Below, in pieces: positions 1 to 64,000 of a stretch of DNA of 64,000 nt (positions within the stretch are counted from its first letter, which is position 1; each line of letters begins with the position of its first letter). A program made the position numbers and the translations under genes. The notes under the pieces were generated by a model. That model was not told the DNA's origin and ran no database searches. It was given only the letters and a program-made list of their open reading frames with translations. The DNA comes from Longibaculum muris. Lineage in GTDB: Bacteria > Bacillota_I > Bacilli_A > Erysipelotrichales > Coprobacillaceae. The stretch is taken from the NCBI RefSeq assembly GCF_004343035.1, contig NZ_SMCQ01000002.1:1-64000 (forward strand). Reading direction: 5' to 3'.

Positions 1-112
1 CATTGTCTATCTCTAAAGACAACTTCTGTCTTCTAGCTCTTCTTTGTTTCTTCTTATTGACGTGTTTTCTGTTTAGTTTTCAATGTCCGTTTGCTGCCCT
101 CTTGCCGAGTGC
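1..112 (-). promoter_or_regulatory. rRNA operon leader (5' part, runs off left edge)
   Basis: Read on the minus strand this stretch contains CATTGAAAACTAAACAG (positions 69-85), which resembles the boxA/antitermination segment found in leaders and spacers of Bacillota rRNA operons. A small hairpin (AGACA-N5-TGTCT near 17-31) follows. No reading frame of note is present. With the strong promoter just upstream, the simplest reading is the leader of an rRNA operon whose 16S gene starts beyond position 1. The rRNA gene itself is not visible. Confidence 0.6.
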
Positions 113-118
113 TCATCT

Positions 119-147
119 ATAATACCATCTCATCCCTCCCTTTGCAA
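119..147 (-). promoter_or_regulatory. Strong sigma-A promoter of the putative rRNA operon
   Basis: On the minus strand, -35 TTGCAA (142-147) and -10 TATTAT (119-124) are separated by exactly 17 bp. A/T tracts upstream (151-178) resemble an UP element. Transcription would run leftwards into the leader. The promoter lies just downstream of the proC terminator, so it is independent of proC. Confidence 0.7.
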
Positions 148-193
148 GTCTTTTTTTTACTTTTTTTGCACTTTTTTATCGATTCTTTGAAAA

Positions 194-232
194 ACGCTGA
201 TTCCATCGCAGTTTTTTGAATCAGCATTTTTT
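194..232 (-). terminator. Rho-independent terminator after proC
   Basis: The stem GCTGATTC (196-203) pairs with GAATCAGC (218-225). A/T runs on both sides allow it to work in either direction. It sits 14 bp beyond the proC stop codon. Confidence 0.75.
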
Positions 233-238
233 GACATT

Positions 239-1021
239 TTATTTATAATGAACAGCAGATGTTATAGCATCCATCAAAGTAGCACGTATATTCCCTTTTT
301 CTAACGCTTCTACTCCTCTAATTGTTGACCCACCTGGGGAACAAACTTGATCTTTTAATACTCCTGGATGCAATGATGTTTCTAATTGCATAAGTCCAGA
401 ACCAACAATCGTTTGTGAAGCAAGTTTATAAGCCATATCTCTAGGAACACCTTCCTTTACTGCACCATCAGCTAATGCTTCAATAATCATATAAACAAAA
501 GCAGGTCCACAGCCACTTAAAGTTCCTGCAGCCCCCATTAAATGGGAAGGTACAACTTCAATCTCGCCAATCGATGAAAACATTTTTTTAACAAAATCAA
601 ATTCTTCTAAAGTCAATGAATGGGTTTCTTCGATTAAAGACATACCTGCTAAAACACGGGCAGGTGTATTTGGCATAACAAAAATATGTCTTGTAGATGA
701 ATCTAGCAATTCTTGATAACGAGCATAGTCATATCCTAAAACAATTGAAATTAATGCTTTGTTTTTTAACAAATCAATCAATGGTTCTAATACTTTCTCG
801 ACAACTTGCGGTTTAACACCAATAAAAACCATTTCACTTTCACAAACAACTTCTTTTTCATCCTTCGCAATCACAAACCCTAAATCTTTAACTTTATCTA
901 GCTGTGAACTGACAATATCATAAGCAATAATATCCTCACCTTTTAAAAATCCTGATTTAACAATTCCTTGAGCAATGGCCCCTGCCATATTTCCCATACC
1001 AATAAATCCTAATTTTTTCAT
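239..1021 (-). CDS. proC: Pyrroline-5-carboxylate reductase
   Basis: Catalyses the last step of proline synthesis, NAD(P)H-dependent reduction of 1-pyrroline-5-carboxylate, in the cytosol. The 260-residue protein has the N-terminal Rossmann motif GFIGMGNMAGAI and the C-terminal dimerisation signature around DQVCSPGGSTIRGV, and its length is normal for the family. The start is the Met of MKKLGFIG because AGGAGG (1027-1032) lies 5 nt upstream; a Met six codons earlier has no ribosome binding site. It follows ftsZ by 39 bp on the same strand and probably shares its transcript, ending at the terminator near 194-232. Identification is by clear family motifs. Confidence 0.95.
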   Translation of the reverse strand: MKKLGFIGMGNMAGAIAQGIVKSGFLKGEDIIAYDIVSSQLDKVKDLGFVIAKDEKEVVCESEMVFIGVKPQVVEKVLEPLIDLLKNKALISIVLGYDYARYQELLDSSTRHIFVMPNTPARVLAGMSLIEETHSLTLEEFDFVKKMFSSIGEIEVVPSHLMGAAGTLSGCGPAFVYMIIEALADGAVKEGVPRDMAYKLASQTIVGSGLMQLETSLHPGVLKDQVCSPGGSTIRGVEALEKGNIRATLMDAITSAVHYK

Positions 1022-1060
1022 AAAATCCTCCTTATACAAGAAAAGCTAACAAACGTTAGC

Positions 1061-2143
1061 CTATAATTTTCTATTTCTTAAAAATGCTGGTACATCATCG
1101 TCATCATCTTCAACATCATAAACAGTTGGTCTTACTGTTGATTCATATGGAGATGTTTGTTTTGGTTGATTAGGCGTTACTGGTGTAACTTCTTCTTCAT
1201 CTTCAAAACCAGTTGCAATAACTGTAACGATAACTTGATCATCTAATTGTTCATTAATTGCCACACCTAAAACAGTATTCACATCATTACCAACAGCTTC
1301 TCTAATTGTTGCTAGAGCAGTATTAGCATCATATAATGTAATATTTGTTCCACCTGTCACATTAACAATTGCATCTTTTGCCCCTGCAATAGACACATCT
1401 AATAATGGTGATGAAATAGCACGCAATGCTGCTTCTTCAGCTTTATTTTCACCATCACTCATTCCAATTCCAATTAATGCAGAACCTCTATCCTTCATAA
1501 CTGAAGATACATCAGCAAAGTCAAGGTTAATAAAAGCAGGAATAGCAATTAAATCAGTAATTGTTTGTACTCCTTGTCTTAATACATTATCAGCTTCTCT
1601 AAATGCTTCACCCATAGGTTTTCTACCAATCGCATCTAATAAACGATCATTAGAAACAACAATAATTGAATCTACATTTTCTCTTAACTCAGCCAAACCA
1701 CCTTTAGCTTGTCTTAAGACCTTTGGTCCTTCAAAGGTAAAAGGAGATGTCACAACCCCAACTGTTAAAGCTCCTAATTCTCTAGAAATCTTTGCAACAA
1801 CAGGTGCAGCACCAGTTCCTGTTCCTCCACCCATACCAGCAGCAATAAATACCATATTGGCACCAGCTAAAGCTTGTCTAATTTCTTCTTCAGTTTCTAA
1901 TGCAGCTTTACGTCCAACTTCAGGATTTCCCCCAGCACCTAAACCATGTGTTAATTCTTTTCCTAAGATAATTTTATTTTCAATATCGATACCTTTTAAA
2001 ATTTGAGCATCCGTATTGGCAACATAAAAATCAACACCTCTAACACCGTCTTTAGCCATTCTTGCAACGGCATTACAACCACCGCCACCAACACCAATAA
2101 CTTTAATCTTCGCAACCTGAACAAAATCTAAATTACTATCCAT
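1061..2143 (-). CDS. ftsZ: Cell division GTPase FtsZ
   Basis: Tubulin-like GTPase that polymerises into the cytokinetic Z-ring on the inner face of the membrane. The 360-residue protein shows the N-terminal nucleotide loop GGGGCNAV, the tubulin signature [10 protein letters not shown], and, after an acidic and Gln/Pro-rich linker, the C-terminal peptide [10 protein letters not shown] that binds FtsA. The start chosen is MDSNLDFVQ at 2143; a longer in-frame extension of 17 codons has no better ribosome site and does not look like FtsZ. It lies 22 bp downstream of ftsA, the usual ftsA-ftsZ order, and they are probably cotranscribed from the promoter before ftsA. Confidence 0.98.
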
Positions 2144-2165
2144 ATTTCCTATCCTCACTTTTATA

Positions 2166-3437
2166 TTAATCTTCTTCGCTAAAAAAATTCTCAATCACTT
2201 TAGAAAACTTTCCTTTTTTCTTATCCCCATGAACGGGTTTTGTTTTCGTTAGTCCCTTAAAACGAATACTCATCGTACTAGAAATATCTGGTAAAACCAC
2301 CGAAGGATCTAAATGTCCTAAAATCTTTGCACGATCATTTAAATAATACATCATTCCTAAACATGAAACAAAAGACATATCTCTTGCCCCAATTGTATCA
2401 GGACGATAAGTTCTAACTGCACTTTGTAAAATCTCACTAGCCACACGATCAATTTCAGGAAGTTCTCCACCACCACCAACAATCACAGTTTCATAGCTTC
2501 TTCCATCATTAATCACATCAATTTTAGTCTTAATGACTTCCATGATATCTTTGACTCCAGCAGATAAAACTTCTGACAAATCTTTTTGTGTGTAATGTTT
2601 TTCAAATTCTTTATCGCGTGTTGTATGTATAATATCTTCGTCTCCAATATTGAGATCACACGTTCCATATTTCACTTTATACACCTCAGCCTTATCTAGA
2701 GGAATTTGCCAAGATGTAGCAATCTTTTTAGTCAAATCATATCCACCAACCCCAGCTTGGGCAATATATTTTAAATATCCACCCTCAAAAAAAGCAACAG
2801 TTGATGTTCTATAACCAATATCAATCAATATCGCACCTTCTTGAAGATATACTGCATCAAAAGCTTCTTTTGCACAAGCATAAGCGTTGATTGTAATATC
2901 TAAAACTTCAACACCGGCTTTTTCAGCAGCACTGATATATCCATAAAGAAGTTTTTTCTTTGTTGTAATAATCAATGATTCAGCCTTTAATGATGCAGAC
3001 TTTGCCCCAATAGGTACTTCTTTCATTGATTTGGTATCAAGTTGAAACATTGTAGGAATAACCGAAATGACTTCCTCGTCTTTATCTAATTCAAAACGTT
3101 TAGAAAGTTTTAAAGCTCTCACAACATCATCACTTGTAATTTGATCTAAAGGAGAATTGACCTTTGTAATTCCATCACTTTGATAAATATGTGCATGAAA
3201 TGAAGGAATACATAAAGCGACTTTCGTAATGGTTGCCCCTAATGATTTTGAAGCTTCATCTAACAACAGTTTGATTTCACTGACAACACTAGGCATATTT
3301 TCAATCTTACCCTTACGAATTCCGTGACTCGTTATTTTTTTCGAAAATAAAATATTTATATTAGCACTTACGACTTCCCCAACTAGGAGTTTAATCGTTG
3401 CACTTCCTATATCTAACACAGCATAGATATCTTTCAT
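2166..3437 (-). CDS. ftsA: Cell division protein FtsA
   Basis: Actin-fold ATPase that tethers FtsZ filaments to the membrane. The 423-residue protein begins with the actin-family phosphate-1 loop ([15 protein letters not shown]) and has the second nucleotide segment ([19 protein letters not shown]) and the adenosine loop ([12 protein letters not shown]). The C terminus ends in a basic/aromatic stretch ([16 protein letters not shown]) compatible with the amphipathic membrane-targeting helix. The start MKDIYAVLD is set by AAAGGAG about 9 nt upstream; 33 upstream in-frame codons are untranslated leader holding a promoter. A terminator just upstream separates it from divIB, so ftsAZ can be expressed separately from the lipid II genes. 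Confidence 0.95.
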
Positions 3438-3471
3438 AAATGATTCTCCTTTAAAAAAATACTTCTTTATC

Positions 3472-3480
3472 ATTGTATCA
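3472..3480 (-). promoter_or_regulatory. Extended -10 promoter for ftsAZ
   Basis: On the minus strand TGATACAAT is an extended -10 (TGn plus TACAAT) 35 bp before the ftsA start. No good -35 is visible at 17 bp. It lies after the divIB terminator, which supports a separate ftsA-ftsZ transcript. Confidence 0.5.
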
Positions 3481-3533
3481 TAAAATTCCCGATAAGAAAA
3501 CACATAATCTTGAAACAAAGAATCTTTTTTAAG

Positions 3534-3563
3534 CAAAAATGTACCTTGTTAGACAAGATACAT
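3534..3563 (-). terminator. Terminator between divIB and ftsA
   Basis: The stem 3539-3548 pairs with 3554-3563 (ten pairs, one being G-U on the minus-strand RNA) with a five-base loop, followed by five U. The stem overlaps the first base of the divIB stop codon. Confidence 0.75.
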
Positions 3564-4330
3564 CATTTACATTTTTTCATATAAACATGATTTCCTTCAA
3601 AACTAAATTCGCAACGATCACTATAAGCTGTCATAAAAGCCTCATAATCAAATTTAGAAAGTTGCTCAACCATACTCTCTACTCTTAAGTAGAGAATCTT
3701 GCCATTATCCATCAGAAACTTCAAACGTGATGTATCAGCTTTGATTGGCGAATAAATGATATCACTCGTTTGACTTTTAATTAATTCAGGAATTTTTACA
3801 TATTCTTTAGCAAATTGTTTTAAAAACTTTAAATCTTTAAAACCTGTTAACTGCGGAGTTGCTTGTAACGAAGCAATTATACTTTGATCAGCGGTTAAAG
3901 AAACATTGCCTAATTCATCAATCACATAAGTTGTTTTATCAATGATACAATAAGCTACTTTTTGAGCTTCTTCAACTTCTATTTTAACATGTCCAAGCCA
4001 ATCTTTACTGACATAAGCCTTTTTAATCAAAGGAACTGTTTTGACTTCATCTTCAATTTTCCCAGTATTTACAAACAAATAATAAGAAGATTTATTAACC
4101 GATATTTTTTTTAAAATATCCGCTGTTTTCACTTCATGATTACCTGTAACCACAATAGATTTAACCTTTGAATAATCACTCACAAAATACGCTCCAATAC
4201 AAACAAAAACCATCAAATAAAGAAGAACTTTAAAACGTCTTTTTAACTTTTTTTTCTTTTTTGTTTTTAAAATCTTTATAGCCTGATTCTCATCATGTTC
4301 ATTATAATAGTATTCCTGTTGATGAGACAT
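3563..4330 (-). CDS. divIB: Cell division protein DivIB/FtsQ
   Basis: Bitopic divisome protein working with FtsL/DivIC to activate septal peptidoglycan synthesis. The 255-residue protein has a cytosolic basic tail (TKKKKKLKRRFK), one membrane helix at about 33-50, and an extracellular POTRA domain (about 54-120; SIVVTGNHEV...IEVEEAQKVA) followed by the beta domain. Length and layout fit DivIB. It starts 9 bp after the murB stop on the same strand, in the common murG-murB-divIB order. Sequence similarity in this family is low, but the context makes the assignment secure. Confidence 0.9.
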   Translation of the reverse strand: MSHQQEYYYNEHDENQAIKILKTKKKKKLKRRFKVLLYLMVFVCIGAYFVSDYSKVKSIVVTGNHEVKTADILKKISVNKSSYYLFVNTGKIEDEVKTVPLIKKAYVSKDWLGHVKIEVEEAQKVAYCIIDKTTYVIDELGNVSLTADQSIIASLQATPQLTGFKDLKFLKQFAKEYVKIPELIKSQTSDIIYSPIKADTSRLKFLMDNGKILYLRVESMVEQLSKFDYEAFMTAYSDRCEFSFEGNHVYMKKCK

Positions 4331-4339
4331 TCACATCAC

Positions 4340-5254
4340 CTACTCCCAGTTAACCAAGATAACTTCTTTCTCTAATTCCACTCTAAAACGATCAAAAACA
4401 GTTTTTTCAACCAATAAAATCAAATCCAAAATATCCTTAGCACTCGCATAACCATTATTAACAATAAAATTAGAATGCTTTGGTGAAACTTGTGCCCCAC
4501 CAATTTCATATCCTCTTAAACCACATTCATCAATATATTTCCAGGCTGGTTTTTCTTCAGGATTTCTAAAAATACTTCCCGCACTCGCAAAATTCCATGG
4601 TTGTGTTGTCATCCGTTTTTCTTTACGTTTATCTAAAACTTGCATAATTTCTTGAGGATCACGTGGTGCCATTGTAAATGTTGCTTCCACCAAAACCCAA
4701 TCTTTATGCTCTTGTAAAATCGATTTACGATAAGAAAATTGCATTTCTTCTTTACTTAAAGTTACCAATTCTCCTTCGTCATTTAAAACAACTGCTGAAG
4801 TAAAAACATCAGCCATACAATATTTATAAGCTCCGGCATTCATATAAACGCCTCCACCAATTGTTCCAGGAATTCCACCCATAAATTCAAAACCAGAAAG
4901 ACCAGTTTTGGCTGCTTCATAAGCCAAATAAATCATACTGACCCCAGCTCCAGCACGAATTTCTAAACCATTAATATGCACATGATTCAACCCTTGTGAT
5001 AGAGAAAAAATCACACCCTCATATTCTTTATCAGAAAACAATAAATCCGAACCTTTACCAATCACCATATGTTTTACTTGATGTTGACGACAATAATGAA
5101 TACCACGTCCTAAAGCATCAATATCTTTAATATGCACAAAAAAGCGAGCAGGTCCACCCACTTTAAAAGTTGTATGTTTATACATTGGTTCATTTTCTAA
5201 GATTTCACCTAAATCCAAATCAACCAAATCATAGAATACTTGATCAAAATCCAT
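4340..5254 (-). CDS. murB: UDP-N-acetylenolpyruvoylglucosamine reductase MurB
   Basis: FAD/NADPH enzyme that reduces the enolpyruvyl group to make UDP-MurNAc in the cytosol. The 304-residue protein contains the FAD-binding segments VIGKGSDLLF and GIPGTIGGGVYMNAGAY, the AGSIFRNP motif carrying the catalytic Ser, and a C-terminal AQVSPKHSNFIVN block. The length is that of type II MurB enzymes. It sits two bases downstream of the murG stop (5257) and 9 bp before divIB, inside the ftsW-murG-murB-divIB operon. Confidence 0.97.
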   Translation of the reverse strand: MDFDQVFYDLVDLDLGEILENEPMYKHTTFKVGGPARFFVHIKDIDALGRGIHYCRQHQVKHMVIGKGSDLLFSDKEYEGVIFSLSQGLNHVHINGLEIRAGAGVSMIYLAYEAAKTGLSGFEFMGGIPGTIGGGVYMNAGAYKYCMADVFTSAVVLNDEGELVTLSKEEMQFSYRKSILQEHKDWVLVEATFTMAPRDPQEIMQVLDKRKEKRMTTQPWNFASAGSIFRNPEEKPAWKYIDECGLRGYEIGGAQVSPKHSNFIVNNGYASAKDILDLILLVEKTVFDRFRVELEKEVILVNWE

Positions 5255-5256
5255 AT

Positions 5257-6345
5257 CTATTTCCTTTCTAATGTTTTTAATATTTCTTGATAAATATCTT
5301 CACAAGCATGAGGTTTTCCTAAAGCCTTTGCATGACTTGCTAAATTCTTTAAAACATCCTCATGCGATAATAAATGTCTTGTTTCTTTGACAAATCCTGA
5401 AGCCGTTAAATCTTTTTCTAAAATCCAATGAGCCGCTGATGCATCAACCAATTCTTTAGCATTATATTCTTGATGATTAGCAACCACATATGGACTTGGA
5501 ATAATTAATGATGCTGCCCCTAAAGCAGTAATTTCAGCTAAAGTTGTTGCGCCAGCGCGTGAAACAATCAAATCACAGCTTGCTATTAAGCTAGGCATAT
5601 CATCAATATAACTTACCAAATGAATGGAATCATTTAAATCCTTTAATTCTTCCTTCATTTCATCATAATAATTTTTACCTGTTACATAAACAATATCAAA
5701 AGCATCATATTGCATCTGTCTTAAAGCCTCTTTCATCACTTTATTAACTGATGAAGAACCTAGACTTCCCATCACAATAACAACTGTTTTTCGTGAGGAA
5801 GGAATGTTGTAAATATCATGAATATCCTGCATTTTTTGATGAGTCACAACACTCGCACGAGGATTTCCTAATAAAACTGTCTTATCATGAGGAAATTCAT
5901 TATACGCCTTTTCATAACAACATACAATCTTATCAACTTTTTTTATTAAAATTTTATTGGTTAATCCAATAATTGAATTTTGTTCATGAATCATTGTAGG
6001 AATATTCATCTTTGCTGCAGCTAAAACAATTGAAGCACTTGGATATCCCCCAAATCCTACAACAATATCTGGTTGAAATTCCTTCAATATTTTTTTAGAT
6101 TCTTTTAAAGATTTCACAAAAATCATAGCGTTCTTTATTTTTTGTAAAGGATTGCCAACCAACCCTTTTACTTTTAATCCTTTATAAGCATAGCCTTTTT
6201 GTGGAACCACTTGTGATTCTAAACGATCCGTTGTTCCAACAAATAAAAATTCAGCCTTTATATCTTGTGTCTTTATATATTCAACAAGAGCTAACGCGGG
6301 ATATAAATGTCCACCCGTTCCCCCTGCACTAACAATTATCTTCAT
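5257..6345 (-). CDS. murG: Lipid II synthase MurG (GlcNAc transferase)
   Basis: GT28 glycosyltransferase that adds GlcNAc to lipid I on the cytosolic membrane face, giving lipid II. The 362-residue protein has the N-terminal glycine-rich loop AGGTGGHLYPA, the HEQNSIIG block, and the C-terminal UDP-GlcNAc site SRAGATTLAEI with a following YVVANHQEYNA. The start is MKIIVSAGG because GGGAGTGAT lies just upstream; five codons earlier an ATG lacks a ribosome site. It follows ftsW directly. A good extended -10 inside the ftsW stop region could give it extra expression. Confidence 0.97.
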   Translation of the reverse strand: MKIIVSAGGTGGHLYPALALVEYIKTQDIKAEFLFVGTTDRLESQVVPQKGYAYKGLKVKGLVGNPLQKIKNAMIFVKSLKESKKILKEFQPDIVVGFGGYPSASIVLAAAKMNIPTMIHEQNSIIGLTNKILIKKVDKIVCCYEKAYNEFPHDKTVLLGNPRASVVTHQKMQDIHDIYNIPSSRKTVVIVMGSLGSSSVNKVMKEALRQMQYDAFDIVYVTGKNYYDEMKEELKDLNDSIHLVSYIDDMPSLIASCDLIVSRAGATTLAEITALGAASLIIPSPYVVANHQEYNAKELVDASAAHWILEKDLTASGFVKETRHLLSHEDVLKNLASHAKALGKPHACEDIYQEILKTLERK

Positions 6346-6365
6346 TTTTATCACTCCCATTGTTT

Positions 6366-6374
6366 ATTATAGCA
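6366..6374 (-). promoter_or_regulatory. Possible internal promoter before murG
   Basis: On the minus strand TGCTATAAT is a perfect extended -10 (TGn plus TATAAT) ending 20 bp before the murG start. The -35 region is poor (CTCGAA at 17 bp), and the 5' leader would be only a few bases longer than the ribosome site, so this is tentative. Confidence 0.35.
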
Positions 6375-7452
6375 CACAATTTGCAGATTTCGAGATATTA
6401 ATTAAAATTCCTATACTCATTAAAGTAATTGTTAAACTTGTTCCTCCATATGACATCAATGGTAATGTAACTCCGGTTACTGGGAACAATCCCACAACAA
6501 CACCTAAATTAATTAATGTTTGAATTCCAATCAAAGAAACAATTCCTATCATCAAAAGACTTCCAAACAAATCTTTGACATTTTTACTCACTTGTAAAAT
6601 TGTTTTAAACAAACATAAATAAAGACCAATTAAAATAATCCCTCCTAAAAAACCAAATTCCTCTGCAACAATCGCAAAAATAAAATCAGTCTGTGGTTCA
6701 GGTAAATAAAAATGCTTCTGAATACTTTTATCAAAACCTACACCTAACAAACCTCCTGGACCAATTGCATACAAAGCTTGAATAGCTTGAAAACCACTTC
6801 CTAAAGGATCTTGGAAAGGATCTAAGAAAGATAAAATACGTTTCATTCGATATGGTGCAGAAAGAATCATAAAAACAATTCCCACTACCCCTAAGACCCC
6901 TAAAAAGACAAAATAAATAAAAGGAAAAGGTGAAACAATAATCATAACAACAATACTACATGCCATAACAATTCCACTACCAAAATCCGGTTGTAACATA
7001 ATCAATAAAAAACCTAGTCCCATCACAAGCAACAACTTTAAACTGTATTTCAATTTCTTCATATGATAATAGTTTTTTTCAATGTATACAGCCGCAAAAA
7101 TAATCATTCCAATCTTAAATAACTCACTAGGCTGCAAAGCAAAAATACCAAAATTAAACCAACTACGACTCCCTCCTCTAACAACCCCTAAACCAGGAAT
7201 TAAAACTAATATCAATAATAGAAAACAAACTAAAATAATTGGTTTATAATATTTTTTATAAAGATGATAATCAATCCGTGATGTTATAAACATCGCAATA
7301 ATCCCAATACAAGCAAAAATCGCTTGACGTTTAATATAATATAAGGAGTCATCATATTTATAAAGTGCCCAGACATGGGAAGAACTATAAACACTTATTA
7401 ATCCAAAGATGACGATAATTAAGGTTAAAATAATGATTCTTTTTGTTTTCAT
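6367..7452 (-). CDS. ftsW: SEDS-family peptidoglycan polymerase FtsW
   Basis: Polytopic glycosyltransferase that polymerises lipid II with its partner class b PBP. The 361-residue protein is hydrophobic throughout with about ten membrane helices. It carries the SEDS motifs GGSRSW-x-n-QPSE, the QPDFG block, and the C-terminal GVTLPLMSYGGTSL signature. The start MKTKRII is set by GGAGG (7460-7464) 7 nt upstream. Position next to murG argues for FtsW rather than RodA, though the family alone would not decide. It is the first gene of its operon, just after the terminator of the Bce module. Confidence 0.9.
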   Translation of the reverse strand: MKTKRIIILTLIIVIFGLISVYSSSHVWALYKYDDSLYYIKRQAIFACIGIIAMFITSRIDYHLYKKYYKPIILVCFLLLILVLIPGLGVVRGGSRSWFNFGIFALQPSELFKIGMIIFAAVYIEKNYYHMKKLKYSLKLLLVMGLGFLLIMLQPDFGSGIVMACSIVVMIIVSPFPFIYFVFLGVLGVVGIVFMILSAPYRMKRILSFLDPFQDPLGSGFQAIQALYAIGPGGLLGVGFDKSIQKHFYLPEPQTDFIFAIVAEEFGFLGGIILIGLYLCLFKTILQVSKNVKDLFGSLLMIGIVSLIGIQTLINLGVVVGLFPVTGVTLPLMSYGGTSLTITLMSIGILINISKSANCVL

Positions 7453-7492
7453 GGTGATTCCTCCATCATTTAAACATATGAAAAGAACATAC

Positions 7493-7521
7493 AAAAAAGA
7501 AGATGCCTTAGACATCTTCTT
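7493..7521 (-). terminator. Terminator after the BceB-like permease
   Basis: AAGAAGATG (7497-7505) pairs with CATCTTCTT (7513-7521) in a nine-pair stem followed by a U tract on the minus strand. It overlaps the permease stop codon and isolates the module from ftsW. An almost identical hairpin follows murD (12161-12187). Confidence 0.85.
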
Positions 7522-9577
7522 AATCTTTTAACATAGCTCGACTTGAATAATACGTCACCATCATGTAACCACCATAAATCAAAATGATAAAGATAACCGT
7601 AGCTATAATTGATGGTAATAAATTTTGTTTCCCAAATGTTGAAATAATATATGTACAAAATTGAATTCCAAAAACTGAATGAACAATTGCTACCATCAAT
7701 GGAGCAACAAAGAATAAAGCAATCTGTTTAAACAAAGCTTTTTGAATCATTTTTTCATCTGTTCCAATTTTTCTAAGCATCGTATAACGTTCTTTGTTAT
7801 CAGCACTTTCACTTAATTCCTTCAATGCCAATAAAGCTGCACTCGAAATCAAGAAAACAACGCCAATATAAATTCCAATGAAAATTACCATTGCTCCAAT
7901 TCCGACACTCCCTTCATAAATCGAAATACGTGTGATTGCATCAAGATTTGTATTTTTACTATAAGGATGTTGATCAAGGGCAATAATCTTATCTTCAATT
8001 GCTTGACACCCGGCTTTATCATTAGCCTTATAATTAGCAATCATAATATTTTGCGCACGAATACTTTCATTAACTGCTTGATCTGGCACCAAGATAATTC
8101 CTGAGTTGCTTTCATTGGAAGAAGGAACAACAAAGCCATCTTGACACGTTTGATACTTAGGAGTGTATGTTTGATTAAGCAGCTGAATAGGACTATTCGC
8201 TTTTAAACCTTGATTTCTTATTGCTACCATATTATCAAAATTAGCAACAATCATATATTGATGATCTGAAAGTTGAAATTGTTTTTGACCATATCTTTTA
8301 GCAATCTGATTATAATCACTTATACGCATAATATTTTCAGCCATATCGGTATTTAAAAATGTATATTTTTGTTTGATTGATGGGAAGGCTTTTCCTAAAG
8401 TATCTTTCAACGTTAAATCATTGGTTGCATATGTATTGACGGTACAAACATCTTTAAAATATTTATCAATAGAAAAATCTAATTGACGGAAAGTCTCGGC
8501 AATACTTATATGCGAATCAGCAATTTCACCTTGAGTATATTGTTTTCCATTCGCATTTTGACCTGCCAAATCCCAATTCTTTTCAAGATAAATATCCACT
8601 GGTGTGAATTCTTGCATATTTGAAGTCACAGCATTTTTTAAAGCTATCCCGCTTGATAAAACACAAATGGTTGTAAATAACATCAAACAAATAAGACTCA
8701 TAGAAAAAACTGTTGTATTCATTTGTGAGCTAAATTGTCTCACAACAAAACTATTTAAACCTTTGAAATAATGCTTTTTATAAAACATCATGATTTTCAA
8801 AATAAAACCTGATAATGACCAAAACAAAAGATATGTCCCACTAATCCCTAAAGCAATTGGAATAAAAATTTTATCTGCACTATCTAATTGTGTCACTCCT
8901 GCTGTTACTAAATAATAAGCATAACCTAGCATCCCAATAGATAAAAGAAAAACCAATGTACAAAGCCAAGTATTTTTAGCTTTGATCTGTTCATTTTTAC
9001 GCTTAGACAACAACAAATCAATCAATTGCTGACGTCCAATTGAAAACGTATTAAAAATCATCACAATAACATAAATAACCCCAAAATAAAGAATTGTTTT
9101 GAAAGTAGCTGATGATGAGAAGATAAATTCAAAGCGGGTCATATCAGCTTCAAACATATTTGCTACAAAAATACTCATCACTTGCGATAAAGCAATCCCT
9201 ATCAATAAACCAAACCCCAATGAAACAAGTCCAATCAAAAAAGTTTCACATAATAAAATCCAAGAGATTTGTCGTTTTCCCATTCCAAGTATCATATAGA
9301 TTCCAAATTCTTTATGACGTCTTTTCATCAAAAAACGACTTGCATAAATAATCAAGAAACCTAAGATAAAAGATACCAAGACACTAACACCTGACAAGAA
9401 ATTAACCATCATTTTAATAATTTCACGAGTAGATGAGGAAACATCCATCATCACACTTTGACTTTCAATAGAATTAAATAAATAGAAAATCGCAACACCT
9501 AAAACTAACGTAAAGAAGTAAATCGTATAATCTTTTAAACTACGTTTGATATTTCTTAAAGAGAGTCTCAATAACAT
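7520..9577 (-). CDS. BceB-type ABC permease (antimicrobial peptide resistance)
   Basis: Permease of a peptide-detoxification ABC transporter. The 685-residue protein has about ten membrane helices in the BceB arrangement: several N-terminal helices, an FtsX-like core, a large extracytoplasmic domain at roughly 305-525 with few hydrophobic stretches, and a final group of helices. In this family the large domain binds the peptide or peptide-lipid complex and signals to the cognate kinase. The start is ATG of MLLRLSLRN because GGAGG lies 8 nt upstream; a TTG five codons earlier has no site. It begins 1 bp after the ATPase stop. Substrate is unknown; bacitracin, lantibiotics and similar lipid II cycle inhibitors are typical. 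Confidence 0.85.
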   Translation of the reverse strand: MLLRLSLRNIKRSLKDYTIYFFTLVLGVAIFYLFNSIESQSVMMDVSSSTREIIKMMVNFLSGVSVLVSFILGFLIIYASRFLMKRRHKEFGIYMILGMGKRQISWILLCETFLIGLVSLGFGLLIGIALSQVMSIFVANMFEADMTRFEFIFSSSATFKTILYFGVIYVIVMIFNTFSIGRQQLIDLLLSKRKNEQIKAKNTWLCTLVFLLSIGMLGYAYYLVTAGVTQLDSADKIFIPIALGISGTYLLFWSLSGFILKIMMFYKKHYFKGLNSFVVRQFSSQMNTTVFSMSLICLMLFTTICVLSSGIALKNAVTSNMQEFTPVDIYLEKNWDLAGQNANGKQYTQGEIADSHISIAETFRQLDFSIDKYFKDVCTVNTYATNDLTLKDTLGKAFPSIKQKYTFLNTDMAENIMRISDYNQIAKRYGQKQFQLSDHQYMIVANFDNMVAIRNQGLKANSPIQLLNQTYTPKYQTCQDGFVVPSSNESNSGIILVPDQAVNESIRAQNIMIANYKANDKAGCQAIEDKIIALDQHPYSKNTNLDAITRISIYEGSVGIGAMVIFIGIYIGVVFLISSAALLALKELSESADNKERYTMLRKIGTDEKMIQKALFKQIALFFVAPLMVAIVHSVFGIQFCTYIISTFGKQNLLPSIIATVIFIILIYGGYMMVTYYSSRAMLKD

Positions 9578-9578
9578 C

Positions 9579-10331
9579 TTATTGTCCTCCAAGTAATGTC
9601 ACAACATCAATAATATCATCAAAGAACTCTTTACGTTTTTTATCGCCTCTTAATAACTCATTAAAGATTTGACCATCTTTTATAAAAACCACACGTGAAG
9701 CATAACTGGCACTAAAGGCATCATGAGTGACCATCATAATGGTTGCCTCTAATTGTTCATTTAATTGACGTAAACTTGAAAGTAGCATTTGTGATGAACG
9801 GGAATCTAAGGCTCCAGTTGGTTCATCAGCTAGGATTAATTGTGGATTGGTAATCAAAGCTCTTGCTGAAGCAACACGTTGTTTTTGTCCACCTGACATT
9901 TGATAAGGAAATTTATTTAAAACATCCTCAATATTTAAAGCCTGAGCAATTTGTTGAACTCGCTTTTCAATTGTTTTTGCAGCAACTTTTTGAATTGATA
10001 AAGCCAAAGCAATATTTTCATATGCTGTTAAAGTATCAAGCAAATTAAAATCTTGAAAGATAAAACCAAGTTCCTCACGACGAAAACGATTCAAAGCATT
10101 ACCCTTTAACTGAGTAATATCTGTTTGACCAATATAAATATGACCAGCAGTTACTTTATCAATCGTTGATACACAATTCAATAAAGTGGTCTTTCCACTT
10201 CCACTTGCACCCATAATCGCAACAAATTCACCTTTATTGACATGCAATGATAAATGACTTAAAGCTTTTGTTAGATTTGACTTATTACCATAATATTTAT
10301 CAATATTTTCAATTCTTAAAATAGGTTCCAT
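9579..10331 (-). CDS. BceA-type ABC transporter ATPase
   Basis: Cytosolic ATPase partner of the permease immediately downstream. The 250-residue protein has Walker A GASGSGKTT, Q-loop FIFQDFNLL, signature MSGGQKQR, Walker B LILADEPTGALD and the H-loop in MMVTHDAFS, all intact, as in the MacB/BceA group. The start MEPILRIEN has AAGGAGG 8 nt upstream; nine upstream in-frame codons lie in the promoter region. A separate promoter and BceR-like operator lie between it and the kinase gene, the usual design where the transporter is strongly induced by its two-component system. Confidence 0.93.
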   Translation of the reverse strand: MEPILRIENIDKYYGNKSNLTKALSHLSLHVNKGEFVAIMGASGSGKTTLLNCVSTIDKVTAGHIYIGQTDITQLKGNALNRFRREELGFIFQDFNLLDTLTAYENIALALSIQKVAAKTIEKRVQQIAQALNIEDVLNKFPYQMSGGQKQRVASARALITNPQLILADEPTGALDSRSSQMLLSSLRQLNEQLEATIMMVTHDAFSASYASRVVFIKDGQIFNELLRGDKKRKEFFDDIIDVVTLLGGQ

Positions 10332-10356
10332 ATAACCTTCCTCCTTTGTCATCTTC

Positions 10357-10385
10357 ATTATGTCTAATTTATATATATGTTGCCA
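10357..10385 (-). promoter_or_regulatory. Candidate promoter of the BceAB-like genes
   Basis: On the minus strand TGGCAA (10380-10385) and CATAAT (10357-10362) are 17 bp apart and lie just before the ATPase ribosome site. The -35 is poor, as expected for an activator-dependent promoter. Alternative -10 hexamers exist in the TATATATAAAT run nearby. Confidence 0.4.
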
Positions 10386-10405
10386 TCGATGTTCCTAACA
10401 TAACC

Positions 10406-10419
10406 TTACAATTTTGTCA
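10406..10419 (-). promoter_or_regulatory. BceR-like operator 2 (upstream of ATPase gene)
   Basis: Minus-strand TGACA-AAAT-TGTAA matches the TnACA-N4-TGTAA inverted repeat that, to my knowledge, has been described for BceR-type regulators. It overlaps the last codons of the kinase gene and sits about 20 bp upstream of the candidate -35. A second copy precedes the regulator gene (12144-12159). Confidence 0.6.
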
Positions 10420-11437
10420 CTTCATCCATATGATAATAATGATTCTTATAAAAAATAATATTTACTTTTGTATATTGATTCACTTTTGATTCAATTGTCA
10501 TAGTATGCCCTAGACATTCACAAAGCTTATGACAAATATAAAGTCCCATTCCTGTAGATTTTTTATGCTTACGACCATTTTCTCCAGTAAAAGATTTTTC
10601 AAAGACTCGTGGTAAATCAGAAGCACAAATCCCAATCCCATTATCATAGATTGATAAAACAATTGCTTCTTGATTTTCATAAGCAGAAATTTCAATATAG
10701 GAATCACTTGTATTTTTGCTGTATTGAAAACTATTATTTAAAACTTGATTCACAATAAATTCAAACCATTTCATATCCGTAACAACTTCATAATCTAAAT
10801 CTTTTAATTTTATTTTTAATTGATGAAAAATAAAATAATCTTTATTTTTCACAATGACATTTTTTATCATTTGTGACAAATGATTATTTTTCACAAGATA
10901 ATCTTTTTGGGCACTTTGACTACGTACATAATAAAGAATCTGATCAACCTGATTTTCTAGTTTACGAACTTGTTCAAGAATTTGTAATGATACTTCACTC
11001 TTGTGATTATGAACAGTCAAAGTGAGATGCGATAAGGGAATCTTTACTTCATGAATCCACATCTCAACATAATCTTTAAAATCTTCCATATTCATTGATA
11101 AATCATTAATTTTCTCTAACATAGACTTATTAATATCATATAATGATTGATAAAGAATTCTTCCTTCTAAAAAAGAAGGTTCTTTGATGAGTTCACAAAT
11201 CAAATACTTTTCTTCTAACATCTTTAACTGTGATAAATAATTTGTATAAAATTGTTTTTTCCTTTGATAATCAAAAACCTCAATGATACTTATAAACCAA
11301 AAATCAATTCCCATAATCAAAATAATTAAAGATATATTCACATGAAAAGCCAATAACATCAACAATGTCATAACAACCATCATACCATAAAATAAAAATA
11401 TAAAAGCCTTGTCTTGAAGATAGTCTTTCATTGTCAT
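10406..11437 (-). CDS. BceS-type intramembrane-sensing histidine kinase
   Basis: Sensor kinase of the Bce module. The 343-residue protein has two closely spaced N-terminal helices (about 11-31 and 34-53) with almost no extracellular loop, which marks intramembrane-sensing kinases that read the state of the BceB permease. The phosphoacceptor His is H129 in WIHEVKIPLS; the ATPase domain has NQVLNNSFQYS, DNGIGI and STGMGLYI. Its ATG overlaps the regulator stop (ATGA), so the two are translationally coupled. The family is clear; the inducing peptide cannot be read from sequence. Confidence 0.9.
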   Translation of the reverse strand: MTMKDYLQDKAFIFLFYGMMVVMTLLMLLAFHVNISLIILIMGIDFWFISIIEVFDYQRKKQFYTNYLSQLKMLEEKYLICELIKEPSFLEGRILYQSLYDINKSMLEKINDLSMNMEDFKDYVEMWIHEVKIPLSHLTLTVHNHKSEVSLQILEQVRKLENQVDQILYYVRSQSAQKDYLVKNNHLSQMIKNVIVKNKDYFIFHQLKIKLKDLDYEVVTDMKWFEFIVNQVLNNSFQYSKNTSDSYIEISAYENQEAIVLSIYDNGIGICASDLPRVFEKSFTGENGRKHKKSTGMGLYICHKLCECLGHTMTIESKVNQYTKVNIIFYKNHYYHMDEVTKL

Positions 11438-12093
11438 ACCAATATATACCCTAATCCTTTCCTTGTCTCAATCACATCACCATAACCAATGCTTCTTAGC
11501 TTTTGACGCAAACGACTCACATTAACTGTTAAAGTATTATCATCAACAAATTCTTCACTATCCCATAAATCCATCATAATTTCTTCACGTGAGGCAATTT
11601 GCCCTTGATGAATAATCAAATATTTTAAAATAAGCATCTCATTTTTAGTTAAGATCAGCATTTCATCATGACATTTTACAACCCCACGATCGGGTATTAA
11701 AACCAAATCACGATAAGTATAATGATTCAATTTTCGATGAACCCGTCTTAAAACCGCTTCAATCCTTAACAATAATAAAGTTGGATTATAAGGCTTACAA
11801 ATATAATCATCCGCCCCATAGCTCATACTTAAAACCTCATCGACTTCATTATTTTGGCTCGTCACCATAATAATTGGAATCTGTGTTTCTTTTCTTAATT
11901 CCTTTAACAGCAATTCTCCATTCATAAAGGGAATTGTAATATCTAATAAAACAAGATCTGGACAAAGTGCTAAAATTTCTTCCTTAGCATGTTCAAAATC
12001 TTTTAAAATCATCCCATCATATCCAGCATTATCCAATAACAATTTCAACTCTTGACATAAATCCTGATCATCTTCCACAATTAATATTCTCAT
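11434..12093 (-). CDS. BceR-type response regulator (OmpR family)
   Basis: DNA-binding response regulator of the Bce module. The 219-residue protein has a receiver domain with acidic pair EDD at 7-9, phosphoacceptor D51 (LVLLDITIP) and the switch Lys in YICKPYNP, then a winged-helix domain ending RKGLGYILV. The start is taken at MRILIVEDD; ATG and GTG codons 3-4 codons upstream are alternatives because the ribosome site GAGGTGAT overlaps them. It is first in its operon, downstream of a TTACA-N4-TGTAA operator, suggesting autoregulation. Confidence 0.92.
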   Translation of the reverse strand: MRILIVEDDQDLCQELKLLLDNAGYDGMILKDFEHAKEEILALCPDLVLLDITIPFMNGELLLKELRKETQIPIIMVTSQNNEVDEVLSMSYGADDYICKPYNPTLLLLRIEAVLRRVHRKLNHYTYRDLVLIPDRGVVKCHDEMLILTKNEMLILKYLIIHQGQIASREEIMMDLWDSEEFVDDNTLTVNVSRLRQKLRSIGYGDVIETRKGLGYILV

Positions 12094-12115
12094 GACTATC
12101 ATCACCTCTGTTTTT

Positions 12116-12159
12116 ATTATACATGAATTTAACGTCTTTTGACCTTACAAAATTGTAAG
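12116..12159 (-). promoter_or_regulatory. BceR-like operator 1 and promoter of regulator-kinase operon
   Basis: CTTACAA-AA-TTGTAAG (12144-12159) is a perfect inverted repeat and contains TTACA-N4-TGTAA. On the minus strand a consensus -10 TATAAT (12116-12121) lies downstream, with a poor -35 adjoining the repeat, typical of an activated promoter. The start of bceR-like translation is 23 bp downstream of the -10. Confidence 0.6.
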
Positions 12160-12160
12160 T

Positions 12161-12187
12161 AAAAAGAAGATGTTTCCACATCCTCTT
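12161..12187 (-). terminator. Terminator after murD
   Basis: 12164-12172 pairs with 12179-12187; a single mismatch in DNA becomes a G-U pair in the minus-strand RNA. A five-base U tract follows. It overlaps the murD stop codon, so mraY-murD forms its own transcript ahead of the Bce module. Confidence 0.8.
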
Positions 12188-13526
12188 AAAATTCATTCAC
12201 AATTTGTTTAAATACATTTCCTCTTTCTTCATAACCACTAAATTCATCATAAGAACTTGTCGAAGGAGAAAGTAAAACAATATCTCCATCTTTTGCAATT
12301 TCTTTAGCTTTTAAAATTGCATCTTTCATATGTTCTTCGACATAAGTTAAAGGACAATGCATTTCTTTAGCGAACCTTTCTTTAGCTGCCCCAAAACATA
12401 TTAATGCTTGTATTTTATCTTGATAAGTTGACATTTCAGATAAATCAAGTCCTTTTTCATGACCACCCATTAATAAAATAACAGGTTTTTCAAAAGCTTT
12501 TAAAGCAATAATAGCTGCATCTGTATTAGTCGCCTTTGAATCATTGTAATATTTGACCCCTTGATATTCTCTTACAAACTCTATACGGTGTTCAACCCCC
12601 ATAAAATGAACTAAAGTATCATGAATACATTTCTTATCGACTCCTGATAATGCACAAGCCATAATCGCAATCATCATATTTTGAATATTGTGACGACCTA
12701 CAATCTTGATTTCATCTAAATCAATAATATGTTCTCCCTTAAAATAAATAGCTTCATCTTGAATCATACAATCAGCTTCTTCAACAAGTGAGAAAGTCAA
12801 AATAGAAGCTGGAACTGGATAACGTTTTAAATATTCTTGTAAAATAGGATCATCTTTATTTTCTAAAAAATAATCATTTTGATCCTGATTCATATAAATA
12901 CGTGTTTTCGAAGCATAATATTCATCAAGTGACACCATATAATCTAAATGATCAGGCGTTAAATTAATAATAGTAGAAATATGGGGATGGAAAGTGTCAA
13001 TATCTAACAATTGAAAATTTGACATTTCTAAAACCACATCTTGATTTTTATTTTCTAAAAGATTATTTTCTAAGACTAATGAACTATATGGTGTCCCAAC
13101 ATTTCCTGCTAAACTGACTAGATGCTTAGCATCACGTAAGATTTTATCAATTAATGTAACAGTTGTTGTTTTTCCGTTTGTTCCAGTAATTGCAATATAG
13201 TTTTGATGTTTAGCTAATTGATAACCTAATTCAATTTCTGTATAAACAGGAATACCACGTTCTTTTAAACGTAAGATAAAAGGTTTATGATAGTTAATTC
13301 CTGGATTTTTTACAACAAAATCAAAATCTCTTTCAAAAAGTTCATCAGGATGTCCACCAACGACCATCTCAATTCCACGATTCACATAATCATCATAACA
13401 CGCTATTTTTTCTCTTGATGCAAATTCGTTTACAGTGATTGTGGCATGCATCTTATCCAACAATTCAACAGCAGCTTGACCACTCTTAGCTAAGCCTAAT
13501 ACTAAAACTTTTTTCCCCTTTAACAT
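12186..13526 (-). CDS. murD: UDP-MurNAc-L-alanine:D-glutamate ligase MurD
   Basis: Adds D-glutamate to UDP-MurNAc-L-Ala during cytosolic peptidoglycan precursor synthesis. The 446-residue protein shows the Mur ligase layout: N-terminal Rossmann-like domain (VLVLGLAKSGQAA), central ATPase with P-loop AITGTNGKTTT, LTPDHLDYM, and the C-terminal domain with NDSKATN. The length is normal. It starts 1 bp after the mraY stop, so translation is probably coupled. In most dcw clusters ftsW follows directly; here a terminator and the Bce module intervene. Confidence 0.97.
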   Translation of the reverse strand: MLKGKKVLVLGLAKSGQAAVELLDKMHATITVNEFASREKIACYDDYVNRGIEMVVGGHPDELFERDFDFVVKNPGINYHKPFILRLKERGIPVYTEIELGYQLAKHQNYIAITGTNGKTTTVTLIDKILRDAKHLVSLAGNVGTPYSSLVLENNLLENKNQDVVLEMSNFQLLDIDTFHPHISTIINLTPDHLDYMVSLDEYYASKTRIYMNQDQNDYFLENKDDPILQEYLKRYPVPASILTFSLVEEADCMIQDEAIYFKGEHIIDLDEIKIVGRHNIQNMMIAIMACALSGVDKKCIHDTLVHFMGVEHRIEFVREYQGVKYYNDSKATNTDAAIIALKAFEKPVILLMGGHEKGLDLSEMSTYQDKIQALICFGAAKERFAKEMHCPLTYVEEHMKDAILKAKEIAKDGDIVLLSPSTSSYDEFSGYEERGNVFKQIVNEF

Positions 13527-13527
13527 T

Positions 13528-14511
13528 TTACATAACCCCTAACACAATACTAATAATTCCACAAATAAATCCTAAAAACCAAAATGAAATAACCACTTGT
13601 TGTTCACTCCATCCAAGCATTTCAAAATGATGATGAATAGGAGCCATTTTAAACACTCTTTTTCCTCTTGTTTTAAAAGAAACAACTTGAATAATAACAG
13701 ACAATGTTTCAATCAAGAAAACCCCACCAATTAAAATAAATAACAATTCTTGATGAGTTAACACAGCTAAAGCAGCTAAAACACCACCTAAAGCAAGTGA
13801 TCCTGTATCACCCATAAAAATACGAGCAGGATGATAATTGAAATACATAAATCCAAGCAAAGCTCCAACAATGACCATAGCATAAATCGCAATTTCATAA
13901 TTTTTATTCATAATTGCAAAAATAACAAAGACTGATGTTGCAGTAATTGAAAGTCCGGTTGCTAAACCATCTAACCCATCAGTTAAATTAACAGCATTGC
14001 TACCAGCAGTAAACATAAAATAAACCAAAACAGGATAAAACCATCCTAAATCCACTTCCATATGTAGTAAAGGAATAGTAATCATAGAATTAAAATCAGG
14101 AATAAAATATTTTGCTAATAAGTAAAAAGCAATAGCTGCAACTGATTGCAAAGCATATTTATAAATTGGTTTTAAACCTTCATTTGTCTTTCTCACAACA
14201 ATTAAATAATCATCTAAAAAACCAATTAATCCAAATCCTAGAAAAGCAAAAGTCAATAAATTAACATAAGGATTTTGAAAAAATGAAAAATTTAAAACAT
14301 ATACAACAACAATAGAAGCTAAAATAAAGACAATACCTCCCATTGTTGGCGTTCCACCTTTTGCCTTATGAGACGCTAACCCTTCTTCCCTTTCAACTTG
14401 ACCAAATTTTAATTTCTTTAAAAATTGAATAGATTTAGGCATAACTACCATCACTACAATAAAACCAACAATAAAATTAAGAACGATTCTTAAAAAGACC
14501 ATACTAAACAT
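13528..14511 (-). CDS. mraY: Phospho-MurNAc-pentapeptide transferase MraY
   Basis: Integral membrane enzyme that transfers phospho-MurNAc-pentapeptide to undecaprenyl phosphate, giving lipid I. The 327-residue protein has about ten helices and the diagnostic segments HKAKGGTPTMGG, AVNLTDGLDGLA, FNYHPARIFMGDTGS and APIHHHFEMLGW, holding the catalytic Asp residues and the HHH motif. AAGGAG lies 7 nt before the ATG. It is the first dcw gene here; the genes that often precede it (mraZ, rsmH, ftsL, pbpB, murE/F) are not in this window, where a divergent DUF1846 gene lies instead. Confidence 0.97.
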   Translation of the reverse strand: MFSMVFLRIVLNFIVGFIVVMVVMPKSIQFLKKLKFGQVEREEGLASHKAKGGTPTMGGIVFILASIVVVYVLNFSFFQNPYVNLLTFAFLGFGLIGFLDDYLIVVRKTNEGLKPIYKYALQSVAAIAFYLLAKYFIPDFNSMITIPLLHMEVDLGWFYPVLVYFMFTAGSNAVNLTDGLDGLATGLSITATSVFVIFAIMNKNYEIAIYAMVIVGALLGFMYFNYHPARIFMGDTGSLALGGVLAALAVLTHQELLFILIGGVFLIETLSVIIQVVSFKTRGKRVFKMAPIHHHFEMLGWSEQQVVISFWFLGFICGIISIVLGVM

Positions 14512-14603
14512 AATTAGACTCCTTTATACGTATTTTATCTTTTACAATATATCACATTTCCCCCTCAATAACAACCCACGCCAAAAATGAAAAAGCATAT
14601 TTT

Positions 14604-14661
14604 CGATAAATTTTGTTACCATCATGGATGAAAAAACTTTTGATAAATTCAAGATTTATCG
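14604..14661. repeat. Three copies of a CGATAAAT-type motif in the mraY/DUF1846 gap
   Basis: CGATAAATTTTG (14604-14615), TGATAAATTCAA (14641-14652) and, inverted, CAAGATTTATCG (14650-14661) share YGATAAAT. The last two overlap and form GATAAAT-N5-ATTTATC. They lie in the 257-bp region between divergent mraY and DUF1846 genes and may bind a regulator, but no known operator was recognised. Confidence 0.35.
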
Positions 14662-14741
14662 AGGTCACACCAATTATGTATATAATTATTTATTAATGTA
14701 ATAAAATATTATTATTATCTTTATTTTCCGCTTATTTTATA

Positions 14742-14747
14742 TATAAT
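14742..14747 (+). promoter_or_regulatory. -10 element before DUF1846 gene
   Basis: TATAAT lies 22 bp before the ATG, with AGGAGT ribosome site between. The -35 at 17 bp (CTTTAT) is weak, so strength may depend on an activator. Confidence 0.4.
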
Positions 14748-14768
14748 GTTAGCTAGGAGTGAAAGAGA

Positions 14769-16235
14769 ATGAAAAAGGCATTTAGTAATGAATTATATGT
14801 AGAACTTCAGTCAAAACATATTCAAGAAAGAATTGCTCAATTTGACAATAAACTTTACTTGGAATTTGGGGGAAAATTATTTGATGACAATCATGCTTCA
14901 AGAGTTTTACCTGGTTTTGAACCTGATAGTAAATTAAAGATGTTATTGACTTTAAAAGATAAAGTTGAAGTGATTATTGCTGTTTGTGCAAAAGATTTAG
15001 AAAGACATAAAGTCAGAAGGGATTTGGGAATCTCTTATGATGATGAAGTAATTAGATTAATTGGTGAATACGAAAGAGTAGGATTATACGTAGGGAGTGT
15101 AACAATTACTCAATATCAACATCAAAATGCAGCTGATACTTTTAAGCTAAAATTAGAAAATCGTGGAATTAAAGTCTTTATGCAATATCCAATTGAAGGA
15201 TATCCACATGATGTTGATCATATTATTTCACCTGAGGGATTTGGAAAAAATGATTATATTATAACTTCTAAACCATTAGTTGTTGTAACGGCTCCAGGAC
15301 CTGGTTCAGGAAAAATGGCAACTTGTTTATCACAGTTATACCATGAACATTTACATGGCATTAATGCTGGATATGCGAAGTTTGAAACATTTCCAATTTG
15401 GAACTTACCATTAAAACATCCAGTTAATTTGGCTTATGAAGCAGCTACTATTGATTTAAATGATGTCAATATGATTGACCCATTTCATCTAGAAAAATAC
15501 AATGAAACAACGGTCAATTATAATCGTGATATAGAAATCTTCCCAGTTTTAAATGCAATGTTTAAAAAGATTTTTGGTGAATCACCTTATGCTTCACCAA
15601 CTGATATGGGAGTTAATATGGTTGGATATGCAATTATCGATGATGAAGCAGCAAAAGATGCAAGTTGTCGTGAGATTGTTCGACGTTATTATCACGCTCA
15701 AGTTGATTATGTGAGTGGAAAGATTAATACCAAATCTTTAGAGAAGATGCAAATGTTATTGTCTCAAGCTAATGTTGATGCAAAAAATCGTAAATGTGCG
15801 ATTATAGCTAAAAAATTAGCTGAAGAAAGACAAGTTCCAGCTTGTGCTATTGAATTAAATGATGGCAGCCTGATTAGTGGAAAAACTTCTTCTTTATTAA
15901 GAGCTTCAAGTGCTGCGCTATTAAACGCTTTAAAATATTTAGCAGGCATTAATCAAGAAATTGAATTAATTTCACCAAACATGTTACATTCTATTCTTTC
16001 TTTAAAGAATAATTATTTAAATATTAAAAACCCATTATTAGATATTGATGAAGTGTTATTGACATTAACAATTGCTTCATCCGATGAACCTAATGCAAGA
16101 AAATGTTTAGAAGTCTTACCATTATTAAAAGACTGTGAAATTCATTCAACAGTTATTTTAAGTAATAAAGATATGGCAACCCTTCGTAATTTACAAATGA
16201 ATTTAACTTGTGATCCTAAGTATGCAACTGCTTAG
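14769..16235 (+). CDS. DUF1846 family protein
   Basis: Member of the DUF1846 family of conserved cytosolic proteins common in Bacillota; I know no established function. The 488-residue length is typical. The protein starts with KKAFSNELYVELQSKHI, contains a glycine-rich TAPGPGSGKMATCLSQLYHEH segment (about 176-194) that resembles a phosphate-binding loop, and an acidic, mixed alpha/beta C-terminal half. AGGAGT precedes the ATG. It is monocistronic, divergent from mraY, with a terminator overlapping its stop codon. The family call is secure, the function is open. Confidence 0.85.
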   Translation: MKKAFSNELYVELQSKHIQERIAQFDNKLYLEFGGKLFDDNHASRVLPGFEPDSKLKMLLTLKDKVEVIIAVCAKDLERHKVRRDLGISYDDEVIRLIGEYERVGLYVGSVTITQYQHQNAADTFKLKLENRGIKVFMQYPIEGYPHDVDHIISPEGFGKNDYIITSKPLVVVTAPGPGSGKMATCLSQLYHEHLHGINAGYAKFETFPIWNLPLKHPVNLAYEAATIDLNDVNMIDPFHLEKYNETTVNYNRDIEIFPVLNAMFKKIFGESPYASPTDMGVNMVGYAIIDDEAAKDASCREIVRRYYHAQVDYVSGKINTKSLEKMQMLLSQANVDAKNRKCAIIAKKLAEERQVPACAIELNDGSLISGKTSSLLRASSAALLNALKYLAGINQEIELISPNMLHSILSLKNNYLNIKNPLLDIDEVLLTLTIASSDEPNARKCLEVLPLLKDCEIHSTVILSNKDMATLRNLQMNLTCDPKYATA

Positions 16236-16243
16236 GATTTTTT
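16213..16243 (+). terminator. Terminator of DUF1846 gene
   Basis: ATCCTAAG (16213-16220) pairs with CTTAGGAT (16231-16238), followed by five more T. The stem spans the end of the coding sequence including the TAG stop. Confidence 0.75.
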
Positions 16244-16250
16244 CATACAA

Positions 16251-16271
16251 AAAAACCTCAATGAGGTTTTT
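16251..16271. terminator. Bidirectional terminator between convergent genes
   Basis: AAAAACCTC-AAT-GAGGTTTTT is a nine-pair hairpin with A and T flanks, able to stop transcription from either side between the DUF1846 and DUF3783 genes. Confidence 0.8.
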
Positions 16272-16650
16272 AAGCATTCATTTGTTTCATTTCGTGATAT
16301 TCACGACTAACACTTTGATAGAGTTGTACAAATGTATAATTGATATTATGTTGAGTTAACATAGCTTTATAAGGAATTGGTGGGATTTTATTCATTTTAA
16401 ATAATTGTAAAAGAATATCTAATTGTTGATCACTCATTCCAGCAAAGAATACAAATTCTTGGCTCATATCAAAATCAACTTGTTGTGGAATTGATTTTTC
16501 ATAACCCTCCATCTTTAAAAGATATCCCATTGTTTCATAAATCTCATCATCTTCAATGATACGAATATCAATCTTTAAAGATGTTGCAATTTCATTAATT
16601 TTAACTTTAATTTCATCATTGACATGATATAACAAAATTGTTTCTTTCAT
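16270..16650 (-). CDS. DUF3783 domain protein
   Basis: Small cytosolic protein of unknown function, 126 residues. The second half (EFVFFAGMSDQQLDILLQLF, then NKIPPIPYKAMLTQHN) matches the DUF3783 pattern as I know it: a short beta strand, a helix ending in a leucine run, and a K-A-x-x-T-x-x-N block. AAGGAGA lies 5-6 nt upstream of the ATG. It begins 10 bp after the LCP gene stop and is probably cotranscribed with it. Nothing in the context explains its role. Confidence 0.7.
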   Translation of the reverse strand: MKETILLYHVNDEIKVKINEIATSLKIDIRIIEDDEIYETMGYLLKMEGYEKSIPQQVDFDMSQEFVFFAGMSDQQLDILLQLFKMNKIPPIPYKAMLTQHNINYTFVQLYQSVSREYHEMKQMNA

Positions 16651-16660
16651 AAAATCTCCT

Positions 16661-18121
16661 TTATTGGTCTAAATTTCCTGCTTCTGTAACAACCTTTTCA
16701 TTACTCATTAACTGATCTATATACTTTGTTGCTTGTTCAATAGATTCTTTTTGTGGAACAATGACAGAAGCACTTATTCCACCCATTGAATAACAAGGTT
16801 GAGATTGTGGTTCACCTAAAATTTGATAAGACTGTATATCCCAAGATGGCATTTGAGATAATTGCATTTGTACCAAAGCATTGATATCATTGCTAGATAA
16901 ATTTGTTTCAACACTTTGACTTACTGTATCCAAGACAGAAGAAAATGAAGTCAAGATAGCTGGTGAAGCAACTTTCTTTACAATTGCAGCAATCATTCTT
17001 TGTTGATTTCTACCTCTCGCAAAATCCCCATCAGCAAAAGATTTTCTTTCTCTAACAAAAGCTAATGCTTGTTTAGCATTTAAATTATTCTCACCTTTTT
17101 TAATCTTATACTTACCAATCTTAGTTGTAAATTCAGCTGGTGAATTAACTGTAATTCCCCCAATCGCATCAACAATCTTAACAAAAGATGTAAAATTCAT
17201 ACGAACATAATAATTAATATCTTCATTAACAATATCCTTCAATGTATCAATACTTTCTTGTAAACCATAAATTCCTGCATGCGTGAATTTATCTAATTGT
17301 CCATTCATATGTAAAGGATAATATGTATCACGAGGAATGCTGATTAAAAGAATTTGCTTTGTTGTTGGATTAACAGCCGCCAACATATTCACATCACTAC
17401 GAGAAACAGCTGATAAACCACCATATTCATCATTACCACTAATATAAACCAAAAATGGCTTTTCAGTGACATTCACACTCTTAGCATTAACTGCACTTTC
17501 ATCTTTTTTAACCTGATAGATCACCCTTGTATCTTCACTAAAAGTTTTAAAACTTTGTTCTACTAAACTTCTAAAAGCTTCATCTAAAACAATAGCATCT
17601 ACTGTTTGACTATTCAATGCTTTAACTAAAGCTGTAAAGTCTTTGAAATCTTTTAATTGAATATTTCCTACATTTTTTTCAATTTCATTGGTTGCATAAC
17701 TCATACTCGTTGGATCTATAGATGAAATATAACCCGTTGTATGTTTGGGAAGCTGACGTTCATTTTTAATTGGTGAATCTTTTAAAACAATGACTGAGAT
17801 GGCACGGGTTTGAAATTTACTCTCACTCATGAGATTAACCGTTTCTCCTGTTCTATACACATAAAAAGAAGCAACAATCATGAAACAACTCAAAATCAAA
17901 CTCAATATTTGTGTGATTAAAGAACGTTTACTACGTTCTTTTTTACAAAAGATTAAAAAATATTCACCGATTAAAACAACTAAAAAAGCTACACCAATTC
18001 CAATTAAATATGTCATTGGAATAAACTGAACATTATAAGCCATCACCATTAATAAAACCATTGTAATAAATTGAATGCTTATAACAATTCTTCGTAAATA
18101 CTTATTATCAAAAACTTTCAT
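16661..18121 (-). CDS. LytR-CpsA-Psr (LCP) family glycopolymer transferase
   Basis: LCP proteins transfer undecaprenyl-linked glycopolymers (teichoic acids, capsule) to peptidoglycan on the outer membrane face. The 486-residue protein has three N-terminal helices (about 10-100), an accessory domain (about 105-210), and the LCP core from about 225: SRSDVNMLAAVNPTTKQILL, SIPRDTYYPL, and FVRERKSFADGDFARGRNQQ with the conserved Arg/Asp residues for lipid pyrophosphate binding. The three-helix plus accessory-domain form resembles the Cps2A type. GAAGGAAGTGA precedes the ATG. Confidence 0.9.
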   Translation of the reverse strand: MKVFDNKYLRRIVISIQFITMVLLMVMAYNVQFIPMTYLIGIGVAFLVVLIGEYFLIFCKKERSKRSLITQILSLILSCFMIVASFYVYRTGETVNLMSESKFQTRAISVIVLKDSPIKNERQLPKHTTGYISSIDPTSMSYATNEIEKNVGNIQLKDFKDFTALVKALNSQTVDAIVLDEAFRSLVEQSFKTFSEDTRVIYQVKKDESAVNAKSVNVTEKPFLVYISGNDEYGGLSAVSRSDVNMLAAVNPTTKQILLISIPRDTYYPLHMNGQLDKFTHAGIYGLQESIDTLKDIVNEDINYYVRMNFTSFVKIVDAIGGITVNSPAEFTTKIGKYKIKKGENNLNAKQALAFVRERKSFADGDFARGRNQQRMIAAIVKKVASPAILTSFSSVLDTVSQSVETNLSSNDINALVQMQLSQMPSWDIQSYQILGEPQSQPCYSMGGISASVIVPQKESIEQATKYIDQLMSNEKVVTEAGNLDQ

Positions 18122-18229
18122 AAATTCACTTCCTTCTTTGTAAGAGTATCATATTTTTATCCTTTTAGCAAATAATCTTTTATATTTGACAATTTTCACA
18201 TTGAGATGAATAACTTATGAACAGCTTAT

Positions 18230-18258
18230 TTGATTTTTGTAAGAAAATCATGTAGAAT
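18230..18258 (+). promoter_or_regulatory. Promoter of the Mbeg1-like gene
   Basis: TTGATT (18230-18235) and TAGAAT (18253-18258) are 17 bp apart with TG before the -10. A strong AGGGAGGTG ribosome site follows at 18272-18280. Confidence 0.65.
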
Positions 18259-18284
18259 GACTACAATATAAAGGGAGGTGCCTT

Positions 18285-19466
18285 ATGTTAAATACAATTA
18301 TTGATTATATAGATTTACGTGGTGATCTTTCTCCAATTCAATTCCCCTATAATGAAATTGACAGTTTAATATTTAGTGAATTAGCCTATGTGAATTTAGA
18401 TACGATCATCGATCTAGATTGGCATCATCCTTTAACTTTAAAAGATGCTTTCTCACTTTACGAAAAAAGAAATCAAGAATTAAGTGAAGAAGAATTACGA
18501 CCTATTTTAATTGAAAGTCATGAATTATTTGAAAAGATGGCCCATAGTCCGCGTTATCAAAATATTCAAATACTGAGCTATGTTAATGATATTGATAAAA
18601 ACTTAATTAAACAATTTTCTGCCATGACTTTATTATTAGAAGATCAAAGACTGGTAGTTGCTTATCGTGGAACTGATGATTCTTTGATTGGTTGGCATGA
18701 AGATTTTTTAATGTTATGTGAGAATGTTGTGCCAGCTCAAGTTTCATCGGTTGAATATTTAGAGTATGTTGCTTCCTTTCAATCGTCACATAGTTTGTTA
18801 TCTTCACTTCAAAATAAATATTTAGATAAATCATTATGGCAACGTTTAAAAAAACATTTTCAATATCAAAAGAAACGTCCGATTTGGTTAGTTGGACATT
18901 CTAAAGGTGGTAATTTAGCAATGTATGCCGGATGTTTTTGTCAAAAAGAAACTAAGCAAAGAATTTTAAAGATTGATAATTTTGATGGTCCTGGTTTTCA
19001 AGATGAAATTATGTTGTCATCTGAATATAAAGAAATGTTACCTAGAATTCATAGTTATATTCCTCATTATTCTTTCTTTGGAATTGTTTTAGGACATGAA
19101 GAAGAATATACGGTTGTTCATAGTCATTTTACTGGAATGCTGCAACATAATGGATTTTCTTGGGATATTGGTCCCTATCATTTTAAAGAAGATGAGCTTT
19201 CTTATGAAAGTGTTCAATTTGCAATTAAAGTAATCTTGTTTTTAGAAAAGCTCAGTGATGAAGAAAAACATCAGTTTGTTGAATCTATGTTTGGATTATT
19301 TGATTCTTTAAATCTTTATACATTTTCTGATTTATCGCATATTTCTTATAAACATATTTTAAATGCGATTAAAGAGTTAACCTTACTTGATGCTAAAACT
19401 AGAAAAATGCTTATAGAAGTTTTACACATGTTATGGTTAGAAGCCAAGAAAACAAAAAAAGCGTAG
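18285..19466 (+). CDS. DUF2974 (Mbeg1-like) alpha/beta hydrolase
   Basis: Lipase-like protein of the DUF2974/Mbeg1 group. The 393-residue protein has an early block (IDSLIFSELAYVNLD), the strand/loop LVVAYRGTDDSLIGWHEDF typical of class 3 lipases, and the nucleophile elbow GHSKGGNLAMYAG near 205 with a Ser. A downstream NFDGPGF segment and a His-containing region could complete the triad. No signal peptide is visible, so it should act in the cytosol. The substrate is unknown. It is monocistronic, convergent with an esterase gene. Confidence 0.85.
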   Translation: MLNTIIDYIDLRGDLSPIQFPYNEIDSLIFSELAYVNLDTIIDLDWHHPLTLKDAFSLYEKRNQELSEEELRPILIESHELFEKMAHSPRYQNIQILSYVNDIDKNLIKQFSAMTLLLEDQRLVVAYRGTDDSLIGWHEDFLMLCENVVPAQVSSVEYLEYVASFQSSHSLLSSLQNKYLDKSLWQRLKKHFQYQKKRPIWLVGHSKGGNLAMYAGCFCQKETKQRILKIDNFDGPGFQDEIMLSSEYKEMLPRIHSYIPHYSFFGIVLGHEEEYTVVHSHFTGMLQHNGFSWDIGPYHFKEDELSYESVQFAIKVILFLEKLSDEEKHQFVESMFGLFDSLNLYTFSDLSHISYKHILNAIKELTLLDAKTRKMLIEVLHMLWLEAKKTKKA

Positions 19467-19481
19467 GTGTACGCTTTTTTT
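19454..19481. terminator. Bidirectional terminator
   Basis: AAAAAAAGCGTA-GGTG-TACGCTTTTTTT is a perfect 12-pair stem with long A/T ends. It overlaps the stop codons of both convergent genes. Confidence 0.9.
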
Positions 19482-20235
19482 AGTTCCATAAATAATCCAT
19501 AAAAATTTGTAGCTGTTGTCCCCATGATTCTTCATTATGTTTTCCATGAACATATAGATAGGGATAGGTCTTTACATTCTTATTTGTATAAAGATAGGAA
19601 AGCTCTAGATAACGGGATGTGGCATAGGCAAGTCCTGTTTTATTACGTGATTCATCACTTCCCCAGCTCATAAAGATTTTTGTATTTTCATCCATTTGAG
19701 AATCTTGAGCATCTTTCTTTAATAATTCAAAACCTACTCCAATAGATGGTGACAAACAAGCGGCTTTAGAAAAATAACGATTATAACAACTTACAGCATA
19801 TAAAGCCATTAATCCACCCATTGAACATCCAGCAATCATCGTTGCATCACGTGATATATCTGTTCGATAATGTTCATCTATATAAGGCTTTAATTCATAG
19901 ACAATCCATTTTATCAGCTGATCTCCTTCACCTTTTATTTCACCTAGTAAAGAATGATTAACATAATAAGGACAATATTCTATTAATCGTCTATTTTCTT
20001 CATGATTACATTCAATACCCACAACAATCATCTTTTGTGAATATTGATTTAAAAATTTTTCCATATTCAATGATTTACCATAAGTCGCATCATAATCAGA
20101 AAATAAATTATGACCATCAAACATATAAATCACTGGATATAATTCATGACTTTGTTGATATTCTTGTGGTAAATAAAGATGAATTGTTGTTGAGATTTGA
20201 AAGGGCGTTATGTATATTTTAAATTTTTTTATCAT
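19480..20235 (-). CDS. Putative esterase (alpha/beta hydrolase, esterase D-like)
   Basis: Cytosolic alpha/beta hydrolase of the putative esterase family (IroE/Fes/esterase D type). The 251-residue protein has LYPVIYMFDGHNLF near 33-46, the oxyanion region EENRRLIEYCPYY, the nucleophile elbow AGCSMGGLMALYA with Ser near 149, and a late His in YVHGKHNEESWGQQL that fits the catalytic His. No signal peptide is seen. Its start codon overlaps the stop of the upstream gene by one base (TAATG), so the two are coupled. Substrate is not predictable. Confidence 0.85.
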   Translation of the reverse strand: MIKKFKIYITPFQISTTIHLYLPQEYQQSHELYPVIYMFDGHNLFSDYDATYGKSLNMEKFLNQYSQKMIVVGIECNHEENRRLIEYCPYYVNHSLLGEIKGEGDQLIKWIVYELKPYIDEHYRTDISRDATMIAGCSMGGLMALYAVSCYNRYFSKAACLSPSIGVGFELLKKDAQDSQMDENTKIFMSWGSDESRNKTGLAYATSRYLELSYLYTNKNVKTYPYLYVHGKHNEESWGQQLQIFMDYLWN

Positions 20236-21068
20236 TAATAAACATCTTCATCATAAACTTCATAAGATGTTTTTAAGAATTCATAATTATCTAATAAGAA
20301 TTCATTAGCATCATCTACATCAAAGTCCTCTAAAATAAAATCATCTTCATTCAATCCCATCTCACTAACGACTCTTAAAAATTCTTCTTGATTTTCATAA
20401 TAAAGTTCTAACAATTGATGTTCATCTTCCCAAATTCCATAACCTTCACCAGCTAAAACCTTTAAATCATCTAATGATTGAATATCATTATGTTCATCAA
20501 CATCCATAACATGAATATCAAAGAAATAATCATCGCCAAAGTCATACCATAAAACCAAATGACTTCCTTCATGCAATGATAAATCAGCAATTGTCATATC
20601 TGCTGCATAACCATCAATCATTTCACCATCACATTGATCACATCCATATTTTCCTTCATCACTAATAAAAGTAAATAAATGTTCACCTTCAGCATTCATA
20701 CTCGCTAAAATCAAATAAGCCAAATCAGCTAACACCATACCATAAGGCACCTTAATCACACGATTAACATTCTTTTCAAGACCTCTTAATTCAATTCTTA
20801 AAGACATTGTCTTTTTCATATCTGGTATATGTTTAACAAAATGATCCAGATTTTCTAACAATAAACCTTCAAATAAATCATCATCAAACTCTAATTGACT
20901 CATACATAATGTCATCGATAACATAATCGCTTTTTTGGTTAAATCTACAGATGAATCATGAGCTTCTTCCTCTAATTGCTTCAAAACATTCATCAACTCA
21001 GGTGAAGCCCCTTCCATCACATCTTCATAAATATCATTTACACAATCTAATATATGTTCTAATAGCAT
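20235..21068 (-). CDS. Plasmid pRiA4b ORF-3-like domain protein
   Basis: The central part (about 88-195; LRIELRGLEKNVNRVIKVPY... LHEGSHLVLWYDFGDDYFF) matches the pRiA4b ORF-3 / IS1096 TnpR-like domain family. The 277-residue protein is strongly acidic, especially the C-terminal 100 residues. A CDQCDGEM segment near 142 places two Cys as C-x2-C. Although the family was named from mobile elements, no transposase or repeats flank it here and it behaves as a housekeeping gene. Role unknown. GGAGG with about 8 nt spacing precedes the ATG. Confidence 0.75.
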   Translation of the reverse strand: MLLEHILDCVNDIYEDVMEGASPELMNVLKQLEEEAHDSSVDLTKKAIMLSMTLCMSQLEFDDDLFEGLLLENLDHFVKHIPDMKKTMSLRIELRGLEKNVNRVIKVPYGMVLADLAYLILASMNAEGEHLFTFISDEGKYGCDQCDGEMIDGYAADMTIADLSLHEGSHLVLWYDFGDDYFFDIHVMDVDEHNDIQSLDDLKVLAGEGYGIWEDEHQLLELYYENQEEFLRVVSEMGLNEDDFILEDFDVDDANEFLLDNYEFLKTSYEVYDEDVY

Positions 21069-21278
21069 ATCTCTACACCTCCTAACTTCATTTTACATGT
21101 TTTTAAAATAATTCATAGAAATTTGTATCATCTTCAAGAAATTCATCATAATTTTGTCTATTTTCTTACTCATAATTTGCTATAATTTCTCATAATAAAG
21201 AAAACTTTGTCAAATAAACATGAAAGATGTTTGAAAGACTATTTATAAAATACAATCAATTTTTTCATTTCAAAGCAC

Positions 21279-21306
21279 AAAAAAACTGATACATCACGTA
21301 TCAGTT
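21279..21306 (-). terminator. Terminator of tRNA-Leu
   Basis: AACTGATAC (21284-21292) pairs with GTATCAGTT (21298-21306), loop of five, followed by seven U on the minus strand. It lies 11 bp beyond the tRNA 3' end. Confidence 0.9.
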
Positions 21307-21317
21307 ATTTAAATAGA

Positions 21318-21402
21318 TGGTACCCGAGGTCGGACTCGAACCGACATGACCTAGATCGCAGCATTTTGAGTGCTGTGCGTCTACCAATTTCGCCACTCGG
21401 GC
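21318..21402 (-). tRNA. tRNA-Leu (anticodon CAA)
   Basis: An 85-nt class II tRNA. The acceptor GCCCGAG pairs with CUCGGGU, the D stem is GCG/CGC, the anticodon stem CAGCA/UGCUG encloses loop CUCAAAA with anticodon CAA, the T arm is GUCGG-UUCGAGU-CCGAC, and the 3' CCA is encoded. The long variable arm fits tRNA-Leu. It reads UUG codons. It stands alone with its own promoter and terminator. Confidence 0.97.
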
Positions 21403-21421
21403 ATAACGAACTTGCTCATCT

Positions 21422-21450
21422 ATTATAGTATATATTTTCATAAAAATCAA
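21422..21450 (-). promoter_or_regulatory. Promoter of tRNA-Leu
   Basis: Minus-strand TTGATT (21445-21450) and TATAAT (21422-21427) are 17 bp apart, ending 20 bp upstream of the tRNA 5' end. The -35 overlaps the 3' end of the tag gene. Confidence 0.8.
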
Positions 21451-21992
21451 TAGAAATCACAATTAATTTCATGATCGTTATAAATTCCAATAGCTTGTAG
21501 ATAGCTATAGATAATTGTTGGTCCAACAAACTTAAAACCACGTTTCTTTAAATCTTGAGATATCTTTTGTGAAAGTTCATCATATGATGGAACATCTTTT
21601 GATGATGCATAATGATGCTTGATTGGCTGAAAATCAACATAAGACCAAATATACTGATCAAAGCTTCCAAATTCTTCTTGAACTTTCATAAATGCCTGAG
21701 CATTGCTGATAATGGCTCTCATCTTTAATTTATTTTTGATTAATAAAGGTGTTTGCATTAATTCTTCATATTTAGTTTCATCATATTGCGCAATCTTTAA
21801 ATAATCAAAGCCATCAATTGCTTGTTCATATGCCTTTTCTTTCTTTAAAATAATTTCCCAGCTTAATCCCGCCTGTAATCCTTCTAATATTAACATCTTA
21901 TATAATTGAACCTCATCATGTTGTGGTATTCCCCAAACATGATCATGATATTCTCTTAATTCATCACTATATGCCCATCCACATCTTGTCAT
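21447..21992 (-). CDS. tag: DNA-3-methyladenine glycosylase I
   Basis: Removes 3-methyladenine from alkylated DNA. The 181-residue protein has the family opening TRCGWAYSDELREYHDHVWG, the QAGLSW helix-hairpin region, and the C-terminal HEINC. The Cys and His near the N terminus and the final His/Cys match the zinc-binding ligands known for Tag. The start is MTRCGWA because GGTGAT sits upstream; the reading frame stays open for 39 more codons, which would overlap the divergent methyltransferase promoter and are not part of the family. Confidence 0.93.
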   Translation of the reverse strand: MTRCGWAYSDELREYHDHVWGIPQHDEVQLYKMLILEGLQAGLSWEIILKKEKAYEQAIDGFDYLKIAQYDETKYEELMQTPLLIKNKLKMRAIISNAQAFMKVQEEFGSFDQYIWSYVDFQPIKHHYASSKDVPSYDELSQKISQDLKKRGFKFVGPTIIYSYLQAIGIYNDHEINCDFY

Positions 21993-22028
21993 TTTTATCA
22001 CCAATATGATTTTAACATACTTTTTTGA

Positions 22029-22057
22029 TTTACACATCCCCTTTTGGTTTGTATAAT
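22029..22057 (+). promoter_or_regulatory. Promoter of rRNA methyltransferase-HD operon
   Basis: TTTACA (22029-22034) and TATAAT (22052-22057) are 17 bp apart, 17 bp before the start codon, with AAAGGTGA between. Confidence 0.75.
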
Positions 22058-22074
22058 GATAAAAGGTGAATATG

Positions 22075-23397
22075 ATGAATGAATTATTTGAAAAACAGAT
22101 GAAAGACATCTTAAAAGATGAATATGATGATTTTATGGTTTCTTTAACACAACCAAATATTAAAGCATTTTATTTAAATCCACAAAAAAAGAATGTTTTA
22201 GATTATTTGAATCAAGAGTATATCAAACCTCATGTTGTTGTGAAGGATGGTTATTATTTTGATTATGAGCATTATCCTTTAGGGAAATCTCCTTTTTTTG
22301 CTTGTGGAGCATATTATATCCAAGAACCAAGTGCAATGCTTGTTTCTCATTTTTTAGATGTGAAAGAAGATGACTATATTTTAGATATGTGTGCTGCTCC
22401 AGGTGGAAAAACTTGTGCAGTTGCTAGTCGTTTATCTCAGCAAGGTCTTATGATTGCTAATGATATTGTTTCTTTGCGGGCAAAAATTCTTTCCGAGAAT
22501 GTCGAAAGATTTGCTTTACAAAATACGATTGTAACCAATTGTGATCCTTTGCAATTGACTAAGACTCTCCCTGGTTTCTTTGATAAGATTATTTTGGATG
22601 CACCTTGTAGTGGTGAGGGAATGTTTAGAAAAAATGATCAGGCGATTGAAACATGGTCAATAGAAAAGGTCAATGAATGTGCATATATTCAAATACAATT
22701 GTTAGATGCAGCTATGTTATTATTAAAACCTGGAGGACAATTGATTTATTCAACTTGTACTTATAATACCATTGAAAATGAACAACAAATTCAATATCTT
22801 TTAGATCAATATGATTGTTCCTTAATTCCTCTTAAAAAGAGTCATGGTATGATGCCAGGAATCGATATGGAGGAAGCAATTCGTTTATATCCTCATCATT
22901 ATCAAGGTGAGGGACATTTTATCGCCTTGATCCAAAAACATGGTGAAGCTGCTACTACAAAAGTAAAAGCCTTAAAACCAACTATCTCAAAACAAAATCA
23001 AAAGTTAGTACAAGACTTTTACTCACAATACCTCAATCTCAAAGCCCCACAATATCTCTACGATAACAACAATCATATCTATGCCCTACTTCCTCAATTT
23101 CCCGAACTCAAAGGGATAAGAGTTCTAAGAAACGGTTTATATTTAGGGGAATGTAAGAAAAATCGCTTTGAACCAAGTCTTGCTTTAGCCTTGACTTTAC
23201 ATCATGAGGATGTTAAACAATCATATACTTTCCATGAAAATGATTTAAAGGTTAGACAATATATGCATGGAGAAGCAATAGAAGGCAGCAATCAGAAAGG
23301 TTATGGTGTGATTTTTGTTGAAGATTATCCACTTTCTTTCTATAAAGAAAGTCAACATCAGGCAAAAAATCTTTATCCAAAGGGGTTAAGACGATGA
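22075..23397 (+). CDS. RsmB/RsmF family RNA cytosine-5 methyltransferase
   Basis: SAM-dependent RNA m5C methyltransferase of the NOL1/NOP2/Sun group, RsmF-like by length (440 residues) and C-terminal extension. The catalytic core shows the SAM site LDMCAAPGGKTCAVA, LDAPCSGEGMFRKN with one active-site Cys, and YSTCTYNTIENE with the second. The C-terminal part (about 290-440) is a PUA-like RNA-binding extension. The probable target is a 16S rRNA cytosine, but this is from family knowledge. ATG at 22075 is used (AAAGGTGA, 5 nt); ATG at 22072 and GTG at 22066 are alternatives. ATGA overlap with the next gene shows coupling. Confidence 0.9.
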   Translation: MNELFEKQMKDILKDEYDDFMVSLTQPNIKAFYLNPQKKNVLDYLNQEYIKPHVVVKDGYYFDYEHYPLGKSPFFACGAYYIQEPSAMLVSHFLDVKEDDYILDMCAAPGGKTCAVASRLSQQGLMIANDIVSLRAKILSENVERFALQNTIVTNCDPLQLTKTLPGFFDKIILDAPCSGEGMFRKNDQAIETWSIEKVNECAYIQIQLLDAAMLLLKPGGQLIYSTCTYNTIENEQQIQYLLDQYDCSLIPLKKSHGMMPGIDMEEAIRLYPHHYQGEGHFIALIQKHGEAATTKVKALKPTISKQNQKLVQDFYSQYLNLKAPQYLYDNNNHIYALLPQFPELKGIRVLRNGLYLGECKKNRFEPSLALALTLHHEDVKQSYTFHENDLKVRQYMHGEAIEGSNQKGYGVIFVEDYPLSFYKESQHQAKNLYPKGLRR

Positions 23398-23834
23398 ATC
23401 GATATCAAAACTTAAAAGATATTTTCTTTCAAACAATTGAAGAAAAATGTCATGGTATTTATAAACAAAAAGCTTATTTTCATAGCCTACAAGTCAGTAC
23501 ACTCACTCAAGAATTTGCATTAAAAAAACACCTTGATATAGAGTTAGCTAGTATCATTGGTTTATTCCATGATTATGCTCAGTTTATCAATCATTCTTCA
23601 TTTGATCATGCCAGTCGTAGCAGTCAAATGCTTTTACCTTTGCTTGAAGATTTCAATGAAGAAGAAAAAAACATCATTACTAATGCAATTAAAAATCATA
23701 GTGATAAAGAACGCATTGATGATGTTTATAGTGAAATTTTAAAAGATGCTGATGTGTTAGCACAATATTTGGCTGAACCTGATATAATTTTAAAAGCGAG
23801 TTATCAAAAAAGATTAAACCTTTATGTAAAATAA
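23394..23834 (+). CDS. HD domain phosphohydrolase
   Basis: Metal-dependent phosphohydrolase of the HD superfamily, 146 residues. The metal ligands can be followed in order: H in YFHSLQVSTL, the HD doublet in GLFHDYAQF, H in AIKNHSDKE, and D in ILKDADVLAQY. Substrate unknown; many small members act on nucleotides. It overlaps the end of the methyltransferase gene by four bases and shares its terminator. Confidence 0.85.
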   Translation: MNRYQNLKDIFFQTIEEKCHGIYKQKAYFHSLQVSTLTQEFALKKHLDIELASIIGLFHDYAQFINHSSFDHASRSSQMLLPLLEDFNEEEKNIITNAIKNHSDKERIDDVYSEILKDADVLAQYLAEPDIILKASYQKRLNLYVK

Positions 23835-23860
23835 AAGCACTTCATTGTGAAGTGTTTTTA
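23833..23860. terminator. Bidirectional terminator
   Basis: CACTTCA-TTG-TGAAGTG (23838-23854) flanked by A and T runs, shared by the convergent HD and thioredoxin genes. Confidence 0.8.
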
Positions 23861-24166
23861 TTTTAACATATCTTCTAATGCTTCATAAGGCATAAATCCC
23901 ATTTGACGAGAAACTGGTTGCCCATTTTTGAATACAATTAATGTTGGAATAGATTGAACACCAAATTGCATAGCTAAAGCATTTTCTTGATCAACATCTA
24001 CTTTTAAAACTTTAGCTTCTGGATGTTCATCCGCTAATTTTTCAACACTTGGAGCTAACATTTTGCATGGTCCACACCAAGTTGCAAAGAAATCCACAAA
24101 AACCAAATCATTGTTGGCAACAACGTCATTAAATTCACTACTATTAACATGTAATACGTTTGACAT
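23858..24166 (-). CDS. trxA: Thioredoxin
   Basis: Small cytosolic thiol-disulfide reductase, 102 residues. It carries the canonical active site FATWCGPCKMLAP and the cis-Pro segment SIPTLIVFKNG. The start MSNVLHV has AAAGGATGA upstream; three codons earlier a possible ATG lacks spacing. It is monocistronic between a nitroreductase gene and the convergent HD gene. Confidence 0.95.
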   Translation of the reverse strand: MSNVLHVNSSEFNDVVANNDLVFVDFFATWCGPCKMLAPSVEKLADEHPEAKVLKVDVDQENALAMQFGVQSIPTLIVFKNGQPVSRQMGFMPYEALEDMLK

Positions 24167-24254
24167 ATATATCATCCTTTCTACTTCTTCAATTTGTCTA
24201 TATTGAGTCTATCATAGAGTATGCATTTTCGCAACTCATGTGCACCTCAAATTA

Positions 24255-24911
24255 TTATATCCAAATATCCGCTTGTTTATGAGCTCCGATTTCAAAATGA
24301 TATTTAATAATACCGAGATTAATCTTTGCATAACTGCCATGACTTGATATTTCAACATGTTCATCTTTAAGCGTTAAAAAGAACTTCTGTTGATTCATTG
24401 CTGTTGGCGCTAACATGACAGCTTCCATCCCTTTGATGAACCAATCTGTAGGTTCATCAAGACATGTATAAAGTTTTTCGATTGGCATATTTTTATGTGG
24501 TTTCCCTAAATTGTCCCCATAACCAATAGTGATTATACAAATGAGTTCTTCATGATCATTGATTTGACAAGGAACTTTTTTACGATTATAGGTTGCTGCT
24601 ACCCAACAAGTATTTAATCCCATCTGTTGAGCTTTTAAAACAAGACTTTCACCATAATATCCAATTTTTTCTTGATCGTCTTGATGACCTACTAAAGCAA
24701 TATAATTTTGTACATTTTTAAATCTTCCATAATGAACAAAGAAACTTTCAAAAGCATGTGGTTCATTTAAGATCATCTGGAAATGTAAATGATGTTGTTG
24801 ATTGATTTGATCTATTTCTTGATAAAGCTGTTCAACCTTATCTTGTTCGATCGCTTTCTTTTGATAATGACGAACAGAATGACGGGCATTCATAGCTTCA
24901 ATAATATCCAT
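24255..24911 (-). CDS. Nitroreductase family protein
   Basis: FMN-dependent oxidoreductase of the nitroreductase superfamily (putative TM-nitroreductase subgroup). The 218-residue protein opens with EAMNARHSVRHYQKK, the Arg/Ser-rich FMN-phosphate site, has YYGESLVLKAQQMGLNTCWVA, and APTAMNQQKFFL in the second half. The substrate is not predictable. It starts 14 bp after the topB stop on the same strand, so it is probably in the topB transcript. Confidence 0.85.
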   Translation of the reverse strand: MDIIEAMNARHSVRHYQKKAIEQDKVEQLYQEIDQINQQHHLHFQMILNEPHAFESFFVHYGRFKNVQNYIALVGHQDDQEKIGYYGESLVLKAQQMGLNTCWVAATYNRKKVPCQINDHEELICIITIGYGDNLGKPHKNMPIEKLYTCLDEPTDWFIKGMEAVMLAPTAMNQQKFFLTLKDEHVEISSHGSYAKINLGIIKYHFEIGAHKQADIWI

Positions 24912-24925
24912 TGTTTTCCTCTTTT

Positions 24926-27094
24926 CTATTTCAATTGATCTTTTAAATTTAACAATGCGGCAAATGGTGAATCATCAACTGACATCTGTGTTTCTTTCTT
25001 TTGTTTTTGTAAATATTTCTTAACATCACTTTTACCAGCAGTTTGCTTTCTTTCTTCACGTTCTTTTTGAAATGCCTTCATACCAATACGATATCCACAT
25101 GTTTTACAAACAAACATTTGTTTATCCCCTTTACCTACCAGTTCCAATTTCTTATGACACTGAGGACAGCGTGCATTGGTAATAACTGACAGGGTTTCAC
25201 GGTAATGACACTCACGTGATGAACATACTAACATCTTACCTTTTTTACCATTCACTTCTAATAATGGTTCTCCACATTCAGGACATTTTTTATGAGTCAT
25301 ATTATCATGTTTAAATTGACCATCACTCTTTTCAATTTCATCAATGATACGAACTGTATATTGTCTTATCTCTTTAATAAATTCTTGAGAGTGTAGTTTT
25401 CTTTGCGCTATTTTAGATAATTGTAATTCCCATCTAGCCGTCAGTTCTGGCGAACGAAGATCCTCAGGCACAAGTGACAATAATTGTCTCCCTTTATGCG
25501 TGACATGAATATCTTGACCATGTTTTTCAATTAGAAAAGTATTAAACAATTTCTCAATAATATCAGCACGAGTCGCTACCGTTCCTAGTCCACCTGTCTG
25601 AATTAATGTCTGATTCAATTTTTGGTTAGAATGATTCATAAAACGAACTGGATTTTCCATTGCTGATAAAAGTGTTGCTTCATTAAAATAAGCCGGTGGC
25701 TGAGTTTGACCATTTGTTTTGATGATATCAACAATCTCAAGTTTATCTCCTACTTGAACAATTGGTAATAATTGTTCATCATCTTGCATATCATAAACTT
25801 CTTTCCAGCCTTTCACCTTTTCTCTTTTCCCTTTAGCAATGAATGTTTCATGACCTAAATGAGCAGTCAAAGTTGTTTGTTCATATTCATAAGGTGGTAA
25901 TAAAACAGCTAAGAATCTTTTTAAAACTAACTCATATATTTTTAATTCACTTTCATTCAATTCACCTAAATAAGCTGTTTGTTCTGTAGGAATAATTGCA
26001 TGGTGATCACTGACTTTACTGTTATTAACAAAATGTGCTTGTTTTTTGATGGATTGAGATAAGATCTTTTGAATCACTTGATCATGATTTCCACCTAATG
26101 AAGCTTCTAAACGTTCTTTTAAAGTTGGAACGATATCATCTGTTAAATAACGGGAATCGGTTCTTGGATAAGTTAATAATTTATGATATTCATATAGACT
26201 TTGCATGATTGATAATGTTTCTTTTGCTGAATAGCCATATATTTTATTTGCATCTCTTTGTAATTCAGTTAAATCATATAATTGTGGAGAATATTTCTTT
26301 TTGGATGTTTTTGTAACATCACTGACTTGAAAAGATTGATTTTCATTATCTTGTATGATTTGATCAATTTGTTTTTCATCAAATAAATATGTTTCATTCT
26401 TCAAACCATGCCATGTCCAATGAATATCTGATGTTTTCACTTGAATACCATAAAAATCCTGAGGTTTGAAATGACGAATTTTATCTTCTTGTAAAGCAAT
26501 CATAGCAAGAGTTGGTGTTTGTACACGTCCACAAGCAAGTTGCGCATTATATTTACAGGTTAAAGCTCGAGTTGCATTGATGCCAACAAGCCAATCAGCA
26601 ACACTACGACTATATGCACTATAAAATAAAGGTTCATAGGCCTTTGCATCTTTTAAATGAGCAAAGCCATCACGAATAGCTTTATCCGTCACTGATGAAA
26701 TCCATAGACGTTTTAAAGGTTTTTGAACCCCAGCCTTTTGAATAATCCATCTAGCAACCAGTTCTCCTTCCCTTCCCGCATCTGTTGCGATGACAATTTG
26801 GGAAACATCTTTTCTTAACATTTGTGCTTTCACACTTTGATATTGCTTATTCGTCTTTTTAATAACAACTAATTTCATATTTTTAGGCATAATAGGAAGA
26901 TCTTCTATCTTCCAGCTTTTATAATTTTGATCATAATTTTCTGGGTCAGCTAAAGTTACAAGATGTCCTAATGCCCAAGTCACAATATATTGATTGCCTT
27001 CTAAAGCTCCATTGATTTTCTTATGACAATTTAAAACTCTCGCGATATCCTTACCTACTGATGGTTTTTCTGCTAAAACTAATATTTTTGACAT
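24926..27094 (-). CDS. topB: DNA topoisomerase III
   Basis: Type IA topoisomerase for decatenation and recombination intermediates, 722 residues. It has the N-terminal TOPRIM domain (LAEKPSVGKDIA; TDAGREGE with the acidic metal ligands), the ACGRVQTPTL segment, the catalytic Tyr in LLTYPRTDSRYL, and two C-terminal zinc ribbons (CPECGEP...CSSREC; CPQCHKK...CKTCG). The ribbon tail and length fit the Bacillota TopB form. The ribosome site is weak. A neighbouring nitroreductase gene follows closely. Confidence 0.95.
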   Translation of the reverse strand: MSKILVLAEKPSVGKDIARVLNCHKKINGALEGNQYIVTWALGHLVTLADPENYDQNYKSWKIEDLPIMPKNMKLVVIKKTNKQYQSVKAQMLRKDVSQIVIATDAGREGELVARWIIQKAGVQKPLKRLWISSVTDKAIRDGFAHLKDAKAYEPLFYSAYSRSVADWLVGINATRALTCKYNAQLACGRVQTPTLAMIALQEDKIRHFKPQDFYGIQVKTSDIHWTWHGLKNETYLFDEKQIDQIIQDNENQSFQVSDVTKTSKKKYSPQLYDLTELQRDANKIYGYSAKETLSIMQSLYEYHKLLTYPRTDSRYLTDDIVPTLKERLEASLGGNHDQVIQKILSQSIKKQAHFVNNSKVSDHHAIIPTEQTAYLGELNESELKIYELVLKRFLAVLLPPYEYEQTTLTAHLGHETFIAKGKREKVKGWKEVYDMQDDEQLLPIVQVGDKLEIVDIIKTNGQTQPPAYFNEATLLSAMENPVRFMNHSNQKLNQTLIQTGGLGTVATRADIIEKLFNTFLIEKHGQDIHVTHKGRQLLSLVPEDLRSPELTARWELQLSKIAQRKLHSQEFIKEIRQYTVRIIDEIEKSDGQFKHDNMTHKKCPECGEPLLEVNGKKGKMLVCSSRECHYRETLSVITNARCPQCHKKLELVGKGDKQMFVCKTCGYRIGMKAFQKEREERKQTAGKSDVKKYLQKQKKETQMSVDDSPFAALLNLKDQLK

Positions 27095-27174
27095 ATCTTC
27101 TACTCACTTTCTCTTATATAAGCAGTCTATCATAGCTATCCATCTTTATCAATAAAGAAAAAGGTCTACTGACC

Positions 27175-29010
27175 TTAATCCATTTCAATAGCCCCTGTAT
27201 ATAATTGATAATATTTCTTTTTCTCTTTCATTAATGATTGATGATTACCACTTTCAATAATACGACCTAATTCCAATACCATAATACAATCACTATTTTT
27301 AATTGTTGATAAACGGTGAGCAATAACCAAAGTCGTACGTCCCTGCATCAATTTATCCATTCCATCTTGAACTAATTTTTCAGTTCTTGAATCAATTGAA
27401 GATGTTGCTTCATCAAGAATTAAGACTGGTGGATTAGCAACTGCTGCTCTTGCAATAGCTAATAATTGACGCTGTCCTTGAGATAAATTACTTCCATCAC
27501 CCGACAACATTGTCTGATAACCATCAGGTAAATGTTTAATAAACGTATCAGCATTAGCTAATGAAGCAGCAGCTATACATTCTTCATCAGTCGCATCTAA
27601 ACGTCCATAACGGATATTATCCATAATTGTTCCCGTAAATAAATGAGTATCTTGTAAAACCACTCCTAATGATTTTCTTAAATCATCTTTTTTAATCAAT
27701 TTAATATCAATACCATCATACGTAATCGTTCCTTTTTGAATATCATAGAAACGATTAATTAAATTAGTAATTGTGGTCTTTCCGGCTCCAGTCGCCCCAA
27801 CAAAAGCAATCTTTTCACCAGGTGCAGCAAACACATTGAGATCATGTAAAACCATACGATCATCAAAATAACCAAAATCAACATTTTCAAGACGAATATC
27901 ACCTTTCATCTCAACCAATTCAATTTCACCATTTGTACGAGGATGGCGCCATGCCCAATGTCCGGTACGCTTTAATGTTTCTTGCATTTGACCATCAACA
28001 TACTCTACACGACAAAGTGTTACAATCCCTTGATCATCTTCACTTTTTTGATCAAGTAAATCAAAGATACGTTTTGCCCCAGCTTGAGCCATAGCCACAC
28101 TGTTAATCTGTTGAGAGATTTGTCCAATTGGCTGATTGAAGTTTTTATTCAAGGTTAGAAAAGAAACCAATGTCCCAATTGTAATTCCAACAACTCCACT
28201 AATTGATAAAATTGCTCCAATAACAGCACAAATAATATAAGAGAAATTTCCAATTTGAATTGTTACTGGCATTAAAATATTCGCAAATTTATTTGCTTTA
28301 TAAGCACTATTTCTTAAATCATTATTAATATTTCTAAAATCTTCGATCGCTTTTTCTTCATGATTAAAGACTTTCACAACTTTTTGACCAGAAATCATTT
28401 CTTCAATATATCCATTAACACGACCAATATCATTTTGTTGTTTAACAAAATAATGTCCCGATAAACTTCCAATTTTTCGTGATACATATACCATAACACA
28501 TAACATAACAAGACTGATACATGTTAAAGTTATACTTAATGTTAACATAGAAATAAAGACTGTGATAATGGTAATGCAACTTGATGTTAATTGTGGAATA
28601 GATTGACTGATTAATTGTCTTAAGGTATCAATATCATTCGTATAGACAGACATCACATCACCATGTGAAGTACGATCAAAATAAGCAATTGGTAATGATT
28701 CCATATGTTCAAATAATTCAATTCTTAAATGTCTTAAAAATCCTTGTGTGACATTAACCATAATCCTACTAAATGCATAAGCACATATAACTCCCATCAT
28801 AAAGAAAGCTGCAACTCTTATCAAAGCATAAAACAAACCAGTAAAATCAGGATTAGGTTGACCAATTAAAGGTGTAATATAATGATCAATTAAAGTTTGC
28901 ATAAATAATGTTCCTTGAACCGTTGCATACGCATTAGCAATAATACAAAGAAAAACAATAATTAAATGAATTTTATATTCTTTCCATAACATTTTTAATA
29001 ATCTTTTCAT
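27175..29010 (-). CDS. Heterodimeric ABC exporter, subunit with canonical ATP site
   Basis: Half-transporter of the LmrD/BmrD type, probably a multidrug exporter working as a heterodimer with the product of the upstream gene. The 611-residue protein has six helices (about 1-310), an extra insert before the nucleotide domain (about 325-370), Walker A GATGAGKTT, signature LSQGQRQLL, Walker B VLILDEATSSID with the catalytic Glu, and the H-loop LVIAHRLST. All are canonical. Its ATG overlaps the upstream stop (TAATG). Control by the MarR gene upstream is likely. Confidence 0.9.
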   Translation of the reverse strand: MKRLLKMLWKEYKIHLIIVFLCIIANAYATVQGTLFMQTLIDHYITPLIGQPNPDFTGLFYALIRVAAFFMMGVICAYAFSRIMVNVTQGFLRHLRIELFEHMESLPIAYFDRTSHGDVMSVYTNDIDTLRQLISQSIPQLTSSCITIITVFISMLTLSITLTCISLVMLCVMVYVSRKIGSLSGHYFVKQQNDIGRVNGYIEEMISGQKVVKVFNHEEKAIEDFRNINNDLRNSAYKANKFANILMPVTIQIGNFSYIICAVIGAILSISGVVGITIGTLVSFLTLNKNFNQPIGQISQQINSVAMAQAGAKRIFDLLDQKSEDDQGIVTLCRVEYVDGQMQETLKRTGHWAWRHPRTNGEIELVEMKGDIRLENVDFGYFDDRMVLHDLNVFAAPGEKIAFVGATGAGKTTITNLINRFYDIQKGTITYDGIDIKLIKKDDLRKSLGVVLQDTHLFTGTIMDNIRYGRLDATDEECIAAASLANADTFIKHLPDGYQTMLSGDGSNLSQGQRQLLAIARAAVANPPVLILDEATSSIDSRTEKLVQDGMDKLMQGRTTLVIAHRLSTIKNSDCIMVLELGRIIESGNHQSLMKEKKKYYQLYTGAIEMD

Positions 29011-30740
29011 TAGTCATCCTCCTTCCCTTTCTTTTGTGTTTCATAGATGTTTTGATAAATATCATTTGTTTTTAATAATTCTTCATGGGTTGCAAAACCA
29101 TCTACAACACCATCATTTAATACAATAATACGATCGGCTTGTTCAACACTGGAAATACGTTGAGAAATAATAATCTTGGTTGTATCGGGAATATGCTTAG
29201 CAAAAGATTGTTGAATACTTGCATCAGTTGCTGTATCAACCGCACTCGTTGAATCATCAAGAATTAAAATCTTTGGTTTCTTTAACAATGCTCTAGCGAT
29301 ACATAAACGTTGCTTTTGACCACCAGAAACATTAGAACCGCCTTGTTCAATATAAGTATTATAACCATCTTCAAAACGTTCAATAAACTCATCTGCACAA
29401 GCCAAACGACAAGCCTGTTGACATTCTTCTAAAGTTGCATTTTCATTTCCCCATCTTAGATTCTGTAAGATTGTTCCACTAAACAAAACATTCTTTTGTA
29501 AAACAACGGAAACTTCATCTCTTAAAACCTCAAGATCATAATTTCTAACATCAACTCCAGCAACCTCAACACAACCTTTATCAACATCATAAAGACGACT
29601 AATTAAACTAACTAAACTACTCTTAGCACTCCCAGTTCCACCAATAATACCAATTGTTTCACCACTTTCAATATGCAAATCAATATCTCTTAAAACTGGT
29701 TCTTGACTTCCATGTTGATAAGAAAATGTTACATGATGAAAATAGATCTCTCCATTTTTAACCGTTTTAATCGCATTTTCTGGTGATACAAGATCTGACT
29801 TTTCATTAATGACTTCACTAATACGTCTTGCTGATGCGAGTGACATTGTAATCATAACAAAAGCCATGGATAACATCATCAAAGACATCATAATATTCAT
29901 TGTATAACTAAATAAACTGGTTAATTCCCCAGTTGTTAAACTTCCACCAACAATGCTTTTTGCTCCTAACCAAGATAAAAGCAAGATACAGCTATATACT
30001 GAAAGCATCATAGCGGGACTATTAAAAGCCAAAACACTCTCTGCTTTTACAAATAATCGATATATATTTTGCGCAGCTCTCTTGAATTTTTCATCTTCAT
30101 ATTTTTCTCTTACAAATGATTTAACAACACGAATACCAACAACATTTTCTTGGACACTTTCATTTAAATCATCGTATTTAGGAAAAACATCATTAAAATA
30201 TTTCATTGCCATTCGCATGATAATTCCAAGGACACAGACCAAGAAAATAACTGCGACAACGAATACCATACTTAATTCCGGATTAATCATCAATGCCATC
30301 GATAAAGCACAAATCAAAACCAATGGTGAACGAATACATATCCTAATTAACATTTGATAAGCATTTTGAACATTCGTTACATCCGTTGTTAAACGTGTAA
30401 CCAAACCTGCTGTACTATATTTATCAATATTAGAGAAAGAAAATGTTTGAATATGTGTATACATCCTATCTCTTAAATTGGCAGCCAAACCTGTTGATGC
30501 TCTGGCGGCAAATTTTCCTGCCAGGAAACCTAATGAAAGTGTTCCAATCGCAATAATAAACATCAAGATTCCATAATGAATGACTTCATTCATATTCTTT
30601 CCTTCAATTCCTTTATCAATTAAACCAGCCATTAATAATGGAATTAAAATTTCCATAAAAACTTCAATAGATGCAAAGACAATTGTCAATATAGAATCTT
30701 TTTTATATTGTTTAATTTCTTTCATTAAAGTCTTAATCAT
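29010..30740 (-). CDS. Heterodimeric ABC exporter, subunit with degenerate ATP site
   Basis: Half-transporter of the LmrC/BmrC type, 576 residues. It has six N-terminal helices, Walker A GGTGSAKSS, signature VSGGQKQR, Walker B ILILDDSTSAVD in which the catalytic Glu is Asp, and an H-loop region IIISQRISS with Gln in place of His. This asymmetry is well known for heterodimeric exporters, where one of the two ATP sites hydrolyses poorly. AAAGGGGTGA precedes the ATG. Two MarR-type operator copies (30762-30790) lie in its leader. Confidence 0.92.
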   Translation of the reverse strand: MIKTLMKEIKQYKKDSILTIVFASIEVFMEILIPLLMAGLIDKGIEGKNMNEVIHYGILMFIIAIGTLSLGFLAGKFAARASTGLAANLRDRMYTHIQTFSFSNIDKYSTAGLVTRLTTDVTNVQNAYQMLIRICIRSPLVLICALSMALMINPELSMVFVVAVIFLVCVLGIIMRMAMKYFNDVFPKYDDLNESVQENVVGIRVVKSFVREKYEDEKFKRAAQNIYRLFVKAESVLAFNSPAMMLSVYSCILLLSWLGAKSIVGGSLTTGELTSLFSYTMNIMMSLMMLSMAFVMITMSLASARRISEVINEKSDLVSPENAIKTVKNGEIYFHHVTFSYQHGSQEPVLRDIDLHIESGETIGIIGGTGSAKSSLVSLISRLYDVDKGCVEVAGVDVRNYDLEVLRDEVSVVLQKNVLFSGTILQNLRWGNENATLEECQQACRLACADEFIERFEDGYNTYIEQGGSNVSGGQKQRLCIARALLKKPKILILDDSTSAVDTATDASIQQSFAKHIPDTTKIIISQRISSVEQADRIIVLNDGVVDGFATHEELLKTNDIYQNIYETQKKGKEDD

Positions 30741-30761
30741 AATTTCACCCCTTTACACAAA

Positions 30762-30790
30762 GTACGTAACCAAACTGTTTGTATACGAAC
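30762..30790. promoter_or_regulatory. Tandem MarR-type operators before the ABC exporter genes
   Basis: GTACGTAACCAAAC (30762-30775) and GTTTGTATACGAAC (30777-30790) are imperfect inverted repeats one base apart. In the other orientation the first reads GTTTGGTTACGTAC and differs in two positions from the operator before the marR-type gene (31281-31294). Confidence 0.65.
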
Positions 30791-30802
30791 TATATATTGA
30801 AT

Positions 30803-30824
30803 AAAAAATCAGGTTACCCTGATT
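30803..30824 (-). terminator. Terminator of the MarR gene
   Basis: AATCAGG (30807-30813) pairs with CCTGATT (30818-30824), loop of four, followed by six U on the minus strand. It overlaps the stop codon, so the exporter genes need their own promoter or readthrough. Confidence 0.75.
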
Positions 30825-31266
30825 ATAGCCCTTTTCTGATATTATCAATTAATTTATCAGAAATCTTAATAAACGTTTCAATTTCTTCTTGAGATAATCC
30901 TTCAATTAATTGATTATGGATTTGTTCCATATTGTATGACATCCTTTTGTTAAACTCTCGACTTAAATCGGTTAAAACAATTTTCTTCAAACGTGCATCA
31001 TGAGCAACCGGAACTCTTTGAATCATTCCTTTTTTACACATAAGCTTTAACATTTCAGAAGTTGTTGAACGATTAATAGAAAATTCAGACTCAATATCTT
31101 TTTGAAAAGTATCTACTCCCAATTCTTCTCGTTCATCTAAAAAACCTATAATCCATGTATGCATTAATGTTGCTCGATCAGGACGATGTCCAAATTTTTT
31201 ATCCATTGTTCTTTTCATCAAATTGTTCAATGTTTTAATACGATGTCCTACAGGATCACGATACAT
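30823..31266 (-). CDS. MarR family transcriptional regulator
   Basis: Winged-helix repressor, 147 residues, most likely controlling itself and the downstream exporter pair. The winged helix is clear: recognition helix region INRSTTSEMLKLMCKKGMI and the wing RVPVAHDARLKKIVLT with the conserved D-x-R. GAGGTGAT lies directly before the ATG. An operator palindrome overlaps its transcription start, and two related copies precede the exporter genes, so self-repression with drug-induced release is a fair inference. The inducer is unknown. Confidence 0.9.
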   Translation of the reverse strand: MYRDPVGHRIKTLNNLMKRTMDKKFGHRPDRATLMHTWIIGFLDEREELGVDTFQKDIESEFSINRSTTSEMLKLMCKKGMIQRVPVAHDARLKKIVLTDLSREFNKRMSYNMEQIHNQLIEGLSQEEIETFIKISDKLIDNIRKGL

Positions 31267-31280
31267 TTTATCACCTCATT

Positions 31281-31325
31281 GTTCGGTTACGAACATATCA
31301 TAACATGATTCTTTAAAAATGTAAA
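31281..31325 (-). promoter_or_regulatory. Promoter and operator of the MarR gene
   Basis: Minus-strand TTTACA (31320-31325) and TATGAT (31297-31302) are 17 bp apart, with TG making an extended -10. TGTTCGGTTACGAACA (31280-31295) is an inverted repeat right after the -10, where a bound repressor would block transcription start. Confidence 0.75.
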
Positions 31326-31358
31326 GAGCATTCAAAATCTTTTATCTTCGTTGACATC

Positions 31359-32528
31359 TCACATACAAGCTTCATCAAGACATCCTTCTTCCATAATTGC
31401 TAACGCTAATTGAATAAGATTATCTTCATCAGCTTTTTTCATTGCCCCTTTGATTGTCACATTTCCTAAATCACCCATATTCTTCATTGTACTTGTGATA
31501 TCTTTCATAGTTCTTGTAGCACATGGTGCCCATGAACCATTTTCAATATAAGCAACTGGACGATTTTGGAAATTCTTATTTTTTAAATGATGTAAGAAAT
31601 CATCCATTGGAGCAAAGACTCCGCCATCATAACTTGACGCAGCTAATACCAATCGATCATAACAAAAAGCATCCCCTATTACTTCTGAAATATCTTCATG
31701 ACATAAATTTCTTAAAATAACTTTCTCTCCGTGTTTTTCTAATTCTGTTTTTAAAAACTGAGCAGCTTCGTATGTATGTCCATGAATTGATGCACAAACA
31801 ATCAATACCCCAGCTTCTTCACTTTGATAAGAACTCCATAATTGATAATAACGTAAATATTGCATTAAGTTTTCTTTTAAAACTGGTCCATGTAATGGAC
31901 AAATGGTTTCAATATGTAGACCTTTAAGCTTCTTTAAAACATTTTGAACTTGTAATCCATATTTCCCTACAATATTTGAATAATAACGTCTTGCTTCTTC
32001 AACCCAAGGATTTTGATCATCATTAAAGGTACCAAAAGCATCAGCACTAAAAACAAGTTTTGCCTCAACAAGATAACTCATCATAACCTCTGGCCAATGA
32101 ACCATTGGTGCCATCATAAACTGTAATGTATAACGTCCTAAAGATAATGTATCCCCTTCTTTAACTTGAATACGTTTGATCTGACTATCTAAACAAAAAA
32201 ATTGGTCAATCATCTGGAATGTTTTCATATTCCCGACAATTTGAATATTTGGATATTTCTCAGCTAAAACTTGAATACATGCTCCATGATCTGGTTCCAT
32301 ATGCGAAACAACCAAATAATCAGGCTCTCTATCTTTTAATACTTCTTCAATATTTTCCATCCAGATATCTTGTACTCTTTTATCAACTGTATCCATAATA
32401 ACAATTTTCTCATCTTTTATTACATAAGAATTATATGTAACTCCTTGCTTTAATGGATATTGTCCCTCAAATAAATCTAAAGCTTGATCATTAACACCAA
32501 CATAATAAATATCTTTACCTATCTCCAT
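31359..32528 (-). CDS. Flavodiiron protein (FprA-type oxygen/NO reductase)
   Basis: Reduces O2 (or NO) to water (or N2O) in anaerobes using a diiron site and FMN. The 389-residue protein has a metallo-beta-lactamase-like domain with ligands H76, E78, D80, H81 (HMEPDH), H144 (HWPE), D163 and H213, with the family spacing, then a flavodoxin domain from about 240 (VLIVCASIHGHTYEAA). There is no fused rubredoxin, so an external donor is needed. The start MEIGKDI follows GAGGTGA. It has its own promoter after the rnf terminator, so the rnf link is proximity, not shared transcript. Confidence 0.93.
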   Translation of the reverse strand: MEIGKDIYYVGVNDQALDLFEGQYPLKQGVTYNSYVIKDEKIVIMDTVDKRVQDIWMENIEEVLKDREPDYLVVSHMEPDHGACIQVLAEKYPNIQIVGNMKTFQMIDQFFCLDSQIKRIQVKEGDTLSLGRYTLQFMMAPMVHWPEVMMSYLVEAKLVFSADAFGTFNDDQNPWVEEARRYYSNIVGKYGLQVQNVLKKLKGLHIETICPLHGPVLKENLMQYLRYYQLWSSYQSEEAGVLIVCASIHGHTYEAAQFLKTELEKHGEKVILRNLCHEDISEVIGDAFCYDRLVLAASSYDGGVFAPMDDFLHHLKNKNFQNRPVAYIENGSWAPCATRTMKDITSTMKNMGDLGNVTIKGAMKKADEDNLIQLALAIMEEGCLDEACM

Positions 32529-32546
32529 ATTTTTCACCTCTATGCT

Positions 32547-32575
32547 ATTTTACTCCTTGTTTAAGATGATATCAA
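32547..32575 (-). promoter_or_regulatory. Promoter of the flavodiiron gene
   Basis: Minus-strand TTGATA (32570-32575) and TAAAAT (32547-32552) are 17 bp apart, ending 19 bp before the start codon. Confidence 0.7.
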
Positions 32576-32584
32576 AGAAAGTGC

Positions 32585-32616
32585 TCAAAAGAAAAGAGAT
32601 TGCTTCGCAATCTCTT
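32585..32616 (-). terminator. Terminator of the rnf operon
   Basis: AAGAGATTGC (32594-32603) pairs perfectly with GCAATCTCTT (32607-32616) around a TTC loop, followed by a U-rich tract. It overlaps the rnfB stop codon, showing that the short rnfB ends here and no ferredoxin domain follows. Confidence 0.9.
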
Positions 32617-32926
32617 AAACAGTTACTTTTACAGTTGTTCCATCTGGTCCTGGAGTTTCATTCAAGTAAGAAACAATTTTTTCTCTTGTTTCTTGATTAC
32701 TTACAACACATCCAGAAACCTTAGTTGTTTCCCCTTCAACTAAAGCATTTGCAAATCCTGAACATCCTGGGTATCCACATCCACCACAGTTTGCTCCAGG
32801 AAGCATTTCAATGACTTCAGTAACACGGTTATCTTCTTCAACAACAAGATATTTATTGGCAATTCCTAAAACACATCCAAGAACTGCACCAATCGCAACT
32901 AATGCCAAAACTGCACTAATGTTCAT
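32615..32926 (-). CDS. rnfB: Short RnfB-like subunit (membrane anchor plus one Fe-S motif)
   Basis: RnfB normally takes electrons from or to ferredoxin through several [4Fe-4S] clusters. This 103-residue version has the usual N-terminal helix, the NKYLVVEEDNRVTEVIEMLP stretch and the single cluster motif C47-x2-C50-x4-C55-x17-C73. It then ends: the two ferredoxin-type domains (eight Cys) of ordinary RnfB are absent. A terminator overlaps the stop, so this is not a frameshift. The start MNISAVLAL follows GAGGATGA and overlaps the upstream small gene by 11 bp; a longer frame of 23 codons upstream is less likely. It is last in the rnfCDGEA-x-B operon. Confidence 0.85.
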   Translation of the reverse strand: MNISAVLALVAIGAVLGCVLGIANKYLVVEEDNRVTEVIEMLPGANCGGCGYPGCSGFANALVEGETTKVSGCVVSNQETREKIVSYLNETPGPDGTTVKVTV

Positions 32927-33101
32927 CTTTGTCTTCATCCTCATGATGAGCACTATGATGAGTACAAGCAATATTGTTGCAACCACCACATTCACTCATA
33001 TCTTCACACCCCTCTGGTTTAGGAGTATGTTTATTCATTAAATAAGTTCCAATAAAGACAGCCACCAATGCAGCCATCCATACAAATGCCCAAATGCTCA
33101 T
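32916..33101 (-). CDS. Small Cys/His-rich membrane protein between rnfA and rnfB
   Basis: No recognised family. The 61-residue protein has one N-terminal helix (about 3-22), then C32-x5-C38-x2-C41-x4-C46 and a tail rich in His, Asp and Glu (four His at 48-53, acidic to the end). The C-x2-C-x4-C spacing equals that of the RnfB cluster motif. It begins with TAATG overlap at the rnfA stop and overlaps the rnfB start by 11 bp, so it is translated within the rnf operon. Inference: a metal- or Fe-S-binding accessory subunit of Rnf. A resemblance to FeoB-associated Cys-rich membrane proteins is an alternative. Confidence 0.7.
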   Translation of the reverse strand: MSIWAFVWMAALVAVFIGTYLMNKHTPKPEGCEDMSECGGCNNIACTHHSAHHEDEDKDEH

Positions 33102-33673
33102 TAGACAAGACCTGCGATTCCGGCAATAGCACATGCCATAATCCCAGCAGTAATTAGTGCAATTGGTGTTCCTTTAAAACTTTCAGGAACGTTCGCAATA
33201 TCTAATCTTTCTCTAATTGTTGCAAAGACATAAATAACAATTGTAAATCCAATAGGTACTGCAAGTCCAGCAACTGCTGCTTCAATTAAGTTATATCCAG
33301 CACTGATATTATCTAATGCAACCCCTAATACCGCACAGTTTGTTGTAATTAATGGTAAATAAACACCCATTGCTTTATAAATGTCAGGACTTGTTTTCTT
33401 TAAGAACATTTCAACGAATTGAACTAAAGAAGCAATAACTAAGATAAAAGTAATCAAATCTAAGTAAGTAATTTCTAATTTTACCAATACATAGTTATAA
33501 AGTAACCAAGTTACAATAGAAGCTACAAAAATAACAAATGTAACAGCATAACCCATGTTTAAAGCATTCTTAGGTTTCTTAGAAACCCCAAGTAATGGAC
33601 AAACAGCATAGAATTTACTTAAAACAACGTTATTAACAAAAGTTAACCCAATAAATAAACTTACTAATTCCAT
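33101..33673 (-). CDS. rnfA: Electron transport complex subunit RnfA
   Basis: Integral membrane core subunit of the Rnf ion-pumping ferredoxin:NAD+ oxidoreductase, homologous to NqrE. The 190-residue protein has six helices and the paired symmetry motifs VNNVVLSKFYAVCPLLGV and LITTNCAVLGVAL, each with the Cys that shares an intramembrane Fe-S centre with RnfE. It starts 1 bp after rnfE. Length and motifs are normal. Confidence 0.95.
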   Translation of the reverse strand: MELVSLFIGLTFVNNVVLSKFYAVCPLLGVSKKPKNALNMGYAVTFVIFVASIVTWLLYNYVLVKLEITYLDLITFILVIASLVQFVEMFLKKTSPDIYKAMGVYLPLITTNCAVLGVALDNISAGYNLIEAAVAGLAVPIGFTIVIYVFATIRERLDIANVPESFKGTPIALITAGIMACAIAGIAGLV

Positions 33674-33674
33674 C

Positions 33675-34325
33675 CTATTTCACCTCCGCATTCTTTGCTT
33701 TCTTTTCTTTTCTAACTTTTAAGAATTGAATAAAAGCAAGGATACAACCTAAAGTAATAAATGCACCTGCAGGTTGAGTAAATAATGAAACAGCATATTC
33801 ACTAAAAGCACTAAATTGGAAAATCACTTGACTTGCATCAAATGGATTAAATAAAGATAATCCACCAGTTCCAATTAATTCTCTAAAGAATGAAATCACT
33901 AAAACTGCAAATGTATAACCTAGACCCATTCCTAAAGCATCTAAGAATGAATCAACAACACCATTTTTAGAAGCAAAGCTTTCAGCTCTCCCTAAAATAA
34001 TACAGTTAACAACAATCAATGGAATGAATACCCCTAAAGACTCATATAAAGCAGGTGTATATGCATTCATAATCATTTGAACACATTTAACTAGTGTTGC
34101 AATAATAACGATGAAAACAGGAATTCTGATTTCATTTGGAATAATATTTCTTAATAATGAAATAATCACATTACTCATAATTAAGACACAAATAACTGCC
34201 ATCCCCATCCCTAACGCATTTGTTAGTGATGTCGTAATTGCTAAGGCTGAACATAGACCTAACAATAAGACAAAGATTGGGTTTTCAATAAATAAACCTT
34301 TTTTAAAAATATCAAACTTTTTCAT
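33675..34325 (-). CDS. rnfE: Electron transport complex subunit RnfE
   Basis: Membrane core subunit homologous to NqrD and partner of RnfA. The 216-residue protein has six helices with the matching Cys motifs LLGLCSALAITTSL and PLIVVNCIILGRAE, plus FFRELIGTGGL near residue 145. The C-terminal tail is basic (KVRKEKKAKNAEVK). It lies 13 bp downstream of rnfG in the operon. Confidence 0.95.
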   Translation of the reverse strand: MKKFDIFKKGLFIENPIFVLLLGLCSALAITTSLTNALGMGMAVICVLIMSNVIISLLRNIIPNEIRIPVFIVIIATLVKCVQMIMNAYTPALYESLGVFIPLIVVNCIILGRAESFASKNGVVDSFLDALGMGLGYTFAVLVISFFRELIGTGGLSLFNPFDASQVIFQFSAFSEYAVSLFTQPAGAFITLGCILAFIQFLKVRKEKKAKNAEVK

Positions 34326-34338
34326 CTATGTTCCCTCC

Positions 34339-34869
34339 TTATTTAAAATTTTCTTCATAATGTTGAGTAGCTTGTTCAATTCCATCAACAACTGCTGAAG
34401 ATGAAATAGTTGCACCACTTATTGTATCAATACTATCGCCAATATTCTTACCAACGATACCATCTTTAAATGGTTGATCTTTAACTTTTGAACCAAAGCC
34501 ATTTGTTTCACCACTGGCATCAATAACTTCATAACCTTTATAAGTTCCATCTTTATCTAAAGCAATAAGATAAACGATTGGTGTACTTGCTCCACCATAA
34601 CCAGTAACACTACATTTATAAACATAACCTTTAACACTACCACCGCTACTTGCTTCATAAACAGCTTGTAAAGCAGGATAATCTGAAAGATTTGTTTCAA
34701 CAGCTTTGAATTCTTCACCAGAAGTATAAATCTTCACTAAATTTTCTTTTTCACTAGCAATTTTTGCTTCTTGAATCACTGGATCAGTCATTTCATACAC
34801 TGATGATAAGGCTGCTCCTGAAAGTCCAGCAACGACTGCAAGGAAAAGAGCTAATTTTAATATTTTCAT
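34339..34869 (-). CDS. rnfG: Electron transport complex subunit RnfG
   Basis: Extracytoplasmic flavoprotein subunit anchored by one N-terminal helix (about 3-24), homologous to NqrC. The 176-residue protein ends with the FMN-binding domain and the flavinylation motif DTISGATISS, in which the second Thr would be modified by ApbE. No apbE gene is in the window. It precedes rnfE by 13 bp and follows rnfD by 12 bp. Confidence 0.95.
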   Translation of the reverse strand: MKILKLALFLAVVAGLSGAALSSVYEMTDPVIQEAKIASEKENLVKIYTSGEEFKAVETNLSDYPALQAVYEASSGGSVKGYVYKCSVTGYGGASTPIVYLIALDKDGTYKGYEVIDASGETNGFGSKVKDQPFKDGIVGKNIGDSIDTISGATISSSAVVDGIEQATQHYEENFK

Positions 34870-34881
34870 AGATGTTCCTCC

Positions 34882-36732
34882 TTATTTTGTTGCTGCAATT
34901 GCTTTTTTAATTGCAGTAACAATTCCTTTCGTTGTCATTGTTGCACCAGTTTTTGTATCAACTCCATCAATATCAGCAAAACCAAATTCACTTGCTAAGT
35001 ATTTGTCATAGAAAGCTTTTCCTTTTTCTGTTGCTACTGGAGTTCCATGAACTAATTCAGCACCATAGTATTCTGTTTCACCAGATGCATCAATAAATTC
35101 AATCTTTTTCACAACTTGTTTTGCTTTATCTACAGTAATTTTGATTTTCATTGGTTGATCAGCATTGTATCCAACTTCACTCATTGTATAAACATAAGTG
35201 TCACCTTTGACTTCACGATCTAATTGAGACATGATAATAGCACCCTTAATTGCATTAACGATACCTTTTGTTGTCATTGTCGCACCAGTCTTTGTATCAA
35301 TACCATCAACTTCACTTGTTTTAAATTCACCAGTTAAATACTTATCATGGAATGCTTTACCTTTTTCAGTTGCTACTTCTGTTCCATGAACAATTTCAGA
35401 ACCATAATATTCTGTTTCACCAGGAGCTTCTAAGACTTTAACAGATTTAACTGTGTCACCAGATACTTTAACTTCAATTTTCATTGGTTGATCAGCATTA
35501 TATCCAGTTGTTTCCATAACAAAACCACCATCAACTTCTTTAACAACCTTCCAATTGAAAGCATTCGCTTCTTCTTCAGCCTTTTTCTTTTCAGCTTCTT
35601 CTTTTTTCTTCGCATCAGCAGCAGCTTTTGCTTCAGCCGCAGCAATATCGCTTTGGATACTATATCCAGCACCATAAACGCAACCAATAGACACACCTAA
35701 ACAAATAGCAATTGTAGCCCATTGTTTTGCAATTCTTGTATTTGTTCTACCTAAAATAAATGAATCAATTAATGGTGTTAACATATTCATCAATAAGATA
35801 GAGAATAAAACACCTTCAGGATAATTCGCTTTTAAACGAATAATCATTGTTAAAAATCCTAGTCCAATACCATAAACAATCTTACCAAGTGGACTTGTAG
35901 GCGATGTCACCGGATCTGTTGCCATGAAAATAGCTCCAAATGCTACCCCACCAATACATAAATGCATCACTGGATAAGTTGCTAAATCAAGACCATTCAT
36001 TAATGCATAAACACCACTTAAAATAAGAATAGTTCCTAAATAAGCTACTGGAATTCTTGCATCATAAACTTTTCTAAAAGCTAAAACAATTCCAACTAAT
36101 AAAATTAACCAGATACAAGTTTCACCTAAAGTTCCACCATGATTTCCTGTAATTAAATCCATCAATGTGTAACTAAAATCAGTTCCACCCATCCAATGAG
36201 TACCAGCAAGCATTGTAGCTGGTGTTGCTGTTGATGTGACATCAACAATTCCTTGAACACCACCCATTCCTTCAACATATGGTAATAATTTATCACCAAA
36301 TGATAAATGAACAAGAACACGTCCAACTAATGCTGGGTTAAAAATGTTTTGACCAAATCCACCAAAAACTAATTTTCCTAAGAAAATAGAAATAAATGAA
36401 CCAATCGCAACAACATATAAAGGTGTACCAATAGGTAAAGTCAAGGCAAAAATAATTGCGGTTACCCAAGGAAACCCATTTTTTATTTGTTCTAATACAT
36501 TTGTTTTATGGATAAGTCCCCACACTGCTTCAGTTGCAACTCCCACAACAATTGAAACCACATAAATAAGTGCTGCCGCAATCAATGGTTCATTTGTTGG
36601 GTAGTTATAATAGAAATGATATAAAGAATATGCAACAATCACCAATAATCCGATTGTTAAATCTCTCATAATACGATGTGTAGAGAGTTTTTGTCTATAG
36701 TTTGGTGACGTTCTTTGTAAAGTAATCTTCAT
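34882..36732 (-). CDS. rnfD: RnfD with two fused C-terminal FMN-binding domains
   Basis: The first 355 residues are an RnfD/NqrB-type membrane subunit with about ten helices; VDVTSTATPATML (163-175) occupies the usual flavin-Thr site and ATDPVTSPTSP (271-281) is conserved. After a charged Ala/Lys/Glu linker (about 362-392) come two RnfG-like FMN-binding domains, about 399-500 and 507-616. Each contains GYNADQPMKI, GETEYYG, and the motif DTKTGATMTT (Thr485 and Thr598 as likely FMN sites). Ordinary RnfD is about 310-350 residues; this one has 616. The two domains are very alike, indicating tandem duplication. Predicted to carry up to three covalent FMN. Confidence 0.92.
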   Translation of the reverse strand: MKITLQRTSPNYRQKLSTHRIMRDLTIGLLVIVAYSLYHFYYNYPTNEPLIAAALIYVVSIVVGVATEAVWGLIHKTNVLEQIKNGFPWVTAIIFALTLPIGTPLYVVAIGSFISIFLGKLVFGGFGQNIFNPALVGRVLVHLSFGDKLLPYVEGMGGVQGIVDVTSTATPATMLAGTHWMGGTDFSYTLMDLITGNHGGTLGETCIWLILLVGIVLAFRKVYDARIPVAYLGTILILSGVYALMNGLDLATYPVMHLCIGGVAFGAIFMATDPVTSPTSPLGKIVYGIGLGFLTMIIRLKANYPEGVLFSILLMNMLTPLIDSFILGRTNTRIAKQWATIAICLGVSIGCVYGAGYSIQSDIAAAEAKAAADAKKKEEAEKKKAEEEANAFNWKVVKEVDGGFVMETTGYNADQPMKIEVKVSGDTVKSVKVLEAPGETEYYGSEIVHGTEVATEKGKAFHDKYLTGEFKTSEVDGIDTKTGATMTTKGIVNAIKGAIIMSQLDREVKGDTYVYTMSEVGYNADQPMKIKITVDKAKQVVKKIEFIDASGETEYYGAELVHGTPVATEKGKAFYDKYLASEFGFADIDGVDTKTGATMTTKGIVTAIKKAIAATK

Positions 36733-36747
36733 TAATTTTCACCCTCC

Positions 36748-38055
36748 CTACGCTTTCTTTCTCTTTTGTGCAAGTTGATAACGACGTTTTGCTTTTGCTA
36801 CCATGTCTGTCACTTCAATCTTACTTGGACATACATAAGTACACATACCACATTCAATACAACGATCAACTTCCAATTTTTCAATTAATTCAACATTAGC
36901 TGCTTTTTCACCTTGCATAATACGCACAGGTTGTAAATGAGCAGGACAATGTAAAGTACATTCACCACATTTTAAACATGGTAAAGGTTTAATATCTTCT
37001 TTTTTCATGACTGTAATAGCATTGTTATGACTATAAATAACAAATGTATCATTCATGACTGATTTACCCATCATTGGTCCACCACCAACTAAGAATCCAT
37101 CACAATCTTCATCAATATAACCACCAAGTTTTTCAACAATATAGTTAACTGGTGTTCCAATTGCAACTTCAACGTTTTGTGGATTTTTTAATCCATTTCC
37201 AGAGAAAGTGACAACACGGTGAGTAATTGGTTCACCTTTTCTAATACCTTTAGATAAAGCAATTGCTGTTGATGAGTTATTAACAATAACACCAATTTCA
37301 GCAGGTAATTTATCATATTCTTTTTTAAAGATAGTATTCACTAAAACTCTTTCCCATCCCATTGGATAACGATCAGGTACTTCACGTGGTTCAATGTTAT
37401 CATAGTTCTTTGCTTCTTCAACTAATAATTCCATTAAATCAGGTTTATGTTCTTTAATCGCAATAATCGCATTCTTAGCTCCAGCAGCTTTGATTAAGAA
37501 GTGAGCCCCATCAAATAAAGCTTTAACATCTCTTTTCATCGCAAGATGATCACTTGTTAAAAATGGTTCACATTCTACCCCATTAATCAAGATTGTTTCA
37601 ATATTTGTTGGATTGCTATATTTCACATAAGTAGGGAATCCTGATCCTCCTAATCCAACAATACCTAATTCTTTAATGGCATTAAAGACTTCTTCTTGAC
37701 TCATATGGTCAGCATCTTTGACTTCATAAGCTTTTACTCTTTCGTTCTTATGGTCATTTTCAATGACGATATGCTGCTGTAATCTTTTTGAAGCATGCAT
37801 ACGTTTTTCAATTCCCTTAACAGTTCCCGAAACAGAAGAATAAATTGGCACATACATACTCTTACGAGTAGCCAACTTTGTACCTATACAAACATGATCT
37901 CCTTCTTTTACATGGACATCAAAATCTGTTGCTGTTCCTAAAACAAGGGGAATATAAACAACATCTGGTGCTTCAATAGACAAGATTGGTTTATCTTTTG
38001 TTAAACCTTTTTGTCCATCTAGTTTAATTTTTCCTTTTCCAGATAAAATTGACAT
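36748..38055 (-). CDS. rnfC: Electron transport complex subunit RnfC
   Basis: Peripheral NADH-binding subunit of Rnf, homologous to NqrF/NuoF parts. The 435-residue protein has the glycine-rich nucleotide/FMN region GIVGLGGSGFPTYVK, followed by GVECEPFLTSDH, a SLBB-like segment, and two ferredoxin-like clusters CLKCGECTLHCP (about 359-370) and CIECGMCTYVCPSKI (about 398-412). It is the first gene of the operon, preceded by GGAGGG, an extended -10 promoter and a Rex-like operator. Confidence 0.95.
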   Translation of the reverse strand: MSILSGKGKIKLDGQKGLTKDKPILSIEAPDVVYIPLVLGTATDFDVHVKEGDHVCIGTKLATRKSMYVPIYSSVSGTVKGIEKRMHASKRLQQHIVIENDHKNERVKAYEVKDADHMSQEEVFNAIKELGIVGLGGSGFPTYVKYSNPTNIETILINGVECEPFLTSDHLAMKRDVKALFDGAHFLIKAAGAKNAIIAIKEHKPDLMELLVEEAKNYDNIEPREVPDRYPMGWERVLVNTIFKKEYDKLPAEIGVIVNNSSTAIALSKGIRKGEPITHRVVTFSGNGLKNPQNVEVAIGTPVNYIVEKLGGYIDEDCDGFLVGGGPMMGKSVMNDTFVIYSHNNAITVMKKEDIKPLPCLKCGECTLHCPAHLQPVRIMQGEKAANVELIEKLEVDRCIECGMCTYVCPSKIEVTDMVAKAKRRYQLAQKRKKA

Positions 38056-38088
38056 TGTATCCCTCCATATCTTATTTTATTCCTCACC

Positions 38089-38128
38089 ATTATAACATTA
38101 TCTTTTCATTTTGGGAACCTTTTCACAA
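38089..38128 (-). promoter_or_regulatory. rnf promoter with Rex-like operator
   Basis: Minus-strand TGTTATAAT (38089-38097) is a perfect extended -10. Upstream, TTGTGAA-AAGG-TTCCCAA (38111-38128) differs at one of 14 defined positions from the Rex consensus TTGTGAA-N4-TTCACAA and covers the -35 position. Rex represses at low NADH/NAD+, so the operon should be switched on when NADH accumulates. Confidence 0.7.
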
Positions 38129-38129
38129 C

Positions 38130-38145
38130 CTAATTTCTAAATTAG
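38130..38145. promoter_or_regulatory. Perfect palindrome next to the Rex-like site
   Basis: CTAATTT-CT-AAATTAG is a 7-2-7 inverted repeat two bases beyond the Rex-like operator, 36 bp upstream of the -10. It could bind a second regulator. Protein not recognised. Confidence 0.4.
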
Positions 38146-38199
38146 AAAATAAAAAAAATGTATTTTCCAACAAGTTTTTATCATTTATCCAATAACTGT

Positions 38200-38234
38200 A
38201 AAGAAAAGAAGTTATTTTCTTCAAATAACTTCTT
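38200..38234 (-). terminator. Terminator of the YbjQ-like gene
   Basis: A 12-pair stem (38206-38217 with 38223-38234), loop of five, U-rich on the minus strand. It overlaps the 3' end of the coding sequence. Confidence 0.75.
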
Positions 38235-38478
38235 TTTTCTCAATAACAACCGCTTCTCCACAAATAAAGACACGAGATTTTTCGCCAACTTCCATATGTA
38301 CATTTAAAATAGCATTTGCCCCTACTTTCCCTGCCTTTTTCATCAAGACACGTTGTGCTTCTAAAACACTATCTTCAATAGTTCTAGTCAGCATCATCTT
38401 ATCATCATAAGCATAAATAAGTCCCAAATCTTCTTTAACTTGATAATCTAAATAATATGGTAAAGCCGAAACAATCAT
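38221..38478 (-). CDS. YbjQ/UPF0145-like putative heavy-metal-binding protein
   Basis: Small protein, 85 residues, resembling the YbjQ (DUF74) group by its alternation of a helix with many Ala ([21 protein letters not shown]) and flanking strands ending in CGEAVVIEK. The family is annotated as heavy-metal binding, but the evidence for that is thin and the key Cys pattern is not obvious here. AAAGGAGGT precedes the ATG. Monocistronic. Function unknown. Confidence 0.6.
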
Positions 38479-38544
38479 TTTTGTTACCTCCTTTATTTAT
38501 TTTATTATATCATAAGCAACACATAAAAAGATATTGGGACTCTA

Positions 38545-38583
38545 TAACTTTAAAAAATCATATAACTTGATTTTATAAAGTTA
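38545..38583. promoter_or_regulatory. Large dyad upstream of the disulfide oxidoreductase gene
   Basis: Two nested inverted repeats share one centre (38564): TAACTTTA...TAAAGTTA outside and AAAATCA-N7-TGATTTT inside, about 16 of 19 positions pairing. It ends 1 bp before a TATGAT -10 (38585-38590) and covers the -35 region, which suggests an operator, perhaps for the nearby HxlR-type regulator. Confidence 0.5.
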
Positions 38584-38623
38584 CTATGATAGAGTGACAA
38601 TGTAGACAAAGGAGGTCGTACAT

Positions 38624-39946
38624 ATGAAACATTATGATGCTATTATTATTGGATTTGGAAAAGGTGGTAAAACTCTTGCAATAGAGTTTGCTAAACGTGG
38701 CAAGAAAGTTGCAATGATTGAAAAATCTCAGGAAATGTATGGTGGAACTTGTATAAATGAAGGATGTATTCCTTCAAAATCATTAATTGTTCAAGCTCAT
38801 CAAAAAACATATCAAGAAGCTATTTTATAAAAAGAGAAATTAGTTTATCAATTACGTCAAAAGAATTATGATAAATTGAATCAATTTGATAATATTGATA
38901 TTATTGATGGAACAGCACGCTTTGTTAATGATCATCAAGTTGAAATTATTAATCAAGAAACGATTGAAGGTAATTATATCTTTATCAATACTGGTTCAAC
39001 ACCAATTGTTCCTCATATCAAAGGAATCAATGAAACCAAACATATCTATAACAGTGCCACAATGATGAAAGAAGAAAAGCTTCCACAACATTTAGCTATT
39101 ATTGGTGGTGGTTATATTGGTTTAGAGTTTGCCAGTATGTATGCAAGATATGGCAGCAAGGTTACAGTGTTTGAATACAATGAACGTTTAGTAATGCGTG
39201 AAGATGAAGATGTTGCTTTAGAAATTCAACATATCTTAGAAAATCAAGGGGTTCAATTTAAATTTTCAAGTCGAGTTCAAGAAGTCAGCAACCAAAATGA
39301 AAAAGTAATCATTCAATACTCTCAAAATGATGTTGGTTATATTGATCATTTTGATGCTGTATTGCTTGCAGCTGGACGCATTGCCAATACTGATGAACTT
39401 GGTTTAGAAAACACTGGTGTCAAAGTGAATCAAAGAGGTCAAGTGATTGTTAATGATTATTTACAAACGACTGTTCCTCACATTTATGCCATGGGTGATG
39501 TCAAAGGTGGACTACAATTCACATATATTTCTTTAGATGATTACCGTATTGTCAAAGATCATCTTTTTGGCAAACAAGAACGCACTGTCAATAATCGTGG
39601 ATATATTCCTTACTCAGTTTTTATCTCACCTACATTTTCACGTGTTGGGTTAAGTGAACAAGAAGCCTTACAACAAGGTTATGAAATAAAAGTCGCAAAA
39701 ATTCCAACTGCTTCTATTCCTCGTGCTAATGTTGATGGAAAACCAGAAGGTGTTTTAAAAGCCATTATTGATAAAAATACTGATCAAATATTAGGATGTG
39801 TCCTTCTTTGTGAACGTAGTGAAGAAATGATTAATTTTGTTGAACTTGCAATGAATCAAAATTTAACATATCAAGATGTAGCCAATCACATCTTTACTCA
39901 TCCATCTATGAGTGAAGCTCTTAACGATCTCTTTAATGCTGTATAA
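38624..39946 (+). pseudogene. FAD/NAD disulfide oxidoreductase (RclA/MerA-like), interrupted by an in-frame TAA
   Basis: Class I pyridine nucleotide-disulfide oxidoreductase of 440 codons. Codons 1-68 hold the FAD site IIIGFGKGGKTLA and the redox disulfide GGTCINEGCIPSK. Codon 69 is TAA (38828-38830). The same frame continues without shift (KEKLVYQLRQKNYDK) through the NAD site AIIGGGYIGLEF, the second FAD block IYAMGDVKGG and the dimer-interface HP in IFTHPSMSEAL. One base change explains the interruption. If no readthrough occurs, the product is inactive; a downstream restart would lack the FAD site and disulfide. AAAGGAGG lies before the ATG. An HxlR-type regulator gene follows. Confidence 0.85.
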
Positions 39947-40016
39947 TAGAGATAGAATTTTTATCACAAAAAGGGTATAATGAATCTATAAAATTTTTGT
40001 AAATGAGGGATGCCGT

Positions 40017-40451
40017 TTGAAAAAACAATATGATATAGAATGTAATATAGCTCAAACTTTAAATTTAATTGGTGATAAATGGACACTTTTAATTCTCCAT
40101 GCTATCCAATCAGGATATACAACATATAAAGAATTGCAAGAAAACCTACCTGGTATTCCGACTAATCTATTATCCAATCGTTTAAAGACTTTATGTGAAG
40201 ATGATTTATTGAAATGTGAACTTTACTCTCAACATCCACCACGTTATCAATATTCTTTAACAGATAAAAGTAAAGATCTTGATGATATCTACAATGCCCT
40301 CATTATTTGGGGTGATCGTCATTTATCAAGAAGCTACAAATGCCTAAAACATAAGGATTGTGATGGACAGATTCAAATCGTGTATGTTTGTCAAAAATGT
40401 GGTAAACAACTCACGAAAGATGAATTAATTGTTCATAATCATTCAAATTAA
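40017..40451 (+). CDS. HxlR family transcriptional regulator
   Basis: Winged-helix regulator, 144 residues. The N-terminal block CNIAQTLNLIGDKWTLLIL, then GIPTNLLSNRLKTL and the wing PPRYQYSLTDKSKDL, is the HxlR signature; Cys9 is at the position used for redox or aldehyde sensing in some members. The C-terminal part carries CLKHKDCDG and CQKCGKQ, a possible small zinc site that ordinary HxlR proteins lack. The start is TTG at 40017 with GAGGG upstream; no ATG is available in frame nearby. Likely controls the preceding oxidoreductase. Confidence 0.85.
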   Translation: MKKQYDIECNIAQTLNLIGDKWTLLILHAIQSGYTTYKELQENLPGIPTNLLSNRLKTLCEDDLLKCELYSQHPPRYQYSLTDKSKDLDDIYNALIIWGDRHLSRSYKCLKHKDCDGQIQIVYVCQKCGKQLTKDELIVHNHSN

Positions 40452-40474
40452 AAAAGCCATTACTGGCTTTTTTT
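40449..40474 (+). terminator. Terminator of the HxlR gene
   Basis: AAAAAAGCCA-TTAC-TGGCTTTTTTT hairpin directly after the stop codon. Confidence 0.85.
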
Positions 40475-40581
40475 ATATTCTCCACATAATCTTTTTCTCA
40501 TCTTGAAGATTCTTTAAACATTAAAAAAATATATAAAGAACAAATCATACAAACAATTCTATTCTAAATAAGCTTTAATCA

Positions 40582-41886
40582 CTATTTTCTTTTGAGTTTA
40601 ACTATTGTTTCAATCTTAGCACTATAAGGATATGTATCTAATGGAATCATTGTTTCAATATCATAGTATTTCTTTAAATCTTCTAAATTCTTAGCTAATG
40701 CTGAAGGATGATCACTTACAAAAATAACATCTTTCACCTTAGATAAGATTAAACTTTGTTGAATCGCTAATGATAATTCTTCACATCTTGCAATCACAAC
40801 ATCAAATTTTCTTTTTTTACATTGCGCAATTGTCGCTTCATCAATATTTTTACATAAAAATTCGACATCACTCTTATGTAAGAATTTCGCATTATCCTTA
40901 GCATCTTTAATATGATAATTCTTTTCATCAATAGCAACAACTTCATTATCAATTGCTAATTCTAATAAACCAATACCACAATTTAATGAAAGAACTGTAG
41001 CCTGTGCAGGAATCATTGAACGAATGATTTCTAACTTTGTTTTTTCCATTTCTGGATTGATTGGAAATTCTGATTTCACTGAATAAAGATATTGTTGATC
41101 AAAGCAATGAAATGGTAATGTTGATTGTCCATAGACTTTCTTATATCCTTGTAATTCAAATTCTTGATGTCTTGTTGTATTGATTGTAAACCAAATACTT
41201 TTGACTTCTTCAATCTGACTTATTTTTTCAACAATTTCTGGTTTTAACCCATCTTGTCCAGTAACAAATAATACTTGAATCTGTCCATCAATATTTCTTA
41301 ATCTTAAAAAACGTAATCCTTTTTTCACTTTATCATTATAATCTCTTGCTTTACATTCATTTAAAATATCTTCAATTTTTACTAAGCATTGATTAATAAG
41401 AGGATCTTGCATAGGACAATTATTCATTAAAGTTAAGTATTTAGATTCTCTTTGATAAATCCCAACATTCACTTTTCCTTTAAAATAAGTAATTGGTAAA
41501 GATACAACTTTACGATATCCTTTACTAACTTGACATGCTCTTACATGTTGAATTGGTAAATGATCAACATCAAATTCAGTATATTTTTTTAAAGCATCTT
41601 TTAAAATTCCTTTTTTAAAAGGAGCATGTTGCTGATAGTCAAGTGCAGTTAAAGAACAACCTTGACAATTCTTATCTTCTTTACAAATAGACTCTACACG
41701 ATCTTTTGACTTTTGAATATAAGACACAACTTTCCCTTTTAAAAACTTTCTATTTTCTTCAACAATTTCAACATCAACAATTTCATTAGGCAAAGCATTA
41801 TTAATAAAACAAATTTTCTTATTAATATATCCAATTCCCTCTCCATTGATTCCTAACTTTTTAATCTCTACACGTTCTTTTCTCAT
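40582..41886 (-). CDS. RlmD/TrmA-like RNA methyltransferase homologue lacking the catalytic Cys
   Basis: Belongs to the RNA uracil-5 methyltransferase family by layout: TRAM domain (about 1-60), [4Fe-4S] ligands C68, C74, C77 and C157, a central RNA-binding part, and a Rossmann SAM domain from about 285. The active-site motifs are altered. The SCNP motif that supplies the nucleophilic Cys reads SDHP (391-394), and the DPPR block reads ARCEE. The late IET segment with the general-base Glu remains. The 434-residue length is full. So it may bind rRNA without m5U catalysis or do other chemistry. Start with AAGGAG, overlapping the YihY gene end by 26 bp. Confidence 0.8.
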   Translation of the reverse strand: MRKERVEIKKLGINGEGIGYINKKICFINNALPNEIVDVEIVEENRKFLKGKVVSYIQKSKDRVESICKEDKNCQGCSLTALDYQQHAPFKKGILKDALKKYTEFDVDHLPIQHVRACQVSKGYRKVVSLPITYFKGKVNVGIYQRESKYLTLMNNCPMQDPLINQCLVKIEDILNECKARDYNDKVKKGLRFLRLRNIDGQIQVLFVTGQDGLKPEIVEKISQIEEVKSIWFTINTTRHQEFELQGYKKVYGQSTLPFHCFDQQYLYSVKSEFPINPEMEKTKLEIIRSMIPAQATVLSLNCGIGLLELAIDNEVVAIDEKNYHIKDAKDNAKFLHKSDVEFLCKNIDEATIAQCKKRKFDVVIARCEELSLAIQQSLILSKVKDVIFVSDHPSALAKNLEDLKKYYDIETMIPLDTYPYSAKIETIVKLKRK

Positions 41887-42664
41887 CTTCTATTCTCCTT
41901 AAGTGTAAAATATTTGTAATGTACATTCCTATATAAAAGATCTCTGCCGCCCAATCAAAGACAAATAATATCATAACAATAAACGCTAATGGACCATAAA
42001 CTGATTCAAAATCAGCAAAACGAAAATAAATATTTAAACCATAATATAAAACCAACATCAAAGCACTGGCAACTAATGCCCCTTGAAAAGCATCACTATA
42101 ATGAATCCGAATTCTTGGTACAATCAAATAAATACTCATCAAACAAAAAACCAATAAGAAATATAAGATAATATGCCTAATGCCAAAAAAACGATATAAA
42201 AAATCAAAAATATAGGCCAAAGGTCCAAGTGCTAACACAGCAATAATTCCAATAAAAATCAGCAATATAAAAATAGTGATCTTAAAAGTATAAATATAAT
42301 AGCCAATAATACTTTCTTCAATATCTTGATGATACATATTTTTTGAAACTTCGTAAATATTACCAACGCCTCTTGAAACAGTATAAACTGATACAATCAT
42401 TGTAATGAGGGCAACTGTATTAACAGATTTAGATTCTAAAACATCTATTAACATGGATGAATATTGAGGCATAATGACTTGACTAATAATTTTTTCAATG
42501 ATATCCATATTAATATTAAATAACGATGTTACAACTGCAACTAATGAAAATGCTGGTATTAAAATCAAAATCAAATAAAATGATAAGGCTGCTGCTGCAT
42601 ACGGTGGTACAACAGAACGATAATCATCATAAATATCTACACATTTTTCATAAAGTGCCTTCAC
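41861..42664 (-). CDS. YihY/BrkB family membrane protein
   Basis: Integral membrane protein of about 267 residues with six helices. It shows the family landmarks AAALSFYLILILIPAFSL, SVYTVSRGVGNIYEVSKNMY and the late FDWAAEIFYIGMYITNI. The family was once called RNase BN by mistake; its function is unsettled. A GTG start at 42664 is preferred because GGGAGGG lies 9 nt upstream; an ATG six codons earlier overlaps that site. It overlaps the following methyltransferase-like gene by 26 bp. Confidence 0.85.
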   Translation of the reverse strand: MKALYEKCVDIYDDYRSVVPPYAAAALSFYLILILIPAFSLVAVVTSLFNINMDIIEKIISQVIMPQYSSMLIDVLESKSVNTVALITMIVSVYTVSRGVGNIYEVSKNMYHQDIEESIIGYYIYTFKITIFILLIFIGIIAVLALGPLAYIFDFLYRFFGIRHIILYFLLVFCLMSIYLIVPRIRIHYSDAFQGALVASALMLVLYYGLNIYFRFADFESVYGPLAFIVMILFVFDWAAEIFYIGMYITNILHLRRIEDEKRTCRD

Positions 42665-42702
42665 AATTTGATACCCTCCCATTGATTAAGAAAGGAAAAA
42701 CA

Positions 42703-44001
42703 TTAATCATGCTTTTCCTCTACTTCATCATCTTCACTTTCTTCTTCATTTAAAAGTTCTAATTTCAACGATACAATTCTATTCTTATCAATTTCTTGAA
42801 TTGTTAATAAAACATTATCAATTTTTAAGACTTGATTTAATTCTGGACTTCCATTACATTGTCCTAAAACAAGACCACCAATGGATTCAAAATCTTCAGA
42901 AGAAAACTTTGTTCCACAAGTTTCATTCACTTCATCAATATTTAAACTTCCATCAATTTGATAGATTCCTTCTTCCAATTCAACAATCGAATTTTCAACT
43001 TCATCATATTCATCATCAATTTCACCAACAATTTCTTCAACAATATCCTCAAGTGTTACAATCCCACTCATAACCCCATATTCATCTAAGACAATCGCTA
43101 ATGAAACATGTTCTTTACGCATAGCTTCAAAGACATCAGAAATATGATTAAATTCATAAACAACAAATGTCTCACGCATAAACTCTTTCACATCAAATTT
43201 AGACTTAACAACCTTCGATAACATTAAATCTTTAATATGCAAGACTCCTATAATCTCATCATATGATTCTGAATGAACAGGAATTCGCGAAAATTGACTT
43301 TCTTTGAAAGTTTTCATCAAATCATTATAAGAAACATCATCACCAACACTAACAACATGGATTCTTGGAGTCATGATTTCCTTAATTTCAGTTTCACCAA
43401 ATTCAAACACATTATGAATCATTTCTTTTTCTTCATCTTCCAAGACACCTTCTTCATGAGAAACTGTCACAATCGTTTTTAAATCTTCTTCTGTCATTGT
43501 TGGCCCATTATCACTATCTCCACCTAACAAATGAATAAAGACACTAGAAATCACATTTAACACCGCAACAACAGGTGTACATATAATTGTTACAAGTTTA
43601 ATAAAACGACAAACTCCAAAAGAAATCGATTCAGCATTTTTAGTTGCTAATGATTTAGGTGTAATTTCCCCAAATATTAAAATAGCCAAAGTGACAATCC
43701 CAGTTGCAATCGCAACCCCTGTCCCTTCATTACCAAAAATAGAAATCACAAACGAAGTTGTTAATGATGAAGCACCAATATTAACCAAGTTATTACCCAC
43801 TAATATTGAGCTTAATAAACGCTCTTGATCATCAAGTAAAGCATCAACAATCTTGGCTTTCTTATTATCATCTTCTTCAGCTAATGTTCTGACTCTGATT
43901 TTATTGACTGCCATAAACGCAGTCTCACTCATCGAAAACAACGCTGACATAGCAATTAATAAAATAAATAAAAAAATCATAACTATCTGACTCGAGTCCA
44001 T
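42703..44001 (-). CDS. CorC/HlyC family (CNNM-CBS) membrane transporter-like protein
   Basis: 432-residue protein of the hemolysin C/CorC group linked to Mg2+/Co2+ export. It has a DUF21 (CNNM) membrane domain at about 1-190 with LFSMSETAFMAVNKIRVRTL and FGEITPKSLATKNAE, a pair of CBS domains at about 205-325 (IMTPRIHVVSV; ...DEYGVMSGIVTLEDIVEEIVGEI), and a C-terminal CorC/HlyC domain ending in an acidic tail. All parts are complete. It is on the same strand as the YihY gene, 38 bp upstream of that start. Confidence 0.9.
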   Translation of the reverse strand: MDSSQIVMIFLFILLIAMSALFSMSETAFMAVNKIRVRTLAEEDDNKKAKIVDALLDDQERLLSSILVGNNLVNIGASSLTTSFVISIFGNEGTGVAIATGIVTLAILIFGEITPKSLATKNAESISFGVCRFIKLVTIICTPVVAVLNVISSVFIHLLGGDSDNGPTMTEEDLKTIVTVSHEEGVLEDEEKEMIHNVFEFGETEIKEIMTPRIHVVSVGDDVSYNDLMKTFKESQFSRIPVHSESYDEIIGVLHIKDLMLSKVVKSKFDVKEFMRETFVVYEFNHISDVFEAMRKEHVSLAIVLDEYGVMSGIVTLEDIVEEIVGEIDDEYDEVENSIVELEEGIYQIDGSLNIDEVNETCGTKFSSEDFESIGGLVLGQCNGSPELNQVLKIDNVLLTIQEIDKNRIVSLKLELLNEEESEDDEVEEKHD

Positions 44002-44144
44002 CTATAAAAATTCTCCTTATATCTAAATTTATTCAATATTAATATAAAATGAAAGAATTGTCAAATTCTTCATACGATTACATATATAATAGTATAATCA
44101 ATTTTTATGATTTATCAATAACAAAAATAATTTTAGGAGGAAAT

Positions 44145-44819
44145 ATGCGAAAAATTGCCATAACATTACGAAAAAAGGATGATAATATGACCTTCTTTAT
44201 GAATCAAACCTATTTTCTTTGGTTATTACCATACTTTAATATTGAACTTGTTGTTCCTAGAGGTAATCACCAATATAAAGATATTGTTGAACGTAATGAT
44301 TTATTATTGATTTGTGGTGGTAATGATATCAACCCATTTTATTATCACCAAAAAAATCATCCCTCAAACACAATAGAAGATCCATTAATAGAAACTATGG
44401 ATTTTGCCTTATTACAACAATTCTATCATGCTCATAAACCTATTATTGGGATTTGCCGAGGGATTCAAGTCATCAATGTCTTTTTTAAAGGAACCCTCTT
44501 TCAAGATATCCCTTCAATTTCTCAAGTCGTCAATCATTCTCATACCCATCATCAAATAAAAGTTATAGACAAGACTTTTTTAGCAAAATATTTTCCTCAT
44601 CAATCCCAAGTCAATTCTTTCCACCACCAAAACATTGATAATGTTTCACCTTTATTTCATATCAATGCAATCAGTGAAGATGGTTTTATTGAAGGCATTG
44701 AAAATCATCAAATTATTGCTGTTCAATGGCATCCAGAAAGAATGGATAAGAACTATCAAGAAACATTTATTCATATGATTATTGATTTTATTGATCAAAA
44801 CAAAACATCTGATGATTAA
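44145..44819 (+). CDS. Class I glutamine amidotransferase-like hydrolase (peptidase C26)
   Basis: Gamma-glutamyl-gamma-aminobutyrate hydrolase-like protein (PuuD group), 224 residues. The catalytic Cys is in IIGICRGIQVINVFF and the His-Glu pair in IAVQWHPERMDKN. Early segments VPRGN and LLICGGNDINP fit the family. The start MRKIAITL follows AGGAGG; a longer frame of 32 codons upstream is A/T-rich leader. Substrate is probably a gamma-glutamyl amide, not further predictable. Its stop overlaps that of a convergent small gene. Confidence 0.88.
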   Translation: MRKIAITLRKKDDNMTFFMNQTYFLWLLPYFNIELVVPRGNHQYKDIVERNDLLLICGGNDINPFYYHQKNHPSNTIEDPLIETMDFALLQQFYHAHKPIIGICRGIQVINVFFKGTLFQDIPSISQVVNHSHTHHQIKVIDKTFLAKYFPHQSQVNSFHHQNIDNVSPLFHINAISEDGFIEGIENHQIIAVQWHPERMDKNYQETFIHMIIDFIDQNKTSDD

Positions 44820-44833
44820 TTCTCAGATGTTTT
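44802..44833. terminator. Bidirectional terminator
   Basis: AAAACATCTGA (44802-44812) pairs with TCAGATGTTTT (44823-44833) around the overlapping stop codons of the convergent genes. Confidence 0.85.
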
Positions 44834-44974
44834 TTCTTCTTGATGACTTAAAACTTCCATCAATTGTTTATGTTGTTTTCTTCTTTGTACAAGAAATAAG
44901 ATTGGAAAAGTTACACTACATGCAGCTATAATTCCTAAAAAAGCCATAATTAATGTTTGATTAATGAGTTCCAT
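44816..44974 (-). CDS. Small single-pass membrane protein
   Basis: 52 residues, starting MELINQTLIMAFLG with AAAGGAAGTG upstream. One hydrophobic helix spans about 7-29, followed by a basic RRKQHKQ stretch and an acidic tail. Not recognised. A possible upstream extension of 22 codons lacks a ribosome site. It lies between fucO and the class I amidotransferase gene. Confidence 0.6.
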   Translation of the reverse strand: MELINQTLIMAFLGIIAACSVTFPILFLVQRRKQHKQLMEVLSHQEEKTSEN

Positions 44975-45024
44975 ACTTCCACTTCCTTTTGTGAAAGTAT
45001 TATAACATAGTTTTACCAATAAGC

Positions 45025-45053
45025 AAAACAGATAAGACAATGTCTTATCTGTT
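45025..45053 (-). terminator. Terminator of fucO
   Basis: AACAGATAAGA (45027-45037) pairs with TCTTATCTGTT (45043-45053), followed by four U on the minus strand. Confidence 0.8.
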
Positions 45054-45060
45054 AGCTCTA

Positions 45061-46206
45061 TTATAATAATGATTGATAAAGTTCTTTGATTTCTTCAACA
45101 CTTGTCTCTCTAGGGTTTCCTGGACGACAAGCATCTGCATAAGCTGATTCACTTAAGAAATCTAAATCTTCCGCTTTAACAATATCTTTTAAGTCAGTTG
45201 GAATACCAACATCTTGAGATAATTTTTTTACTGCATCAATAGCTGCTTGACGATATGTTTCTTGATCCATACCAGTTGTATCAACTCCCATAGCTTCAGC
45301 AATATCTTTATATTTTGTTCCTGTTGCAGGAGCATTGTAGGCCATAACTGTTGGTAAGATAATCGCATTAGCAACACCATGAGGTGTATCATATAAAGCT
45401 CCTAATGGATGAGCCATTGAGTGAACAATTCCTAATCCAACATTAGAGAATCCCATTCCAGCAATATATTGACCTAATGCCATACCTTCTCTACCTTCAG
45501 GTGTATTTTCAACTGCTCCTCTTAAATGTTTAGCAATTAATTCAATAGCTTTTAAATGGAACATATCACTCATTTCCCAAGCTCCAGCTGTAATATAACC
45601 TTCAATTGCATGAGTTAATGCATCCATACCAGTTGCTGCAGTTAATCCTTTAGGCATAGATGACATCATATCTGGATCAACAAATGCAACGATTGGTAAA
45701 TCATGAGGATCTACACATACCATTTTACGATCTTTTTGAGCATCAGTAATCACATAGTTAATTGTTACTTCAGCAGCAGTTCCAGCAGTTGTTGGTACAG
45801 CTAAGATTGGTGTACAAGGATTCTTAGTATCAGCCACCCCTTCAAGACTTCTGACATCAGCAAATTCAGGGTTTTTATCAATAATTCCAATCGCTTTAGC
45901 AGTATCCATTGAAGAACCTCCACCAATTGCAATCATATAATCAGCTTTCGCATCTTGTAAAAATTTTACACCATGTTGAACATTTTCAATTGTTGGATTG
46001 GCTTTAATATCAGAATAAATCACATATTCTAAACCAGCTTCATCTAATAAATCAGTCACTTTTTTTGTCACACCAAATTTAATCAAATCAGGATCAGAAC
46101 ATACCATTGCTTTATGAAATCCTCTTGCTTTCACTTCATTAGGGATTTCTTGAATTGCTCCACTTCCATGATAACTTGTTTCATTTAAAATAAATCTGTT
46201 TGCCAT
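45061..46206 (-). CDS. fucO: Lactaldehyde reductase / iron-containing alcohol dehydrogenase FucO
   Basis: NADH-dependent group III alcohol dehydrogenase that reduces lactaldehyde to 1,2-propanediol. The 381-residue protein is close to E. coli FucO over its length: opening MANRFILNET, cofactor loop IAIGGGSSMDTAKAIGI, NPEFADVRSLEG, PTTAGTAAEVTINYVITD, and the metal ligands D and H in GMDALTHAIEGY, HSMAHPLGA and DTPHGVANA. It is monocistronic with GGAGG before the ATG. No fucose or rhamnose genes are adjacent, so general redox balancing is also possible. A Rex-like site overlaps its promoter. Confidence 0.9.
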   Translation of the reverse strand: MANRFILNETSYHGSGAIQEIPNEVKARGFHKAMVCSDPDLIKFGVTKKVTDLLDEAGLEYVIYSDIKANPTIENVQHGVKFLQDAKADYMIAIGGGSSMDTAKAIGIIDKNPEFADVRSLEGVADTKNPCTPILAVPTTAGTAAEVTINYVITDAQKDRKMVCVDPHDLPIVAFVDPDMMSSMPKGLTAATGMDALTHAIEGYITAGAWEMSDMFHLKAIELIAKHLRGAVENTPEGREGMALGQYIAGMGFSNVGLGIVHSMAHPLGALYDTPHGVANAIILPTVMAYNAPATGTKYKDIAEAMGVDTTGMDQETYRQAAIDAVKKLSQDVGIPTDLKDIVKAEDLDFLSESAYADACRPGNPRETSVEEIKELYQSLL

Positions 46207-46243
46207 AATATTTTTTCCTCCATTTGTGAATTTCTATAAATTT

Positions 46244-46272
46244 ATTTTAGATTCTTGTGAAAATAAAAACAA
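46244..46272 (-). promoter_or_regulatory. fucO promoter with Rex-like operator
   Basis: Minus-strand TTGTTT (46267-46272) and TAAAAT (46244-46249) are 17 bp apart. The -35 begins TTGTTTT-TATT-TTCACAA (46255-46272), which has one perfect Rex half-site and one degenerate half. Confidence 0.5.
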
Positions 46273-46298
46273 GTGACAAACACTTCCATTTGTCACTT
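46271..46298 (-). terminator. Hairpin terminator upstream of fucO
   Basis: AAGTGACAAA (46271-46280) pairs with TTTGTCACTT (46289-46298). On the minus strand a GTTTTTATTTT tract follows. It would end transcripts coming from the 46.3-47.6 kb side and touches the fucO -35. Confidence 0.65.
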
Positions 46299-46308
46299 TT
46301 CAAATTCA

Positions 46309-46416
46309 TTATTTGTTTGTAAGAGTTATTTGACAACGTTTTTTATAAAACGCAATGCCTTAACCAATTGCTTTTCTATGTTCATCATTTTCTATTCCTA
46401 TTGGTATCTTTTTCAT
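46309..46416 (-). pseudogene. Possible remnant of an AAA-ATPase-like/PDDEXK gene
   Basis: A frame opens with ATG at 46416 after AAAGG, encodes MKKIPIGIENDEHRKAIG, meets TAA (46360-46362), and continues in frame as GIAFYKKRCQITLTNK to a second TAA. MKKIPIGIEN resembles the N terminus, and GIAFYKKRC the extreme C terminus, of the abundant 'AAA-ATPase-like' proteins with PDDEXK tails. That suggests an internally deleted relic ending at the hairpin 46271-46298. The match is short and may be chance. Confidence 0.3.
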
Positions 46417-46677
46417 GATGATATGCCTTTCATTTTCTTATATTATACTACTTTATTCAGTACAAGAAACATATAACTTTCATTTCAATAATAAGTTTTT
46501 TTACATATCTTTACAATCTATTCTTTTTCTATCGCTATTGTGCCATTCTAATATCTAAAACCTTAATAGATAATTTAGAAAAACAGTTAAAAATAACTAT
46601 ATAAAAATTATTTTAATCTAACTAATTTGTATATCATAATATTTCTATTGTTTAAGCCAGATATTCATTTTCTAAAA
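46417..46677. other. AT-rich intergenic stretch without a recognisable gene
   Basis: Very AT-rich. On the minus strand a TATAAT is present (about 46440-46445) that could drive the possible gene remnant downstream. No convincing reading frame or structured RNA was found in the rest. It separates the 126-residue hypothetical gene from the remnant and fucO. Confidence 0.4.
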
Positions 46678-47058
46678 TCATTCTTTCTTTTCATCTTCAA
46701 AAGGTTCTAATCCCATTTCTTCCCAAGTTATACCATACGCTGCTCCACCGCTCGTATATCCAGCAATATAATAAAAGTATTCATTCTGTTCAATAGCTTC
46801 CATCTCCTGATGATTTCTGTTTTTCTTTTTAATTTGCCTTTCCTCATGTTTTTTTAGCCTTCTTTTTTCTTTTTCAATTTCTTCTAGTGTAAGTTGAACA
46901 CCTAAACTCTGTAATTCATCAATAGCTTTTAAACCATCCACCTTAAATTTTTTTCTATAACTTCTAATCATATTCACTGATTCATCTTTATTAATTTCAT
47001 TTATCCAAGTTATAGCCATCACTTTTCGTTTTGAAAACGGTATTTTCTTCTTTTTCAT
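46678..47058 (-). CDS. Hypothetical protein, highly charged
   Basis: 126 residues, not assigned to a family. The N-terminal two thirds are very basic and helical (KKKKIPFSKRK; EEIEKEKRRLKKHEERQIKKKNR), the end is compact and distinctive: EYFYYIAGYTSGGAAYGITW followed by an acidic tail. This last motif recalls small conserved proteins of gut Bacillota without known role. It overlaps the TetR gene stop by four bases (ATGA), so the two are coupled and may act together, for example as target or partner of the regulator. Confidence 0.6.
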   Translation of the reverse strand: MKKKKIPFSKRKVMAITWINEINKDESVNMIRSYRKKFKVDGLKAIDELQSLGVQLTLEEIEKEKRRLKKHEERQIKKKNRNHQEMEAIEQNEYFYYIAGYTSGGAAYGITWEEMGLEPFEDEKKE

Positions 47059-47603
47059 CGTAAATCCGATAACAAATCTTCTAATTTTGGTGGTAAAGCA
47101 TCAATTAATAAATCAGCAATCATTTCAGGTGATTCTTTCATCCCTCGAATCGCCCATTCAACAGTCATAGTAATAGAACCATGACAATACATTTTAAGCA
47201 AAAACATAATATCTTCTGGAATATCACCAATTTTATTATGGATAATTTGTTTATAAAATTCTAAGATACATTGATAATCATAATTTTCAACATTGTTATA
47301 GTCTTTAGATTGAAAAGCCTGCATAAAAAAGATTTGATCATTTAACAAGAATGTAAACTTCTTAACTAACCCTTCTTTTAATGTTGATGAATTACCAATT
47401 TGACGAAAAGATTTATCCGCTAGTTTTTCAAAATACCAATTAACTAAATCATATTTATCTTGAAAATAACGATAAAAAGTTTGTCTTGTCATCCCACTAT
47501 GCTTAACAATATCAGTCACTGTTATTTTATCTAAAGGTTGTTTTGCCATTAAATCTTTAATACTTTGAGCAAAAATATATTTTGTTTGATCATGTTCATT
47601 CAT
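47055..47603 (-). CDS. TetR family regulator (DhaS-like)
   Basis: 182-residue regulator. The helix-turn-helix is clear: LDKITVTDIVKHSGMTRQTFYRYFQDKYDLVNWYF, the pattern typical of the DhaS-type TetR subgroup with its TetR_C_8-like ligand domain. The start at 47603 is chosen by spacing to AAGGGGTGA; an ATG two codons earlier sits too close. The promoter is consensus-like. The only cotranscribed gene is the hypothetical downstream, so its target and ligand are unknown. Confidence 0.87.
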   Translation of the reverse strand: MNEHDQTKYIFAQSIKDLMAKQPLDKITVTDIVKHSGMTRQTFYRYFQDKYDLVNWYFEKLADKSFRQIGNSSTLKEGLVKKFTFLLNDQIFFMQAFQSKDYNNVENYDYQCILEFYKQIIHNKIGDIPEDIMFLLKMYCHGSITMTVEWAIRGMKESPEMIADLLIDALPPKLEDLLSDLR

Positions 47604-47624
47604 CCCCATTCACCCCTTTTTCCC

Positions 47625-47653
47625 ATTATAAAAGAAATCAAAATATGTGACAA
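47625..47653 (-). promoter_or_regulatory. Promoter of the TetR operon
   Basis: Minus-strand TTGTCA (47648-47653) and TATAAT (47625-47630) are 17 bp apart, directly next to the terminator of the upstream cyclase gene. Confidence 0.75.
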
Positions 47654-47654
47654 G

Positions 47655-47677
47655 AAAAAAGTAGCCTGATGGCTACT
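47655..47677 (-). terminator. Terminator of the diguanylate cyclase gene
   Basis: AGTAGCC (47660-47666) pairs with GGCTACT (47671-47677), loop TGAT, followed by six U on the minus strand. Confidence 0.85.
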
Positions 47678-48650
47678 CTCCATGACATATTTGGCATTTT
47701 CCTTGTTTTTTTGCACTATACAAATAATGATCACATCTTTCAATCAATTCATGAATAGTTTCATCCTGAATAGTTGCAATGCCTAAACTCAAATGGACTG
47801 AATCATGAAATGTCTCAAGTAATATCTTTTGATTATCAAAAGCTTCTTTAATATTTTTGGCAATTTCAATGGCTTCATTATAGTTAGATTGAGGTAAAAT
47901 AACTAAAAACTCATCTCCCCCAAAACGACATGGTAACATATTGGTATAAAGAAGATGTTGAATATTCTTTAAAATATTTCCAACATAAACAATGACTTCA
48001 TCACCGACATTATGACCATACGTATCATTAATAACTTTAAAATCATCTAAATCTAAAAGAATAATTGAAAAGTCTTGTTTATTTTTTTGATATTCATTAT
48101 ATAATGAATTTAATTGTGCTCGAATAAAACGTTTATTATATAAACCACTCAATGCATCCTGAGTGTTTTCAATCGTTAATTCTTGATTAAGTTTTGTCAG
48201 TAATGTATTCTTTTCAATATTCTCTCTTACAATTGATACATCTTGTGACACATCTTCTGTCACAACAAAAACTCCTACACATTCTTTTTGAGCATTCAAA
48301 AGCGGATATTTGCGTGTATGGGCTACTTTAGTATAACCTCTTGCATCCTGTCCTTCGGTTTCAAATATATGCAATGGTTTCTTGGTTTTTATAACATTTT
48401 GTTCATCTTCATAGGCTTGTTTAGCATGCTTTGGAAAAAGAGGAAATAAATCAAAATCAGTTTTTCCAATGACTGAATCTGGTTGATCTTTAAATTCAGG
48501 ATGTTTTGAGTAAAATTGTTGATTAACATAAAGAATACGACTATGAATATCTTTAAATACAAAAACATATGGCATATCTGATGTTACAATTGCTTCTAGA
48601 ACTTGATTTGCGTCTATTCCTAAACGTTGCATGATTTCTTGAAACTCCAT
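47673..48650 (-). CDS. PAS-GGDEF diguanylate cyclase
   Basis: Makes cyclic di-GMP from two GTP. The 325-residue soluble protein has a PAS domain at about 18-135 (MPYVFVFKDIHSRILYVN ... VGVFVVTEDV) and a GGDEF domain at about 165-325 with DALSGLYNKRF, LLDLDDFKVINDTYGHNVGDE and an intact GGDEF at 244-248. No RxxD inhibitory site is present at the usual five residues upstream. No membrane helices, so it senses a cytosolic cue. The ATG at 48650 follows AGGTGAT. No other c-di-GMP gene is in the window. Confidence 0.93.
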   Translation of the reverse strand: MEFQEIMQRLGIDANQVLEAIVTSDMPYVFVFKDIHSRILYVNQQFYSKHPEFKDQPDSVIGKTDFDLFPLFPKHAKQAYEDEQNVIKTKKPLHIFETEGQDARGYTKVAHTRKYPLLNAQKECVGVFVVTEDVSQDVSIVRENIEKNTLLTKLNQELTIENTQDALSGLYNKRFIRAQLNSLYNEYQKNKQDFSIILLDLDDFKVINDTYGHNVGDEVIVYVGNILKNIQHLLYTNMLPCRFGGDEFLVILPQSNYNEAIEIAKNIKEAFDNQKILLETFHDSVHLSLGIATIQDETIHELIERCDHYLYSAKKQGKCQICHGE

Positions 48651-48747
48651 TTTTATCACCTGTCTTTATTGTAATCGCTTTCTATATAAAAGTAAATATG
48701 TTTATCAACTTTACTTATTTGAAAAGCGTCACATATTATATTTCTTA

Positions 48748-48776
48748 TTGTCATATTTATGCAAATTTGTTAAAAT
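48748..48776 (+). promoter_or_regulatory. Promoter of the thioredoxin-fold protein gene
   Basis: TTGTCA (48748-48753) and TAAAAT (48771-48776) are 17 bp apart, with TGn making an extended -10. AGGAGG follows. Confidence 0.8.
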
Positions 48777-48799
48777 AAGACCATTAGGAGGCATAGAGC

Positions 48800-49228
48800 A
48801 TGAAATTTATTAAAAAATTTGCAAAAGAATTAAGTGTTTTTGGGTTAGTTCTTGTTGTTTTTTTAGGTCTTTTTCTTTATCGTCAAGCTACATTTAAAGA
48901 TTATAAAACAATCAAGAAATCTGAACTCACTCAAATGGTTGAGGATAAAAAAGACTTTGTTGTTGTATTAGGTGATTCAAGTGATGCAACAGTTCAAGGT
49001 TATCAATCTATCATGACACAATATACAACTAAAAATCGTAAGACACCTTTCTACTATTTAGATACAAAAGATTTTGATAATTTAGAAAAATATGTAGAAA
49101 AGACTTTTAAAACAAATGTAACTTATCCTACAACTTTTATTATTAAAAAAGGTGAAGTTGTTGCCCAAAAAGAAGGTAGCTTACAATATTATTCATTATA
49201 TGATTTTATCAGAGAAAACTTTTCATAA
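48800..49228 (+). CDS. Membrane-anchored thioredoxin-fold protein without CxxC
   Basis: 142 residues: short basic start, one helix (about 12-28), then an extracytoplasmic thioredoxin-like domain resembling bacteriocin-transport accessory proteins (DFVVVLGDSSDATVQGY; KTNVTYPTTFIIKKGEVVAQKEG with the cis-Pro). Where redox-active members have CxxC, this has Ser-Ser-Asp-Ala and no Cys anywhere. It cannot do disulfide chemistry and may be a chaperone or scaffold. Monocistronic. Confidence 0.7.
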   Translation: MKFIKKFAKELSVFGLVLVVFLGLFLYRQATFKDYKTIKKSELTQMVEDKKDFVVVLGDSSDATVQGYQSIMTQYTTKNRKTPFYYLDTKDFDNLEKYVEKTFKTNVTYPTTFIIKKGEVVAQKEGSLQYYSLYDFIRENFS

Positions 49229-49250
49229 CATGAACACTAATAAGAGCTAA

Positions 49251-49285
49251 AAAAATGTTGCGATATAAATTATCACAACATTTTT
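49251..49285. terminator. Bidirectional terminator
   Basis: A 15-position stem (49251-49265 with 49271-49285) with one mismatch and A/T ends, between the convergent thioredoxin-fold and alr genes. Confidence 0.8.
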
Positions 49286-49286
49286 A

Positions 49287-50390
49287 TTATTGACTAACAT
49301 AAATTTTATCTAAGACTGGTTCATAAATACGTTCAACACGTTCACTAATTAAACAAACAATTTCATATGGAATGGTATCAAGTTCTTTTGCCATTTGTGA
49401 CAAAGGAATATGTTCTCCAAAGATTTCAACTAAATCATGTAAGGCAACAGATTCATCCACTTTGACCATCACTTGATCCATGCATACACGTCCAACAATT
49501 GGATAATAGTGTCCATTAATATAAACCTTTCTTCCTTGATTAGCACGAACAAAACCATCGGCATAACCAATAGGTAGTGTAGCAATGTATTCATCTTCAT
49601 CCGCCTGATAAGTAAAGCCATAACCAATATGTTCACCTTTATGCACTTTTTTAACCATGACAACTTTACTATAAAGTGACATCACCTGCTTTAACTGTAG
49701 ACATTCATCACCCGCCGGATCCACTCCATACATAGCAATTCCAATTCTTGCAATATTTGAACGCGTTTCATGATGATACATCATGGAAGCAGAGTTTTGA
49801 CAATGGATATATTTAAATTGATGATCACCTAATATTTCATAAAACATTGATAATTGATTTTCATAGGCTGCTTTTTGTAAATCATCATCTGCTGTTGCAA
49901 AATGAGTAAAGACACCATCAATTTGAAAAATATCAGTTGAACAAAGTTTTAAAACTTTTTCAAATTCCTCTTTGCTTTTCAAACCAATTCGATTCATTCC
50001 AGTATCAATAGCAATATGCACTTTGATAGGTTTTTGATGATGAAACAGACTTTGTATTTCTTTCATATAATCCAATGAAAATAAAGAAAGACTAATATCA
50101 TATTTCACAACTTTATCTAAATTTTCTAAAGGAATAGCGCCTAATACTAAGATATCTTGTTGAATCCCTAATTTTCTTAAATCAATTGCTTCTTTTAAAG
50201 TTGCTACTCCAAACATTGAAATATGTGGGTTTTCTTTTAAACTATTCGCAACTTCTTTATATCCATGACCATAAGCATTGGCTTTAATAATAGCCATCAT
50301 TGGTTTTTTAACTTTTTGATATAACGTATTCACATTATCTTTTAAATAATCTAATTGAATTCGTGCATACGTATCACGATAATGTGTCAC
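49287..50390 (-). CDS. alr: Alanine racemase
   Basis: PLP enzyme interconverting L- and D-alanine for peptidoglycan. The 367-residue protein has the PLP Lys in MAIIKANAYGHG, the N-terminal barrel segment DTGMNRIGL, FTHFATADD, RIGIAMYG, the catalytic Tyr in GEHIGYGFTY, and VGRVCMDQVMV. The start is GTG at 50390 (MTHYRDTYARIQ) because AAAGGGG lies 7-8 nt upstream; 12 in-frame codons before it contain that site. Monocistronic, convergent with a thioredoxin-fold gene. Confidence 0.95.
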   Translation of the reverse strand: MTHYRDTYARIQLDYLKDNVNTLYQKVKKPMMAIIKANAYGHGYKEVANSLKENPHISMFGVATLKEAIDLRKLGIQQDILVLGAIPLENLDKVVKYDISLSLFSLDYMKEIQSLFHHQKPIKVHIAIDTGMNRIGLKSKEEFEKVLKLCSTDIFQIDGVFTHFATADDDLQKAAYENQLSMFYEILGDHQFKYIHCQNSASMMYHHETRSNIARIGIAMYGVDPAGDECLQLKQVMSLYSKVVMVKKVHKGEHIGYGFTYQADEDEYIATLPIGYADGFVRANQGRKVYINGHYYPIVGRVCMDQVMVKVDESVALHDLVEIFGEHIPLSQMAKELDTIPYEIVCLISERVERIYEPVLDKIYVSQ

Positions 50391-50444
50391 AATAACACCC
50401 CTTTTCAATGTTCTAGTATAGTCCATTCATCTTCCTTTTTCAAG

Positions 50445-50469
50445 AAAAAATAGGGATTCATCCCTATTT
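50445..50469 (-). terminator. Terminator of the LolA-like gene
   Basis: AAATAGGGA (50448-50456) pairs with TCCCTATTT (50461-50469), loop TTCA, followed by A/U-rich tract. Confidence 0.85.
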
Positions 50470-51453
50470 CACATTTGTTGCCTGCATACTTGATAAAACT
50501 GATAACATTTCTTCTTTTGTTAAATCATTAGAATATAATGAACAAACAATTCCCGAAGATACATATGTCATTTGATTGTCATCTTGAAAAGCAATCCCAT
50601 CAACTAAATCAATCATATCTCCACTAATTGTTTGAACACTCATAGCATCTTGTTTAGAAAGAGCACTTTCAATAATTGTAAAAGATTTCTCACCCGTGAA
50701 TTTTAAAATATGATTTGTTGTATTATCAATTTGTGAAACTTTTTCATTTTCTAATGTAGATCCCATCAAAGCAACTGGATAAAGCGGTAAAGCCGAAGAT
50801 GCACTGGTATATTGATTTTGCGTTTGTTTCATAATTGTCTCTTGAGCAAATTGATCTTTCTTTAAATCTTGATTCACTTTAAAAGAACTAGCTGTTAATT
50901 TGATAACTTCTGTTCCATCTTTATCATAAACATTCACATAGATTGGTTTTAAGTTCTTATCAAACTTCACTTCTTGAGTTTTAACACGATCATCATTTTC
51001 ATAAGCCATATTCCCATTGACTAAATATCCATCTTTGACTTTTTCCGGTTTATTATCTTTTAAAAATGATAATAATGATTGATAGATGTATGGTTTAGGC
51101 GAATTGTTTGGCCATTCGCTTTTAAATTGGAAAGCTTGATTTAATGAAGGTGTTAAAACAAATACACCATCATCATTTCTCACAATGACTTGAGCCTGAT
51201 TTAAAGATTTATCATAGAGTTCAACCTTATAATAATCTTTTTCACCAATATGAGCAAATGTTGAAGTGACTTGATAAGATTTTAACTCATCATTTTCTAA
51301 CATTTCCATATTACAAACCAATTCATAGCTTTTATAAGCATTCGCTTCTTTTAAAACTTTATCTAATGATGAAGGTTTAAATTTAAAAAAACAAAAGATA
51401 CCAATGAGTAAGACCACCACACCAGCAATAATCGCAATATATTTCTTATTCAT
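50464..51453 (-). CDS. Membrane-anchored LolA-like/DUF4367 protein
   Basis: 329 residues. One N-terminal helix (about 5-23) without a lipobox Cys anchors an extracytoplasmic domain. The middle part (DKVLKEANAYKSYELVCNME ... VNVYDKDGTEVIKLTASSF) has the LolA/LppX-like sheet seen in GerS-type proteins of Bacillota; the end (FQDDNQMTYVSSGIVCSLYS, then LTKEEMLSVLSSM) resembles DUF4367. Function in non-sporulation settings is unknown; binding of a lipid or cell-envelope ligand is plausible. ATG at 51453 is used; 51456 is an alternative. Confidence 0.7.
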   Translation of the reverse strand: MNKKYIAIIAGVVVLLIGIFCFFKFKPSSLDKVLKEANAYKSYELVCNMEMLENDELKSYQVTSTFAHIGEKDYYKVELYDKSLNQAQVIVRNDDGVFVLTPSLNQAFQFKSEWPNNSPKPYIYQSLLSFLKDNKPEKVKDGYLVNGNMAYENDDRVKTQEVKFDKNLKPIYVNVYDKDGTEVIKLTASSFKVNQDLKKDQFAQETIMKQTQNQYTSASSALPLYPVALMGSTLENEKVSQIDNTTNHILKFTGEKSFTIIESALSKQDAMSVQTISGDMIDLVDGIAFQDDNQMTYVSSGIVCSLYSNDLTKEEMLSVLSSMQATNVK

Positions 51454-51546
51454 CATTCTTCCTCCTCGACACATTTTATGAATAATTACAAATTTTATGA
51501 ATAAAGAAACAATCTTTGGTTATACTATCACTAGGAGGAGTTAATT

Positions 51547-51744
51547 ATGAACATGATACAAAAAATAGCTTTAGTCTTTACAATTATTGGTGCTATCAAC
51601 TGGGGCTTGATTGGATTATTTAATTTTAACCTTGTTGAAGCCATTTTTGGAAATTCATTGTTAAGTGCTATTATTTATATGGTTGTCGGAATTGCCGGAA
51701 TTATTAATATTATGTTATTATTCACTGATTTAGATCGTGGATAA
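51547..51744 (+). CDS. DUF378 family small membrane protein
   Basis: 65 residues with two hydrophobic helices (about 5-28 and 37-60). It matches the DUF378 pattern: IIGAINWGLIGLFNFNLVEAIFG and a second helix with IIYMVVGIAGI. Function unknown. AGGAGG stands 9 nt before the ATG. Monocistronic and flanked by a bidirectional terminator. Confidence 0.85.
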   Translation: MNMIQKIALVFTIIGAINWGLIGLFNFNLVEAIFGNSLLSAIIYMVVGIAGIINIMLLFTDLDRG

Positions 51745-51745
51745 G

Positions 51746-51778
51746 AAAAAGTTATCGTATTTATACGGTAACTTTTTT
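51746..51778. terminator. Bidirectional terminator
   Basis: AAAAAGTTATCGTA and TACGGTAACTTTTTT pair around TTTA with one wobble position, between convergent DUF378 and GNAT-MazG genes. Confidence 0.8.
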
Positions 51779-52600
51779 ATTTACAGGATATTTTTGAGCA
51801 TTCTTGATCATCTTATCTAAAATAATTTCTTTGATATCAACATCAAGATGAATGGCTAGTTGAATACTATAAATCATAACATCTGCTAATTCTTCACAAA
51901 CATGAACGATATCATGTTCATCATCCCATTGAAAACATTCTAATAATTCAGCTGCTTCAATAATAATTGATTTTGAAAGATTATCAGCACTATGATATTG
52001 ATGCCAATCTCTTTGAGTTACAAAATCATCAATGACACTAATCAATAATTCTAATTGATCACTTGGTTTTTGAATGTTGTATTCAAACATTTCACTATAA
52101 CGAATACCTGATTCTTCACGATGTAAAGAGGTAATTCCAGTAAAATAGAAACCATTTTTTTGATATAAATAACGTGCTGGCAAGTTATTTTCAGTAATAT
52201 CCAAACGTAATGCAAGACACCCTTTTAAAATAGCTTGTTTTTTAATCCATTTTAACATTTGACTTGCATATCCCTTATGTTGATAAAGTGGATCAATAGC
52301 TAAGGTATGGATAACTAAAACCTGTTCATCTCTAGCTTGAATTTGCCATTGAGCGTTTTCATAACCAGAATCTTGTTGATGATTTAAGATGACACTTCCA
52401 ACAACCATACCATTGATTTTGTATATATACATTTCTTGATTGTCAATGGCTTCATAGGCTGATTCTTCTGTGGGATATAAACCTTTAGGCCATTTGGGAT
52501 AATTAATAGTTGTCATAAAAGCTTCATGAATATGTTCATAGATTGCACTTATGCTTTTTAAATCATCCATTGTTGCTAATTTAAATTCTACTTCTTCCAT
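51761..52600 (-). CDS. GNAT acetyltransferase fused to MazG-like pyrophosphohydrolase
   Basis: Two-domain protein of 279 residues. Residues about 3-175 form a GNAT acetyltransferase: IHTLAIDPLYQHKGYASQML is the acetyl-CoA binding motif A, followed by LDITENNLPARYLYQKNGF. Residues about 182-275 form an all-alpha NTP pyrophosphohydrolase with E215/E218 (IEAAELLECFQW) and E237/D240 (EELADVMIYSIQLA), the metal-binding pattern E-x2-E ... E-x2-D, and the usual KNAQKYPV end. Both sites look intact. The start MEEVEFKLA follows GGAGG; four codons before contain the site. Likely role: nucleotide clean-up with an unknown acetylation partner. Confidence 0.85.
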   Translation of the reverse strand: MEEVEFKLATMDDLKSISAIYEHIHEAFMTTINYPKWPKGLYPTEESAYEAIDNQEMYIYKINGMVVGSVILNHQQDSGYENAQWQIQARDEQVLVIHTLAIDPLYQHKGYASQMLKWIKKQAILKGCLALRLDITENNLPARYLYQKNGFYFTGITSLHREESGIRYSEMFEYNIQKPSDQLELLISVIDDFVTQRDWHQYHSADNLSKSIIIEAAELLECFQWDDEHDIVHVCEELADVMIYSIQLAIHLDVDIKEIILDKMIKNAQKYPVNKKVTV

Positions 52601-52614
52601 TTTTTCCTCCATAA

Positions 52615-52635
52615 GAAAAAGACGGATACCGTCTC
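52615..52635 (-). terminator. Terminator of the deoD-HAD transcript
   Basis: AGACGG-ATA-CCGTCT (52620-52634), followed by a U-rich tract on the minus strand. The stem is short. Confidence 0.6.
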
Positions 52636-53251
52636 ATTCTTCAAATTCTACGATTTGTCCAGTTTTTAATAAAATTCTTTTTTTATGTTTTACTAGTGAC
52701 AACATTGGTAAATCTGAACGAGAATCTGAATAACCATAAGATTGTTCATAATCAATTTCTAAATGTTGAGCTTTTAAACAAGCTAAAATACGATTGATTT
52801 TTTCTTCCCCTTTGCAGTTTTTCCCAATAATTTCACTTGTTTCATGTTGATTTTTTCTTAATGTTTTTGTACCTAATAAACAATCAATAGGTAGTTCATT
52901 ATATCGCATATAAGCTTCACAAGAAGCTGTACATAAAATTACAAAATACCCTTCTTGTTGTTTTTGTCTCATTTCTTCAACAACATGTGAATAATAAGTT
53001 GGAACAACTTCATTTTGATAAAAAACTTTTAATTGTTCATCATTCATTCCATCAATTGGAAATAAAATTGCTGATTTTGCTTTTTCAAATGAAATCAAAT
53101 GAAGTAAAAACAATAAATATAAAATACCTACTTTGATAAAATATAAAGCATGCCAAGGATGATGTTTAAGATCATGCTTCAATAACAAAGCAATAGAATC
53201 ACCCCTAGCAACAGTATTATCAAAGTCAAATAAAGCGACTTTTTGTAACAT
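52634..53251 (-). CDS. HAD superfamily IB phosphatase
   Basis: 205-residue phosphatase of the HAD-IB (phosphoserine phosphatase-like) subfamily. It has motif I ALFDFDNTVARGDS with two Asp, an all-alpha cap with a hydrophobic stretch (YFIKVGILYLLFLLHLI), motif II VILCTASCEAY, a Lys region, and motif IV YGYSDSRSDLPML. The substrate is unknown; HAD-IB members of this size include lysophosphatidic acid and polyprenyl phosphatases. Its ATG overlaps the deoD stop by one base. Confidence 0.85.
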   Translation of the reverse strand: MLQKVALFDFDNTVARGDSIALLLKHDLKHHPWHALYFIKVGILYLLFLLHLISFEKAKSAILFPIDGMNDEQLKVFYQNEVVPTYYSHVVEEMRQKQQEGYFVILCTASCEAYMRYNELPIDCLLGTKTLRKNQHETSEIIGKNCKGEEKINRILACLKAQHLEIDYEQSYGYSDSRSDLPMLSLVKHKKRILLKTGQIVEFEE

Positions 53252-53952
53252 TAAGCAATCTCCAAAGCAATTTCCATCATTGCAGTAAATGTTTTTTCTC
53301 TTTCTTCTGGGGTTGTTTGTTCATCAGTCACCAAAGAATCAGAAACAGTTAATAAAGTTAAAGCTTTTTTACCAAGACGAGCTGCCGTTGCAAAAAGGGC
53401 ATAAGATTCCATTTCAACTCCTAAACATCCCATTGAAGCCCACTTTTGTGTTGTTCCTTGATTGAAGTGATAGAAAATATCTGATGCTATGATATTACCA
53501 ACATGATAATTCACATTCTTCTCTTTTGCATGAGCCACGGCTTTTTCTAATAAATCATATGAACTAATAGCTGAATATGTTCCTGGTAATTCAAATTGGT
53601 GAGCAAAGTTGCTATCAGTACAAGCTCCTTGTGCAATAATAACATCTCTTAAATGCACATTCTCAATAAGAGCCCCACATGAACCAATACGAATAATGGC
53701 TTCGACACCATATTGACTAAATAACTCATGTGAATAAATCCCAATTGATGGTTGCCCCATCCCTGAACCCATAATAGAAACTTTCTTGCCTTTATAAGTT
53801 CCGGTATAGCCTAACATATTTCTTACTGCATTAAATTGATGCACATCTTCTAAATATGTTTCAGCTAAAAATTTGGCACGCAAAGGATCTCCTGGCATTA
53901 AAACTGTTTGAGCAATTTCTCCTACTTGTGCTTGATTGTGTGGTGTTGACAT
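53251..53952 (-). CDS. deoD: Purine-nucleoside phosphorylase DeoD
   Basis: Hexameric phosphorylase that splits purine (deoxy)nucleosides into base and (deoxy)ribose-1-phosphate. The 233-residue protein has MPGDPLRAKFLAE, GMGQPSIGIYSHEL, RIGSCGALIE, VEMESYALFATA and the catalytic Asp in TVSDSLVT. The length is typical of the DeoD trimer-of-dimers type. It starts 14 bp after the lipoprotein gene stop and is followed without gap by the HAD gene. Confidence 0.95.
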   Translation of the reverse strand: MSTPHNQAQVGEIAQTVLMPGDPLRAKFLAETYLEDVHQFNAVRNMLGYTGTYKGKKVSIMGSGMGQPSIGIYSHELFSQYGVEAIIRIGSCGALIENVHLRDVIIAQGACTDSNFAHQFELPGTYSAISSYDLLEKAVAHAKEKNVNYHVGNIIASDIFYHFNQGTTQKWASMGCLGVEMESYALFATAARLGKKALTLLTVSDSLVTDEQTTPEEREKTFTAMMEIALEIA

Positions 53953-53966
53953 AATAAATTTCCTCC

Positions 53967-54389
53967 TTAATGAAATGTCTTTCCTTCCTGAAAATAATAA
54001 ACATCATTCAAATCTAATGGTATTTGACGATGCTGCAAGGCATCATCAATGGCTTCAATCATGAGTTGATCTTCATCAATTTCATAACCAAATTTTGCAA
54101 AGTATCCATCTAAAACAATAAATGGTACACTTCCTGAATTTTCATCAGCATAATAATCTTCTAATAAGCTACATGTCTTTGCATAAGCTTCAATTGAAGA
54201 TTCTTCATCTATATCCATTTTCGTTATTTTCATTGAACTGCCATATTTTTCTTCAAGTTGAGGAATGACTGTTTCAATAAAAGAACGGCAAACTGGACAA
54301 GTTTTTGCATAATAAACATATAAATAGTATTGTGGCGTTTTACCACAACCGCTTAATACTAACAAAAGAACCAATAATAATTTTTTCAT
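53967..54389 (-). CDS. Thioredoxin-like lipoprotein (CPVC)
   Basis: 140 residues. Signal peptide with lipobox LSGC, Cys15 as lipidation site, then a thioredoxin-like domain with active site C31-P-V-C34 (YYAKTCPVCRSF) and a SGSVPFIVLDGY segment holding the cis-Pro. Expected outside the membrane as a disulfide oxidoreductase or reductase. It follows its paralogue with no gap. A further Cys at about 73 (AKTCSLLEDY) is extra. Partner unknown. Confidence 0.8.
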   Translation of the reverse strand: MKKLLLVLLLVLSGCGKTPQYYLYVYYAKTCPVCRSFIETVIPQLEEKYGSSMKITKMDIDEESSIEAYAKTCSLLEDYYADENSGSVPFIVLDGYFAKFGYEIDEDQLMIEAIDDALQHRQIPLDLNDVYYFQEGKTFH

Positions 54390-54824
54390 TTATGACTCCT
54401 TATATAAGAATCTCAGACCTCCAAGCTCTTGTCCTAATTCTTGATGAAGAACTGCCTTTTCAATATCTTCTACTAAATATTCTTCATCTCCAGAAGTATA
54501 TCCTAGTTTTGCAAAATATCCTTCAACTGCATAAAATGGTCCATTACCATATAATGATTCATCAAAATCAGATAATGAATCAATGACCTTATCATAAATA
54601 GGCGCAGTTGCATCATCATCCAAATCATATTGATCAATTGTCAACGAATCACCAAATGTCTTTTCTAAATAAGGTATCGCTTCTTTTTTAAAAGCTTTAC
54701 ATTCACTACATGTATCAATATAAAAGAACAAAAGTGTAACATGTTGTTTTAAAGTCTTGGTAGGCACAGATTCACAGCCCCATAAAAATAGGATTGATAA
54801 TAATATGACTAATTTTTTCTTCAT
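54390..54824 (-). CDS. Thioredoxin-like lipoprotein (CSEC)
   Basis: 144 residues. Lipobox LWGC with Cys17, thioredoxin-like motif C39-S-E-C42 (FYIDTCSECKAF), and GNGPFYAVEGYFAKLGY, which parallels GSVPFIVLDGYFAKFGY of the downstream gene. The two are clear tandem paralogues that have diverged in the active-site dipeptide. AAGGAG precedes the ATG. Probably the first gene of a transcript continuing to deoD and the HAD gene. Confidence 0.8.
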   Translation of the reverse strand: MKKKLVILLSILFLWGCESVPTKTLKQHVTLLFFYIDTCSECKAFKKEAIPYLEKTFGDSLTIDQYDLDDDATAPIYDKVIDSLSDFDESLYGNGPFYAVEGYFAKLGYTSGDEEYLVEDIEKAVLHQELGQELGGLRFLYKES

Positions 54825-54904
54825 CTTTTTCTCCTTTTTATCTATTATAAACTATCTTGATTTGATTGTATACCTCACACTTTTAATAAATTTATCTAAT
54901 TTTG

Positions 54905-54933
54905 TTGCAAAAAAATAATTTTAATAATATAAT
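54905..54933 (+). promoter_or_regulatory. Promoter of the NfeD/SPFH operon
   Basis: TTGCAA (54905-54910) and TATAAT (54928-54933) are 17 bp apart. AAGGAGGGTG follows at 54940-54949. Confidence 0.8.
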
Positions 54934-54954
54934 GGTATTAAGGAGGGTGAAAGA

Positions 54955-55320
54955 ATGAACTTTGAATGGTCAACAAATGATATTGCAACAATGACTCTAA
55001 CAATTTATGAAACAAATTTAACTCTTAATAAAGCTGCATGTACACATTTTGAAGATGTCAATTATGTTTTATTAGGAGTTGATAAAAGTGCTAGACAAAT
55101 TGGAATTAAACCTGTTTCAAAACAAGAGATAGATGATCAGATTTATCCAGAAAGTCAACTTCATCGGATTTCTCTTGGTAAAAGTTATGGGCGAATTTCC
55201 AATAAATCGTTTGTTTATGACCTCAGTCAGGAATTTGGATTAGATTTTGAAAACAACCAATGTTATAAGTATAAAGTCACATATGATGTAGTGCACTCAA
55301 TTATGATTGCACAACTGTGA
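54955..55320 (+). CDS. Conserved hypothetical protein leading the NfeD/SPFH operon
   Basis: 121 residues, soluble, not recognised. It reads as a small alpha/beta protein (MTLTIYETNLTLNKAACTHF; YVLLGVDKSARQIGIKPVSK). The pattern 'N-x-AC ... a-V-LLG-D' resembles small conserved proteins of Erysipelotrichia without known function. A very strong ribosome site precedes it. It lies 13 bp before nfeD-like start, so it belongs to the operon and may serve the same membrane complex. Confidence 0.6.
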   Translation: MNFEWSTNDIATMTLTIYETNLTLNKAACTHFEDVNYVLLGVDKSARQIGIKPVSKQEIDDQIYPESQLHRISLGKSYGRISNKSFVYDLSQEFGLDFENNQCYKYKVTYDVVHSIMIAQL

Positions 55321-55333
55321 GGGAGGGAAATCA

Positions 55334-55783
55334 ATGTCAATTACTTTTATTTGGACGCTTGTCCTAGTGATTTCAGTTATTGTCGAAGCGATTACCATTG
55401 ACCTTGTTAGTATTTGGTTTGGTATTGGAGCAATTGCTGCTTTAATTGGTGAGTTCTTTGGTTTAAGTCCTTTTATTCAAATGGTCTTATTTACAATTGT
55501 TTCAATTATTTGTATTATTGTTTCACGACCACTTGCTAAAAAATATTTAAGAGGAAATACAGTAAAAACCAATCTAGATCGTGTTATTGGTAAACATTGT
55601 CTAGTTACTGAAACAATTACTGCCGATAATAAAGGTGAAGTCAAAGTGATGGGAACTTTATGGAGTGCAACAAGCTTAGATAACGAATATATCAAAGCTG
55701 GTGAATATGCAGAAGTTATTTCTATTGAAGGTGCTCATCTTATTGTTAAAAAAATAAATACGGGAGATGATAGATTATGTTAG
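55334..55783 (+). CDS. NfeD-like membrane protein
   Basis: 149 residues with about two to three helices in the first 70 residues (WTLVLVISVIVEAITIDLVSIWFGIGAIAAL) and a C-terminal OB-fold domain (LDRVIGKHCLVTETITADNKGEVKVMG...AEVISIEGAHLIVKKI). NfeD proteins pair with SPFH proteins in the same operon, as here. The start MSITFIW follows GAGGGAGG; the frame extends nine codons upstream into the previous gene. It overlaps the SPFH gene start by seven bases. Confidence 0.9.
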   Translation: MSITFIWTLVLVISVIVEAITIDLVSIWFGIGAIAALIGEFFGLSPFIQMVLFTIVSIICIIVSRPLAKKYLRGNTVKTNLDRVIGKHCLVTETITADNKGEVKVMGTLWSATSLDNEYIKAGEYAEVISIEGAHLIVKKINTGDDRLC

Positions 55784-56694
55784 ATTTTATAGTGAATTAT
55801 TTATGGCTTGTGATTTTAATTTTATTAGCTATTATTGTGATTGCAAGAACAATTCGTATTGTTCCTCAATCTTATGCTTATGTTGTTGAAAGAATTGGTG
55901 CTTATAACCGTACATGTAATGTTGGTTTACACATTCTTATTCCTTTATTGGATAGAATTGCCAACAAAGTCTCTTTAAAAGAACAAGTTATGGACTTTGC
56001 TCCACAACCTGTTATTACTAAAGATAATGTAACAATGCAAATTGATACAGTTGTCTATTTCCAAATTACTGATCCTAGATTATTTACTTACGGTGTTGTT
56101 AGACCATTAAATGCAATTGAAAATTTAACTGCAACAACTTTACGTAATATTATTGGTGACCTTGAATTAGATGAAACTTTGACTTCAAGAGATATTATCA
56201 ATTCAAGAATGCGTTCTATTCTTGATGAAGCAACTGATCCTTGGGGAATTAAAATTCATCGTGTGGAAGTTAAAAATATTATTCCACCACGTGATATTCA
56301 AGAAGCCATGGAAAAACAAATGCGTGCAGAACGTGAAAGACGTGAAGCTATCTTACAAGCTGAAGGTAAGAAAACAGCTGCAATTTTAACTGCTGAAGGT
56401 AAAAAAGAATCTATGATTCTTGAAGCAAGTGCTGAAAAAGAAGCACAAATTGCTCGTGCTGAAGGTGAAGCTGAAGCATTAAGATTAGTTTATGAAGCGC
56501 AAGCTAAAGGTATTGAATATATCAATTCAGCTTCTCCAAAACAAGCTTATGTTACATTAGAAGGTTTCAAAGCTTTAGAGAAATTAGCTGAAGGTGAAGC
56601 AACTAAGATTATTATTCCTAGTGAATTACAAGGTTTAGCTAGTGCTGTCACTTCAATTGCCGAAATTGCCAGAGATCCTAAAAAAGAAAAGTAA
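55777..56694 (+). CDS. SPFH/stomatin-like membrane protein (QmcA/paraslipin type)
   Basis: 305 residues: N-terminal helix (about 5-25), SPFH domain (about 27-190; VPQSYAYVVERIGAYNR, TKDNVTMQIDTVVYFQI), a long charged coiled coil with repeated AEGKK/AEGEAEA (about 185-245), and a final hydrophobic segment. Such proteins form large membrane cages or microdomains with NfeD. The family role in membrane protein quality control is only partly known. Confidence 0.92.
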   Translation: MLDFIVNYLWLVILILLAIIVIARTIRIVPQSYAYVVERIGAYNRTCNVGLHILIPLLDRIANKVSLKEQVMDFAPQPVITKDNVTMQIDTVVYFQITDPRLFTYGVVRPLNAIENLTATTLRNIIGDLELDETLTSRDIINSRMRSILDEATDPWGIKIHRVEVKNIIPPRDIQEAMEKQMRAERERREAILQAEGKKTAAILTAEGKKESMILEASAEKEAQIARAEGEAEALRLVYEAQAKGIEYINSASPKQAYVTLEGFKALEKLAEGEATKIIIPSELQGLASAVTSIAEIARDPKKEK

Positions 56695-56701
56695 AGAAAT
56701 T

Positions 56702-56735
56702 GATGGTTTATCATTTTGATAAACCATCTTTTTTT
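56702..56735 (+). terminator. Terminator of the NfeD/SPFH operon
   Basis: GATGGTTTATCA pairs with TGATAAACCATC around TTT, followed by seven T. Confidence 0.92.
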
Positions 56736-56761
56736 GTTATAATGAAGAAGAAGGTGATTCT

Positions 56762-57097
56762 ATGAATGAAAAAGGGACAAGCTTTTCTATAATGTTTATT
56801 TATATTGCTATGGTTGTCATTGGAAGTTCTTCATTGATTGATTTATCGCGTTCTTTTTCCTTTTTCTATATTTTAAAATTAATTATTGATTGTATTTTAC
56901 TTGGAGGCTATTATCTTTTAATTAAAGAGAAAAAGATTGGTTTTCTTATTATGTGGTTATGCATTCCAATATTAATCTTACTCATTGGTTTATCTTTAAG
57001 CTTTCATCAAGTTATAACTATTATCTTTTCATATGAGTTTCTTTTGAATATTGCTGTCACATTAACAATTTTTCCAAAGTTAAAAAATATGAAATAA
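56762..57097 (+). CDS. Hypothetical membrane protein
   Basis: 111 residues with four hydrophobic segments (about 8-26, 33-52, 60-79, 85-105). Not assigned to a family. GAAGGTGAT precedes the ATG. It lies between the SPFH operon terminator and the convergent transporter genes. Base composition is like its neighbours, so there is no sign of transfer. Confidence 0.6.
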   Translation: MNEKGTSFSIMFIYIAMVVIGSSSLIDLSRSFSFFYILKLIIDCILLGGYYLLIKEKKIGFLIMWLCIPILILLIGLSLSFHQVITIIFSYEFLLNIAVTLTIFPKLKNMK

Positions 57098-57098
57098 A

Positions 57099-57135
57099 AA
57101 ATCTGTAACGTTTTATATGTTACAGAATTTTTTTA
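57099..57135. terminator. Bidirectional terminator
   Basis: TCTGTAAC (57102-57109) pairs with GTTACAGA (57119-57126) with A and T runs outside, between the membrane protein and the transporter ATPase. Confidence 0.75.
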
Positions 57136-57939
57136 TCTATGCTTAGAATATCCACTTGCCCCACTATATTTACAATCAACCAACTGATCATCAGGTAAAT
57201 GACAAGTATGACGCTCTTTTTCTACCAATTGTTTTACAAAATCAGATGCTGGATGAGCTAAAAGTTCATGAGGTGTATCATATTGTTGAATAACTCCTTT
57301 ATCAATGACTAAAACTTTTGTCCCAAGTTTCAAAGCCTCTGAAATATCATGAGTAACAAATAAGATTGTAATTCCTGTTTTTTCATAGATTTGTTTTAAT
57401 TCAATCTGTAATTGTCCACGTGTAATTTCATCCACTGCACCAAAAGGTTCATCCATTAAAAGGATATCTGGTGAAGCAGCTAAAGCTCTAGCAATTCCAA
57501 CCCTTTGTTGTTGACCACCAGAAAGTTCTAAAGGATAACGTTCTTTTAATTCTTCATCAAGTCCAACAATTTTCATCCACTTAGAAACAGCTAAATGTGT
57601 TTTTTCTTTATCTTTTTTATTAAGTAAATGAGGGACATAGGAAATATTTTGTTCAACTGTCATATGAGGAAACAAAACACTCCCTTGAATTGCATAACCA
57701 ATATGACGACGCAATTCAGTGAGATTTTTATCATGAATATTTTTACCTTCCACTAAAATATCCCCACTCGTTGGTTCAATTAATCCATTAATCATTTTCA
57801 AAGCTGTTGTTTTTCCACAACCCGATGAGCCAATGATTGTCACAAACTCTCCTTTTTCAACTATAAGATTGAAATCTTCAAGTACAACTTTATCACCATA
57901 AGCTTTTTTAATATTTTTAAATTCAATAATTGTTTCCAT
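57133..57939 (-). CDS. EgtU/OpuC-type ABC importer ATPase
   Basis: ATPase of a type I importer for quaternary amines or ergothioneine, 268 residues. Walker A GSSGCGKTT, Q-loop YAIQGSVLFPHMTV, signature LSGGQQQR, Walker B ILLMDEPFGAVD and H-loop FVTHDISEA are intact. There is no C-terminal CBS pair, unlike osmoregulated OpuA/ProV; the protein ends soon after the ATPase core with a short tail. This form pairs with permease-binding protein fusions. It lies 10 bp downstream of the permease gene. Confidence 0.88.
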   Translation of the reverse strand: METIIEFKNIKKAYGDKVVLEDFNLIVEKGEFVTIIGSSGCGKTTALKMINGLIEPTSGDILVEGKNIHDKNLTELRRHIGYAIQGSVLFPHMTVEQNISYVPHLLNKKDKEKTHLAVSKWMKIVGLDEELKERYPLELSGGQQQRVGIARALAASPDILLMDEPFGAVDEITRGQLQIELKQIYEKTGITILFVTHDISEALKLGTKVLVIDKGVIQQYDTPHELLAHPASDFVKQLVEKERHTCHLPDDQLVDCKYSGASGYSKHR

Positions 57940-57949
57940 TATTTACACC

Positions 57950-59488
57950 TCACTTCAAAAGATTCTTCTTTTGTAAAAAGTCTTTAGCAACATCTCTTGG
58001 TTCTTTACTATCCGTTTCAACCTCATAATTCATTTGAGCCATATCTTGATCAGTAATGAGTCCAGATAATTTCTTAAAAATATTAGATAATTCAGGATGT
58101 TTCTTGATAACTTCATTACGTACAACATTTCCACACATATAAGATGGATAAAAGTTTTTATCATCTTTTAACACGGTAATATTTGAAACACTGAGTTGTC
58201 CATCAGTTGTAAAAATAACCATAGCATCAATTTTTCCTTGATTAATAGCTTGATATTTCAAACCAATATCCATATCCATGGTTTTCTTAAAATGCAAATC
58301 ATAAGTTTGACATAATGCATTATACCCATCTTCACGTTCAAAGAAATCATATTCAGCACCAAAAATCAATTGATTTGCGACTGTTTTTAAATCTGAATAT
58401 GTCTTAAGATGATATTTCTCAGCAATTTCACGACGAACAACCAAGCCAAATGTATTATTAAAACCATACATCCCCATCCACTTCATATCTAAAGATTGAT
58501 TATACTCATCTTGCATAGAATCAAATAAATCCTCAGTATAAATTCCATCTTTTTTTAAAACCATATTCCATCCCGTTCCAGTATATTCAGGATAAAGATC
58601 AAATTCTCCACTTTCCATAGCTGGTTGAATATTAGATGTTCCTCCACCAACCCCTTGAGTTAATTCAACATTTAAATTTGTATCTTGTTCAATCAAGAGT
58701 TTAAGCATTTCACCTAATACATATTGTTCTGTCATTGGTTTCGTCGCAATATGAATTGTATCTTGTTTTTTTCTTGAAACCACTGTCCCAATAACAATCA
58801 CAATACATAATCCTATAGAAACCAATGCCATCACTTTATTTACTTTTTTATCTTTAATACTACGCTTGTTCATACGTTTTTCAATAAATCCTAGAAGCAT
58901 ATCCATAACTAATGCTAATAGGGCAATCAATAAACTTCCAACCATCGTCATAGCTGTATTATTGGTCGTGATTCCTCGATAAATAGCTACTCCTAAACCA
59001 CCTGCACCAATAAACGAAGCAATCCCTGCTAAAGCAATTGTCATTGTCACCATATTGCGAATACCAGATATGATAATTGGCATTGCCAAAGGTAATTTAA
59101 TTTTTAAAAGAATCTGTAATTTTGTACTTCCCATTCCTTTGGCTGCTTCTAAAAGAACGGGATCAACATTCGTAATCCCAGTATGAGTATTCCTTACCAT
59201 TGGTAGTAAAGCATAAACAGTTAAAGCGATGACGGCTGTTGCATTTCCTATTCCCGAAAAAGGAATGAGAAATCCTAACATTGAAATAGAAGGAATTGTA
59301 TATAAGAAATTAATGAATCCTAAAGTTGGTTTCGATGTTTTTTGAAATTCACTAATCAAAATCCCCACTAAACCACCTATTAAAACAGCAATCCCAATAG
59401 CAAGTAAAGAAATTTCTAAATGTTCCCATAATAAACTTAAAAAGAAATCCTTACGTTCTATAAAAATTGACCACATATTTTCTAACAT
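57950..59488 (-). CDS. ABC importer permease fused to substrate-binding domain (EgtUBC/OpuC-like)
   Basis: 512 residues. The first 210 form a permease with the EAA-type loop VLLEAAKGMGSTKLQILLKIKLP; a further helix at about 221-240 leads to a type II periplasmic-binding domain (about 246-512) of the OpuAC family: GVGGGTSNIQPAMESGEFDLYPEYTGTGW, then AEYDFFEREDGYNAL. The GGGTSNI and YPEYTGTGW segments resemble the ergothioneine transporter EgtU more than classical betaine transporters, but this is my recollection and not tested. Ligand could be ergothioneine, betaine, carnitine or choline. It starts 3 bp after the end of the flavin/ferredoxin protein gene. Confidence 0.85.
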   Translation of the reverse strand: MLENMWSIFIERKDFFLSLLWEHLEISLLAIGIAVLIGGLVGILISEFQKTSKPTLGFINFLYTIPSISMLGFLIPFSGIGNATAVIALTVYALLPMVRNTHTGITNVDPVLLEAAKGMGSTKLQILLKIKLPLAMPIIISGIRNMVTMTIALAGIASFIGAGGLGVAIYRGITTNNTAMTMVGSLLIALLALVMDMLLGFIEKRMNKRSIKDKKVNKVMALVSIGLCIVIVIGTVVSRKKQDTIHIATKPMTEQYVLGEMLKLLIEQDTNLNVELTQGVGGGTSNIQPAMESGEFDLYPEYTGTGWNMVLKKDGIYTEDLFDSMQDEYNQSLDMKWMGMYGFNNTFGLVVRREIAEKYHLKTYSDLKTVANQLIFGAEYDFFEREDGYNALCQTYDLHFKKTMDMDIGLKYQAINQGKIDAMVIFTTDGQLSVSNITVLKDDKNFYPSYMCGNVVRNEVIKKHPELSNIFKKLSGLITDQDMAQMNYEVETDSKEPRDVAKDFLQKKNLLK

Positions 59489-59490
59489 GT

Positions 59491-60093
59491 TTATCCACCT
59501 CTTTTAACAATTGCCTTCACTGGACATTCTTCATAACATAAGCCACAATGTAAACAATGCGTTTGTGAAATGACAAAGTCTTTAATACATTGTTGTGGAC
59601 AAATACGTTCACACTTACCACAATGAATACAATCTTCATTAATAATGAAACCTTTTTGTTGATAATCCTCATTTCCTAGAATAAAAGACTCTATTACAAT
59701 TGGCTCTTTACCTAAATCAAAAAATTCACCTTCACCCTGCTCAATACAGAAAGCCTCAAGAATATATCGACTTTCACCAGGATACACATGATTCATACTT
59801 GGATTTTCTTTAAAAATACGATCAATCCATTCTTTTTGTTGGGATAATCTATAAATGACCCCATTTAATCTAATCATTTGAAAGGCTTGATTCATTCCTG
59901 TGATTGCAACATTTTCATTTTGTATCAATTGCTGATAAAAAGCTTTACCTCTAGCAGTACAAAAATATAATTTTTCATTTTCCACAATCATGACATCAAT
60001 AATACGTACTTGCGGTTTCCCATTTTCATCTACCGTCGCAAAAGCAACATCTTTGATTTCACGTAATATATCTAAATATTTTTGAGCTTTCAT
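59491..60093 (-). CDS. PNPOx-like flavin protein fused to 2x[4Fe-4S] ferredoxin
   Basis: 200 residues. The N-terminal 140 form a split-barrel flavin domain of the pyridoxamine phosphate oxidase group (EIKDVAFATVDENGKPQVRIIDVM). The end carries two ferredoxin clusters: CIHCGKCERICPQQC and CLHCGLCYEECP. Such fusions are thought to pass electrons between ferredoxin and flavin; substrate unknown. The start MKAQKYLD follows GGAGG; 40 codons of open frame upstream hold the promoter. It lies 3 bp before the importer genes, suggesting one operon and a link to the imported compound or to redox stress. Confidence 0.88.
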   Translation of the reverse strand: MKAQKYLDILREIKDVAFATVDENGKPQVRIIDVMIVENEKLYFCTARGKAFYQQLIQNENVAITGMNQAFQMIRLNGVIYRLSQQKEWIDRIFKENPSMNHVYPGESRYILEAFCIEQGEGEFFDLGKEPIVIESFILGNEDYQQKGFIINEDCIHCGKCERICPQQCIKDFVISQTHCLHCGLCYEECPVKAIVKRGG

Positions 60094-60110
60094 TTTGAGT
60101 CCTCCATTCG

Positions 60111-60173
60111 TTGTAATCTTCTTTATTACAATTCGATTGTAGCACGCAGTTGTTGTAATGTCAACAGTTACAT
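60111..60173 (-). promoter_or_regulatory. Consensus promoter with two operator-like repeats
   Basis: Minus-strand TTGACA (60159-60164) and TACAAT (60136-60141) are 17 bp apart with TGC before the -10, a near-perfect promoter. Plus-strand TTGTAAT-N7-ATTACAA (60111-60131) lies just downstream of the start point; a related TTGTAAT-N7-GTTACAT (60153-60173) covers the -35. Their centres are 42 bp apart, four helical turns. Repression by the Rrf2 protein encoded just upstream is likely. Confidence 0.7.
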
Positions 60174-60184
60174 CATTATCAATG

Positions 60185-60210
60185 AAAAAACCTATATTCA
60201 CGATATAGGT
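60185..60210 (-). terminator. Terminator of the Rrf2 gene
   Basis: ACCTATAT (60190-60197) pairs with ATATAGGT (60203-60210), loop of five, followed by six U on the minus strand. Confidence 0.85.
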
Positions 60211-60653
60211 CATTGATTCTCTTTTTGTATATATGCTCGTGTATCTTTCAAAAAATCAGCTAATGTCATTTGACGCATTTCATCTTCCATGGCTTTTTGA
60301 ATACAGTCCAATCTGCCATCCAAAACATGATGAATATTTTTACCTACAGGACAAGCTTCATTGGGATTTTCATGAAAATGAAACAATTCTCCATGATTTA
60401 CACATTCTACCGCATGATAGATATCTAAAAAAGTAATTTCATCAAGTGGTTTAGCAATTGCAGCCCCTCCACTTCCTCTCGTTACTGTAATCAGCTTAGC
60501 CGCTTTTAATTGTTGTAATAATCTTCTAATCACAACAGGATTGACATTCACACTTGAAGCCAAAAACTCACTTGTTAGTTTGTGATCTTTTTCAAAAGTG
60601 TCAATACACGCAAATATATGGATAGCCATCGTAAATCGACTTGAAATCTGCAT
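60210..60653 (-). CDS. Rrf2 family transcriptional regulator
   Basis: 147-residue winged-helix regulator. Helix-turn-helix and wing are visible in TSEFLASSVNVNPVVIRRLLQQL and AKLITVTRGSGGAAIAKPLDEITFLDIY. Three Cys occur later (VECVNHG, EACPVGK, LDCIQKA), but not with the C-x5-C-x5-C-type spacing of Fe-S sensing IscR/NsrR, so it is closer to the YwnA type. It has its own promoter next to a perfect dyad and precedes the operon it probably controls. Confidence 0.88.
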   Translation of the reverse strand: MQISSRFTMAIHIFACIDTFEKDHKLTSEFLASSVNVNPVVIRRLLQQLKAAKLITVTRGSGGAAIAKPLDEITFLDIYHAVECVNHGELFHFHENPNEACPVGKNIHHVLDGRLDCIQKAMEDEMRQMTLADFLKDTRAYIQKENQ

Positions 60654-60689
60654 ATCAAAACACTCCCTCCAACTCTTATTTTCATATCA

Positions 60690-60732
60690 AGTATAGCATA
60701 AGTCCGATGTACAAGCAAGTGTTACAACACTT
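60690..60732 (-). promoter_or_regulatory. Rrf2 gene promoter and dyad
   Basis: Minus-strand TTGCTT (60713-60718) and TATACT (60690-60695) are 17 bp apart with an extended -10. AAGTGTT-AC-AACACTT (60717-60732) is a perfect 7-2-7 inverted repeat overlapping the -35 and contains TTGTAA on the minus strand, like the downstream operators. Confidence 0.55.
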
Positions 60733-60756
60733 TCAAAAAGATTCATTTTTTACTAA

Positions 60757-60779
60757 AGAAAAACCCTCTTACAAGGGTT
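60757..60779 (-). terminator. Terminator of the two-component operon
   Basis: AACCCT (60762-60767) pairs with AGGGTT (60774-60779), followed by five U on the minus strand. Confidence 0.75.
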
Positions 60780-62109
60780 ACTCTTTAGTAAAAATAAAAC
60801 TTACACCAACTTCTTGATTAACTGCTTTCACATCATAACTAAACATCGAAGCAATTTTACTTACAATTGATAATCCTAAACCAAATTGTCCTTTGACTCC
60901 TTTGACATAAGGATCAAATAAGAAAGGTAAAGTTTCTTCATCAATATGATCACCATCATTATATATCTCTAGAAACTTATCTTTTAAAGTAATATGAATT
61001 TGGCTTTTTGCATAACGTGTTGCATTTTCAATAATATTTTCAATAGCGACACGCCAATGTTCTTCATCTCCAACAAAACAAACATCTTCTAAATCTGCTT
61101 GTAAAGAAATTTCTGGTTTTAAAGCATCCATTTGTAAAACAATCTTTTCAATAAGTTGTTTCATTTCAAATGTTCCTAATTCATTATTTTCACCTTGTAG
61201 ATAATCTAAACGATTTAAATATAAAAATGACTTCACTTTATGTTCTAAACGATTAGCATTTTCTAAAATAACATCCATTGAACTATTCTTATCTCCATAA
61301 GGATAAATATCATCTTTAACACTTTGTCCATATGTTTGAATCAATGCAATTGGGGTCTTTAAATCATGTGAAATATTATGAATCATTTCTTCCTTAATAC
61401 TTTCTTGTTTATCCAAATCTTCTTTCATTTCAACCAAGGCTTTAGAAACAATTCCAATTTCATCACCACGATCAATATTTAATTCACTTTTCTTTCTATT
61501 TTTAATATCATCAATATAATTCTTAATTTTTTGTAAAGGCGTAATTAAAGTTAATACCCAAACAATCATCACTAATGCAAAAATGACAAAGAAACCATAT
61601 TGAATATAAATAATTTGATTTCTTAAAGAATGAATTAAATCAGATGAATAATCACTATTGACAATAGAAATTAAATATTTTGAAGAATTATTATATTTTG
61701 TAATCATATAATAATAAGTTTCATCACCATATTGTCCTTTATCTTTAATTGTCTCTTGATTAGAATTTACAATCTTATCTAAATCATCACCAAATAAATG
61801 ACTATATAAAGTCATAACAACATCTTGAGATAAGTTAAAATCAATAAACATATTTTGTTTTTTATCATAAATAATATGATATGTTGGTTTACTTTGTTTA
61901 TTTGGCATATAGGAATCATTAATGACTGAATATTGTGATATCACTAATGTTTCATACATTTGCTTATCAATAATAGAACTTAAATTATAATCAACCAAAG
62001 GCATTAAAACAGCAACCAATAATAAACCGACAAAACTTAAAACAACAATCAATTGCTGAACAAGAGACAGTCTTTTTAAGAATTGAAACTTTGATAATTT
62101 TGCTTTCAT
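60778..62109 (-). CDS. Sensor histidine kinase (HAMP type)
   Basis: 443 residues. Helix 1 at about 18-40, an extracellular sensor domain at about 41-165, helix 2 at about 167-190, HAMP (PLQKIKNYIDDI... DEIGIVSKALVEM), dimerisation/phosphoacceptor helix with H248 in HNISHDLKTPIALIQTYG, and an ATPase domain with ENIIENATRYA and FGLGLSIVSKIA. The D-box reads IYNDGDHI, slightly off the DNGxGI norm but usual in this subgroup. It starts 1 bp after the regulator stop. Signal unknown. Confidence 0.9.
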   Translation of the reverse strand: MKAKLSKFQFLKRLSLVQQLIVVLSFVGLLLVAVLMPLVDYNLSSIIDKQMYETLVISQYSVINDSYMPNKQSKPTYHIIYDKKQNMFIDFNLSQDVVMTLYSHLFGDDLDKIVNSNQETIKDKGQYGDETYYYMITKYNNSSKYLISIVNSDYSSDLIHSLRNQIIYIQYGFFVIFALVMIVWVLTLITPLQKIKNYIDDIKNRKKSELNIDRGDEIGIVSKALVEMKEDLDKQESIKEEMIHNISHDLKTPIALIQTYGQSVKDDIYPYGDKNSSMDVILENANRLEHKVKSFLYLNRLDYLQGENNELGTFEMKQLIEKIVLQMDALKPEISLQADLEDVCFVGDEEHWRVAIENIIENATRYAKSQIHITLKDKFLEIYNDGDHIDEETLPFLFDPYVKGVKGQFGLGLSIVSKIASMFSYDVKAVNQEVGVSFIFTKE

Positions 62110-62110
62110 A

Positions 62111-62767
62111 TTAATCTAATCGATATCCAAATCCATAGATTGTTTTAATATTTAAATCTGGCATTTTCTTTCTTAAACGACGAAGTGTATCATCAACAAC
62201 ACGATCACTACCAAAATAATTTTCATCCCAAACCTTAGATAAAACTTGTTCTCTTGAAATAGCAATACCTTTATTCTTAATAAAATACAATAATAATTCA
62301 TATTCTTTAGTCGTTAATTCAATTTCTTTATTATTTGATAAAACCTTACGTTTTTCTTCATCAATCGCATAACCATCAATATTAATCAAAGACGGATCAT
62401 CTTTATAAACACGTTTTAAAACATTATGAATTCTTAAAATCACTTCTTTAATATTAAATGGTTTCGTAATATATTCATCACAGCCTTTTTCTAATCCAAT
62501 AATACGATCAAACTCCTGATCTCTCGCACTCATAAAAACAATTGGCATATTAGGTTTACAATTTTTAATTTCATTTAACAAATCAAACCCACTATTTTTA
62601 TCCAACATAATATCCACAATCCATAAATGGACATCATCATCTTTATGTAATAAAGCTTCTTCATACGTATAAAAAGAATAAACAATATATCCTTCTTTTT
62701 CTAAATAAGTTCTTACTAAATCATTTAAATTCTTTTCATCATCAATAATATTAATACGATACTTCAC
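62111..62767 (-). CDS. OmpR-family response regulator
   Basis: 218 residues. Receiver domain with acidic pair IIDDE near 8-11, phosphoacceptor D52 (LWIVDIMLD), MSARDQEFD with the switch Ser/Thr position, and YITKPF; then a winged-helix DNA-binding domain ending IKTIYGFGYRLD. A GTG start at 62767 (KYRINIID...) is favoured because GAGGTGAT stands 4 nt upstream; another GTG three codons earlier overlaps that site. A perfect 35-bp palindrome lies 26 bp upstream. Confidence 0.9.
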   Translation of the reverse strand: MKYRINIIDDEKNLNDLVRTYLEKEGYIVYSFYTYEEALLHKDDDVHLWIVDIMLDKNSGFDLLNEIKNCKPNMPIVFMSARDQEFDRIIGLEKGCDEYITKPFNIKEVILRIHNVLKRVYKDDPSLINIDGYAIDEEKRKVLSNNKEIELTTKEYELLLYFIKNKGIAISREQVLSKVWDENYFGSDRVVDDTLRRLRKKMPDLNIKTIYGFGYRLD

Positions 62768-62792
62768 TTTTATCACCTCACTATCACTATAT

Positions 62793-62827
62793 ACAAAATA
62801 TTGCCATATAATATGGCAATATTTTGT
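62793..62827. repeat. Perfect 35-bp palindrome between glmM and the response regulator
   Basis: Arms 62793-62809 and 62811-62827 are exact reverse complements (17 bp each) around one base. It lies 20 bp past the glmM stop and 26 bp before the regulator start. It could terminate glmM transcription, though the U tract is short, or be an operator/attenuator for the two-component genes. Confidence 0.7.
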
Positions 62828-62846
62828 GATAATATGTGAAACTGTA

Positions 62847-64000
62847 TTATTTTTCTACTGCATATCCTTTTTCTTTAATTACATTAACGACTTTAAGCAC
62901 ATTTTCATGACAAACTTCATCGCTCTTAGCTTCAACCATAACTCTTACTACTGGTTCTGTTCCACTTTCACGAACTAAGATTCTTCCTTCATCACCTAAT
63001 AATTCTTCAACTTCTTTGACAGCCTTTTGAACATCAGGATCTTCTTGGGCTTTTTTCTTATCAGTAACACGAACATTGATTAACAATTGTGGATAGATTT
63101 CAACTGCTTCAGTTAATTGAGCTAAAGTCTTTTTATTTTCTACCATTGTTTCCATAATCTTTAATGATGTTAAAATACCATCACCAGTTGTTGCATGTTT
63201 TGAGAAAATAATATGTCCAGATTGTTCTCCACCAATACAATGACCATTTTGAACCATATTTTCATAAACATATTTATCCCCAACAGCAGTCTTTTCATAT
63301 TTAATTCCAGCTTTATCAAGTGATTTATATAAACCAAAGTTACTCATAATTGTTGTAACAATTGTATCATTAACAAGTTCTCCTTTAGCTTTCATTTCTA
63401 AACCACAAACATAAAGAATTAAATCACCATTAACAACTCTACCAAATTCATCCACAGCAATACATCTATCAGCATCACCATCATATGCAAAACCAACATC
63501 TAATCCATTTTCAACAACATATTTTTGTAAGACTTCAATATGTGTAGAACCACAGTTTGTATTAATATTTGTTCCATCAGGTTCATTATTAATCACATAA
63601 GTCTGCGCACCTAAAGCATCAAAAACACTTTTAGCAATTGCACTAGATGAACCATTCGCACAATCTAAACCAACTTTTAAATCTTTAAAAGCACGTGTAG
63701 GAATACTCATTAAATATCCAATATAACGATTTCTTCCCATTGCAAAGTCTACTGTTCTTCCAATCGCATCTTTTGTCGCATATGGAATAGGATCAGTTAA
63801 TCCATCAATATATTGTTCAATTAAATTTTCAATCGTAGCCTCTAACTTATGCCCCTTACCATTAATAATCTTAATTCCATTATCATAATAAGGATTATGT
63901 GAAGCTGAAATCATAATACCACAATCAAATTCTTCACTTCTTACCACATATGATACAGAAGGTGTTGTTGTTACATGTAATAAATATGCATCTGCACCAC
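62847..64000 (-). CDS. glmM: Phosphoglucosamine mutase (5' end beyond window)
   Basis: Interconverts glucosamine-6-phosphate and glucosamine-1-phosphate for UDP-GlcNAc synthesis. The visible 384 codons include the phosphoserine site GIMISASHNPYYDNG, the metal-binding FAYDGDADR, the sugar-binding GGEQSGHI, and the C-terminal phosphate site RESGTEPVVRVM. The frame is open up to the right edge (reading ...GADAYLLHVTTTPSVSYVV), so the N-terminal roughly 65 residues are missing and internal GTG/ATG codons near 63947 are not the start. Confidence 0.95.
   Translation of the reverse strand, partial: GADAYLLHVTTTPSVSYVVRSEEFDCGIMISASHNPYYDNGIKIINGKGHKLEATIENLIEQYIDGLTDPIPYATKDAIGRTVDFAMGRNRYIGYLMSIPTRAFKDLKVGLDCANGSSSAIAKSVFDALGAQTYVINNEPDGTNINTNCGSTHIEVLQKYVVENGLDVGFAYDGDADRCIAVDEFGRVVNGDLILYVCGLEMKAKGELVNDTIVTTIMSNFGLYKSLDKAGIKYEKTAVGDKYVYENMVQNGHCIGGEQSGHIIFSKHATTGDGILTSLKIMETMVENKKTLAQLTEAVEIYPQLLINVRVTDKKKAQEDPDVQKAVKEVEELLGDEGRILVRESGTEPVVRVMVEAKSDEVCHENVLKVVNVIKEKGYAVEK

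Follow-up and report, generated by a model that had tools for sequence, protein, structure and literature searches.

A one-cluster RnfB and a small cysteine-rich membrane protein encoded beside it in the Rnf operon of Longibaculum muris and related bacteria

Background

Rnf is a main energy-conserving pump of anaerobes, and how small its working form can be is at issue in an operon of Longibaculum muris. The window analysed here, a stretch of 64,000 nucleotides (positions 1 to 64,000 of contig NZ_SMCQ01000002.1, assembly GCF_004343035.1), carries an rnf operon on the reverse strand whose last gene encodes an RnfB of 103 residues. Is this gene damaged, or is the short RnfB a natural form, and if so, where would electrons enter the complex?

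The rnfB gene and its 3′ end

The rnfB gene (32615..32926, reverse strand) runs from an ATG at 32926 to a TAA at 32617-32615. A sequence-only reading of this DNA had described its product as an N-terminal helix followed by one C-x2-C-x4-C-x17-C motif, and translation of 32926-32615 and an AlphaFold2 model (mean pLDDT 90.1) agree with that description. The transmembrane helix spans residues 3-26 (32849..32920). The [4Fe-4S] motif, of the FdI/B8 type, is C47-x2-C50-x4-C55-x17-C73 (32708..32788); it is found in the translation, by PF04060, by Foldseek and in alignments of relatives, across which its cysteines are unchanged. In the model, about 50 residues of the soluble part resemble the [4Fe-4S] domain of the corrinoid iron-sulfur protein CFeSP (Foldseek probability 1.00, rmsd 1.1-1.4, E 0.006-0.06). 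The match to PF04060 (50 bits) is above the cut-off. The match to TIGR01944 (65.1 bits, cut-off 68.7) falls narrowly below it because the C-terminal half of this 190-position model is missing, with only model positions 5-92 covered. The protein is acidic (11 D/E vs 6 K/R).

The C-terminal 2[4Fe-4S] ferredoxin domains of ordinary RnfB are absent in every frame, which bears out the earlier statement that they have been lost, and RnfB proteins of the short type lack them order-wide. The stop does lie, as that reading also said, in a strong terminator: it runs into the 10-pair stem (32616-32594) of an intrinsic terminator that ends the operon (32594..32616, reverse strand; loop of 3, T-rich tail), and TTCTTTTG directly follows the stem. 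Between the rnfB stop and the next gene, none of the three frames examined carries a ferredoxin motif, so a frameshift ahead of the stop is excluded on the present sequence.

Short RnfB among relatives

The alignment with RnfB proteins of relatives, which the sequence-only reading had proposed as a check, found the short form conserved: the same length and C-terminal tail recur in 18 aligned relatives and order-wide. In the window the tail reads YLNETPGPDG (32639..32668, reverse strand) and was placed by two alignments. Its typical form in the window's family is YLNxTPGPDGxTxKVT, and related tails occur elsewhere in the class. Such a recurring tail is as expected of a natural C-terminus. A short-RnfB profile matched in 224 of the 316 genomes of the order, the strong matches listed lying in frames of 88-163 aa. 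Approximately 205 of the order's genomes encode short RnfB proteins of about 92-126 aa, and so do genomes from other families of the class. There RnfB measures about 95-130 aa, except for one protein of 187 aa (L197:6625-7188, reverse strand) that carries a duplicated FeS domain, that is, two CFeSP-type domains in tandem, with a second copy of the small gene described below lying downstream. In one genome of the dataset (G001, L009:9161-9424) a frame change after an A-run near the end of rnfB leaves 87 aa, either by sequencing error or in reality.

The only ground for regarding the window's rnfB as a truncated pseudogene or a sequencing frameshift is that its product is shorter than the well-known RnfB proteins. 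The terminator abutting the stop, the lack of any ferredoxin motif downstream and the recurrence of this length and tail in some 205 genomes of the order, and throughout the class, all contradict it. We therefore give this explanation practically no credence and regard truncation or frameshift as refuted by conservation.

Within the window's family, short RnfB was found in 20 further genomes and long RnfB, of approximately 260-300 aa where it is not cut by a contig end, in 13. Across the order, the long-type matches comprise 13 in one family (f1) and four in another (f2; genomes G075, G079, G086 and G263). In a phylogenetic tree of RnfA, RnfE and RnfC from 107 operons, built by a quick method and rooted at the midpoint, a single branch with a support of 100 groups all 53 short-type operons together. 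Operons with long RnfB, found in a few sister genera, fall outside this clade, and those of the window's family group with clostridial operons, which is consistent with their replacement by transfer. The direction of change can only be inferred, since the method is quick and the root is a midpoint. With this proviso, calling the RnfB "reduced" is fair as a description of evolution, since long types surround the short type in the tree. The word does not fit as a description of a defective gene, as this is an old, stable and class-wide state. Judged by its distribution, short RnfB is a true variant of the predicted Rnf pump, spread class-wide in Erysipelotrichales-type bacteria. A literature search for short RnfB in Erysipelotrichales returned nothing.

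The operon and the rest of the genome

The gene order is rnfC-D-G-E-A-smallP-B, in which smallP denotes a small gene discussed in the next section. All six Rnf subunit genes stand in one cluster on the reverse strand, and TIGR01943, 01945, 01946 and 01948 are matched over their cut-offs. RnfG and RnfB score under their TIGR cut-offs, yet PF04205 and PF04060, respectively, are matched above theirs. RnfA (33101..33673; TIGR01943) keeps C25 and C113, at the [2Fe-2S] ligand positions named for Acetobacterium woodii RnfA (PMC11889175), and RnfE (33675..34325; TIGR01948) likewise keeps both of its ligand cysteines, C25 and C108. RnfG (34339..34869; PF04205 over cut-off, TIGR01947 matched below cut-off) has the flavinylation motif SGATIS; with an ApbE flavin transferase encoded in the genome (192 bits), what covalent FMN requires is present. 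RnfC (36748..38055, 435 aa; TIGR01945) has both 4Fe-4S motifs intact, at residues 360 and 399. By gene content and conserved ligands, the predicted product of the operon is an Rnf complex. An Rfam search of the window found a tRNA only. The idea of a compensating change at the RnfC C-terminus was rejected, as RnfC ends in a tail of much the same length whether RnfB is short or long.

RnfD (34882..36732, 616 aa; PF03116) is extended at its C-terminus by an extra hydrophobic helix, a linker rich in Lys, Ala and Glu and two FMN_bind domains (34897-35157 and 35236-35490, reverse strand; PF04205 twice), each with a TGATMT motif, which may add up to two covalent flavins outside the cell. Elsewhere in the class, outside the order, RnfG is enlarged (321-610 aa) or duplicated (L188, L199, L200, L201), suggesting multi-flavin Rnf there too. 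In the window's genome apbE adjoins a gene for a lipoprotein whose two repeated domains resemble FMN_bind on visual inspection and give no PF04205 match (L212:1414-3573). After the operon come a flavodiiron-type gene (ODP and flavodoxin domains, 31359-32537) and a MarR regulator gene (30823-31266). Both were rejected as constant Rnf partners: their linkage to rnf is confined to part of the window's own family.

These features raise another explanation, namely that the complex has switched to a different cytoplasmic donor, such as flavodoxin or a dedicated protein, or that it runs mainly to extracellular acceptors by way of the extra RnfD flavin domains. The helix and the two FMN_bind domains that extend RnfD would suit it, as would the downstream flavodiiron gene, and extracytosolic acceptors have been proposed for multi-flavinylated RNF complexes (PMC8238504). 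However, RnfC retains both clusters and its NADH/FMN domain, the genome encodes PFOR, and the flavodiiron gene is linked to rnf in few genomes only. Moreover, the RnfD extension is evidently optional, since short-type operons encode RnfD proteins of 349 to 719 aa, with extensions from none to several hundred residues. We consider such a switch improbable.

The window's genome (3.17 Mb in 56 contigs, 100% complete) has one match to the RnfB N-domain (63.3 bits). TIGR01944 gave 8 further matches genome-wide, all shorter and lower-scoring; those inspected are stretches of ferredoxin type within a NuoF-like/[FeFe]-hydrogenase cluster, a glycyl-radical activase and others. Because these belong to other proteins, we find no second RnfB and no full-length one elsewhere in the genome. 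Neither of the two outcomes that the earlier reading had named as refuting it, a frameshift before the stop or a second complete rnfB, therefore applies. No stand-alone polyferredoxin was found either: the TIGR01944 and FdxA matches inspected lie in other enzymes or in a ferredoxin-like ORF of 94 aa on contig C33.

An overlooked gene between rnfA and rnfB

Automatic annotation and the sequence-only reading both passed over a gene of 61 codons at 32916..33101 on the reverse strand, which we call smallP. It shares bases with both neighbours, its ATG with the rnfA stop codon (TAATG) and its last 11 nt with rnfB. The encoded protein has one predicted transmembrane helix (residues 3-24) and the motif C32-x5-C38-x2-C41-x4-C46 (32964..33008); outside the helix, the rest of its AlphaFold2 model is of low confidence. 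Purifying selection on the gene is evident (dN/dS 0.04-0.19 against five relatives). The four cysteines are invariant in 26 of 26 order-wide sequences, and the four-cysteine pattern occurs in 66 of the 69 rnf-linked copies; the other three depart from it, two of them lacking the first cysteine. Some smallP proteins of the class have three cysteines. The window copy is acidic (10 D/E vs 3 K/R).

No Pfam or NCBIfam family could be assigned to smallP and no relative was found in the PDB. The nearest resemblance, a weak one, is to PF12669, matched in 12 of 26 members (best E 0.0013), among which the window copy is not listed. NqrM (DUF539) gave no Pfam match in the 26 members even at E 10. As identities for smallP, therefore, NqrM, RnfH and any Pfam, NCBIfam or PDB relative beyond this weak PF12669 resemblance were rejected. 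Relatives that stand alone, away from rnf and in unrelated neighbourhoods, occur in other families of the class (L191, L192, L193, L194, L195, L203); their cysteine motif is shortened, mostly to C-x2-C-x4-C only, and their neighbours share no consistent function.

The distribution of smallP follows that of short RnfB. Taking as "beside" a distance within 700 bases on the same strand, smallP stands beside short RnfB in 69 of 69 loci, some of them the same genome fetched twice and some chosen because they match smallP, and beside long RnfB in none of 82 loci, one of which is cut by a contig end. The loci chosen by RnfB and not by smallP show the same split. In the order, 207 genomes carry smallP and all 207 have an RnfB match; the 17 genomes with an RnfB match and no smallP are 16 of the long type (13 in f1, 3 in f2) plus one fragment at a contig edge. 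The exception is G075: its rnf operon encodes a long RnfB and lacks smallP, of which an orphan copy lies elsewhere in the genome. This orphan is intact and stands divergently beside apbE, where the rnf operon of relatives begins (L222:5410-6791). Since the association has essentially one evolutionary origin (one clade), it shows, as far as the sequences go, long co-retention rather than repeated co-gain. By this distribution smallP is probably an obligate partner of the short-RnfB Rnf lineage.

Electron path and the role of smallP

The sequence-only reading had held that with the ferredoxin domains gone the entry or exit point of the complex must differ. The module is indeed absent. The need for an unusual entry or exit, or for a changed donor, is not supported, because Rnf of Thermotoga maritima with a one-cluster RnfB works and accepts clostridial ferredoxin. 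Its RnfB is a 10.56 kDa protein with one predicted 4Fe-4S site (Kuhns 2020, PMC7414866). The purified complex oxidises Clostridium pasteurianum ferredoxin, reduces NAD+ and translocates Na+, in a preparation in which RnfC, D and G only were identified by mass spectrometry (PMC7414866). In the solved Rnf complexes, the transmembrane helix and FdI/B8 domain of RnfB form the mobile carrier to the [2Fe-2S] cluster of RnfA and RnfE, and in A. woodii removal of the FdI cluster abolishes activity (PMC11889175, PMC9588780). Because FdI is the mobile carrier there and the one-cluster RnfB of T. maritima works, FdI of the short RnfB probably takes electrons directly from ferredoxin. One difficulty is that no basic dock for an acidic ferredoxin is obvious, as RnfB and smallP are both acidic.

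Considering the gene content, the conservation, the ligands and motifs, the association of smallP with short RnfB and the single clade, we think it likely that the product of the operon is a pump complete as a ferredoxin:NAD+ oxidoreductase, and that it belongs to a distinct, monophyletic lineage of Rnf whose RnfB is an anchor with a mobile FdI domain and whose obligate partner is smallP. Ferredoxin reduced by PFOR would pass electrons to the FdI cluster without a multi-cluster relay, and FdI would swing to the [2Fe-2S] cluster between RnfA and RnfE. From there electrons would reach RnfG with its FMN, then RnfD with its flavins, then RnfC with its two clusters and FMN, and finally NAD+, with Na+ or H+ moved outward along the way. 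The likeliest role for smallP is that of a small subunit lying by RnfB on the cytoplasmic side, where electrons enter; the second choice would be a factor for Fe-S cluster loading. This path is modelled on the solved complexes and on T. maritima; the docking of ferredoxin directly on FdI, and what smallP does, we infer.

SmallP is a concrete candidate for the "other protein" that the earlier reading had listed among the possible routes into or out of the complex. It is presumably either an accessory subunit, with or without a cluster, or a maturation factor resembling NqrM, and both fit. Its tie to short RnfB favours a subunit at the entry side. A more specific form of this reading, possible but on balance doubtful, is that smallP bears an Fe-S cluster and replaces in trans part of the relay of the C-terminal ferredoxin domains. 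Its one-to-one association with an RnfB devoid of these domains would then be expected; its C-x2-C-x4-C has the same spacing as the RnfB cluster loop, the four cysteines are invariant in the order, and the cysteine segment is likely cytoplasmic, because charged residues sit C-terminal of the helix. On the other hand, helix and motif lie just a few residues apart, the model is of low confidence outside the helix, some class members have three cysteines only, and the T. maritima precedent suggests that a relay is unnecessary. We tentatively put forward, as an equally doubtful extension of this reading, that Rnf has in smallP a seventh, redox-active subunit. This mini Fe-S protein, anchored in the membrane, would form a split minimal ferredoxin entry with the one-cluster RnfB, the polyferredoxin relay being replaced in trans in a class-wide type of Rnf.

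NqrM (DUF539) is a small membrane protein encoded with Na+-NQR and thought to be needed for its intramembrane [2Fe-2S] cluster. A comparable role for smallP, as a maturation factor for the [2Fe-2S] cluster of RnfA and RnfE and not a redox subunit, is a serious possibility, if somewhat short of an even chance. The gene directly follows rnfA, which encodes ligands of that cluster; this position, the copies without a fourth cysteine (three rnf-linked copies being off the pattern, two without the first cysteine) and the orphan that G075 keeps beside apbE, though its rnf operon is of the long type, favour it, and so does the occurrence of stand-alone relatives away from rnf. However, the 26 members give no NqrM match, and long-type Rnf complexes have the same [2Fe-2S] cluster without any smallP. 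Furthermore, a smallP that served RnfA and RnfE alone would be confined to short-RnfB operons just by an accident of descent.

In itself a one-cluster RnfB is not new, since that of T. maritima has been described before. Within the searches made, what looks new is the class-wide fixation of short RnfB as one clade, together with a constant extra cysteine-rich membrane protein. A class-wide set of one-cluster Rnf in cultured gut bacteria (Holdemanella and relatives) would allow a test of whether FdI alone takes electrons from ferredoxin. As a candidate for a missing subunit or maturation factor, smallP bears on Fe-S cluster placement in Rnf and Nqr pumps and on how the T. maritima complex is read.

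Comparison with known systems

Among small membrane proteins, the FeoB-associated cysteine-rich membrane protein (PF12669) is similar to smallP in size, in its one helix and in its cysteine-rich tail, but the match is weak and smallP is encoded with rnf in the operons read. NqrM differs in that smallP lacks a DUF539 match and in that NqrM is not linked to short RnfB. Azotobacter vinelandii Rnf1 with RnfH (PMC12174285) likewise has a lineage-specific extra small subunit beside RnfB/RnfC. RnfH, however, is cytoplasmic and without cofactor, whereas smallP is predicted to be membrane-anchored and is cysteine-rich, and the RnfB of Rnf1 has two further clusters (PMC12174285) that the window RnfB lacks. 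With the complexes of A. woodii and Clostridium tetanomorphum (PMC11889175, PMC9588780) the window operon shares the six core subunits and the conserved AE1 ligand positions, and the helix and FdI/B8 domain of its RnfB can be aligned with 7zc6_B and 9eri_B, the RnfB chains of these two species. Their RnfB proteins contain 5-7 further clusters, absent here, and no smallP was seen in the long-type operons read. T. maritima belongs to a different phylum from the window's organism and, unlike the window operon, has no extra gene reported between rnfA and rnfB, a comparison made by published description only. The two nevertheless share the core gene order CDGEAB and an RnfB that holds one 4Fe-4S site in about 100 aa.

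Follow-up and report, generated by a model that had tools for sequence, protein, structure and literature searches.

The rnf operon of Longibaculum muris encodes a variant of the Rnf complex in which RnfB lacks the usual ferredoxin-docking part, and RnfD is extended by an eleventh membrane helix and two FMN-binding domains predicted to lie outside the cell. Comparison with related genomes suggests that a short-RnfB, flavin-loaded Rnf runs through a whole bacterial class and that it delivers electrons outside the cell. We consider it rather probable that the system is a redox ion pump of a distinct Rnf type, with electrons flowing outward. The operon lies in a stretch of 64,000 nucleotides of contig NZ_SMCQ01000002.1, which was analysed as a whole and is called the window below.

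An rnf operon with an extended RnfD and a short RnfB

The genes follow the order rnfC-D-G-E-A, a gene for a 61-residue protein, rnfB, a terminator-like hairpin and a flavodiiron gene. The features, with the basis of each call in brackets, are:

36748..38055, minus strand: RnfC, with the FMN/NADH fold and two [4Fe-4S] motifs (TIGR01945, E 3e-104; PF01512)
34882..36732, minus strand: RnfD, 616 aa, with an added eleventh helix and two FMN_bind domains (open reading frame, Pfam)
35734..36714, minus strand: ten-helix RnfD core, residues 7-333 (PF03116, E 2e-84; alignment to 7zc6_D and 9eri_D)
within 36214-36231, minus strand: flavinylation-type TATP site of the RnfD core (sequence)
35656..35712, minus strand: eleventh transmembrane helix, residues 341-359, added to RnfD (hydropathy 1.74)
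35524..35655, minus strand: charged linker rich in K, E and A, RnfD residues 360-403 (sequence)
35239..35523, minus strand: FMN_bind domain 1 of RnfD, TGATMT at 35272-35289 (PF04205)
34900..35199, minus strand: FMN_bind domain 2 of RnfD, TGATMT at 34933-34950 (PF04205; profile match to RnfG 7zc6_G, E 3.5e-4)
34339..34869, minus strand: RnfG, a single FMN_bind with an SGATIS motif (PF04205; TIGR01947 at 78 bits against a curated cut-off of 102 bits)
33675..34325, minus strand: RnfE (TIGR01948, E 5e-73)
33101..33673, minus strand: RnfA (TIGR01943, E 1.5e-71)
32916..33101, minus strand: 61-aa membrane protein with the pattern N..TP.P.GC-x5/6-C-x2-C-x4-C, overlapping the rnfA stop codon (sequence; alignment of 21 homologues)
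32615..32926, minus strand: short RnfB, 103 aa, membrane helix and FeS domain only, followed by the terminator-like hairpin (PF04060, no Fer4)
31359..32537, minus strand: flavodiiron protein downstream of rnfB (ODP family, E 3e-19)

Subunits C, D, G, E and A are thus encoded together with their cofactor motifs, and no second Rnf was found in the genome. RnfG was assigned despite its sub-cut-off TIGR01947 score, as its FMN_bind domain, helix and position support the call. In RnfD, the NQR2_RnfD_RnfE match spans residues 7-327 (Pfam, E 2e-84) and the best structural-chain matches are 7zc6_D and 9eri_D. The TATP at residues 168-171 aligns with the TATP stretch of the Acetobacterium woodii and Clostridium tetanomorphum proteins; in A. 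woodii RnfD the covalent FMN sits on T156 (PMC11889175). Known Rnf is marked by a ten-helix RnfD with a covalent FMN site and riboflavin; the window protein keeps the core and the TATP site but has one helix more. Pfam found no PF00175 NAD-binding domain in the window RnfD, which is therefore neither of the Nqr/Rnf-like unidirectional type (Meheust 2021) nor an NqrF-type fusion.

The tail of RnfD contains two FMN_bind stretches (Pfam E 1.1e-15; 58 bits, cut-off 22), both with an intact TGATMT (residues 482-487 and 595-600) that conforms to the [S/T]GA[S/T]-x-[S/T] motif of this domain. The two are identical at 66 of 107 positions (62%) and are therefore tandem duplicates. A profile built on tail and RnfG domains hits C. 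tetanomorphum RnfG and the crystallised CbFMN4 domain with E ~4e-4. The assignment is based on these sequence profiles and not on Foldseek, where an AlphaFold model of one domain (pLDDT 76) gave zero significant matches, with RnfG structures among the top insignificant ones.

On which side of the membrane the tail lies can be approached from the known complex. RnfD of A. woodii has ten helices and a C-terminal loop that touches the cytoplasmic RnfC (PMC11889175), and the same helix count is given in PMC12174285. The added helix is present in 78 of 78 scorable short-RnfB relatives, with a mean of 3.8 K/R residues in the preceding loop against 1.4 in the next 15 residues. A ten-helix core with a cytoplasmic C-terminus, followed by one more helix after a K/R-rich loop, implies that the RnfD tail should be extracytosolic. 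An AlphaFold model of full-length RnfD (five sequences, pLDDT 51) was too poor and was left out of this call. The predicted location and the lipoprotein ApbE encoded in the genome agree with the FMN_bind assignment.

These results largely bear out the original prediction, which had described two C-terminal FMN domains on RnfD as tandem duplicates, present in addition to a separate RnfG with its own FMN_bind, and lying outside the cytosol. Its count of up to four covalent FMN stands as a prediction from sequence, with the TATP threonine of the RnfD core, RnfG and the two tail domains as putative sites. The linker, which it called charged and flexible, is indeed charged; its flexibility is less certain, as the low-confidence full-length model draws the linker as one long helix continuing the membrane helix. 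It did not cover the short form of RnfB, the small Cys-rich protein or the pattern across the lineage.

In known RnfB proteins, C-terminal ferredoxin-type domains dock ferredoxin (PMC12174285, PMC11889175), and the cluster of the FeS domain shuttles electrons from these domains to RnfA/E (PMC11889175). The window RnfB contains no C-terminal ferredoxin-type [4Fe-4S] domain: Pfam finds PF04060 alone, and alignment with full RnfB reveals no C..C..C...C motif. The next gene lies only 78 bases beyond the rnfB stop, and these bases hold the hairpin, so the remainder of RnfB is not hidden in another frame. A frame-shifted or separately encoded ferredoxin domain was likewise rejected, the sole other PF04060 protein of the genome overlapping an iron-hydrogenase match. 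Since a ferredoxin-docking RnfB is a defining feature of Rnf, we file the system as an Rnf variant and not as an ordinary member: judged by its encoded parts it is an Rnf without ferredoxin-docking domains.

The 61-residue protein consists of one helix followed by the Cys motif, whose four cysteines are invariant in 21 homologues. No family match exceeded its cut-off; PF12669 (FeoB-associated Cys-rich) appeared below cut-off in 6 of the 21 members (E 0.004-0.007) and PF04400 (NqrM) was not listed, so neither identity was adopted. The stand-alone homologues in the loci read do not lie beside FeoB, and with the Pfam match below threshold an association with FeoB was dropped as well. The protein may be a subunit or an assembly factor of this Rnf variant. 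Homologues away from Rnf occur at L166:7641-7796, L172:7445-7612, L176:7395-7643 and L169:7769-7960; three of these loci have conserved neighbours (uracil-DNA glycosylase-like and phosphohexomutase-like genes), and one homologue, from which the first cysteine is absent, lies near heavy-metal-associated-type proteins.

The flavodiiron gene has a like position in L036, L046, L047 and L051 but is kept in close relatives only, and its product is probably not a core part of the system. The window protein (31359-32537) is a possible oxygen-scavenging partner.

Spread and remodelling across the class

An RnfD-family protein was found in 203 of the 265 genomes of the order. The open frames fall into length classes near 310, 365-410, 460-550, 590-640 and 675-730 aa, which correspond, in about 100 loci read, to canonical RnfD and to the core plus eleventh helix with 0, 1, 2 or 3 FMN domains. 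The RnfD of Candidatus Stoquefichus massiliensis AP9 is likewise 616 aa long and 80% identical to that of the window. This protein, together with FMN-bearing RnfD recurring across the order, argues against a sequencing accident.

Each of the 83 short-RnfB loci also encodes the small Cys protein, which is found in 0 of 8 loci with full RnfB. RnfD of at least 345 aa, the 11-helix type, accompanies the short form in 82 of the 83. The four-Cys motif of RnfB and the clusters of RnfC are each retained in all 83. Searching with the small Cys protein as query retrieved the short-RnfB operon type from many other families of the class. In a FastTree phylogeny of RnfA, C, D and E the type forms one clade with 98% local support, which also takes in a few loci cut before rnfB.

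Within this clade the flavin tail is mobile, with about 11 gains or losses on the tree; it is missing from 34 of 83 short-RnfB relatives and is thus not essential to this type of pump. RnfG carries two or more FMN domains in 19 of the 83 loci. A second Rnf subunit has acquired a flavin tail in L061:8265-9326, L070:8417-9517 and L082:8320-9429, where RnfE is fused to FMN_bind via an added helix, giving proteins of 353-369 aa against the usual ~216. In addition, L177:2108-15001 holds two adjacent rnf operons, the first of the short-RnfB type and the second with a 304-aa RnfD; the first includes a 459-aa gene with three FMN domains between rnfG and rnfE.

A tree over 92 columns resolves the FMN domains of RnfD poorly and does not demonstrate a single origin for all of them, although the 21 copies of the window's family group together at 100%. 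Several copies within the order have a lost or altered SGAT motif, whereas both window copies and all Stoquefichus-type relatives keep theirs.

Other arrangements were also encountered. In L120 and L121, RnfD is fused to an apparent whole RnfG (511-526 aa) and a separate rnfG was not found; L121 has a full-length RnfB. This D-G fusion is an independent one. The region L202:4220-14112 presents a third Rnf arrangement, in which a candidate flavolipoprotein, apbE, rnfC-D-G-E-A and a NusG_II protein are followed by NfnA-like (DHODB_Fe-S_bind) and NfnB-like (Fer4_20 with Pyr_redox_2) genes; rnfB was not found there. The literature searched yielded nothing on a short RnfB or an FMN-fused RnfD.

Candidate partners on the outer surface

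The genome encodes one ApbE, a lipoprotein, as the original prediction would need; its gene lies away from the operon and adjoins a gene for a 321-aa lipoprotein with two repeats. These repeats end in D-L-A-S-K-C-T-I (D-x-x-S-G-C-T in many relatives) against the D-x-x-S-G-A-T of FMN_bind, and they are marginally similar to that family (Pfam E 0.83; E 1.3e-4 at 54% probability in a profile comparison). A larger FMN-bind2 subtype has been described (PMC10979944), and by sequence the protein is a candidate flavolipoprotein, perhaps akin to this subtype.

Among the listed genomes of the window's family, the candidate occurs in all 16 that have an FMN-bearing RnfD, against 0 of the remaining 20; these counts are uncorrected for shared ancestry. 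The 20 comprise genomes with canonical Rnf, without Rnf, or with a short RnfB and no tail (three genomes); G001, in which an apparent frameshift (L115) separates the tail from RnfD, was counted as FMN-bearing. Physical linkage points the same way. In L214, rnfC-D-G-E-A, the small gene, rnfB, the lipoprotein gene and apbE form an unbroken series on one strand; the lipoprotein gene of L213 is just downstream of rnfB, and in four more loci it lies within a few kb. All six have an FMN-bearing RnfD. The lipoprotein also occurs in some relatives without an RnfD-family match (e.g. G155-G157), and can therefore work with other donors. A cad-apbE pair was reported only in genomes without rnf (PMC7074142); here, in contrast, the apbE-lipoprotein pair coexists with rnf. 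Another possible outer electron carrier is a 117-aa FMN_bind lipoprotein with SGATKT, encoded elsewhere in the genome at L042:6749-7102.

Other routes to the outer surface were sought in the genome. UbiA prenyltransferase is absent (the control was positive in 14 of 14 genomes). No quinone route is therefore apparent, and quinone-based electron transfer of the Listeria type was rejected. Nor were a NapH-type Fer4_5, a ferric-reductase/MsrQ-like protein or a DsbD membrane domain found, which leaves Rnf as the sole route from the cytoplasm to outer flavins detected by a search of these four families. The idea of extracytosolic electron transfer coupled to an Rnf core hence gains from the co-occurring, often rnf-linked candidate lipoprotein and from the absence of the other routes sought. 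The picture of an ordinary Rnf core plus an arm is, however, incomplete, because RnfB is short and the usual ferredoxin entry module is missing.

Proposed electron export, its alternatives and known relatives

In the export model, a soluble low-potential donor would feed electrons into the residual RnfB cluster, possibly by direct transfer from ferredoxin; alternatively, NADH would supply them at the intact RnfC. The genome encodes pyruvate:ferredoxin oxidoreductase and iron hydrogenases, so the organism should make reduced ferredoxin. The Rnf core would then carry the electrons through the membrane, RnfA/E translocating ions as they do in known Rnf, to the flavins of RnfG and RnfD on the outer face. 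From there the RnfD tail domains would tap them and pass them through one or more flavolipoproteins to an extracytosolic acceptor. ApbE would attach the FMN. Donor, electron flow and acceptor we infer from the anatomy, which is the observed part. The repeated loading of FMN domains on RnfD, RnfE, RnfG and an extra gene speaks for the model. For one three-flavin protein that has been characterised, the midpoint lies near -184 mV (PMC10339131), a value at which transfer from ferredoxin or NADH would still run downhill. Against it we count the lipoprotein, in which SKCT or SGCT replaces SGAT and kinship with FMN_bind is marginal.

The motifs of the U-shaped return path to RnfC and NAD are all kept, so a conventional loop could still operate. 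The tail domains would then be spares, or internal relays easing electron transfer between RnfG and RnfD, in an ordinary ferredoxin:NAD cycle; ferredoxin would bind straight to the cluster of the short RnfB, and no electrons would be exported. The universally retained RnfB and RnfC cluster motifs, enzymes that make or use reduced ferredoxin and the existence of tail-less relatives are all in keeping with such a role. Yet the tail co-occurs with an outer-surface lipoprotein that is absent from tail-less short-RnfB relatives of the same family, and domains were added on several subunits, up to three per RnfD, beyond what a relay needs; we hold this explanation to be unlikely, if worth keeping in mind. 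More improbable still is that the tail serves cell-surface flavin storage, redox buffering or sensing with no defined electron path. Such a loose function would fit the lost or altered SGAT of several copies in the order, and the covalent multi-flavin proteins characterised to date are without a proven role and capable of reacting with oxygen (PMC10339131), but it sits poorly with the motif conservation in the window and its Stoquefichus-type relatives and with fusions that recur on Rnf subunits specifically. An RnfB far shorter than usual might also raise the suspicion that RnfD and RnfB are mis-assembled, decayed or artefactual, their ferredoxin domains in another frame or recently lost. The comparative data already refute this, leaving it next to no chance: a mere 78 bases with a hairpin follow rnfB, the short form recurs with all four cysteines in 83 surveyed loci of many families, and RnfD has relatives in matching length classes.

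Extending the export model to the class, the lineage without ferredoxin docking could be a quinone-free ion-pumping oxidoreductase that passes electrons from NADH (via RnfC) or a directly docking donor to its own covalent flavins and on to surface flavolipoproteins, with the small Cys4 protein as subunit or assembly factor. We offer this wider claim tentatively and with some doubt.

Compared with the canonical complexes of A. woodii (9ERI), C. tetanomorphum (7ZC6) and Azotobacter vinelandii (8AHX), the window system shares subunits C, D, G, E and A and their cofactor motifs; it differs in an RnfB without the C-terminal polyferredoxin part, an extra Cys4 membrane protein and an RnfD with 11 helices and two FMN_bind domains. 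The closest idea is that of multi-flavinylated RnfG, for which Meheust et al. 2021 (PMC8238504) proposed a branching of electrons to external acceptors. Tandem SGAT/TGAT FMN_bind domains on the extracytosolic side of Rnf are common to both, but in the sections of that study considered here RnfG alone is named, whereas our domains are on RnfD, or RnfE in some relatives, always with an added helix and with a short RnfB. Similarly, Rnf of Methanosarcina acetivorans has been proposed to feed an outer-surface carrier, the multihaem cytochrome MmcA (PMC6703419), in place of which flavin domains and a lipoprotein are found here. Flavin-based electron transfer in Listeria (Ndh2, DmkA/B, EetA/B, FmnB, PplA) also pairs an extracytosolic ApbE-type transferase with a two-repeat lipoprotein; ours is likened to PplA by gene layout, its FMN_bind kinship being marginal. 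Without a UbiA-type prenyltransferase there is no demethylmenaquinone link, and the membrane donor would be Rnf. Finally, Na+-NQR was proposed to derive from Rnf via loss of RnfB (PMC4014512). Its maturation seems to depend on a small membrane protein, NqrM, and the window system has a small membrane protein too. In Na+-NQR, however, NqrF replaces RnfB and quinone is reduced, while the window system retains an RnfB stub and shows no sign of quinone synthesis.

The accepted view of Rnf is that of a ferredoxin:NAD machine. If the export model is true, Rnf has been re-purposed as an electron exporter in a widespread lineage that lacks the ferredoxin module, and fermenting gut bacteria would have a means of energy conservation that uses outside acceptors and needs neither quinones nor cytochromes. 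The short-RnfB lineage also isolates the role of the RnfB shuttle domain and brings to light a small conserved membrane protein, possibly an assembly factor or subunit that had been missing.
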